Shown here in pieces: positions 1 to 34,840 of a stretch of DNA of 34,840 bases (its first letter is position 1; every line of letters begins with the position of its first letter). Both the position numbers and the translations under genes were made by a program. The DNA is taken from assembly GCA_017622815.1 (NCBI GenBank), contig JAGAQH010000021.1, positions 69,335 through 104,174 of the forward strand, in the 5' to 3' direction. Below the pieces are notes generated by a model, which saw only the letters and a list, made by a program, of their open reading frames with translations, was not told where the DNA came from and did no database searches. Source of the DNA: Bacteroidaceae bacterium (lineage in GTDB: Bacteria > Bacteroidota > Bacteroidia > Bacteroidales > Bacteroidaceae).

Positions 1-1392
1 GTCAGGACTCCAGGTGAAGTACTGGTCGCCGTCGGAATAGGAATATGTGTACTTGGCATCCATGGCGGTATGCATTTTACACGACTTGACATCTACAATA
101 CAGATGGCCTCCCTGTTCTGGAAGTATGCCACCTTCTTGCCATCGGGGCTGTATTGTGGCTGGAAACTGGTGGTAACGCCATCGGTAAGGCGACGTTCCT
201 TCAGTTCGGTGCAATAGGTCATAACGGCTTCCTTGTCGTTCACTATCTCCGACTCGTAGATGCTCCATATACCGCCACGCTCGCTATCGTAAACCACAGC
301 CCTGCCATCGGCACGGAAATCCACACAACGCTCGCGCTCGGGGGTGCAGGTTATCTGCTTTGTTGTGCTGAAGTCAATGGTGGTAACATACACGTCACCA
401 TTCAATATGAAGGCCACGTCCTTGCCCTTGGGAGATACGGCCACATGCGTGGCACCACGGGTGGTGAGGCTGCGTATCACCTTGTCAGTATCTATGTCAG
501 TATTTATCTTTACTGGCACACGTACTGGTTCCTTGCCAGGCACCAGGGTGTAGAGTTCGCCGTCGTAGGCAAAGGAGAGCAGCCCATTGGACGAGATACT
601 CAGATAGCGCACGGGGTTGCCCTTGAAACTGGTCAGTTGCCTGCTCACACCGCCCAGAGTGGAGTGGTACACGTTGAATGTACCGTCCTTCTCGCTCAGA
701 TAATAGTATCCCTTACCGTCGGGTGCCCATACGGGGTTGCGGTCCTCGCCGGCAAAGGTGGTCATGCGCTTGTACGCCCCACCCTCCTTCATGTATATGT
801 CGCGCGCAATGCTACTGGTATGGTGCTTGCGCCAGGGATCCTCGTAGCCCTTTACATTATTATATAATATACGTCCGTCCGATGCTATGCTCACATGATC
901 CATGGATATGGCCGAGAACAAGGTCTGTCGGCCACCAGTCTTGCTCACCTTGTACAGGCGTGTGAAGGTACCGCCGGGGAAGGTCAGTTCGCTCACCGTG
1001 GGATTGCCTGCACGGCGTATGAGCAAAGAATCGGCACCAAGCCATGCGGCAGGGTATTCGTTGAAGGAGTGTGTGGTCACGCGACGAGCCTGTCCGCCCT
1101 GTGCCGACACCACAAACACATCCATAGAACCCTCCCTGTTGCTTGCAAAGGCCAGTTCCTTGCCATCGGGGCTCCACAGAGGGTTGCCGTCATAACTGGT
1201 ATTCGTAGTCAGTTGCTTTGCCTCGCCACCCACAGAAGGCACCGTGTAGATGTTTCCCATATAAGAGAAGGCTATACTATTGCCGTCGGGTGAAATGACA
1301 CCGCCACGCATCCACAACGGATTCCCTGATTCGGCTCTTGCCAGCATACCTATCACGAGGCATGCAATAAGAGATAAGATTTTCTTGCTCAT
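1..1392 (-). CDS. Tricorn/S41-type secreted protease, N-terminal part (cut by window edge)
   Basis: The reading frame opens at an ATG at 1392 and stays open to base 1, giving 464 codons with the rest outside the window. Residues 1-21 form a signal peptide (MSKKILSLIACLVIG...ARA). The remainder is made of repeated beta-propeller blades of the TolB/WD40-like type: 'ISPDGNSIAFSY', 'WSPDGKELAFASNREG', 'WAPDGKGYYYLSEKDG', 'VSPKGKDVAFILNGDVYV', 'YSPDGKKVAYFQN'. In Bacteroidales this layout at the N-terminus of a long secreted protein usually belongs to tricorn-like S41 peptidases of about 1,000-1,100 residues, with PDZ and Ser-protease domains further on. Those catalytic parts are not visible here, so a plain TolB-like or S9 peptidase remains possible. 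It lies downstream of the four-helix-bundle gene on the same strand, separated by 67 bases containing decamer repeats. Confidence 0.75.
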   Translation of the reverse strand, partial: MSKKILSLIACLVIGMLARAESGNPLWMRGGVISPDGNSIAFSYMGNIYTVPSVGGEAKQLTTNTSYDGNPLWSPDGKELAFASNREGSMDVFVVSAQGGQARRVTTHSFNEYPAAWLGADSLLIRRAGNPTVSELTFPGGTFTRLYKVSKTGGRQTLFSAISMDHVSIASDGRILYNNVKGYEDPWRKHHTSSIARDIYMKEGGAYKRMTTFAGEDRNPVWAPDGKGYYYLSEKDGTFNVYHSTLGGVSRQLTSFKGNPVRYLSISSNGLLSFAYDGELYTLVPGKEPVRVPVKINTDIDTDKVIRSLTTRGATHVAVSPKGKDVAFILNGDVYVTTIDFSTTKQITCTPERERCVDFRADGRAVVYDSERGGIWSIYESEIVNDKEAVMTYCTELKERRLTDGVTTSFQPQYSPDGKKVAYFQNREAICIVDVKSCKMHTAMDAKYTYSYSDGDQYFTWSPD

Positions 1393-1440
1393 TGTATGTG
1401 TATTTTATGTAATGAAGTTCTTATCAAGAAGGTTCCCTCA

Positions 1441-1482
1441 TAGAGTGTCCTAGGTCTTCCTAGGATTTCCTAGCACCTCCTA
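1441..1482. repeat. Decamer CCTAGG tandem repeat, 3' side of four-helix-bundle gene
   Basis: About four units of period 10 on the plus strand: TAGAGTGTCC, TAGGTCTTCC, TAGGATTTCC, TAGCACCTCC, then decaying (TATTTCCTCT). The shared core is the palindrome CCTAGG. The array overlaps the end of the four-helix-bundle gene and supplies its last codons (Arg-Lys-Ser) and its TAG stop. It matches the array at 2161-2213 on the other side of the gene. Confidence 0.9.
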
Positions 1483-2128
1483 TTTCCTCTATCATTCTTG
1501 TCAGCCTTTCGTTCTCTGCACGAAGAAAACGGTTCTCTTCCTCTATACGCTTGATGTACTCGTCCTGCGACTTGCGGTAACCGGTACGGGCGGCATACAT
1601 CCGCTCTTTTATTCCGCCTTCGGTGACGAAGCGTTGTTCAAGTTTCTCCACATAGGCACACATCATCTTGTCCGTCTGGTGGCACAGGGTAAGCAACAGG
1701 TTGGCAAACTCCTCTGCATTCATTCTTTCCACTAAGGGAGCATAGTCCTCAAAATCGTTGTGCGAGTGGCAGAACTCCTTCAGACGCTCCTGTCTTGACT
1801 CCGTGGACGACCATAGGCACAGATGGCGCGTGTTAAGGAAATCCACATAATCCTCCCTAAGTTCCTGCAGACTTCCACGTGCCACGTTCAGCAGTTTTAT
1901 CTCCATCTCCGAACTGGTCATGCCGTCCTCGCTACCCTCTATGATGTTCTGCTTTCCCGACCGTGCCGCCTGCACCATCTGGTCCACCGTGCGGTCGCCA
2001 TGGGGAGGCAGGAAACGCCTGCAGAATTCCACCGTCAACTGAAAGATGGCATCGCTCTTGCGATAGAAGAACAGATTCTTCCACACAACAGCCTTCTTCA
2101 GCACCGTGCCCTTCGTATTATACTCCAT
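1460..2128 (-). CDS. Four-helix-bundle suffix-domain protein (S23/IVP-like family)
   Basis: This 222-residue soluble protein has no signal peptide. Residues about 15-115 match the four-helix-bundle family related to the proteins encoded in 23S rRNA intervening sequences and to Avd of diversity-generating retroelements. Recognisable segments are 'FYRKSDAIFQLTVEFCRRFL', 'DRTVDQMVQAARSGKQNIIE' and 'LNVARGSLQELREDYVDFL'. The C-terminal half carries the suffix extension seen in longer Bacteroidales members and ends in a predicted coiled coil (about 192-214, 'YIKRIEEENRFLRAENERL'). Its biochemical function is unknown; relatives bind nucleic acid or act as oligomeric accessory proteins. The gene sits alone between two direct-orientation decamer arrays, and its stop codon lies inside one of them, which suggests gene and repeats travel or evolve as a unit (inference). 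No reverse transcriptase is visible nearby. Confidence 0.85.
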   Translation of the reverse strand: MEYNTKGTVLKKAVVWKNLFFYRKSDAIFQLTVEFCRRFLPPHGDRTVDQMVQAARSGKQNIIEGSEDGMTSSEMEIKLLNVARGSLQELREDYVDFLNTRHLCLWSSTESRQERLKEFCHSHNDFEDYAPLVERMNAEEFANLLLTLCHQTDKMMCAYVEKLEQRFVTEGGIKERMYAARTGYRKSQDEYIKRIEEENRFLRAENERLTRMIEEIGGARKS

Positions 2129-2160
2129 GGCCTTTCTTTTCTTTGTAAGGGTTATTTTTT

Positions 2161-2213
2161 AGGGCTCCTAGGTTGTCCTAGGATTTCCTAGGGTTTCCTA
2201 GGTCTTCCTTTAT
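2161..2213. repeat. Decamer CCTAGG tandem repeat, 5' side of four-helix-bundle gene
   Basis: Five units of period 10 on the plus strand: AGGGCTCCTA, GGTTGTCCTA, GGATTTCCTA, GGGTTTCCTA, GGTCTTCCTT. Four contain CCTAGG. Consensus in gene orientation is TAGGAAAnCC. It lies 32 bases upstream of the four-helix-bundle ATG and 17 bases beyond the end of the beta-galactosidase gene. The same consensus and orientation occur at 1441-1482. Confidence 0.9.
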
Positions 2214-2230
2214 TCACCTTGCCTCTGCTC

Positions 2231-5200
2231 TCACTTAATCACAACCTTTTTGCCACCTATGATATAGATGCCCTGGGGGAGGGAGGTGGGAGAAGCGGTG
2301 TTGCCTACGAGTTGGCCGCGGGTGTTGAAGATGGGCATGGGGCTGTTCTCTGCAGACGGGGGTGTGCAGGGAATGTCGATGATGCCTGTCTCCACATCAT
2401 TCACGTATGAGAAGCGGAGTTTGTAGCCATAGATTCCGCTGGTTGGAAGTTTGTACTTGTCCAGCACGCCTGCACCGCAGGAACCGTTACCGATACCAAG
2501 TTGGGCATAGTCGAAGTTGGCATAAACCTTGTCGGAGGCATCCATATTCCACTGATGCAGATACTGGTGCTTGTACTCGTCGGTATAGTTGTCCACGGTA
2601 AGGTTCACCTGACCTTCTGTCTCCACACGGATACCCTTGCCCTCTTCGTTGAAGAATGTAATCCAGCGGAGGTCCTGGCGGTCGCCAGAGGTCTGGGGGC
2701 GGACATAGTCTACGTGGAAACCGCTTACGGGCAGTTCGTATATGCCAAGGTCGGAACCCTGCTTGCGGTCGATGGTGTTGTCCAGAGGTCCGCGGGCATA
2801 GTACTGGGTAAGGGACAAATCAGAATCCAACTCCATGAGCATGCCTATACGGCGGAGGTTGGTGCCCCTGACGGTATAAGAGGCGTCAAGGTCTACAGAA
2901 CCATCGCGATTTACGGTATAGATGAACTTGTAGTTGCACAGGGTGCCGGTGGCATCCTCGGTAATAGTTACGGTAGAGCCGTCAGCGCTTGCACTGACAC
3001 TGAACGACCTGTTATTTATACCGTTGCTTGTGCTATAGTATGGATCTGTTCCGTAGGGAGCATCGTTTTCTATCCAACGGTAATTGCTATAGGCAGGTGC
3101 CGTGGATGCATCCGCAGCATCGGGGATGACGCTGATGCCGCCCTGCTTCCACGAGGTAATGCCCTTGGAGGTGTCTACCGTCATGCTGATGTCCTGTCCC
3201 TCTATGGTATAGACGGAACCGCTGTTTGTAAGTGTGAGGGGTGTACCTGCGGTATTGTCGGGAGCAGACAGGGGAGTGCGCCCGGTCAATGCACATTGCG
3301 TGCTTGCTATGGCATATCCCTTTTCCGCCCATGAAGTTGGCTCTGCCAGGCATACGGAGAGGTTGAGGAGATATTCGCCCTCCTCGGATACGGAACCATA
3401 AGGTATGGCAATGTCCTCTGACTCGCCTGAGGGTATTGAAGGAAGGACAATAGAACCGTCGGCCACATCCCTACCGTTAAGCAGGAGTTTCCATTCCAGA
3501 GTCATTCCCTCCAGATTGATGCTTTCGTACTTGTTGGTAACAGTTACGGTACCGTTTGTCTGGTCAACATCAGAGAACTTTATATGCTGGTATATACGTC
3601 TTACCTCTGCCAGTTTGCCGGTGGGCTGGCGGTCGGCGGTGATTATACCGTTGTTCACGAAGTTGCCCTGATGCGGTGCTTCGGGATAGTCGTTGCCGTT
3701 GCGATACTTGTTGAAGCCGTTAACTTTCAGTTCGCCGTCCTTTATGTCCTGTGGGTCAACGATTGCCTGGTCTACCCAGTCCCAAATGCAACCGCCCATA
3801 CCGTTCTTGCTGTTCTCCATCACCTCCCAGTATTCCATCAGGTTGCCCACGGAATGACCCATGGCATGGGCATATTCGCACATGAAATAGGGTTTGCCCA
3901 CATAGTCCACATAGGACTGGACAGTGGGTACGTCCCTATACATGACACTATAGATGTCCGTGGGGGAAGTTCCGGCACGAGTGGCACCCTCGTAATGTAT
4001 GGGACGAGGATCAAGCGCACGTGCTGCATCGTAGGCATAGTTGAAGTTCTGTCCGCCGTCGCTCTCGTTGCCAAGACTCCATGACACTATGCTGGAGTGG
4101 TTTCTGTCGCGCAGGACCATACGTGTGACACGGTCCACTATGGGAGCACGCCATGTGGGAGAGGTGTGTATGCGTCCACCGTCTGTCCAGTTCTTGTGGA
4201 ACTCCACATCGGCCTCGTCCATGTGATACATGCCAATGTAGTCCATCATGGCATTCATCTTTGGGCTGCGGGGATAGTGGCTTGAACGGAGTATGTTTAC
4301 ATTTGCCTGCTTCATCAGCACAAGATCCTTCCACATGGTCTCTATGCCGACGGTACGTCCCGTAATGGGATGGGTATCCTGGGCATTCACACCCTTCATG
4401 AGCACACGCTTGCCATTGACAAGGAACTGGCTGTTCTTGATGGTAGCCGTGCAGAATCCATATTTTGTGGCATGCACGCTTTCCTCATTGCCATCGGCAT
4501 CCTTCTGTACAACCTCCACGGTATAGAGTGTGGGAGAATCGCTTGTCCATGGCTTCAGATCGCTGAGACCCTCGAACACCACGTCAAGAGTTTTTGAAAC
4601 CTCTGTATTTGTGAAATCTGCACTGCCTGTCTGTGTCAGGAGAACATTGCCGTCGGGTGAAATGAGGCGCACTTCATACTGCTTGCTTACGGTAAGGCTG
4701 TCCCTGTTGTCCAGGGCAAGTTTAACACTCATATTGCCTGACGTGGCATCATCGGAAAGACTGCTTGATATGTAATGGTCCCTTACGAATACCTTTGGTA
4801 CTGCCATCAGATAGACATCGCGGTGGATACCGCTCATGTGCCACATGTCCTGGCCTTCAAGGTATGAACCGTCTGTCCAACGGATTACACGGACGGAAAG
4901 GTTGTTGTCGCCCGTACGTACATGTTTGCTGATGTCGAACTCGGCATCCATGTTTCCTCCCTCGGTATAACCAACATAGTTTCCGTTCACCCATACATAG
5001 GCGGCAGAGTATATGCCATCGAAGTGCAGAAGTATGCGCTCCTTGTCCCAACCCTCGGGCAAGGTGAAGTCCCTGCGGTAACTGCCCACGCTGTTCTTCA
5101 TGCCATTCTTCATGGCTATGTACGGAGGATTGTCGGCAAAGGCATAATCCACATTTATATAATAAGGTGTACCATAGCCTTGCATCTCCAGACATCCGGG

Positions 5201-6490
5201 TACCGTTATGTCATCCCATGCAGAAGCATTCACATCATTGCCATAGAACTCCTCCTGAGGCATTGTGTACTCGTCGTCAAGAGTATTCCATATCAGTTTC
5301 CATGTTCCGTTCAGGCTCATCCAACGGTTGCTTTGAGTGGGATCAAGCCATGCCTTCTGATAATGGGCATCGGCACGCATGGCATCTGTACTCTGGTAGG
5401 GGATGTATGTGGCATGTCCCTTTTCCTTGTTCTGCTCGAACACCTTTTCATCCTGCCAGAAGATACCTTGCGGAAGATTGGCATTGTTTACCTTAGTGAA
5501 GGTGAAATGGGTGTCGGTGCTTCCGCTCTCCTTGGTAAAATACAACTCCTTGTCGGCACTCACCGCCAGATAATAGTATTCAAAGGATGGAGACCACTTG
5601 CTGCCTATGTTCTTGCCCACTTTGAGTTGGTATGCGTTCTCCACATCCTCAACCTCCAGTATCTCGAACATCTGGTTCCAGTTGGCGTTTTTCTCATCAT
5701 AACTCTGACTCCACTGAAGAGGCTTTCCAGAACTCTCCATGGCTGCGTCTATGCACTTGCCACAACTTTCGTTGAGCAACTGATACCAGGTAGTGCTTCC
5801 ACTCTGGTACATGGGTATGCTGAGTTTCCACATCTGGCCGTATGCCTTTTCGTCGGCTTCTTCAACTATTATAAGCGCATCGTTATCGTTACTGCCTCCG
5901 TTGGACAGAACAAGGTTGGTGCTCAGGCTTCGGATCATGTATGTGAAATATGGCAAAGGAATGTAATTGTCCTCTGCACTGACAATCTCCTTTAACTCAA
6001 AGTAGGTGCTGGTATTGGTAAGATCGTTCATCATCCAGAGTTCACCGTTTTCGTATTCTGTCAATACCTTGCCAGGGTCTCCGGCACAAAGTAACTGTAT
6101 GGCAGAACCTGCTATGCCAGGGGAGTGGATATTGAACACCTGGTTCTGATTGTTGAGGTTTGGTTTCCAGTGAAGCAGTTTGCCTGGATTCTTACTCTCC
6201 AGTGCCATGTCTATGGCCAACTTGGAACCAATGTTGTAGAGTCCGTACGTACCCTCTGTTCCATCGCTGATAAGTGCCCACATCTGGCTCTTGTCGTTCT
6301 CGTCCATACTTCCCATCACGATAGGAGCATCGGGATTATAATTGCCATTGTTGGTAATGGCCTTACCTGTATTTGTGGATACAATACGGTACACACTGCC
6401 AACCGTCTGCGCATGTATACCCAAGGCAAATGTGCATGCCATTAAGGCAATGTACAGACGTCTGCCTGTTGATTTTCTCTTTTCATTCAT
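2231..6490 (-). CDS. Secreted GH2 beta-galactosidase, multidomain
   Basis: Hydrolyses terminal beta-galactosides outside the cytoplasm. The frame can start at a TTG at 6502, but the ATG at 6490 is preferred and gives 1,419 residues; numbering follows it. A signal peptide (about 1-27, ending 'ALGIHAQ') is followed by two ricin-like/jelly-roll segments (about 30-335) with 'MWALISDG' and 'MWKLSIP' repeats. The LacZ core follows: sugar-binding domain ('SLNGTWKLIWN', 'GSYRRDFTLPEGWDKERILL', 'WVNGNYVGYTEGG'), Ig-like domain, and TIM barrel with acid/base Glu809 in 'SLGNESDGG' and nucleophile Glu872 in 'FMCEYAHAMGHS'. The C-terminal third is the beta-galactosidase small-chain domain ('YYARGPLDNTIDR'). 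The last about 45 residues ('FNTRGQLVGN...LPQGIYIIGGKKVVIK') look like a type IX secretion sorting tail. It is 113 bases downstream of the GH84 gene on the same strand and probably co-expressed. LacZ is normally about 1,020 residues, so the N-terminal extension accounts for the excess. Confidence 0.93.
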   Translation of the reverse strand: MNEKRKSTGRRLYIALMACTFALGIHAQTVGSVYRIVSTNTGKAITNNGNYNPDAPIVMGSMDENDKSQMWALISDGTEGTYGLYNIGSKLAIDMALESKNPGKLLHWKPNLNNQNQVFNIHSPGIAGSAIQLLCAGDPGKVLTEYENGELWMMNDLTNTSTYFELKEIVSAEDNYIPLPYFTYMIRSLSTNLVLSNGGSNDNDALIIVEEADEKAYGQMWKLSIPMYQSGSTTWYQLLNESCGKCIDAAMESSGKPLQWSQSYDEKNANWNQMFEILEVEDVENAYQLKVGKNIGSKWSPSFEYYYLAVSADKELYFTKESGSTDTHFTFTKVNNANLPQGIFWQDEKVFEQNKEKGHATYIPYQSTDAMRADAHYQKAWLDPTQSNRWMSLNGTWKLIWNTLDDEYTMPQEEFYGNDVNASAWDDITVPGCLEMQGYGTPYYINVDYAFADNPPYIAMKNGMKNSVGSYRRDFTLPEGWDKERILLHFDGIYSAAYVWVNGNYVGYTEGGNMDAEFDISKHVRTGDNNLSVRVIRWTDGSYLEGQDMWHMSGIHRDVYLMAVPKVFVRDHYISSSLSDDATSGNMSVKLALDNRDSLTVSKQYEVRLISPDGNVLLTQTGSADFTNTEVSKTLDVVFEGLSDLKPWTSDSPTLYTVEVVQKDADGNEESVHATKYGFCTATIKNSQFLVNGKRVLMKGVNAQDTHPITGRTVGIETMWKDLVLMKQANVNILRSSHYPRSPKMNAMMDYIGMYHMDEADVEFHKNWTDGGRIHTSPTWRAPIVDRVTRMVLRDRNHSSIVSWSLGNESDGGQNFNYAYDAARALDPRPIHYEGATRAGTSPTDIYSVMYRDVPTVQSYVDYVGKPYFMCEYAHAMGHSVGNLMEYWEVMENSKNGMGGCIWDWVDQAIVDPQDIKDGELKVNGFNKYRNGNDYPEAPHQGNFVNNGIITADRQPTGKLAEVRRIYQHIKFSDVDQTNGTVTVTNKYESINLEGMTLEWKLLLNGRDVADGSIVLPSIPSGESEDIAIPYGSVSEEGEYLLNLSVCLAEPTSWAEKGYAIASTQCALTGRTPLSAPDNTAGTPLTLTNSGSVYTIEGQDISMTVDTSKGITSWKQGGISVIPDAADASTAPAYSNYRWIENDAPYGTDPYYSTSNGINNRSFSVSASADGSTVTITEDATGTLCNYKFIYTVNRDGSVDLDASYTVRGTNLRRIGMLMELDSDLSLTQYYARGPLDNTIDRKQGSDLGIYELPVSGFHVDYVRPQTSGDRQDLRWITFFNEEGKGIRVETEGQVNLTVDNYTDEYKHQYLHQWNMDASDKVYANFDYAQLGIGNGSCGAGVLDKYKLPTSGIYGYKLRFSYVNDVETGIIDIPCTPPSAENSPMPIFNTRGQLVGNTASPTSLPQGIYIIGGKKVVIK

Positions 6491-6603
6491 AATATCAGTC
6501 AAGTTTTGGTGTTTATACTAATTAGTTTTACTCAAGTTGATTTATATTGTAATTGCCGGAATGACCTTATCAATGACATTATAAGTGCATACAGACCTCC
6601 AAC

Positions 6604-9600
6604 CTATTTGAATATTTGCTTCTTGCCGTCCACTATATATACACCTTTTACGGGTGTCGCAACACGACGTCCGCTCAGGTCATAGATGACATTATCTGTG
6701 GTCTTGTTAGCACCGGAAATATCATATATGCCAGACGGTATTATGCCAAATACCTTGTACATGAAATCATTGTATGCCTTCTGTAATTCCTCATAATCCT
6801 TATCTGTTGCCTCTGAGGGTAATGGCAACATGGCTTTCATCAAAGCCTGAGCCTCGGATTCGGCATTTTTGATAATGTAGTACTTCTGGACGTCGTATAT
6901 CTGCATTTCACCAATGTGGAAGAAACCTGCGCTTCCACCATTAAGACTTCCGGATGTCTTTTTCTCAAGCAGGCGGATAGACGAATATGCCTTAGGCAAA
7001 GTGAATGAGGCTATAACCGTTTCGTATTGGCTGGTATACGGCAGAGTCAAGTTGGCTACCATTTCGGTTTCCGCCGAAGTACCGCTACCGCTCACTACTC
7101 CCAATATCTGTGCTTCGATAAGATGATGACCATCGGTGTCGCTTCTGCGGCCGTAGTGCATAATTACGTCACCAATTGTTCCTTCGGGCAGTGCAATTTC
7201 AAGATAGTGGACACCATCCTGAACGCTTCCAGTACTCCATGCAGAGTGCCAGAATGTATTCTGTTTACCGTCTAAAAGATTGTTAAGCGAACCTTCATTA
7301 GGTTCGGTGTAGGGAGAAGAAAACTGACTATTACTGGTAATGAGTTTATTGCCTTGACCACAGGAATCCAACGCATGTTGTGCCTTTGATTTCAGTAAAG
7401 CAAAGGCTTTTGCAAGTTCACTTTCCTCTTCTGGCAATGTGGAAGCATTTGTATCATATTTAGGTGTTATCTCAAATATGGCAGGAACTTCGGAACCCTG
7501 CCATTCCATACGAATAGCCGAAGCCTTGGGATATGCGGAAAGGTCTATGTACTGACATGGCTCGCCGAGAGTTCCGACACTGGTCCAGCGTTCTCCGTCT
7601 TCAGTGACGCTTATGGTTGTCTGTACGGAAGATAATATACTATATAAGGTAACACCCTGTACATTGAAATGTCTATTGAAGAAGTATGTTATCGGACTTG
7701 TTGCAGTGGCAGGTATCCCTGTCTGTGCATTGTCGTCGGTAAGTTCATCCACCTCCTTGTTTTCTGCATCCATACATTCTGACAACGTACTGTTCTGTTC
7801 GTGTTGTCTGTTTACCTCTATCTCGTACAAGCGCATCCAATTACTGGTGTTGGCAGTAAAAAGTCTAAGGCGTATATATCGTGCTGAAATTCCTGCTCCG
7901 TCAAAATCACAATAGACCATCTCATCGCTGTAGGTAACGTTCTGTTCAAGGTCAATATTCCAGTTGTATGTGTCTGTGCCCATGACTTTGAGGTTTGCCC
8001 ATTTGCTTCCATTTGCCGAATATTGTATTCTGGCCACGTTGGGATAGTCCCCGTTTACTGTACCCATGCAGAGTCTTACATCGTGCAGTATAGTTTCCGT
8101 ACCCAAGTCCAGAGTGTACGTATCGCCTGTCTGCTGGTTACGGTTCAGACAAGTGTATGTGTCGTATTTGCCGTCTACCATAAATGCTGCGGTGTGCCCG
8201 TCGTAGATATTGCCCTCTGGAAGAGTCACACTTTGGGCTTTGGCTTGGACGGCGATATTAAATGAGAATATATCCTCCGAAAGGGTAAACTCCTTTATTC
8301 CCTTGTCTGTATCGTTCAGGAATATGAAGTATGCTACGTGCTCCTGAGGCAATTCTGATGTGGATGCCAACTTTTTCCATTCCTTGCCGTTAGTGCTGTA
8401 TCTGGCATATGGAAGGAGTTCTTCAGTAATATTTATTTTGTCCAGGAGAATAGGCTCACTAAGTCGCACACCTACGTACTTGTTGACGTCAAGATTGCTT
8501 GTAGGCAAGGTCAAAAATATTTTACCTCCACTAATGGTTAGAGTTGGGTTAAGCAGTGGAGAATTGCTAACCACTGTTGGTGCGCTTATATCTGTTGGGT
8601 CGCTGAAATATGTATCAATGCTTCTTTCTTTCAGGTATGAAATGAAGGGATACAGGTAGAGTCTTGATAACTGAGCCTGACGACTACTTACACTGATGCT
8701 GTTGCCCATACCCTCTAACGCATATGCGGTGTAAAGGGTGCTGTTGTCCAAAGATATAAGACTATCGCTCACTTCCTTAACGCTCAGCCAGTTCTGTACA
8801 TGTCCATCCTCTTGATTGTCCAAAATGCCAAGCATCTTTTCTATGACGATGGAATATGTGTGCAGAGTATGTAGCCAGGGAGCAATGTCGGCGTACAAAA
8901 GGCGGTCGCTATGGATTTCAGAGTCCTTCAGGGTAATCACCTTCTCGCAATCGGTCCTTATCTTCTGTATTACGGCAATGAGGTCCGAAGAGTTGGGGAG
9001 ACCGCTTTCCAAAGAGTTCTTGTAATTATTTATCAGTGTCTGCATGCTCTGTGGTTCGTTCCAGCGCAGATAGTAGGTAATGTCGTGATATGCCTGACGT
9101 ACATCCTCATTCTTGATGATGGTCTTGAAACTGGCTTCCCAACTTTCCTGATTCTTGAAGCCGGAATTGTTCCATGCATAGTCAGCAATAGAGAACAGCG
9201 ATGTCTTAGATACCTGTCCCTGTTGCATGGGATTGGCTACTATACCCTGGCAGTTGTTCAACTTTGATGGAAGGCGTTCGCCACTGCCCACGGCAGGCAT
9301 ATCCGCGAAGTTGCCATACATGTCCATGGGGTAAATCTGTGCATCTGCATTGTCGTTACAGGGATAGTTCCACCACCATGACATGGCTCTGCCAAATTCG
9401 TTCATTATGGTTATAGTATGGTCATTATTAGGAACTGACCATACACCCTGACCAGTGGAATAAACCGTAATATAAGAGGGAATCTTGCCAAGAGCTGTCA
9501 TGAAACGCTGGCGCTGGTCAACACTATTGGCAAAACTATTACAATAAATCTGCGGAACGAAGTGAAGAGGACGCACGGTATCCTCCGGTGCAGAACTTTC

Positions 9601-10587
9601 TGTATTCCATTTCTTTTCTATTTCCTTTTGCAATTGGGTAAGGCGGTCGGCATTCTTCTTCATATCCGCATCGCTGGATGGAATGCTGACATCATCAACG
9701 AAAACACCGAATTGGCGAATACCTAATTCGTGCATCTTCTCGAATTTGCTCATGATATCGCTGATGACGGTATTGCTGCCTAAAAACTCGTTACCCGGAT
9801 GAATGGCCCAGATGAAGTTCACTTTTGTTTCCTCGCTCACCTTGGCAAGGTCGCGCAACATATCCTGTGTCAACCATCCGTTTTTCTCCTGTTCTGCAGA
9901 AATGGTGGTAGGATACGGATCTTTCCACATCTGTGAATGATAGGGATCGCTCTTTGCACCGAACATGTAGGTATTCATCTTGAATCGCATCATGTAACGC
10001 ATTAAATCCTTTTTCACGTCCACACTATACGGGTAACCATAGTAGCCTTCTACCAAACCGCGGTTCTGTTGGTCGGCATAGTCATAGATGGTAGTAAAGT
10101 CCAATGCATTGTCGTGCATCTGTTCCAACATCTGCTCCAAAGAGGCCAAGGCATAGAACACGGCGTTGGTGTGCTCTCCTAAAATGGTTATTCCATCAGC
10201 ATTTACCTTGATGGCATGACGGTCAAACCTATCAGCCTTCATAATGCTTTCCTTTTTTAATGCCAAGGTTTCGTATGCATAAGTTTCCACATTCTCAGAA
10301 CTGCCTATGGTTCCCAAGCGAAATGTTACGTTTTCTGCATCAGTGGTTCCTTCCACGGCCTCAATGCCATGTTGTGACAGGACATCTGCCAGTCGCTTCT
10401 TGGTCATAAGATCTATGGTACTCTCATACACCACATTAACCTTATTGGTTATTGTCAAACTACCGCTGTTCATTGTTACTGAACGTGGGATGGGATAAAT
10501 GACATACTTATCGGCATGCGCATACATGAAATGAACAGACAACAATAAAGTTATCATTACTGCTCTCAACATAAACTTCTTAATCAT
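6604..10587 (-). CDS. Secreted GH84 beta-N-acetylglucosaminidase (NagJ/hyaluronidase-like) with carbohydrate-binding domains
   Basis: Cleaves terminal beta-N-acetylglucosamine, probably from mucin or other host glycans. The protein has 1,327 residues. A signal peptide (about 1-25) is followed by a GH20b/GH84 N-terminal alpha/beta domain (about 27-170, 'YVIYPIPRSVTM') and the GH84 catalytic barrel (about 175-480), opening with 'RGLVEGYYGYPYS'. The paired catalytic aspartates are Asp298-Asp299 in 'FGVFVDDVSIPS', as expected for substrate-assisted catalysis. F5/8-type (CBM32-like) modules lie at about 790-925 ('RYIRLRLFTANTSNWMRLYE') and 1085-1230 ('LLDGKQNTFWHSAWS'), with a more diverged one between. 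The C-terminus ('YDLSGRRVATPVKGVYIVDG') resembles a type IX sorting tail. It lies 51 bases downstream of lgt and upstream of the GH2 gene. The exact substrate cannot be read from sequence. Confidence 0.92.
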   Translation of the reverse strand: MIKKFMLRAVMITLLLSVHFMYAHADKYVIYPIPRSVTMNSGSLTITNKVNVVYESTIDLMTKKRLADVLSQHGIEAVEGTTDAENVTFRLGTIGSSENVETYAYETLALKKESIMKADRFDRHAIKVNADGITILGEHTNAVFYALASLEQMLEQMHDNALDFTTIYDYADQQNRGLVEGYYGYPYSVDVKKDLMRYMMRFKMNTYMFGAKSDPYHSQMWKDPYPTTISAEQEKNGWLTQDMLRDLAKVSEETKVNFIWAIHPGNEFLGSNTVISDIMSKFEKMHELGIRQFGVFVDDVSIPSSDADMKKNADRLTQLQKEIEKKWNTESSAPEDTVRPLHFVPQIYCNSFANSVDQRQRFMTALGKIPSYITVYSTGQGVWSVPNNDHTITIMNEFGRAMSWWWNYPCNDNADAQIYPMDMYGNFADMPAVGSGERLPSKLNNCQGIVANPMQQGQVSKTSLFSIADYAWNNSGFKNQESWEASFKTIIKNEDVRQAYHDITYYLRWNEPQSMQTLINNYKNSLESGLPNSSDLIAVIQKIRTDCEKVITLKDSEIHSDRLLYADIAPWLHTLHTYSIVIEKMLGILDNQEDGHVQNWLSVKEVSDSLISLDNSTLYTAYALEGMGNSISVSSRQAQLSRLYLYPFISYLKERSIDTYFSDPTDISAPTVVSNSPLLNPTLTISGGKIFLTLPTSNLDVNKYVGVRLSEPILLDKINITEELLPYARYSTNGKEWKKLASTSELPQEHVAYFIFLNDTDKGIKEFTLSEDIFSFNIAVQAKAQSVTLPEGNIYDGHTAAFMVDGKYDTYTCLNRNQQTGDTYTLDLGTETILHDVRLCMGTVNGDYPNVARIQYSANGSKWANLKVMGTDTYNWNIDLEQNVTYSDEMVYCDFDGAGISARYIRLRLFTANTSNWMRLYEIEVNRQHEQNSTLSECMDAENKEVDELTDDNAQTGIPATATSPITYFFNRHFNVQGVTLYSILSSVQTTISVTEDGERWTSVGTLGEPCQYIDLSAYPKASAIRMEWQGSEVPAIFEITPKYDTNASTLPEEESELAKAFALLKSKAQHALDSCGQGNKLITSNSQFSSPYTEPNEGSLNNLLDGKQNTFWHSAWSTGSVQDGVHYLEIALPEGTIGDVIMHYGRRSDTDGHHLIEAQILGVVSGSGTSAETEMVANLTLPYTSQYETVIASFTLPKAYSSIRLLEKKTSGSLNGGSAGFFHIGEMQIYDVQKYYIIKNAESEAQALMKAMLPLPSEATDKDYEELQKAYNDFMYKVFGIIPSGIYDISGANKTTDNVIYDLSGRRVATPVKGVYIVDGKKQIFK

Positions 10588-10638
10588 AAATATTATTATT
10601 ATGGTGTGTAATATTAACGCGTGTTCAACGAATTCACA

Positions 10639-11520
10639 TTATTTATATTCGCCTAAATTCTTGCAATACTTGCCTCCGAACATGCAATAAAGGCCGAGCA
10701 ATACGAAGGGAACACTGAGTAACTGACCCATGTTGAACGTCATGGACGATTCAAAGTCGACCTGGTTCTCCTTTGTGAACTCAATGAATATTCTGGAAAG
10801 GAATATGAGGAATATGCATAAGCCAAAATAGAAGCCGGAACCCACACGGATGTCAAACAAAGGCTTCTTTTCCTTGTTCACTCCCTTTATGCCAAGGGAG
10901 CGGCGGTATATCGCCCAACCTATGAAGAAGAATACTGCATAGCATAGTGCCTCGTACAACTGACCGGGATGACGTGGATGCATGTCCACACGCTGGAAGA
11001 TGAATGCCCATGGCACATCGGTGGGACGGCCTATAATTTCCGAGTTCATCAGATTGCCCAAGCGTATGGCACAAGCACAGATGGGGGTGACTATGGCCAC
11101 ATTGTCCAATACGTGCATCAGATTCAACTTCACCTTACGGCAATAAAGTATTATAGCCAGCATCAGGCCCAAAGTGCCGCCATGCGATGCAAGACCCTCA
11201 TAACCCGTAAAGTGCCATTCGCCATCGGCAAACTTGCGTATAGGCAGGAACATCTCCACAGGATGGGAAAGGAAATACTCAGGTTCGTAGAAAAGGCAAT
11301 GGCCGAGTCGTGCACCTATGAGTATGCCGAGGAAGCAATAGACGAACATGGGTTCAAACTTGTCCTCACCCAACTTCTGCTCCTTGAACAAATAGTGCAT
11401 CAACTGGTACACGGCAAAAAGACCTATGCACCATAAGAGCGAATACCACCTCACCTCTATAGGGCCAAGGCTGAAGGCCACTATATCTGGATTCCAAAGT
11501 ATATATGCAGGAATTGTCAT
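10639..11520 (-). CDS. lgt: Prolipoprotein diacylglyceryl transferase Lgt
   Basis: An inner-membrane enzyme that moves diacylglycerol from phosphatidylglycerol to the lipobox cysteine of prelipoproteins, the first step of lipoprotein maturation. The 293 residues are a normal length and contain about seven hydrophobic segments. The family signature is at 151-164 ('[16 protein letters not shown]'), with conserved Arg153, Asn156, Asn159 and Glu161. 'YEGLASHGG' (about 107-115) carries the conserved histidine region. The ATG at 11520 gives '[12 protein letters not shown]', typical of the family. It follows ychF by only 3 bases, so the two are very likely co-transcribed. Confidence 0.97.
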
Positions 11521-11523
11521 ACC

Positions 11524-12621
11524 TTATACATTGAAGCGGAAGTGCATGATGTCACCGTCCTGAACAACATATTCCTTGCCCTCTACACCCATCTTGCCGG
11601 CTTCGCGAACGGCGGCTTCGCTTCCGTAATGGATATAGTCGTCGTACTTGATAACTTCGGCACGGATGAAACCCTTTTCAAAGTCGGTGTGGATGACACC
11701 TGCGCACTGGGGTGCCTTCCATCCACGGCGGAAGGTCCATGCCTTTACCTCCATCTCGCCGGCGGTGATGAATGTCTGCAAGGTGAGAAGGCTGTATATG
11801 GCCTTGATAAGGCGGTTGCATCCGCTCTCGGTCAATCCCATGTCCTCAAGGAACATCTGCTTCTCCTCGTAGGTTTCCAGTTCGGCAATGTCGGCCTCCG
11901 TCTGTGCACTGATGATGAGCATTTCTGCCTCCTCGTCCTTTATTGCTTCTGCCACACGGGCGGTGTGCTCGTTGCCGGTGGAAGCGCTCTTGTCGTCAAC
12001 GTTACATACATAAAGTACTGGCTTGGCCGTGAGGAGGAACAGGGACTTGGCCGCTGCCTGCTCGTCCTCCGTCTCAAACGATACGGTACGTGCACTCTTG
12101 CCTTCAAGCAGAACCTTGCGATAGGTGTCTATGACGTCCATCTCTATCTTTGCTGCCTTGTCGCCACCCACACGGGCAGCCTTTTCAACACGCTTGGCAC
12201 GATTCTCCAGTGTCTCCAGGTCCTTCAACTGAAGTTCCATGTCAATGATTTCCTTGTCGCGGACAGGATCTACGCTACCGTCTACGTGAACGATACCGGA
12301 GTCGTCGAAGCAACGGAGCACATGTATGATGGCATCGCACTCGCGGATGTTGGCAAGGAACTGGTTGCCCAGACCTTCACCCTTGCTGGCTCCCTTCACA
12401 AGACCTGCTATGTCCACTATATCGCATACGGCCGGTACTATGCGGCCGGGCTTTACTATTTCTGCCAACTTGGTCAGACGCTCGTCGGGCACACTGACCT
12501 GTCCCAACTGGGCATCAATGGTGCAGAAGGGGAAATTGGCCGCCTGTGCCTTGGCGCTCGAGAGACAATTGAACAATGTTGATTTGCCCACGTTGGGCAG
12601 TCCTACAATACCTGCTTTCAT
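11524..12621 (-). CDS. ychF: Redox-regulated ATPase YchF (Obg-like)
   Basis: A cytosolic P-loop nucleotidase of the Obg-related TRAFAC group that binds ribosomes and, unusually, prefers ATP. The 365-residue length is typical. The Walker A motif is 'GLPNVGKST' (residues 7-15), the G3 motif lies in '[20 protein letters not shown]', and '[10 protein letters not shown]' replaces the usual NKxD G4 motif, as expected for YchF. A coiled-coil insert (about 130-200) is present, and a C-terminal TGS domain (about 275-365) ends '[15 protein letters not shown]'. It heads the likely ychF-lgt operon and lies 53 bases downstream of the antiporter gene. Nothing unusual is seen. Confidence 0.97.
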
Positions 12622-12674
12622 CTTATTATCTTTTATTATATTATTATCTGTTGTGTTATCTTATATTTATTTAT

Positions 12675-14906
12675 TCATAGCACGGTGTTGAGTTTCCTGA
12701 GACTCTCATACTCTCCTACCACCCAGATGGTGTCCATGCTCTGTATTATACGTTCTGGACTTGGAGACACGAGATTTCCTGACTCATCTTCAAAACCTAT
12801 GACCGTGCAATGATATTCCTGTCTTAATCCGCTATTGGCTAAAGTCCTGCCTATAAAGGCTGACCCGTTGTTAAGTGTGTACCTCCTGATTGTAAGAGGT
12901 TCTGCCTGTAATGTGTCGTTGATACCTGTTGTTTCGGTGTACATCTTCTGGCGTATAGATTCTATGCTTCTATCGTCGCCAACCACTTCAAGTACATCGC
13001 CGGGGAATATCATATTCTCCCCGCCGGGTATGTTTATACGAACCTTTCCGCGTACTATGGAGGCTATGTGCACATTGTTGTGCCTGCCGAAGTTAAGGGC
13101 AGAGAGTTTCTTGCCTGCCCATTTGCTTAATTCTGGTACGGTGAGACGTGCAAGATGTATGTCGCGACCGCGAAGCATGCGCGAATAACTGCATACGCTA
13201 TTCTCCCTTCGTCGGAGGTTCTGCTTGAAAGTACGCTCTATACGTATGCTTACCATCTTGATAAGCCTGCTCCATATTATTAAACCCATTATCAGTGCAG
13301 AAAGCGCTATGTCTATATACAATGGCATGTCGCTACTGTACTCTATCACACTATATATGATTCCGGCACTGAGAATGAACCTTATCAATATGGTGAGGTT
13401 TATGAAGAATACGTGCATACCGCCCTGTTCACGAAGGAACTGTACCTCCATACTATGGTTCTTGCGCATAACCACTGCCCTGAGGAATGGGGAGATGAAT
13501 ATCACTATAAGCGGAATGCAATATGCACCTATGAGAGGTTTCAGTGTTGCAAGGCCGAAACCCACGAAGGCAGAGGAAAGAACCAGATATGATACCGTCT
13601 GATAGCACAGGGCCTGCAGAAGGGCTTTCCACGTACCTATAATATTCTTGCGCATTACGTTCATGCTGCCGAATATGTTCTTCCTGCCGTGGATATTGCC
13701 CTTTATGCCACTTACCGCGCCATAATTGATGTTCCTCTCCAACATCCTGCTTACGGGATCGGACAACTTTATCATATATGGTGTTATGAACGTTGTGATG
13801 ATACTTACCGCCACTACTATCGGATAGAGTTTACCGCTTGTTACGCCAAGTTGCTCACCAAGCACGGCCAGTATGAAGGCAAACTCGCCTATCTGCACCA
13901 TGGAAAAACCGCTATGAACACTATCGCTCAACGAACTTCCAGTAAGGAGATAAGACAATGTGCCTATTATCATCTGACCGAACACTATACTTATAGTCAA
14001 CACAAGTATCACTGGCCAATATGCTAAGAGAACCTCTGGATTTACCATCATTCCCACACTTACAAAGAAGATGGCACCAAACAGGTCCCTGACAGGTTCC
14101 ACCGCCTTCTCTATCTGTTCGGCCTCTACCGTCTCTGCCAATATGCTACCCATCATAAAGGCTCCAAATGCAGGGCTGTATCCTGCATGTGTGCTGATGA
14201 GCACAAGCAGGAAACACAAGGCAAGGGACACTATCATGAGGGTCTCCCTGTTCATGTAACGCTTGTAACGTTTCAATAGTATTGGAAGAATGTATATTCC
14301 AACCAAGAACCATATCAACAGCACACTGGACAAACCAAACAGACTTTCCATCAGTGCCATGCCCTCAAACCTTCTTGTGGCGGCAATGGTGCTCAGAACC
14401 ACCATAAGCAGGATGCCAAGTATATCCTCAATGATTAGCACGGAGAGTACGTTTCCGGCAAAATGCTTGTGCCGGAGACCCAAATCATCGTATGCCTTAT
14501 ATATAATGGTGGTACTGCTCATTGCCAGCATGCCACCAAGGAACATGCTGTCCATACTGTTCCACCCGAACAATCCTCCTGCTACATTGCCAACACCTAT
14601 CATTCCTGCCATAATAAGGCATGCACAGATGATGGGCGACACTCCCATTTGGATTATCTTCTTGAAAGAGAATTCAAGGCCCAGGGTGAACATCAGGATA
14701 ATCACACCTATCTGTCCCCATTGCTCACATTCGTCCATATCTCCTATGGTGGGAGTATATGGCATATAGGGTCCTGCAAGAAAACCGGCAACTATGTAGC
14801 CAAGTACAAGAGGTTGCTTTAGTTTCTTGAACAAAACCGTAGTGACTCCCGCCACTATGAGTATGTATGCAAGGTCGGTTATCAGTGTAGGCAGAGTTTC
14901 CTGCAT
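12675..14906 (-). CDS. CPA2-family cation/proton antiporter with RCK-C domains
   Basis: A 743-residue inner-membrane protein. Residues about 5-400 form the Na+/H+ exchanger domain with about 12 membrane segments ('[20 protein letters not shown]' and '[13 protein letters not shown]' are characteristic). A second hydrophobic block lies at about 435-560. The cytosolic C-terminus holds two TrkA-C (RCK-C) regulatory modules, about 590-660 ('[20 protein letters not shown]') and 665-742 ('[20 protein letters not shown]'). No Rossmann TrkA-N domain is seen between membrane and RCK-C parts, unlike classical KefB/KefC. It probably exchanges K+ or Na+ for protons; the ion is not decided by the sequence. 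The ATG at 14906 is preceded by the 22-bp repeat array rather than by another gene. Confidence 0.9.
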
Positions 14907-14992
14907 TTCCTTTTCTATATTATGCTATACTGGTTCCTTTCTTATTCTATATATATTATATGTTGGATCGCATCGTATTGCAAAGGGAATGA

Positions 14993-15146
14993 CAATGTAT
15001 TGTCAGAGCCTTTGCAATGTATTGTCAGAGCCTTTGCAATGTATTGTCAGAGCCTTTGCAATGTATTGTCACGGCCTTTGCCTCGGGAAGTGATTGCCTT
15101 TGCTTCGGGAAGTGATTGCCTTTGCTTCGGGAAGTGATTGCCTTCG
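14993..15146. repeat. Seven-unit 22-bp tandem array with conserved GCCTTT core and two spacer types
   Basis: GCCTTT (last copy GCCTTC) recurs at 15008, 15030, 15052, 15074, 15096, 15118 and 15140, exactly every 22 bases. Units 1-4 carry the filler CAATGTATTGTCAGA (the fourth has CACG instead of CAGA). Units 5-7 carry an unrelated filler, C(C/T)TCGGGAAGTGATT. The change of filler with preserved phase and core is abrupt. The array lies in the 255-bp gap between nadA and the antiporter gene. Twenty-two is not a multiple of three and no reading frame is kept, so it is not coding. Confidence 0.93.
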
Positions 15147-15161
15147 CCTCGGGTCAAGGGA

Positions 15162-16097
15162 TTAAAGACCCAGTTTCTCGGATATTTCCAACATGCGGTT
15201 GATGGGACGTATGGCCTTCTCTGCCACCTCGGCATCCACGTGTATCTCCGGTGCCTCGTTCAGGAGACAATCGTAGAGTTTCTGCATCGTGACGAGTTTC
15301 ATGTAAGAGCACTCGTTGCATGCACATGTACTGTCGCTTGGAGGAGCAGGGATGAAAGTCTTCTCGGGGCATGACTTCTGCATCTCATGAAGGATACCGC
15401 TCTCGGTGGCCACAATGAATACCTGTGCAGGGTCATTGATGCTATACTTCAGAAGAGCCGCAGTACTGCCTACCTTGTCGGCAAGTTTTACCACCGTGCC
15501 CTTGCACTCTGGATGAACAAGCACCTTGGCATCGGGATACTGCTTCTTCAGTTCCAGTATCTTCTCCACCGAGAATTTCTCATGCACATGGCATGCACCG
15601 TCCCAAAGGAGCATGTTCCTGCCCGTTATACTATTTATATATCCACCCAGGTTGCGGTCGGGGCCGAAGATGATGGGAGTGTCCTGAGGGAGCGACTCCA
15701 CTATCTGGCGGGCATTGCTGCTGGTCACCACTATGTCGGTAACGGCCTTGGTGGCAGCCGTGGTGTTTACATAACTTATAACGGTATGACCGGGATGCTC
15801 TGCCACGAACTCTGCAAACTTGTCGGCAGGGCAACTCTCCGCCAGGGAGCAGGTAGCCTCCAGATCGGGAACAAGGACTTTCTTGTCGGGACAGAGTATC
15901 TTGCTTGTCTCGCCCATGAAGTGCACGCCACACATTACTATTATATCAGCATCGGTGGTTGCAGCCTTCTGTGCCAGAGCCAGTGAGTCACCAACGAAAT
16001 CGGCTATGTCCTGTATCTCACCGTCGGTGTAGTAGTGTGCCATAATCACCGCATTCTTCTCACGGCACATCCTGCGTATTTCCTCTTTAATGTTCAT
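15162..16097 (-). CDS. nadA: Quinolinate synthase NadA
   Basis: A [4Fe-4S] enzyme that condenses iminoaspartate with dihydroxyacetone phosphate to quinolinate in de novo NAD synthesis. The 311-residue length is normal. The opening 'AVIMAHYYTDGEIQDIADFV' is the family hallmark. Likely cluster ligands are Cys83 ('EATCSLAESC'), Cys169 ('GACHVHEKF') and Cys263 ('CACNECSYMK'). Substrate-binding segments 'GVHFMGETSKIL' and 'HPECKGTVV' are intact. It needs iminoaspartate from NadB, encoded at 20327-21946 on the same strand but about 4 kb upstream and not in an operon with it. The gene stands alone, with 246 bases upstream and a repeat array downstream. Confidence 0.97.
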   Translation of the reverse strand: MNIKEEIRRMCREKNAVIMAHYYTDGEIQDIADFVGDSLALAQKAATTDADIIVMCGVHFMGETSKILCPDKKVLVPDLEATCSLAESCPADKFAEFVAEHPGHTVISYVNTTAATKAVTDIVVTSSNARQIVESLPQDTPIIFGPDRNLGGYINSITGRNMLLWDGACHVHEKFSVEKILELKKQYPDAKVLVHPECKGTVVKLADKVGSTAALLKYSINDPAQVFIVATESGILHEMQKSCPEKTFIPAPPSDSTCACNECSYMKLVTMQKLYDCLLNEAPEIHVDAEVAEKAIRPINRMLEISEKLGL

Positions 16098-16343
16098 ATT
16101 ATTATCCTTTTTTATTTAATTTCTATATCTATGATGATAATGATAGGGTGTTGATAGTGTAGATAACTTATGTTGCCATATCATCTAATGTGCTAATACT
16201 TCGTTCTTTGCATGCTTTTACATCCATGTAGATAAGGGTTGAAATAACCGTGTTTATAGCCTTTTTGCCTATGTTTATAACTATTCTTTCCCGTTTTTGT
16301 TATCATGAATATCAGTGTTATGCAAGGCTTTTGAACATATTTA
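16098..16343. other. Intergenic region with GTAGATAA repeats upstream of nadA
   Basis: AT-rich, no ORF of note. TGTAGATAACTT occurs at 16158-16169 and again at 16354-16365, inside the 3' end of the methyltransferase gene, with a shorter TGTAGATAA near 16225. The nonamer GTGTTGATA (16148-16156) next to the first copy reappears inverted as TATCAACAC (16342-16350) next to the second. The nadA promoter should lie here, but no clear TAnnTTTG box was found on the minus strand. Confidence 0.6.
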
Positions 16344-16883
16344 TCAACACGAATGTAGATAACTTTTCTGCATGAAATCCCATATTATCATGCCTGCCGT
16401 GACGGAAACATTCATGCTGTGTTTGGTTCCGAACTGTGGTATTTCCAGGCATCCGTCGGCCATGTCCACTATGTGCTGCTGAACACCCTTCACCTCGTTG
16501 CCCATGATGATGGCATACTTCTTTTCTGGTTCTGGATGGAAGTCTTGTAGCATGGTGCTGCCTTCGCATTGTTCCACCGCCATGATGGTGTATCCTTCCT
16601 TGCGAAGCCATTCAACGGCATCCTCGGTTTGCTTGAAGTATTTCCATTCAACGGTGTCTTCTGCACCAAGGGCTGTCTTGTGTATCTCCACATTAGGCGG
16701 TGTGGCGGTAATTCCGCAAAGGCATATTCCTGCAAGCCTCATGGCATCTGCCGTACGGAAGACACTACCAACATTGTATAGGCTGCGGACATGATCCAAT
16801 ACCACCACCAAGGGGTTCTTGTCAGCCGCTTGAAACTCTTGCGGAGTTATGCGGTTCATTTCCGTTACCTTCAGTTTTCTCAT
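16344..16883 (-). CDS. TrmH/SpoU-family RNA 2'-O-methyltransferase
   Basis: An S-adenosylmethionine-dependent enzyme of the SPOUT fold that methylates a ribose 2'-OH in tRNA or rRNA. The 179-residue protein is a compact single-domain form without an N-terminal RNA-binding extension. Motif 1 is 'LDHVRSLYNVGSVFRTADA' (about 29-47), motif 2 'IIMGNEVKGV' and motif 3 'IPQFGTKHSMNVSVTAG', which form the knotted AdoMet site. The conserved Arg after Val-Gly-Ser-Val-Phe is present. In motif 3 the usual Pro-Met is Pro-Gln, followed by Phe-Gly-Thr-Lys, common in Bacteroidetes members. The RNA target cannot be assigned. The gene lies 114 bases downstream of the DUF4294 gene, across a GC-rich hairpin repeat, so it is probably transcribed separately. 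Confidence 0.92.
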   Translation of the reverse strand: MRKLKVTEMNRITPQEFQAADKNPLVVVLDHVRSLYNVGSVFRTADAMRLAGICLCGITATPPNVEIHKTALGAEDTVEWKYFKQTEDAVEWLRKEGYTIMAVEQCEGSTMLQDFHPEPEKKYAIIMGNEVKGVQQHIVDMADGCLEIPQFGTKHSMNVSVTAGMIIWDFMQKSYLHSC

Positions 16884-16900
16884 TTCTATTTTATTTTGGA

Positions 16901-16985
16901 CCCCTCCCCGACCCTCCCGCAGGGGGAGGGAGAGGTTACCATTAACTGTTTACTATATATTCCCTCCCTTGCGTAGGGGTAAGGG
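16901..16985. repeat. GC-rich dyad repeat between methyltransferase and DUF4294 genes
   Basis: Two G/C-rich hairpin-forming blocks stand out from AT-rich surroundings. Block 1 at about 16901-16935 includes CCTCCC-GCAGG-GGGAGG. Block 2 at about 16959-16985 includes CCCTCCCTTGCGTAGGGG and TAAGGGGG. They share the style of the blocks at 20011-20033 and 20278-20297. No T-tract follows, so they are weak terminator candidates; more likely they are an interspersed repeat. Confidence 0.7.
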
Positions 16986-16997
16986 GGTGGGTCTTAC

Positions 16998-17645
16998 TCA
17001 AATCAGACCCTTTTCAACCTGTTGCACTACCCTTTCCACGAGTTTGTCATCATTCTCCGGATCATATTCTTTTTTCAGCGATGCACGGAATGTCCATGCA
17101 AACACCTGATAGAATGCTGCACGTGCAGGACCGAGGAATGCCTTTACTATTTCGTATGAACTCTGGTTGCACTCCCTGTCCACAAGTTTTATAAGCAGTT
17201 TGCCTTGCGAGTAGGTAAGTTTCTTCATTATGGGCGTGTACTTTTTCTTTATCTCTATTTCCACGGCCTTTATGTGTGCCTCCTTGCTCTTCTCATCGGG
17301 AAGCATTTCCAGGGTTTCGTATGTTTCCTTTATAAGTGCATTGACCTGTTGTGCAAGCGGAAGCACTTTCTTCACGTTATATACAAGCCTGTTGTATTTC
17401 TGCCTTTGCCTATTGTTCTTGAACTTCAATGGTGCATATACGGGCAATTCGGGAAGCAGGTATTGATACATGGTGTCGCCCTCTAATATATAGGGTTCGC
17501 GAAACATGTACCTTTGCAATCTTAATTCGTATCTGATAGTGTCAATTCCATCCACAACAATGAAATCCTCCATGTCCTGTGCCTTTGCCATGCTACAGAA
17601 CATTGCGAAGAATATCACCGCTATGGTATGTATCGACTTCATCAA
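16998..17645 (-). CDS. Exported DUF4294 family protein
   Basis: A 215-residue protein with a signal peptide (about 1-22, 'IAVIFFAMFCSMAKA') and a mature part matching the DUF4294 family of Bacteroidetes, whose function is not established. Recognisable segments are 'GDTMYQYLLPELPVYAPLKF', 'RLVYNVKKVLPLAQQVNALI' and 'SQGKLLIKLVDRECNQSSYE'. The central part is rich in Lys/Glu and predicted helical. It starts 17 bases after the stop of the radical SAM gene, so trkH, the radical SAM gene and this gene probably form one transcript; what that implies is unclear. A periplasmic location is inferred from the signal peptide. Confidence 0.87.
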   Translation of the reverse strand: MMKSIHTIAVIFFAMFCSMAKAQDMEDFIVVDGIDTIRYELRLQRYMFREPYILEGDTMYQYLLPELPVYAPLKFKNNRQRQKYNRLVYNVKKVLPLAQQVNALIKETYETLEMLPDEKSKEAHIKAVEIEIKKKYTPIMKKLTYSQGKLLIKLVDRECNQSSYEIVKAFLGPARAAFYQVFAWTFRASLKKEYDPENDDKLVERVVQQVEKGLI

Positions 17646-17662
17646 TCCCTTTTTTTAATTGC

Positions 17663-18451
17663 CTAATAACTTACGCTCGTATCAAATCCTGCCTTGCGTA
17701 TTTTCTCTGCTATGCCGTCCATAGTTTCACGGCTTGCCTTTTCCAGGCCTTCGGTTGGCCACTCTCTGTCCAGAGTGTATATCATCACCTGTCGTGGCTT
17801 TATCTTTTTCAGTGCTTCTATGTATGGTTCAATGTATTCGTCCTTGCAGTTGTCCACGGACACCATGTTTCCGTCCTTGCCCTTGATATTGCCTTTCATG
17901 AACATGGTTTGTATTACAGCATGCCCATTCATTTCGGCAAGGCGTTCTATTATGCTCTCAACATCATACTTTCCGGCAGGTTGGTCAACCAGTTCTATGT
18001 ATTCCGGAGAAACGGTATCAAGTTTCATCAGTGCATTGTCCACCCTCATCAGTGCGCTGAACACTTCCTTGCGATGTATCTGCGTGCTGTTGGACAATAC
18101 CGTAACCTTTGCCTTTGGAAAGTATTCATCGCGAAGATGCAGCACTTTGTCCACTATCTCTGGAAAGTTCGGGTGCATGGTAGGTTCGCCATTGCCTGAG
18201 AAGGTGAGAGTGTTCAGGTCTTCTCCACACTCCTTCATTGCCGCCAACCTTTCCCTGAGTTTGTATTCTATCTCCCCAACCGTAGGCAAAGGTTTGCTTG
18301 GCCGGTGGTCTTTGTTCAAACCGCATTCGCAATATACACAATCAAACGAACACCATTTGCCATCATCCGGCATAACGTTTATGCCAAGTGATATGCCGAG
18401 CCTTCTGCTCTTTACTGGTCCGAATATTGGTGATCTGTGCATCAATGTCAT
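17663..18451 (-). CDS. Radical SAM protein (COG0731-like Fe-S oxidoreductase)
   Basis: A 262-residue cytosolic protein with the radical SAM [4Fe-4S] motif Cys34-x3-Cys38-x2-Cys41 in 'KWCSFDCVYCECG'. The glycine-rich AdoMet segment is 'TLTFSGNGEPTMHPNFPEIV'. The opening 'SPIFGPVKSRRLGISLGINV' is typical of a family annotated as Fe-S oxidoreductases related to wybutosine-type enzymes. The substrate is unknown. It follows trkH by 8 bases and precedes the DUF4294 gene by 17, so co-transcription is likely. No SPASM-type extra cysteines are seen at the C-terminus, and no peptide substrate gene is adjacent. Confidence 0.9.
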   Translation of the reverse strand: MTLMHRSPIFGPVKSRRLGISLGINVMPDDGKWCSFDCVYCECGLNKDHRPSKPLPTVGEIEYKLRERLAAMKECGEDLNTLTFSGNGEPTMHPNFPEIVDKVLHLRDEYFPKAKVTVLSNSTQIHRKEVFSALMRVDNALMKLDTVSPEYIELVDQPAGKYDVESIIERLAEMNGHAVIQTMFMKGNIKGKDGNMVSVDNCKDEYIEPYIEALKKIKPRQVMIYTLDREWPTEGLEKASRETMDGIAEKIRKAGFDTSVSY

Positions 18452-18459
18452 ATATGTTT

Positions 18460-19947
18460 TTACTTTTTATAGAAACTGGGCATAAACAGGAACAATACGG
18501 TGTATATCTCCAGACGTCCCACCAGCATGTAGAAACTCATCAGCCACTTAGCAACAGAGTGTATCTCAGAGAAGTTGCTGGCAGGACCTGTGAGTCCTGC
18601 ACCAGGTCCTATGTTGCTCAATGCTGTTATGCTGCTTCCTAATGCCGTTACTATGTCTATTCCCATATACGACATTATGATAACTCCTGCCATAACCAGT
18701 GCCATGTAGATAATTACGAAGCAAAGCGTACGTCTCATCCTGTCATTGTCCAGTACACGTCCTCCAAGGTTTACGCTAAGAACTGCTCTCGGGTGAAGTT
18801 GTTTGATGAATTCGTTTTGTATGGCTTTCATGGCCACCACGAAGCGTACCACCTTTATACCACCTGCCGTACTGCCGGCACACGAGCCTATTATCATAAG
18901 TATCAGTGTTGGCATAAGGTACACGTCTCCCCAGGCAACATAGTCAAACTTAGTGGCGGCATATCCAGTACTGCTTATGGTACTTGTTACATGGAATAAG
19001 GCACTACGGAACTGCTCTTCAAATCCTACGGGCAATGCATAAAGGCTTTCTGATGTATGCGATGCAAAGTTGAAAAGCAGCACGAACACCACCACTGCCG
19101 TCAGTACTATCTTCACGAAGGCGTTCAGTTCTTCGTTGCTTCTTATTATGTCCCATCTTCTGATTATTGCATAGTAGAACATACCGAAGTTAAGGCTTGA
19201 AAGGAACATGAAAACCGATGCCACATACTCAATGTATGGCGAGTTGTAGTACGCTATGCTTGCCGTGTGTGTGGAGAACCCGCCTGTTGCCGTAGTGGTG
19301 AATGAATGGCAAATGGCATCAAAGGCATTCATGGGACCTGCATAGTAGAATAACCCGCAAATTATGGTAAGTACCAGGTATATCATCATCAGACGTCTGG
19401 CTGTAGTGGCAATCTTCGGACTCAGTTTGTCCATACCTATTCCCGACGTCTCTGCAGAGAATATCTTGTTGTTGCGCATTTCTACTGTAGGTACCAGGGC
19501 AAAGGTAAATACCACTATACCAAGGCCACCCATCCATTGCGTTATGCATCGCCAGAACTTAAGTCCTTGGCTGAGTCCGTCTACATCCGATATAACCGAG
19601 GCTCCTGTGGTTGTGAATCCCGACATGGCTTCGAACATGGCATCATCTATACTCATTCCTGCCAGTAACATGTATGGTATCATGCCTATCAATGAGAAGA
19701 GCACCCACGTCAGTGTCACCACCATGAAACTGTCGGCACGGGAGAAGTATTTTCCCTGGTCTTCGCTGGCATGCCTTGCCTTCCACTTGCCTATGCTCAG
19801 TGTTATGCCGCCTATCACGAAACTCAGTGCGGCACACGACATGAACACCCACCAGTCTTCCTCTTTATAGAAGAAACTGACGGCGCCCGTTATCAACAGG
19901 AATACCGATTCCAGTTGGAGCAATGTGCCGAATATGCTTTTCTTCAT
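18460..19947 (-). CDS. trkH: TrkH-family potassium uptake protein
   Basis: The membrane subunit of a Trk/Ktr potassium transporter. It has 495 residues, normal for TrkH. All four selectivity-filter loops are readable: 'SGFTTTGASV', 'TTTATGGFST', 'STISSTGYAA' and 'TALSNIGPGAG', each placing a Gly at the filter. Between them lie the expected membrane-pore-membrane segments; the C-terminus ends 'LFLFMPSFYKK'. No trkA gene is in the window, so the cytosolic partner must be elsewhere. It is first in the tight trkH-radical SAM-DUF4294 group, and the gap upstream (379 bases to nadB) is filled with repeats. Confidence 0.95.
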   Translation of the reverse strand: MKKSIFGTLLQLESVFLLITGAVSFFYKEEDWWVFMSCAALSFVIGGITLSIGKWKARHASEDQGKYFSRADSFMVVTLTWVLFSLIGMIPYMLLAGMSIDDAMFEAMSGFTTTGASVISDVDGLSQGLKFWRCITQWMGGLGIVVFTFALVPTVEMRNNKIFSAETSGIGMDKLSPKIATTARRLMMIYLVLTIICGLFYYAGPMNAFDAICHSFTTTATGGFSTHTASIAYYNSPYIEYVASVFMFLSSLNFGMFYYAIIRRWDIIRSNEELNAFVKIVLTAVVVFVLLFNFASHTSESLYALPVGFEEQFRSALFHVTSTISSTGYAATKFDYVAWGDVYLMPTLILMIIGSCAGSTAGGIKVVRFVVAMKAIQNEFIKQLHPRAVLSVNLGGRVLDNDRMRRTLCFVIIYMALVMAGVIIMSYMGIDIVTALGSSITALSNIGPGAGLTGPASNFSEIHSVAKWLMSFYMLVGRLEIYTVLFLFMPSFYKK

Positions 19948-19983
19948 TCAGTGTTTTCTTTATCGTGTTCTCACGCTCGTTAG

Positions 19984-20366
19984 ATTTCAGTTTTGCGTTT
20001 CCGTTTTCTTTGTCCCTCTAAGATAGGGGGCGAAGAGGGTCTTTAGAATAATGACTGAATGTCATTCTATGCTCTCTGAGGGGAGCACTACCCAGTGCTA
20101 CGCTGGGGGAGGTAATGCCGAGTCCGCTTTTTTTTCGGACACGGCATGCCGTGTCCCTACCTTGTTTACTCGCAGATTTCCGTTTTCCGTTTTAATCCCT
20201 CTTCGCGGTCTTTTCCTCCTTGTTGCTCGGCATAATCAAAATAAATTCTGCTTCTGCTCTCGCTTCCGTTTTCTTTGTCCCCCTAAGATAGGGGGACGAG
20301 GAGCAACGCTCCGGAGGGGGTATGCCCTAACAGATTTCCGTTTTCCGTTTTCCGTTTTCCGTTTTA
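19984..20366. repeat. Intergenic repeat mosaic between trkH and nadB
   Basis: This gap has no convincing gene but several repeat types. A roughly 35-bp block beginning TTCCGTTTTCTTTGTCC and containing CTAAGATAGGGGG occurs at 19999-20033 and again at 20265-20299. CAGATTTCCGTTTTCCGTTTT occurs at 20173-20193 and, with extra CCGTTTT units, at 20331-20365. A GC-rich dyad (CCCAGTGCTACGCTGGG) lies at about 20092-20108. The last block enters the nadB coding region and encodes its C-terminus. Confidence 0.8.
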
Positions 20367-21946
20367 TCATAAGCGTGCTTCGGATAGTCAATGGTGTAGT
20401 GCAGTCCTCGGCTTTCCTTCCTTTCCAGTGCGTGACGTGTTATCAGATAACCCACGTTTATCATGTTTCTCAGTTCGCAGATGTCCTTGGTGGGCTTCAC
20501 TCTCTTGAAAAGATGTTCCGTTTCCTCGAACAGAAGGTCAAGGCGTTCCCATGCACGGTGAAGCCTGAGGTCGCTTCTTACTATACCTACGTAAGTAGAC
20601 ATAATCTGGTTCACCTCCTTCATGTCCTGTGCTATAAGCACCTTTTCCTCGTTGGTCAGCGTACCCTCGTCGTCCCATTCCGCAACTTTCTCATTGAAGG
20701 TATAGTTGTCCACCACCTCTAAGGAATGGCGTGCGGCGGCATCGGCATACACCACGGCTTCTATCAGGGAGTTGCTTGCCAGACGGTTGCCGCCATGCAA
20801 CCCCGTACAAGAACATTCTCCCAAGGCATAGAGTCGCCTGATACTGCTTTGTCCGTCAAGATCCACCTTTATACCTCCGCACATATAGTGTGCACATGGG
20901 GAAACAGGGATATAGTCCTTTGTTATGTCTATGCCTATGGACAGGCACTTTGCATATATGTTCGGGAAATGCTTCTTTGTTTCCTCGGGATCCTTGTGCG
21001 TTACATCCAGACATACGTGGTCAAGACCGTGAATCTTCATCTCGTTGTCTATGGCACGTGCCACTATGTCGCGTGGAGCCAGGCTCAGTCGCTCGTCATA
21101 CTTCTGCATGAACTCCTTGCCGTTGGGAAGGCGCAATATGCCGCCATATCCTCGCATGGCTTCTGTGATGAGGTATGCCGGATGCTTTTCCTTTGGATTG
21201 TATAGTGCCGTTGGGTGGAACTGTACGAACTCCATGTCCTGCACCTTGCCCTTGGCACGGTACACCATGGCTATGCCGTCGCCCGTGGCAATGTCCGGAT
21301 TGGTGGTGGAAGAATAAACGGCACCCGTGCCTCCAGTTGCCACAACGGTAATTTTTGAAAGATAAGTATCAACTTTGCCAGTTTCCGGATTCAGAACATA
21401 TGCACCGAAGCACTCTATGTCCGGAGTACGTCTTGTAACACGGATACCCATGTGGTGCTGGGTGATTATTTCCACGGCAAAATGGTTTTCCAGTACCGTT
21501 ATGTTGGGGTTGCTCTTTACGGCCTCCATAAGACCGCGCTGTATTTCAAAGCCAGTGTCATCGGCATGGTGCAGGATTCGGAACTCGGAGTGTCCGCCCT
21601 CTCTGTGCAGGTCAAACTCTCCATCCTCCTTCTTGTCGAAGTTTACTCCCCACTTCACCAGGTCGGCTATTCCTTCAGGTCCGCCTTTTACCACCTGTTC
21701 CACGGCGGCAGGATCTGATATGTAGTCGCCTGCAATCATGGTATCCTGGATATGCTTTTCAAAGTTGTCCAGTTCCAGGTTTGTCACCGAGGCTATTCCA
21801 CCCTGTGCCTTTGAGGTGTTTGACTCTCCCAATGATGTCTTACACACAAGGGCCACTTTGCCCTTGCCGCTCTGGCTCACCTTCAGTGCGTAGCTCATGC
21901 CTGCCACACCGCCTCCGATAACGAGAAAATCAAATTTTCTGATCAT
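20327..21946 (-). CDS. nadB: L-aspartate oxidase NadB
   Basis: A flavoprotein that oxidises L-aspartate to iminoaspartate for quinolinate synthesis by NadA. It has 539 residues. The FAD-binding Rossmann motif is at 11-17 ('VIGGGVAGMSYALKVS'), followed by 'ESNTSKAQGGIASV'. Active-site segments include 'DLHREGGHSEFRILHHADDT', 'FVQFHPTALYNP', 'MRGYGGILRLPNG' and 'ALGECSCTGLHGGNRLASNS'. The fumarate-reductase-type C-terminal helical domain ends near 'GLHYTIDYPKHAYD'. The last residues, 'KTENGKRKTEIC', are encoded by the CCGTTTT intergenic repeat, so the natural stop was probably replaced when the repeat expanded or inserted (inference). A promoter is placed at 22035-22066. The start ATG at 21946 gives 'MIRKFDFLVIGGG', typical of the family. 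Confidence 0.96.
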   Translation of the reverse strand: MIRKFDFLVIGGGVAGMSYALKVSQSGKGKVALVCKTSLGESNTSKAQGGIASVTNLELDNFEKHIQDTMIAGDYISDPAAVEQVVKGGPEGIADLVKWGVNFDKKEDGEFDLHREGGHSEFRILHHADDTGFEIQRGLMEAVKSNPNITVLENHFAVEIITQHHMGIRVTRRTPDIECFGAYVLNPETGKVDTYLSKITVVATGGTGAVYSSTTNPDIATGDGIAMVYRAKGKVQDMEFVQFHPTALYNPKEKHPAYLITEAMRGYGGILRLPNGKEFMQKYDERLSLAPRDIVARAIDNEMKIHGLDHVCLDVTHKDPEETKKHFPNIYAKCLSIGIDITKDYIPVSPCAHYMCGGIKVDLDGQSSIRRLYALGECSCTGLHGGNRLASNSLIEAVVYADAAARHSLEVVDNYTFNEKVAEWDDEGTLTNEEKVLIAQDMKEVNQIMSTYVGIVRSDLRLHRAWERLDLLFEETEHLFKRVKPTKDICELRNMINVGYLITRHALERKESRGLHYTIDYPKHAYDKTENGKRKTEIC

Positions 21947-21970
21947 TTCCTTTCTTCTTTATTTGGTCGT

Positions 21971-22024
21971 GAATCCAGTGTCCGCCTTAATTTTATGTTT
22001 GGTGTGCGCGGAATTCAGTATCCG
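21971..22024. repeat. 14-bp direct repeat in the nadB leader
   Basis: GAATCCAGTGTCCG at 21971-21984 and GAATTCAGTATCCG at 22011-22024 match at 12 of 14 positions and are 40 bases apart. Both fall between the predicted nadB promoter and its start codon. They could be operator half-sites or a small duplication; the sequence does not decide. Confidence 0.6.
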
Positions 22025-22034
22025 TTAATCTGCA

Positions 22035-22066
22035 CAAAGATATGAAAATAACGTCATACACGCAAG
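22035..22066 (-). promoter_or_regulatory. Predicted nadB promoter
   Basis: On the minus strand, a perfect Bacteroidetes -7 box TATCTTTG (TAnnTTTG) at 22042-22035 is preceded at a 20-base spacing by CTTG (22066-22063), one mismatch from the -33 consensus TTTG. Transcription would start near 22028, leaving a leader of about 80 bases that contains the direct repeat. Confidence 0.5.
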
Positions 22067-22124
22067 CACGCGCCAGCGAATTCGGTTTTATTAACGTTCT
22101 TTTGACTCATTATCATGCCATGTG

Positions 22125-22156
22125 TTTATGTGTTTTGATAAAATTGTGTATTTTTG
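22125..22156 (+). promoter_or_regulatory. Predicted promoter of the PBP4-like gene
   Basis: TTTA at 22125-22128 (consensus TTTG), a 20-base spacer, then TATTTTTG at 22149-22156, a perfect TAnnTTTG -7 box. Transcription would begin around 22163, some 25 bases before the ATG at 22187. It also argues against the in-frame TTG at 22154, which lies inside the promoter. Confidence 0.5.
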
Positions 22157-22186
22157 TCGTTGTATAGTGCATTTCGATATAATCCC

Positions 22187-23209
22187 ATGAAAAGAACCAT
22201 ATTTTGCCTTCTCTCCGTTTTCCTGCTCTTGTCCTGTAAGACCAAGCGTGAGATAGTACAGTTGGAACCGGAGATAAGGACCGTTTATGTTGAGCGAAAC
22301 AAGGTTTCGGACGAAGACCTCATGCTTCTTGGCATGCTGAAGCAGGGTTTCCGTAATTTCAGCACCTCGCCGATATATTCCACCGATACATGGGAGGGAC
22401 GGTTGCAATCCCGTTTGCTTGAACTCTGCAATTCTCCGATGTTTCAAAGCAGCCAGTTGGGATTAGTGGTTTACGACATTACTGATAGTAAATATATCTT
22501 TACAATAAACGGGGACCATCGCATGCGTCCGGCGTCGTGCCAGAAACTTGTTACAGCCATATCTGCCCTTGACCTTCTCGGAGGCGAGTACAACTATGTT
22601 CCCCGCATTGATGAAGCTGGAGAAGGCTGGTGCTGGGATGATGAAATCACGTCGCAGATGCCGTATCGTGAGCGCAAGACATGGCACATGAACGAGGTTC
22701 TGCACATCATGATGAAGGACAGCGACAACCGTCTGGCCGAAAGTCTTTTCTGGCAACTCTCTACATTCGGAGGCGGAAAGTTCGGTGACATAAAGTCTGT
22801 GGTGTCAAATATAGAGTCAGTATTCCAACGTGCTGGTATTCCAAAGGATAGCGGATACAGGATAGCAGATGGAAGCGGTCTTTCGCTTTATAACTATATC
22901 ACCCCTCAGATGCTCAATGCCCTGCTTGTGTATGCCTGGTGGCAGCAGGACATACGTGCCCATCTTGTACCTTCTCTGCCCATAGGAGGTGTGGACGGTA
23001 CCTTGAAGAAGCGCTTCCATGGTACATCTGCCTATAACAATATCTTTGCCAAGACAGGTACGGTGAGCGGTATATCATCGCTCAGTGGATATGCCAATGG
23101 CGGTAACGGACACGTAATCTCTTTCTGTATAATAAACCAGGGTGTGCAAAGGGGAAGCATTGGCCGCAACTTCCAGGATCAGGTTTGCATAGCCCTTACC
23201 GAGAAGTAG
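22187..23209 (+). CDS. Short PBP4-like D-Ala-D-Ala carboxypeptidase/endopeptidase lipoprotein (S13 family)
   Basis: A penicillin-binding protein that trims or cleaves peptidoglycan cross-links in the periplasm. Started at the ATG at 22187 it has 340 residues. Residues 1-17 are a lipoprotein signal with lipobox 'LLLSC', so Cys17 should be lipidated. All three serine-transferase motifs are present: Ser117-x-x-Lys120 ('RPASCQKLVTA'), Ser179-Asp180-Asn181 ('KDSDNRLAES') and Lys289-Thr290-Gly291 ('FAKTGTVSG'). Only 62 residues separate the first two motifs. Typical S13 enzymes carry a large insertion there and total about 450-480 residues, so this is a reduced form. The alpha/beta hydrolase gene follows by 43 bases on the same strand and may be co-transcribed. 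Confidence 0.87.
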   Translation: MKRTIFCLLSVFLLLSCKTKREIVQLEPEIRTVYVERNKVSDEDLMLLGMLKQGFRNFSTSPIYSTDTWEGRLQSRLLELCNSPMFQSSQLGLVVYDITDSKYIFTINGDHRMRPASCQKLVTAISALDLLGGEYNYVPRIDEAGEGWCWDDEITSQMPYRERKTWHMNEVLHIMMKDSDNRLAESLFWQLSTFGGGKFGDIKSVVSNIESVFQRAGIPKDSGYRIADGSGLSLYNYITPQMLNALLVYAWWQQDIRAHLVPSLPIGGVDGTLKKRFHGTSAYNNIFAKTGTVSGISSLSGYANGGNGHVISFCIINQGVQRGSIGRNFQDQVCIALTEK

Positions 23210-23252
23210 TAAAATATATTTACTTGCATTATTGACTAATACAACGAAGGAT

Positions 23253-24632
23253 ATGTTTAGGATACTGATATCTTATATTATAGTTGTGCTTTTTTCCTCA
23301 CTATGTTCCCATGCGCAGAAATTGGAATCATCTGCCAGTTGGACGGGCGAGTTATCCATAGGTACCAGTAAACTTCATATAGGCTTTAACATAAAGATAC
23401 TGTCCGATGACACATTTACTGGTACAATGGACGTACCTGAACAGGGCGCCAAGAACATTCCTATCAGTGTATTGAAGAACGACTCCGATAGTCTCAACAT
23501 ATCCATTCCGGCTTTAAGGGCCGTTTATAGGGGTCGCAAGTTGTCAGCCGAAAGCATAGAAGGCAAGTTTTCCCAAAACGGAGCAGTCCTTGATTTGAAT
23601 CTCAAACAAGGTAAATCCCTTTTGAAAAGACCTCAGACCCCCAATGCACCTTATGCCTATAAGTCAGAGGAAGTGTTGTTCAGTAATGAGGCAGAAGGTG
23701 CAGTACTGTCAGGAACATTGACATATCCTATAAATTACAATGCCTCGTCAAAGGATCAGACGCCTGTTGTCCTTATGGTTACAGGAAGTGGAGGTCAGGA
23801 CAGAAACGAGGAAATTTTCGGTCACAAGCCTTTCCTTGTTATAGCGGATTACCTTGCACGTCATGGCATTGCTTCCTTAAGGTACGATGATAGGGGAATA
23901 GGAAAATCCACAGGCCCCATCCGGGGTACGACAACGCAGAATAACCTTGCAGATGCAAAGGCCGGTATATCCTATCTTCGCAAACTGAACAAGTTCGGGA
24001 AGGTTGGTGTAATAGGACATAGCGAGGGAGGTACCATAGCCTTCATGCTGGGAGCGGAAAAGAGTGTTGACTTCCTTGTTTCACTTGCAGGAAGTGTCGC
24101 TAACGGCATTGATGTCATAGTGAGTCAGAACGAGGCTATGATGCGACAACAGGGTGTACCACAGGAGATTATAGGTAACTATGCCAAGGCATTGCGCATA
24201 TTGTATAAGGACCGTGTAGAGGGTAAGGAGATCAACGACCCTGTCAGGTACACAGAGGACTTGTGTAATGCTGAGAACCTCACTTTGCCAGGCGCTCTAA
24301 AGACAAACCTTTTAAAGTGCGTTTCAGCCGGTGGTGAGTGGTTTACATGGTTCCTGCGTTATAGTCCTGCCGAGGCAATAAGAAAGGTTGCATGTCCCGT
24401 AATGGCTCTGAACGGAACCCTTGACCTTCAGGTACTGAGCAAGGACAACATACCCGTAATCAGGGACAATCTGCCTTCAAACTCCAAGAACATCATCAGG
24501 GAATATGAATCTCTCAACCACCTTTTCCAGCACTGCACCCCTGCCACGACCTTGAATTACGGAGCAATAGAAGAAACCATATCCGAGGAGGTACTCAGTG
24601 ATATGGTTGGATGGATAAATGCGATAAATTAA
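23253..24632 (+). CDS. Exported alpha/beta-hydrolase (serine aminopeptidase/esterase-like)
   Basis: A 459-residue protein from the ATG at 23253; the frame extends upstream to a TTG at 23232 but the ATG gives a clean signal peptide (about 1-22, ending 'SSLCSHAQ'). Residues about 25-125 are a beta-rich N-terminal domain common in Bacteroidetes secreted hydrolases. The alpha/beta-hydrolase domain follows, with 'VVLMVTGSGGQDRNEE' (oxyanion strand), 'LRYDDRGIGKSTG' and the nucleophile elbow 'GHSEGG', giving Ser257. Asp391 ('LNGTLDLQV') and His423 ('ESLNHLFQH') complete a plausible triad. Substrate is unknown; peptide or ester hydrolysis in the periplasm or outside is inferred. It is the last gene before the structured leader at 24808. 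Confidence 0.85.
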   Translation: MFRILISYIIVVLFSSLCSHAQKLESSASWTGELSIGTSKLHIGFNIKILSDDTFTGTMDVPEQGAKNIPISVLKNDSDSLNISIPALRAVYRGRKLSAESIEGKFSQNGAVLDLNLKQGKSLLKRPQTPNAPYAYKSEEVLFSNEAEGAVLSGTLTYPINYNASSKDQTPVVLMVTGSGGQDRNEEIFGHKPFLVIADYLARHGIASLRYDDRGIGKSTGPIRGTTTQNNLADAKAGISYLRKLNKFGKVGVIGHSEGGTIAFMLGAEKSVDFLVSLAGSVANGIDVIVSQNEAMMRQQGVPQEIIGNYAKALRILYKDRVEGKEINDPVRYTEDLCNAENLTLPGALKTNLLKCVSAGGEWFTWFLRYSPAEAIRKVACPVMALNGTLDLQVLSKDNIPVIRDNLPSNSKNIIREYESLNHLFQHCTPATTLNYGAIEETISEEVLSDMVGWINAIN

Positions 24633-24807
24633 GTAAACTTTATACATAGTAAATAAAACATAGTTATATCTTTATTCATTCATTTATTCATTTATTCATA
24701 CAAATTCTATATATTTGCAGAGCGAATTTAAACAAATAGTCACTAACAATTAAAATTGTTTAGCCAATGAATTAAAATAAAACGTACATATTACATATTA
24801 TAATATA
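24633..24807. other. Intergenic AT-rich stretch with ATTCATTT repeats
   Basis: Very AT-rich. A short tandem repeat of TTTATTCA/TTCATTCA type lies at about 24670-24700, directly upstream of a promoter-like box. No ORF of note. This segment would form the upstream part of the leader of the LRR operon. Confidence 0.6.
24710..24717 (+). promoter_or_regulatory. Predicted -7 box of the LRR operon
   Basis: TATATTTG matches TAnnTTTG perfectly. The -33 region is weak (best TTCA at a 19-base spacing). If used, transcription would start near 24724 and give a leader of roughly 280 bases before the ATG at 25006, including the whole structured element. Confidence 0.4.
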
Positions 24808-24980
24808 GAGCTTTTGGCTCTTGTTCTCTTTCCATTGAAAACCGCCAATTTTCTACACCGGGAACAAGTGACTGAAGGTTCACGTCCGTTAGGCGTGGAT
24901 CATTCTTTGCTTGTGGTGTAGTGGTTACTTGGCGGTTACCAAATGGAAAACAAGTGAACGAATGATAACACGCCTTTTTT
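24808..24980 (+). ncRNA. Structured RNA leader with possible terminator switch
   Basis: An extended rod can be drawn by eye from nested complementary blocks: CTTGTT (24820-825) with AACAAG (24949-954); TTCCATT (24830-836) with AATGGAA (24942-948); AACCGCCAA (24840-848) with TTGGCGGTT (24929-937); CTACACC (24853-859) with GGTGTAG (24915-921); ACAAG (24864-868) with CTTGT (24910-914); and an apical GGTTCACG (24877-884) with CGTGGATC (24894-901). This is about 45 base pairs. An alternative stem pairs AGGCGTG/ATCATTC (24891-24905) with GAATGAT/CACGCCT (24960-24975) and runs into TTTTTT at 24975-24980, i.e. an intrinsic-terminator shape. The two use the same 5' arm, so they should exclude each other. 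The U-tract ends 25 bases before the LRR gene. It matches no riboswitch class I can recognise; a stand-alone 6S-like RNA is another possibility. Confidence 0.6.
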
Positions 24981-25005
24981 ATTTATTAACCATAACAACA
25001 TTATT

Positions 25006-28000
25006 ATGAATAAAGCAAAATTACGCTTTGCCCTCTTTGTGGCAAGCATCTGCATGTGTGTATTTTCATGGGCAGAGAGAGTGGCACCGACATTTCCAAA
25101 CTTTACGACATTGGAGAGTGGTAAGAATTATTACCTTTACAATGTGGAAACTGGTAAGTTTCTGAATCGCAGTACGGTAAGCAATTCATATCCGGGTGTA
25201 GGCACTTATGGCGCAGCAATTACAATAACGCAGACATCCAATGGTTCGTATACAATGCGTTTTGCTGACGGGACAACAACCTACTATCTTTATGCGGATG
25301 CCAGCACAACTTCATCGAGGTCGTCTTTGAATTCTACTTGCTACTTTGCCATCAAGGACAGCCTAAGTGGTTATGTCATTCAGCGTTCTGCGAATAACAC
25401 TAATTATTATGTGGCCAATGAATATTTAGGTTATGCAGACGGAGCATCTAACGACCGTATTGTCCCCAACTTGACTACAGGAAATATAGTATGGCAACTG
25501 ATGGAAACGGCTGAGGCCGAGCGTTATTTCGCTAAGCATAAGTTGTATACGGCATTGGAGGCAATGAATCCCTACTATTATAATATTGACCAATACGAGG
25601 CAATCTATGCCAATCCCGAAAGTACGAATGAGGAGTTGACAACTGCCGCAAAAGCATTAACGACTGCATTGTCATTAACAACATCTTTCAACACTCCAGA
25701 TTGGACAGAATTCCCATTCTTGATAAAGAGTGGAAGTGTCAATAATTCAGGAGAACTATATAAAAAGGTTACTAGTGAGGGAACTGCCAGTATTACTGGT
25801 ACTGTAACAGTTGACCAAAACTCAACACTGATATACAATACCCTTTATTCACATTATGATAATGTGAGTCTGTCTGTATATGTTGATGGAGAAATTGTAC
25901 GCACTTTAAAAGGTTATCAATTAAATAATAATGACCGTTGTTTTGACAAGTTGACACCAGGAACTCACCATATAGAATGGCGTTGGGAATATACCGGTTC
26001 AAGCAGTGTTAATTGTTATTTGAAAGAAATAGGTGTGAGAGCTATACCTGCTACTATTGAGGTTAGTCTTTTGGAACCAGGTAGTTTAGGTACTGAGGTT
26101 CTTTACAACGTAGATCATTTGAAGGACGTACGTTGCTTGAAGATTAAAGGAAAAATGAATGATGACGACTGGGAAAAAGTGGGCATGATGACCAATCTGT
26201 TTTCACTTGATCTAAGTGAAGCCGATGTAACTTTAATACCTGAAAGTCAGTTTAACTCTAGTCTATTTTTACATGAAATTATATTGCCTAACGCGTTGGA
26301 GGAAATAGGGGATAATGCCTTTAAAAATTCTTATATCCAAACCTTTAAATTCCCTCAAACTTTGAAGAGAATTGGAGAATATGCTTTTAGAGAATCTAAT
26401 ATTGCAGGAAATGTTATTTTTCCTAAAAGTATGGAACTTATAGATGATTATGCATTCTACGGATGCGATTTTATAGAAAAGGCTATCCTCCCAGATAGTT
26501 TGACGTCAATAGGAAAATATGCATTCTATGATTGTGATCGTATGACCCAAGTTACTTTTCCTAAGAACTTGAAAACTATCGGAGAGTGTTGTTTTAAAGA
26601 TTGTGGTACACTTAAGGCATCTCCATTGCCAGAAGGACTTTTAAGAATTGAAAATAGTGCATTTGCTAATGCATTCAGGTTCAATACTCGTTTACCAAAG
26701 ACATTGACCACCATAGGTGAGTGTGCTTTTATGAATTGTGCTATCGATTCTTTGTTTATTCCTGAATCTCTGACTTCATGGATAAGTGATGACTATGATA
26801 AAAGCAGCAATGCATTCAGTGATAACAACAAATTGGTTTATGCAGAGTTCCCGACCTCTTTCTATCAAATTCCTCTTCCGTTTATAATAGCAGGATGCGA
26901 AAATCTAAAGACACTGGTATTCAAATCTCCTACTGTCGTATCTGCTCCAGCAAATAATGATGATTATAAGGAAAGATTCCTTGAAGACGTTGTTGCAGAG
27001 AATTTGACTATCAAGGTTCCCTCGTACCTTGTAAATTCCTACAAATTGGATTCGTATTGGTATAACTATAAGATAGAAGGATTCAACACAGCCGATATAA
27101 AAGATTGGAAAATCAGTGCAGATTTGGTATTGAATGCACGTGAACGAATAGAAGGTGTACCCAACCTGACACTGTCAACCTATGGTTCAATAAAAGTAAA
27201 TGGTGAGAATCCTCAGAACATAGACAAATTACAAACAAACACAAACACGAATAATAATGAAGGACTTAAGTTTTCAAGGATTCTGATTAACAACGATGCT
27301 ACTACAATTGCAGGAAAATATAGACATTCTTATTATGCCAATGCCAATAAGTGGTACTTCATCAGTCTTCCTTTCGACTTTAAAATAGATGAGGTGACCA
27401 ATGGTGCAGGTGCTAAATTTGTAATCCGCTATTACGATGGTGCAGGTAGAGCTTCTAATGGAGCAAAAGGCAACTGGAAGAACTATGAAGCAACAGATAC
27501 GGTGAAGGCCGGTACTGGATTCATAGTGCAAACTAGTGCAAATGGATGGTTGAGTTTCTATGCGTTGAATAATGAAAGCAAGCAGTATGTAGTTTCAAAC
27601 AAGGAGTTTGTAAAGGCTTTAGATGCTAACCTATCGGAAAATAATTCTAATAGAGGATGGAATCTTGTGGGTAATCCTTGGCAGTGCTACTTCAACATAC
27701 ACACGCTGAACTTCACCGCCCCCATCACCGTATATGATGTAAATAACAAGACATATGTAGCATACTCTATCATTGATGACGACTATGCTATCCGTCCCAA
27801 TGAAGCCTTCTTCGTTCAATGTCCCGAAGGAACCGAGTTTATCTCCTTTCCACAGAATGGCCGTCAATTGACAAGCGTGATTACCAACCAGTCTGCGGCA
27901 CGCCCCATGTACTCACAGGCTTCAAACCGTCAGCTTATAGACATTACCGTCAGCGCAGACAAGTATACCGACAAGACACGTGTGGTACTGAACGAGACTT

Positions 28001-28548
28001 CTGCTCTTGGATACGAGACCAGTTATGATGCATGCAAGTTCATGACCATTGAGACTGGTGTTCCACAGATCTATACCATAGACAACGAGGAAACGGAATA
28101 TGCCATCAACGAACGTCCTCTGGACAAGGGCATAGTGAAACTGGGTGTAGTGGTATCAACCAGCGGCACACACAGAATCAGCATGCCTCGCAATGAGGCC
28201 GGTTCTGTCATACTGATTGACCACAATGCCGGAGTGAAGCACGACCTGTCAAAGGATGACTATGAATTTACCGCTGAAGCTGGCACATACAACTCTCGCT
28301 TCACCCTGAATATTACCAGCTCTTCTGAAACCGGCATCAAAGATGCTGAAATGGCAGACGGAGCATTGGAATGTGACGGCAACAACATTCTTGTGAACGG
28401 AATAAAGGGCAATGTTTCCGTATATACGGTGGACGGCCGCAAGGTGGCAGAAACCTACAGCAACGGAAACGTATCGTTCAACAATATGCCTCAGGGCATA
28501 TACATCGTACGCACAGTACAGGGAACAGGAAAAGTAACCGTAAAGTAA
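25006..28548 (+). CDS. BspA-like leucine-rich repeat surface protein
   Basis: A 1,180-residue secreted protein. A signal peptide lies at about 1-23 ('LRFALFVASICMCVFSWAE'). Residues about 35-345 hold ricin-like and sandwich-like segments ('YYLYNVETGKFLNRS'). Residues about 395-645 are LRR_5/BspA-type repeats of about 23 residues with the pattern 'LP.sL..IG..AF..C': 'ILPNALEEIGDNAFKN', 'FPQTLKRIGEYAFRES', 'ILPDSLTSIGKYAFYDC', 'FPKNLKTIGECCFKDC', 'LPKTLTTIGECAFMNC'. A long beta-rich region (about 725-1105) follows, and the last about 80 residues end in a type IX-sorting-like tail ('YTVDGRKVAETYSNGNVSF...MPQGIYIVRTVQG'). BspA relatives mediate adhesion and host binding; that role here is inference. 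It opens the operon; the next gene begins 13 bases after its stop. The LRR-coding half is visibly AT-richer than the 3' third. Confidence 0.9.
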   Translation: MNKAKLRFALFVASICMCVFSWAERVAPTFPNFTTLESGKNYYLYNVETGKFLNRSTVSNSYPGVGTYGAAITITQTSNGSYTMRFADGTTTYYLYADASTTSSRSSLNSTCYFAIKDSLSGYVIQRSANNTNYYVANEYLGYADGASNDRIVPNLTTGNIVWQLMETAEAERYFAKHKLYTALEAMNPYYYNIDQYEAIYANPESTNEELTTAAKALTTALSLTTSFNTPDWTEFPFLIKSGSVNNSGELYKKVTSEGTASITGTVTVDQNSTLIYNTLYSHYDNVSLSVYVDGEIVRTLKGYQLNNNDRCFDKLTPGTHHIEWRWEYTGSSSVNCYLKEIGVRAIPATIEVSLLEPGSLGTEVLYNVDHLKDVRCLKIKGKMNDDDWEKVGMMTNLFSLDLSEADVTLIPESQFNSSLFLHEIILPNALEEIGDNAFKNSYIQTFKFPQTLKRIGEYAFRESNIAGNVIFPKSMELIDDYAFYGCDFIEKAILPDSLTSIGKYAFYDCDRMTQVTFPKNLKTIGECCFKDCGTLKASPLPEGLLRIENSAFANAFRFNTRLPKTLTTIGECAFMNCAIDSLFIPESLTSWISDDYDKSSNAFSDNNKLVYAEFPTSFYQIPLPFIIAGCENLKTLVFKSPTVVSAPANNDDYKERFLEDVVAENLTIKVPSYLVNSYKLDSYWYNYKIEGFNTADIKDWKISADLVLNARERIEGVPNLTLSTYGSIKVNGENPQNIDKLQTNTNTNNNEGLKFSRILINNDATTIAGKYRHSYYANANKWYFISLPFDFKIDEVTNGAGAKFVIRYYDGAGRASNGAKGNWKNYEATDTVKAGTGFIVQTSANGWLSFYALNNESKQYVVSNKEFVKALDANLSENNSNRGWNLVGNPWQCYFNIHTLNFTAPITVYDVNNKTYVAYSIIDDDYAIRPNEAFFVQCPEGTEFISFPQNGRQLTSVITNQSAARPMYSQASNRQLIDITVSADKYTDKTRVVLNETSALGYETSYDACKFMTIETGVPQIYTIDNEETEYAINERPLDKGIVKLGVVVSTSGTHRISMPRNEAGSVILIDHNAGVKHDLSKDDYEFTAEAGTYNSRFTLNITSSSETGIKDAEMADGALECDGNNILVNGIKGNVSVYTVDGRKVAETYSNGNVSFNNMPQGIYIVRTVQGTGKVTVK

Positions 28549-28561
28549 AAATCATGCAACT

Positions 28562-30028
28562 ATGAAAAGAACAAGATATTTGTCCTTTCTGGCGATGTTG
28601 CTCTGCTGTCTTGTTGCTTGGGGACAAGATGACTTTAACCCTACCAGCCCAACGGAACCCGGTGTGCCTCCCAGAAAACTGACTCTGAAGGCAAACCCGT
28701 CGGACGGCGGTACGGTATATGGTAGCGGACGATATGTCCCTGGCACAACCGTGGGGATTCGTGTATCAAATGCTACAGGATATGTATTTGAAAACTGGAC
28801 GGATGAAAATGGTAATGTAATATCTAAAAGTAAATCGTACAGTTACACAAAAGGAGACAGTGACGAAGTACTGATTGCCAACTTCACCTTCAATCCAGAC
28901 GACCCCAATGAGCCTGACGACCCGAAACTGATCCAATACTTCCGCCTGACACTGGCCGCCGAAACCGGCGGCTCAGTGAGCGGTGGCGGTAAGTATCAGG
29001 CAGGAAAGTCCATACGACTGATAGCATCTGCTGATGAAGGATTCAAGTTTGTAAACTGGACAAACACGAAAGATGAGGTCGTGTCTACAGAGCGTGACTT
29101 CTACTATGCGACAACGGCAGAAAATGAAACTCTGACTGCCCATTTTGCTTTTGACCCCAATAATCCGGTTGAACCGTCTGACCCGATTCTCAGACACAAC
29201 ATTACCGTGAGTACGGAAGACGGCGGTACTGTCAGTGTGGGAAGCGGACGCTTGCTGGAAGGAAACAGTACAACACTCAAGGCCGTGGCAAACGACGGAT
29301 ATGTCTTCGTGGGATGGTATCTGAACGACGAACTGTATACCACACTGAATTCTTTCTCGTACACAATGGGTAAGGAAAATGTGGACTTTATGGCAGTATT
29401 CCAATTCTCTCCTGCTTCTCCTAACGAACCGTCAATGCCAACAGACAAGAAATATTCTTTCTACCTGATGACGGTAAATGGCAAGCCGGGAGATGTGCTG
29501 AATGTTCCGTTGATATTGTCAAATCTCGAAGACCTGTACGACATGACGTTCCAGATAACTTTCCCATTGGGACTTGAACCTGACTTGGAGGAGATCTACC
29601 TGTCGGAAAAGGCTGTAGGGTACGACGTATCAATGACTGCGGTAGACGATACGACATACATGTTCTCCATGATTGGCGGTAAGGTGTCAGCCACAAGTAC
29701 AGAATTGCTAAGATTCCGTGTAAAGGTTGCTGATGACTATACTACAGGAACTTCTGGACGTGTGAAGATAAACCAGGTTTCCGTAACGGAAGCTGATGGC
29801 AACCACCTGACTGCTTCTACACGAAACGGACGTATAGCAATATATAAAAACGGTGATACTAATGGTGACAATGAAGTGGATGTATCTGACGTGATGAACC
29901 TTGCCAACTATGTACTGAAGAAGAAGACAGAGGTTTTCATTGAAGAGGTTTCTGATGTTACCGAGGACAATGAAATAGATGTAGCGGATGCTATGGGAAT
30001 TGTTAATATTGTACTTAAAAAAGAATGA
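28562..30028 (+). CDS. Secreted InlB-type repeat protein with cohesin-like and dockerin domains
   Basis: A 488-residue exported protein. A signal peptide (about 1-21) is followed by three divergent InlB B-repeats at about 38-115, 125-198 and 211-283, each with a 'G(G/S).V..G...GRY..G..(T/V)...A..GY.F..W' pattern. A proline-rich linker of the form F-x-P-x-x-P-x-E-P-x-x-P occurs four times, before the first repeat ('FNPTSPTEPGVPP') and after each repeat ('FNPDDPNEPDDP', 'FDPNNPVEPSDP', 'FSPASPNEPSMP'). Residues about 298-428 form a cohesin-like beta-sandwich ('GKPGDVLNVPLILSNLEDLY'). Residues 430-488 are a type I dockerin with two Ca-binding loops ('DTNGDNEVDVSDVMNLANYV' and 'DVTEDNEIDVADAMGIVNIV'). 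A cohesin-like and a dockerin module in one chain suggest assembly with partner proteins (inference). Its TGA overlaps the next ATG (ATGA). Confidence 0.88.
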   Translation: MKRTRYLSFLAMLLCCLVAWGQDDFNPTSPTEPGVPPRKLTLKANPSDGGTVYGSGRYVPGTTVGIRVSNATGYVFENWTDENGNVISKSKSYSYTKGDSDEVLIANFTFNPDDPNEPDDPKLIQYFRLTLAAETGGSVSGGGKYQAGKSIRLIASADEGFKFVNWTNTKDEVVSTERDFYYATTAENETLTAHFAFDPNNPVEPSDPILRHNITVSTEDGGTVSVGSGRLLEGNSTTLKAVANDGYVFVGWYLNDELYTTLNSFSYTMGKENVDFMAVFQFSPASPNEPSMPTDKKYSFYLMTVNGKPGDVLNVPLILSNLEDLYDMTFQITFPLGLEPDLEEIYLSEKAVGYDVSMTAVDDTTYMFSMIGGKVSATSTELLRFRVKVADDYTTGTSGRVKINQVSVTEADGNHLTASTRNGRIAIYKNGDTNGDNEVDVSDVMNLANYVLKKKTEVFIEEVSDVTEDNEIDVADAMGIVNIVLKKE

Positions 30029-31533
30029 TTATGAAACATATGATAGTGCTTCTCTTTCTTATGGTTGTACATACCATAGGAAAGTCAGAAAATATCATAC
30101 AGGTTGTTCCTTTTGAAACCAAGGCGGGAATAACGACAGATGATATGCAGAGTTTCAGTATAGAGATGAGGAACTCAGAAAAGATGTTGGCATTTCAGTT
30201 TGACATACTTCTGCCTGAAGGTATGTCTCTCGATAATACCGATGGCCTTGATCCATTTGAATTCAACGAAGACCGTGTATCATATACTGTTGACAGGCGT
30301 GGAAACAAGACTTTTGACTATCTTGCAGAATATAGTGAACCGTTTGATGGTGGGTGGATTACCGTCATGGTATTTACCCTTGAGGAGGATGGTGAACTTA
30401 CAGGACTTGATGGTGAGATAATGAGGGCGTATTATTTAACCGATGCTAATATGGAGCCTGGTGTTTATCCAGTACGCATCCGTAACACTGTAATTGCCAA
30501 TGCCGATAATACCAAGAAGTTCAAGCCTGGCGAGTCAACATCTTACATTACGATAGGAGAATCTCCGTTAAAGGCAGAATCAAGGGTAGAACTTAAGGAG
30601 TTGACTGGCTATATTCCGTCATTTACCATTGAGGCTATGAATATGGAAATGTCAGGTAACAGTAACATTACTTCACTTGATATCAGCAATGCTGACTCTA
30701 TTGGAGCAATACCTATGATGGGTAATGGTCTTGTACAACTATCAGAATCTGCTGCAGAATCCTCAATTTTGCATGATGCTGCCAATATAGTTGCTATGGG
30801 TACTGAGGGTAATACCTGTAAGCGTCTCTATCTTGCAGACGGAGACAGAGCTTTTTGTTCTCCATGCTCTTTTACTGCTACAAATGCAAGTTTTGACAGA
30901 GTATTTAAGGCAGGACAATGGTCTACTGTGTGTCTTCCTTTCAATGTACCTGCAGAACAACTTGCAAAAATATGTGACAAGGGAGTTGAAGTAGAGCGAC
31001 TTGTTGAATATGATGCGGTTGGAAATATACTCAGATTTGAGGCAGTTACAGAAATGGAGGCTAATACGCCATACATTATAAAGTGTAACAGCGACAATGC
31101 TCCATTTTCAGAACTTACAAATGTTGATGTTTCTGAAAGTGATGGTGTGAAAAGCATACAGATTAATGATGCCTCAATGGTTGGAGTGTTTTCCACCACA
31201 TATCTTGATTCTGATGCTTCAGTGTCGTATTATGGCTATAATTCTGCAGATGGCACATTTGTGAAGATAGGTAGCAATGGAACAGTGTATCCATTCCGTG
31301 CTTTTATATCTATTCCGTCTGAAGTGACAGAAGCAAGACTAATAGGGGTAGAGCATGGAGATGGAAATATGACAGGTGTGCTGAATACCGAATGTGATTC
31401 CAGTGATGCGGAGGTGAAAGTATATGCTTTAGACGGTAAATTAGTACGTAATTGTGTAAACAAGACCTATGATGCTACGTGTTTGCCAGAAGGAGTTTAT
31501 TTAATAGGTAGTAGAAAAGTTATTGTGAAATGA
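30025..31533 (+). CDS. Secreted cohesin-like protein with type IX-like C-terminal tail
   Basis: A 502-residue protein. The start overlaps the upstream stop as ATGA (30025-30028); a second in-frame ATG at 30031 is possible. A signal peptide (about 1-20) precedes a cohesin-like beta-sandwich at about 24-180 ('FSIEMRNSEKMLAFQFDILL' resembles the cohesin strand around the binding face). A beta-rich middle region follows, with 'WSTVCLPFNVPAEQLAKIC', a segment often found near the C-terminus of Prevotella surface proteins, and a final sorting-like tail 'YALDGKLVRNCVN...LPEGVYLIGSRKVIVK'. It could act as the binding partner of the dockerin in the preceding protein, which is a testable inference. The ATGA overlap with the 67-residue gene indicates coupled translation. 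Confidence 0.8.
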   Translation: MIMKHMIVLLFLMVVHTIGKSENIIQVVPFETKAGITTDDMQSFSIEMRNSEKMLAFQFDILLPEGMSLDNTDGLDPFEFNEDRVSYTVDRRGNKTFDYLAEYSEPFDGGWITVMVFTLEEDGELTGLDGEIMRAYYLTDANMEPGVYPVRIRNTVIANADNTKKFKPGESTSYITIGESPLKAESRVELKELTGYIPSFTIEAMNMEMSGNSNITSLDISNADSIGAIPMMGNGLVQLSESAAESSILHDAANIVAMGTEGNTCKRLYLADGDRAFCSPCSFTATNASFDRVFKAGQWSTVCLPFNVPAEQLAKICDKGVEVERLVEYDAVGNILRFEAVTEMEANTPYIIKCNSDNAPFSELTNVDVSESDGVKSIQINDASMVGVFSTTYLDSDASVSYYGYNSADGTFVKIGSNGTVYPFRAFISIPSEVTEARLIGVEHGDGNMTGVLNTECDSSDAEVKVYALDGKLVRNCVNKTYDATCLPEGVYLIGSRKVIVK

Positions 31534-31733
31534 GTAATGCATATATGAAGAAGGAATACGAGAAACCGTGTGTTGTGAAAATAGAGTGCGATATGGTTCT
31601 TCCAATCTCATTTTCTGTTAGTACAGAAACAGAGGAAAAGGATGATGTTATTCTTAATGCCAGACCAATTGATAGCGAAAGAAGAAACATATGGGATAAT
31701 CATTGGTCTTCTGAAGATGATAACGCATTCTAA
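31530..31733 (+). CDS. Small 67-residue peptide, last gene of the LRR operon
   Basis: The start codon overlaps the stop of the preceding gene (ATGA), which supports real translation; an internal ATG at 31545 would give 62 residues starting 'MKKEYEKPCVVKIE'. There is no classical signal peptide. The N-terminal 'MKKxYxKPxVxxIE' and a short hydrophobic centre ('VLPISFSV') resemble many tiny Bacteroidales proteins of unknown role. The C-terminal half is polar and acidic with Trp-containing 'RRNIWDNHWSSEDDNAF'. It may be a regulatory, chaperone-like or precursor peptide; no function can be assigned. An intrinsic terminator follows 18 bases later. Confidence 0.75.
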   Translation: MSNAYMKKEYEKPCVVKIECDMVLPISFSVSTETEEKDDVILNARPIDSERRNIWDNHWSSEDDNAF

Positions 31734-31751
31734 GTGAGTTTATAGTTATTG

Positions 31752-31790
31752 AAAATGTGCGGAAAACAGCAATGTGTTCCGCACATTTTT
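31752..31790 (+). terminator. Intrinsic terminator of the LRR operon
   Basis: A perfect 13-bp stem (AAAATGTGCGGAA with TTCCGCACATTTT) around a 12-base loop, ending in a run of five T. It lies 18 bases after the stop of the 67-residue gene. Confidence 0.9.
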
Positions 31791-31945
31791 GTTACCATCA
31801 ATATTATAACCATAATCTCTGTATAAGGGCATGATGGTAATGTTTGGAAATAAAATCAGTGTAAATCATCAATAGTATAAAATATTTCAATATATTTATA
31901 CCCAAGAATATGACTATAAGAACCCAATAATTATAAAATAATATT

Positions 31946-33607
31946 ATGAAGAAACTCTCTTTCTTTCTTTTTATAGCCTTAGTCATTGCAGGCACTCTTT
32001 CTGCCAATGCCCAGCGTGCTGAGTACGATGTCATCCCCTTGCCCAAGGAGGTGAAGGTTAACTCTGCCAATGTGTTTGTACTGAAAAACGGTATGGGAGT
32101 GTCGTTTGATGCTTCCAATGAGGAAGTTTATAGGAATGTGTTGTTTTTCCGTCAGTGGATAGAGGAAACTACAGGCATAACACTGAAACTTGCACCTGGC
32201 GACAAGAAGGCTGCCGTACGTATGAGCCTTGACTATCCTAAGGCCAAGGGTGAGGTTGAATCAGACCTTACAGAACAGCAAAAGGAGGCATATATGATAA
32301 AGGTGGACAAGAAGGGCATTGCCATCATTGCCCGCCAGCCTATAGGCCTGTTCCGTGCTGCCCAGACTTTGCGCAAATCACTTCCTATTGTCAAGAATGC
32401 CGACAAGGTGGAACTTCCCTATGCCGAGATATTCGACGAACCACGTTTCGAGTATCGTGGCGTACTTCTTGATTGCGGAAGACACTATTTTACCGTGGAG
32501 TTCATAAAGAAGTTCCTGGACGTTATGGCCCTGCATGGCAGCAACCAGTTCCACTGGCATCTTACTGAAGACCAGGGATGGCGTTTCGAGGTGAAGGCAT
32601 ATCCCAGCCTTGCACAAAAGGGCAGTGTACGTGCCGAAACGGTTATAGGTCCTGGAAATTCAGGTATATATAATGGTACTCCCTATGGTGGATACTACAC
32701 TCAGGAGGAGTGCCGCGAGGTGGTGCGCTATGCTGCCGAGCGCTATATCAACGTAGTTCCGGAGATAGACCTTCCCGGCCACATGCAGAGTGCCCTGCAT
32801 GTGTTCCCTCATCTCGGATGCACCGGAGGCCCTTATCCCGTGCGCACCTATTGGGGTGTAAGCCGTGAGGTTCTCTGTGGCGGTAATCCCGAGACGCTGA
32901 CATTCCTGAAGACAGTACTTGGCGAACTCTGCGATGTCTTCCCCTCCAAATACATACATATCGGCGGTGACGAATGTCCCAAGCACCGTTGGCAGAAGTG
33001 TCCCACATGTCAGGCAAAGATAAAGGAACTGGGCCTGAAGAACGATGGCAAGCACACTCCTGAGAACCAGTTGCAGAGCTACATTAACCGTGAGGTGGAA
33101 TCCTTTATGAAGGAACGTGGCCGTGCCATTATCGGTTGGGACGAGATTCTGGAAGGCGGCCTTTCCGGCGAATCCATCATCATGTCATGGCGTGGAACAA
33201 AGGGTGGAATAGCAGCGGCCCGTCAGGGACACAGGGTAATCATGAGCCCCAATGTATTCTCATACATCGACCATCCCCAGTTGAAGGACCTTGGCAAGCA
33301 ACCCCGTACTACGGACAGTTATATAGTTTCCGCCAGCAAGGTATATTCCTTCGAGCCCCTTATCCCCGACAGCCTCACCAAGGAGCAGCAAAGACTTATC
33401 CTTGGTCCCCAGGTAAATCTTTGGACAGAGCACGTGGCATATCCTCAGCATGCCTTCTACCAACTCCTGCCAAGACTGGGTGCATCCAGCGAGGTCCAGT
33501 GGTGCAACCCAGACCAGAAGAACTTCGACTACTTCAAGAAGCGTCTGCCGCGCCTGAAGAAGTTGTACGACATCATTGGTGTCAACTATTGCAAGCAGTT
33601 GGAATAA
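31946..33607 (+). CDS. Secreted GH20 beta-N-acetylhexosaminidase
   Basis: Releases terminal beta-linked GlcNAc or GalNAc from glycans in the periplasm or outside. The protein has 553 residues with a signal peptide (about 1-22, 'FFLFIALVIAGTLSANAQ'). The GH20b domain spans about 25-160. The catalytic barrel starts at 'RFEYRGVLLDCGRHYFTVEF' (about 167-186), includes 'HWHLTEDQGWRFEVKAYP', and has the catalytic pair Asp342-Glu343 in 'YIHIGGDECPKHRW'. Trp residues of the substrate pocket are seen in 'IIGWDEILEGG', 'IIMSWRGTKGG' and 'NLWTEHVAYP'. It lacks a type IX-like tail, unlike the GH2 and GH84 enzymes here. It stands alone between the operon terminator and a non-coding repeat region and probably has its own promoter; no good -7 box was found (best TATATTTA at 31891). 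Confidence 0.95.
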   Translation: MKKLSFFLFIALVIAGTLSANAQRAEYDVIPLPKEVKVNSANVFVLKNGMGVSFDASNEEVYRNVLFFRQWIEETTGITLKLAPGDKKAAVRMSLDYPKAKGEVESDLTEQQKEAYMIKVDKKGIAIIARQPIGLFRAAQTLRKSLPIVKNADKVELPYAEIFDEPRFEYRGVLLDCGRHYFTVEFIKKFLDVMALHGSNQFHWHLTEDQGWRFEVKAYPSLAQKGSVRAETVIGPGNSGIYNGTPYGGYYTQEECREVVRYAAERYINVVPEIDLPGHMQSALHVFPHLGCTGGPYPVRTYWGVSREVLCGGNPETLTFLKTVLGELCDVFPSKYIHIGGDECPKHRWQKCPTCQAKIKELGLKNDGKHTPENQLQSYINREVESFMKERGRAIIGWDEILEGGLSGESIIMSWRGTKGGIAAARQGHRVIMSPNVFSYIDHPQLKDLGKQPRTTDSYIVSASKVYSFEPLIPDSLTKEQQRLILGPQVNLWTEHVAYPQHAFYQLLPRLGASSEVQWCNPDQKNFDYFKKRLPRLKKLYDIIGVNYCKQLE

Positions 33608-33617
33608 TAGCCAGAGT

Positions 33618-33752
33618 ACAGGTCTCTATCCTACAAACTGATACAAGTAATTCCTGACTTCATCACTTGTCATTGACATAAGATTGCAGATAGTGATTAT
33701 CAGTGACTTGCATGTGCCGAATAGTTGCTTTAGGGTGGCGCATTGCCGAAGT
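33618..33752. repeat. Left copies of dispersed direct repeats
   Basis: ACAGGTCTCTATCC (33618-33631), followed by a degenerate match ending in AAGTAATT (33652), and GGCGCATTGCCGAAGT (33737-33752) each recur to the right of the MITE-like element. Here they lie about 105 bases apart; in the right copy they are adjacent and in reverse order. Confidence 0.75.
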
Positions 33753-33779
33753 AGGGATATAGTCGGTGTGAAAGTAGGA

Positions 33780-34055
33780 TTTGTTTCACACGGAATTCAT
33801 GGAATACACAGAATTGATTAATAAGTAGAGAATAAAAGACCAACGAACAAAAGAAATTGAATACGCAGAATTTGTCGCAGACTTCGTCACGACGGCTGGC
33901 GCGGTGAAAACGAATGAACACAAAGCACATTAGTTGACATCCCGCCAGGCAGGCACAGTGAAACGAGTGCCATTCTGTGGAATCCAGCGCCAGCGTGAAC
34001 CAACGACTCAAAGAAAGGTAATTCTGCGTATTCCGTGAATTCTGCGTGAGACAAA
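33780..34055. mobile_element. MITE-like element with 36-bp inverted ends
   Basis: The left end (33780-33815, starting TTTGTTTCACACGGAATTCA) and the reverse complement of the right end (34020-34055, starting TTTGTCTCACGCAGAATTCA) match at 31 of 36 positions. The element is 276 bp long. A further partial direct copy (GAATACGCAGAATTTGTC) lies inside near 33859. No transposase is encoded, and target-site duplications were not obvious. It could be a non-autonomous element or a large hairpin-type interspersed repeat. Confidence 0.7.
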
Positions 34056-34200
34056 ATGTCAGTAAAAGTGTGCTCAGAGGCGCTGATGTCTGATTAAACA
34101 AATTATTAGCAGGCTTCGCGCGACGGAGAGAGCAGAACTTGTAGCGGATAGATTCTTGTATATAATCTGTATAGATTAGTGGTTGGCATTGTGCTTGGTT

Positions 34201-34251
34201 GGCGCATTGACGAAGTCACAGGTCTCTATCCAACAATAGGTATAAGTAATT
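34201..34251. repeat. Right copy of dispersed direct repeats
   Basis: GGCGCATTGACGAAGT (34201-34216) is followed directly by ACAGGTCTCTATCC (34218-34231) and a degenerate tail ending AAGTAATT (34251). Both elements match those at 33618-33752; the ACAGG... copies are exactly 600 bases apart. Confidence 0.75.
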
Positions 34252-34390
34252 TCTCTACCCGGACAACAAGGTCGCGTCGTCGGGGAGGACAATTTTCATG
34301 CCCACTATGGACATATTTTTGTTATCGGCAAATCATGCATCAACACCTTATATAATATACCTGAAAAACTCAGTAGTACTTACTTGAGCA

Positions 34391-34462
34391 AGTAAAGGCC
34401 TTTACTTTGATGAGTTGAGGCCTTTACTTTGATGAGTTTAGGCCTTTGCCTGAAACATGGAG
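34391..34462. repeat. 22-bp tandem array with GCCTTT core, upstream of the STN-type gene
   Basis: GCCTTT recurs at 34398, 34420 and 34442, exactly every 22 bases. The first two units share the filler ACTTTGATGAGTT(G/T)(A/T); the third diverges (GCCTGAAACATGGAG), and decayed copies may continue to about 34484. The array starts with the 16-bp perfect palindrome AGTAAAGGCCTTTACT. Core and period are the same as in the array at 14993-15146, with a different filler. Confidence 0.85.
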
Positions 34463-34582
34463 TCTTTTGGCTGAAAATGGCAGATTTGCGTTAAAAGATG
34501 TGAATATGCGGAAAAAACTCGTACCTTAGGTTAGCATTTCGGGTTTCTGAAGGGTATTACAATAAAAACACGAAGGAAAGAA

Positions 34583-34840
34583 ATGGAAATCCAAACAACA
34601 CTATGCCAAGATGTACAGAGCGGCAGGCTGTTTGCTGTACGGTGTGGAGGAGTAGCAGGAATGAGATACTGTTTGCTGGCCATACTGTTATTTTTTGTCC
34701 AGACTATCTGTGCCCAGGTGTCGCACCAGTTCAGGAACACTCCGCTTATTGATGCCATTCGCACCATAGAGCAGGGGCAGACGGAATACACGGTATCCAT
34801 CCTTTCCGATGGCCTTACGCATCTTACCACTTCTGCCAGG
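34583..34840 (+). CDS. N-terminus of probable STN-domain TonB-dependent receptor (cut by window edge)
   Basis: The frame is open from an ATG at 34583 to the end of the window, 86 codons. A second ATG at 34661 begins a clean signal peptide ('MRYCLLAILLFFVQTICAQ'). A purine-rich stretch (GAAGGAAAG) precedes the first ATG, so both starts remain open. The mature part begins 'VSHQFRNTPLIDAIRTIEQG', the pattern of the secretin/TonB short N-terminal (STN) domain ('F.n.pL.daL..i...'). In Bacteroidales this domain commonly starts outer-membrane TonB-dependent receptors that respond to an anti-sigma factor, and less often other surface proteins. The receptor barrel is beyond the window, so the call rests on about 40 residues. 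Confidence 0.55.
   Translation, partial: MEIQTTLCQDVQSGRLFAVRCGGVAGMRYCLLAILLFFVQTICAQVSHQFRNTPLIDAIRTIEQGQTEYTVSILSDGLTHLTTSAR

Follow-up and report, generated by a model that had tools for sequence, protein, structure and literature searches.

A probable conditional terminator, one copy of a multi-copy Bacteroidota RNA family, ahead of a BspA-type LRR gene

The stretch of DNA analysed here (the window) comprises 34,840 nucleotides of a contig from a Bacteroidaceae bacterium. On its plus strand, positions 25006 to 28548 encode a BspA-type LRR protein of 1180 aa (PF13306) with a signal-peptide-like start, and two more ORFs lie close behind (28562-30028 and 30025-31533). The first of these contains InlB-type repeats together with cohesin and dockerin matches barely over the cut-offs; a family-20 glycoside hydrolase is found at 31946-33607. 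The LRR gene, which we presume to be the one controlled, is preceded by a segment (24808-25005) previously proposed to be an undescribed structured leader with two mutually exclusive folds. The promoter-like box on which that proposal drew is indeed read at 24710-24717 of the plus strand. Its sequence, TATATTTG, is a -7 box of the TAnnTTTG type, a Bacteroidota promoter motif, and similar boxes stand at similar distances in relatives (see below). The transcript start can be guessed to lie near 24722.

When the segment 24808-25005 was folded as plus-strand RNA, a rod of -64.5 kcal/mol was obtained (z -5.96), which none of 200 shuffles equalled; on the minus strand, where z was -3.83, one of 200 did so. 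A rod had been anticipated at 24820-24954. Folding reproduces it, but its base, in which the 5' CTTGTT pairs with the second copy of a repeat, finds no support across relatives. The repeat itself, AACAAGTGA..GAA, occurs twice as described (24863-24876 and 24949-24962), inside a 21-nt repeat of 76% identity. The apical hairpin of the rod lies where the original prediction put it, the real helix being slightly longer and pairing approximately 24874-24887 with 24892-24905. Also longer than claimed is the terminator-like stem, in which 24892-24914 pair with 24950-24974; its 22 pairs are interrupted by small bulges, and six T (24975-24980) follow at once. Folded alone, 24892-24980 yielded -35.3 kcal/mol and a z of -5.24.

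By blastn the element was found at 17 places, spread over 8 of 61 genomes (counting that of the window). The match began exactly at 24808 in 12 of the 16 other places and a few bases earlier in four. A covariance model built from the 17 places (R1) had matches in 31 of the 61 genomes (E 0.01). A second sequence type, AAGCG...ACGCTTTTTT, has the architecture of the first and is commoner outside the first set; its apical-hairpin pattern occurs in at least 117 stretches of the genome collection. Among the matches listed, R1 also recognised 78 of 80 second-type loci (counting L102, where the match ends at the locus edge) and missed L087 and the 103-base L115. The first search of loci with R1 gave 89 matches, of which 70 were kept; 18 hits to the antisense strand of true copies, scoring up to 42 bits, were removed, as was a weak extra match in L055 (27 bits). 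The second gave 87, of which 79 were kept after removal of 7 antisense matches and that of L102. The 149 kept matches represent 146 distinct sequences. The weak L055 match, at 1161-1321 on the minus strand, lies downstream of a strong copy, at a distance of about 1.1 kb, and is possibly a decayed second copy. At L107:1613-1640 the apical-hairpin pattern has a second exact match on the opposite strand, where R1 reported no element.

From 92 loci, 92 matches entered alignment A5, at a cut-off set to shut out antisense hits. With a second model of 92 members (R2; E 1e-6, the window's genome counted in both samples), 58 of the 148 genomes sampled from the order gave matches (1-18 each), as did 18 of the 148 sampled from the phylum. 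Seven copies were found by model in the window's genome, and the one reported here is the single copy inside the window. Named carriers include Paraprevotella clara, Prevotella disiens, Hoylesella buccalis, Chryseobacterium, Flavobacterium soli and Bacteroides muris; among isolates, model matches number 14 in Bacteroides muris, 8 in Paraprevotella clara and 2 in Hoylesella buccalis. The lowest-scoring Paraprevotella clara member (L232:554-731) has a long, near-perfect terminator stem of wholly different sequence. The model searches covered the window's phylum. MAGs tried as an outside control fell within it: those labelled Paenibacillus (L121) and Limnohabitans (L146) gave the phylum-sample matches of the window's phylum, with identical coordinates and scores, and were therefore grouped with that phylum in the genome sampling. 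The public names of these two MAGs look wrong. A search for viral carriage gave one contig with the second-type apical-hairpin pattern, and plasmids gave no blastn match to the window copy.

Compensatory changes in homologues had been set beforehand as a test of the proposed leader, and they proved abundant. In the 92 aligned members, standard pairs made up 91.3% of paired cells, compared with 70.4% in shuffles and 39-43% when the partners were slid by 1-3 columns, and both-side changes were present in 42 of 46 pairs. A second alignment, of 68 members that are in neither model (some of them from genomes used before), gave 90.5% standard pairs and both-side changes in 36 of 41 pairs. Alignments fitted to a model favour the pairs of that model, a bias that the slid controls and the swap tests described below limit. 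Outside the rod base and one poorly paired column, G-U cells outnumbered C-A cells by 268 to 22, which identifies the plus-strand RNA as the structured, selected form.

The anatomy that emerges, here given for the plus strand with figures from the 92 members, is well supported. The conserved 5' edge of the element is a small hairpin, P1 (GAGC-TTTTG-GCTC, 24808-24820), with 98.1% of cells paired and both-side changes in all four pairs. Three helices of the rod were delimited by covariation. P2 joins 24829-24836 to 24942-24949 (98.5% of cells paired; both-side changes in 7/7 pairs), and P4 joins 24853-24859 to 24915-24921 (95.0%; 5/5). Between them, P3 joins 24840-24848 (AACCGCCAA) to 24929-24937 (TTGGCGGTT), with 93.5% of cells paired and both-side changes in 9/9 pairs. 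P3 varies in sequence from copy to copy while its pairing is kept: variants include CGCCAA, GTTTGGCG, ATTGGGG, CTGGTAA, CCTGAGAA and others, each matched by the opposite strand, and in some members the two strands are exchanged. The apical hairpin (24874-24905; 91.9% of cells paired) contributes its 3' arm as the 5' arm of the terminator-like hairpin, T. Two further strands have two partners each. M1 (24860-24871) can pair with M2 (24907-24914), forming the middle stem of the rod, or with L5 (24820-24828, CTTGTTCTC), whose partner in the terminator state is 24860-24868; this second pairing forms hairpin A. M2 in turn pairs with M1 in the rod or with 24950-24957 in hairpin T, which with its T-run extends over 24892-24980.

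The competing pairings were compared by a swap test, in which members were cut into strands and the duplex energy of each strand with its own partner was set against that with other members' partners; the test ignores shared ancestry. Own partners were better for the terminator stem in 88 of 92 members (-17.9 versus -13.2 swapped, p 2.6e-16), for the middle stem of the rod in 77 (-10.2 versus -7.3, p 3.7e-13) and for hairpin A in 76 (-3.4 versus -2.4, p 1.2e-9). Two negative pairings showed no advantage of the own partner in the 92 members or in 67 of the second set. In that second set (67 of the 68 rows, one truncated row being dropped) the own partner was better in 66 for the terminator, 53 for the middle stem and 51 for hairpin A. 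All three pairings also hold in the second sequence type alone (71 members; 60, 64 and 49 in the same order). Among the 21 members of the window's own type the terminator was better in 19 (p 3.1e-5), the middle stem marginally so in 14 (p 0.042), and hairpin A not significantly in 17 (p 0.15). The rod base proposed for the 5' CTTGTT with the second repeat copy was rejected (own -1.9 versus swapped -2.0, p 0.14 in the 92; p 0.24 in the 67). Thus, of the two partners once offered for CTTGTT, the first copy (24860-24868) is supported in relatives and the second is not. The rod and the terminator state are both conserved and share strands, as the claim of two mutually exclusive folds had it.

Hairpin A is the weakest part of the two-state anatomy. 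By local folding its stability in the window copy is at the level of shuffles (z -0.52); across members the 5' half folded alone had a z below -2 in 21 of 70, compared with 69 of 70 for the 3' half. Two small stems flank the strands of P3. P5 (GGT/ACC, 24923-24940) surrounds the 3' strand and covaries though it is unpaired in the rod: its third pair is T-A in 123, C-G in 19, T-G in 8, C-A in 3, T-T in 1 and C-T in 1 of the 155 rows parsed out of 160. The support for P5 comes from this pair-by-pair table, a cruder stem measure giving little (three or more pairs in 64 of 92; own mean 2.91 versus 2.79 swapped). P5 would cap the terminator and expose TTGGCGG in its loop. P6 (GAAAA/TTTTC, 24837-24853), seen in the local fold around the 5' strand, would likewise cap hairpin A and expose CCGCCAA. 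As a conserved stem P6 is weak (three or more pairs in 39 of 92; own mean 2.40 versus 2.30 swapped).

The surroundings of the members were then compared. A run of five or more T near the end is present in 128 of 146 distinct members, versus 6.9% of random 30-nt windows, a count that is partly circular because the model used to find members ends in that stretch; in the other 18 the longest run is just 3-4. In the second set, 53 of 67 have the run. Upstream of 142 members, the adjacent 200 nt contain 78 TAnnTTTG boxes in all, 62 of them lying at 54-133 nt and 11 farther away than 133 nt; control stretches of 200 nt, mostly coding, contain 8. A box within 140 nt was found for 60 members only, with a median estimated distance from start site to element of 67.5 nt; in the second set, 41 of 65 have a box 30-140 nt upstream. 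No structured segment was found between promoter and element (mean z -0.06, n=59; coding control -0.17, n=127).

On the other side, 116 of the 130 members with at least 500 nt downstream are followed by an ORF on the same strand, at a median gap of 60.5 nt and in some members as little as 8 nt past the T-run. The exceptions are an opposite-strand ORF in 5 and no ORF of 70 aa within 400 nt in 9. In the second set, in which same-strand ORFs only were counted, 56 of 62 have one within 300 nt. The folds thus act in plus-strand RNA ahead of a same-strand gene. By a crude hydrophobicity rule, exported-type starts were assigned to 94 of the 116 following proteins and to 91 of 420 other ORFs, the latter including shadow ORFs. 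The second set gave just 35 of 56, several of those that failed the rule looking like signal peptides by eye. BspA-type LRRs are present in 20 of the 116, and lipoprotein-like proteins also stand behind elements. Single following proteins match DarT, GmrSD and EcoRI-type and N6 methyltransferases, and some targets are not exported (restriction-modification, DarT, GmrSD). The original prediction was right to expect a surface-protein gene behind the window copy; the family extends beyond both Prevotella and LRR genes.

Some individual loci may be mentioned here. The elements of L107, L117, L153 and L018 stand ahead of genes of defence type (type I and EcoRI-type methyltransferases, DarT, GmrSD), each locus being given its family by eye from the N-termini; L107 and L117 both have the CCTGAGAA type of P3. 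In L084 (3273-3431 and 5174-5332), L062 (699-869 and 2081-2252), L149 and L194, two elements lie a few kb apart on one contig, each with a same-strand ORF behind it.

Three features of an attenuator are found in this family: a putative promoter, recognised by its consensus box only, stands in line with the gene on one strand, a terminator-like stem leads into a U-tract, and a conserved competing fold shares the strands of that stem. We therefore consider it likely that the element is a cis-acting conditional terminator, that is, a transcription-attenuation leader, and one copy of a multi-copy Bacteroidota RNA family; its role is probably that of a switch acting on surface and other exported proteins. 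In the model we propose, transcription would start roughly 45-100 nt upstream, behind the TAnnTTTG box. The 170-nt element could then close into the rod, made up of P2, P3, P4, the middle stem and the apical hairpin, which would leave the last strand free and let the polymerase read into the gene. Alternatively, hairpins A and T would form, the latter a long terminator running into the U-tract, and transcription would stop before the gene. Passage from one state to the other would be a cruciform-like strand exchange, which the complementary loops of A and T (the strands of P3) may begin, or they may persist as a kissing pair. A trans-acting factor (protein, RNA or metabolite) would tip the balance and so set surface and exported proteins.

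The steps of this model differ in strength. That hairpin T terminates transcription we infer. The least certain step is the rod as the default ON state, which we favour by a small margin. The split state costs on average 11.9 kcal/mol more than the unconstrained optimum of the whole element (5.7 in the window copy), and 24.5 kcal/mol more while the last strand has yet to be made. Since the optimum is below the split state by construction, the size of the gap is what is informative; it suggests that thermodynamics alone would not make the split state the resting fold, and hence that rod and read-through may be the default. Termination would then depend on something to hold hairpin A in place or to open the rod, and the trans-acting factor would presumably shift the balance by breaking the rod; kinetics could reverse the direction. 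A broader reading, in which a phylum-wide switch class of new architecture lets one shared signal control a large part of the variable surface proteome together with some phage-defence genes, with the P3 of each copy perhaps addressing a different trans-acting partner, is offered tentatively and may well be wrong.

A metabolite riboswitch would be a special case of the attenuation leader, with a small molecule at the internal loops beside P3 setting the fold. A two-state leader with a terminator-like stem, repeated in many copies ahead of genes with a common theme, suits it. However, the unpaired parts showed no strongly conserved core, P3 being hypervariable and the loops next to it resembling the strands of P5 and P6, while the downstream protein families point to no single metabolic pathway; nor did the element, in the window or in 20 diverse loci, match any known riboswitch class at gathering level. 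We regard this special case as unlikely. Less probable still is a stand-alone small RNA with a constant 3' end at the T-run and a function in trans, the following gene being transcribed from its own promoter. The promoter-like box, the element's own terminator-like stem and the many copies per genome would fit such an RNA, but not the closely spaced same-strand ORF that follows most members: where it begins 8 nt after the T-run there is no space for a promoter of its own. Moreover, a constant terminator needs no conserved rival rod.

Pairs of rod and terminator serve ribosome-mediated, leader-peptide attenuation elsewhere. As an account of this family we give it very little credence, since upstream short ORFs are depleted: ORFs that open with ATG and run for at least 8 codons were counted within the 70 nt leading up to the element in 22 of 144 members, versus 62 expected from mononucleotide shuffles. 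ATG-started ORFs of at least 8 codons starting inside the element numbered 106, versus 98 expected from such shuffles. Least credible of all is a DNA-level repeat (a REPIN-like palindrome or recombination site) placed before genes by chance, which would account for multi-copy, extragenic, palindromic sequences and for the several copies near contig ends in one fragmented genome (G052), but not for a strand polarity of 268 to 22, a fixed orientation to the following gene, or copies that are highly diverged with compensatory change rather than near-identical. A REPIN-type repeat was also rejected on the grounds that blastn recovers only the window's own copy in its genome, where the model recovers 7.

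Among gut and rumen bacteria the Bacteroidota are a major group, and few RNA-based regulators of their surface proteins have, to our knowledge, been described. A single RNA class ahead of many exported-protein genes and some restriction- or toxin-type defence genes points to a common signal. The copies in Bacteroides muris, Paraprevotella clara and Hoylesella buccalis make the proposal directly testable in named isolates.

Terminator/antiterminator leaders, such as attenuators and transcriptional riboswitches, resemble the element in their exclusive folds and in the U-tract terminator-like stem before the gene. They differ in that here a long rod competes with two hairpins with complementary loops, in a family that has no known class or ligand and extends across Bacteroidota, a sampled genome having as many as 18 matches. 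Conditional terminators are already known; what appears new is the architecture of this family, its breadth and its set of targets. The open-access literature (main text, supplements apart) held nothing that we recognised as this element, and a word search of the main text of two discovery papers on 26 and 50 genomes (PMC8632094, PMC11109978) gave no match. Long or structured leaders are described in B. thetaiotaomicron and F. psychrophilum (PMC7366714, PMC9723704), this element not being among those in the accessible parts of the two papers. Weinberg 2010 (PMC2864571) lists, in the part accessible, the structured Bacteroidota motifs Bacteroidales-1, Bacteroides-1, Bacteroid-trp and Flavo-1, as well as GUCCY-hairpin and Bacteroides-2, which have no Rfam number and are considered here by name and table row only. 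From the accessible part of PMC8040213, its 3161 human-microbiome candidates include palindromic, terminator-like ones found mainly in Bacteroidetes, among them HMP2_4205 and HMP2_1032 (reported lengths 132 and 106 bp; neighbouring genes TPR and TonB), for which that part describes no two-state switch. The family may thus already be among the unnamed candidates of that collection, with which it was compared by description only. It apparently has had no name so far.

Scans against Rfam 15 gave no match at gathering score in the window, and none at the element in 20 diverse loci. A scan of 24600-25100 by E-value returned four matches, all to unrelated families and far below gathering scores, and such scans of two other members gave nothing near threshold. 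The absence of a match, 6S included, agrees with the leader being undescribed, as first supposed. Bacteroidales-1, Bacteroides-1, Bacteroid-trp and Flavo-1 had no gathering match and were absent from the three E-value scans. 6S RNA and 6S-Flavo (RF01685) have a similarly long, rod-like fold, whereas the present family has many copies per genome, lies mostly before a gene, has a second, terminator-like fold and gives no gathering-score match to them; 6S RNA was rejected on the gathering and E-value scans. In a genome of the order, a fluoride riboswitch (RF01734, 60 bits) was seen at L086:3005-3067 on the minus strand, about 2 kb from a member.
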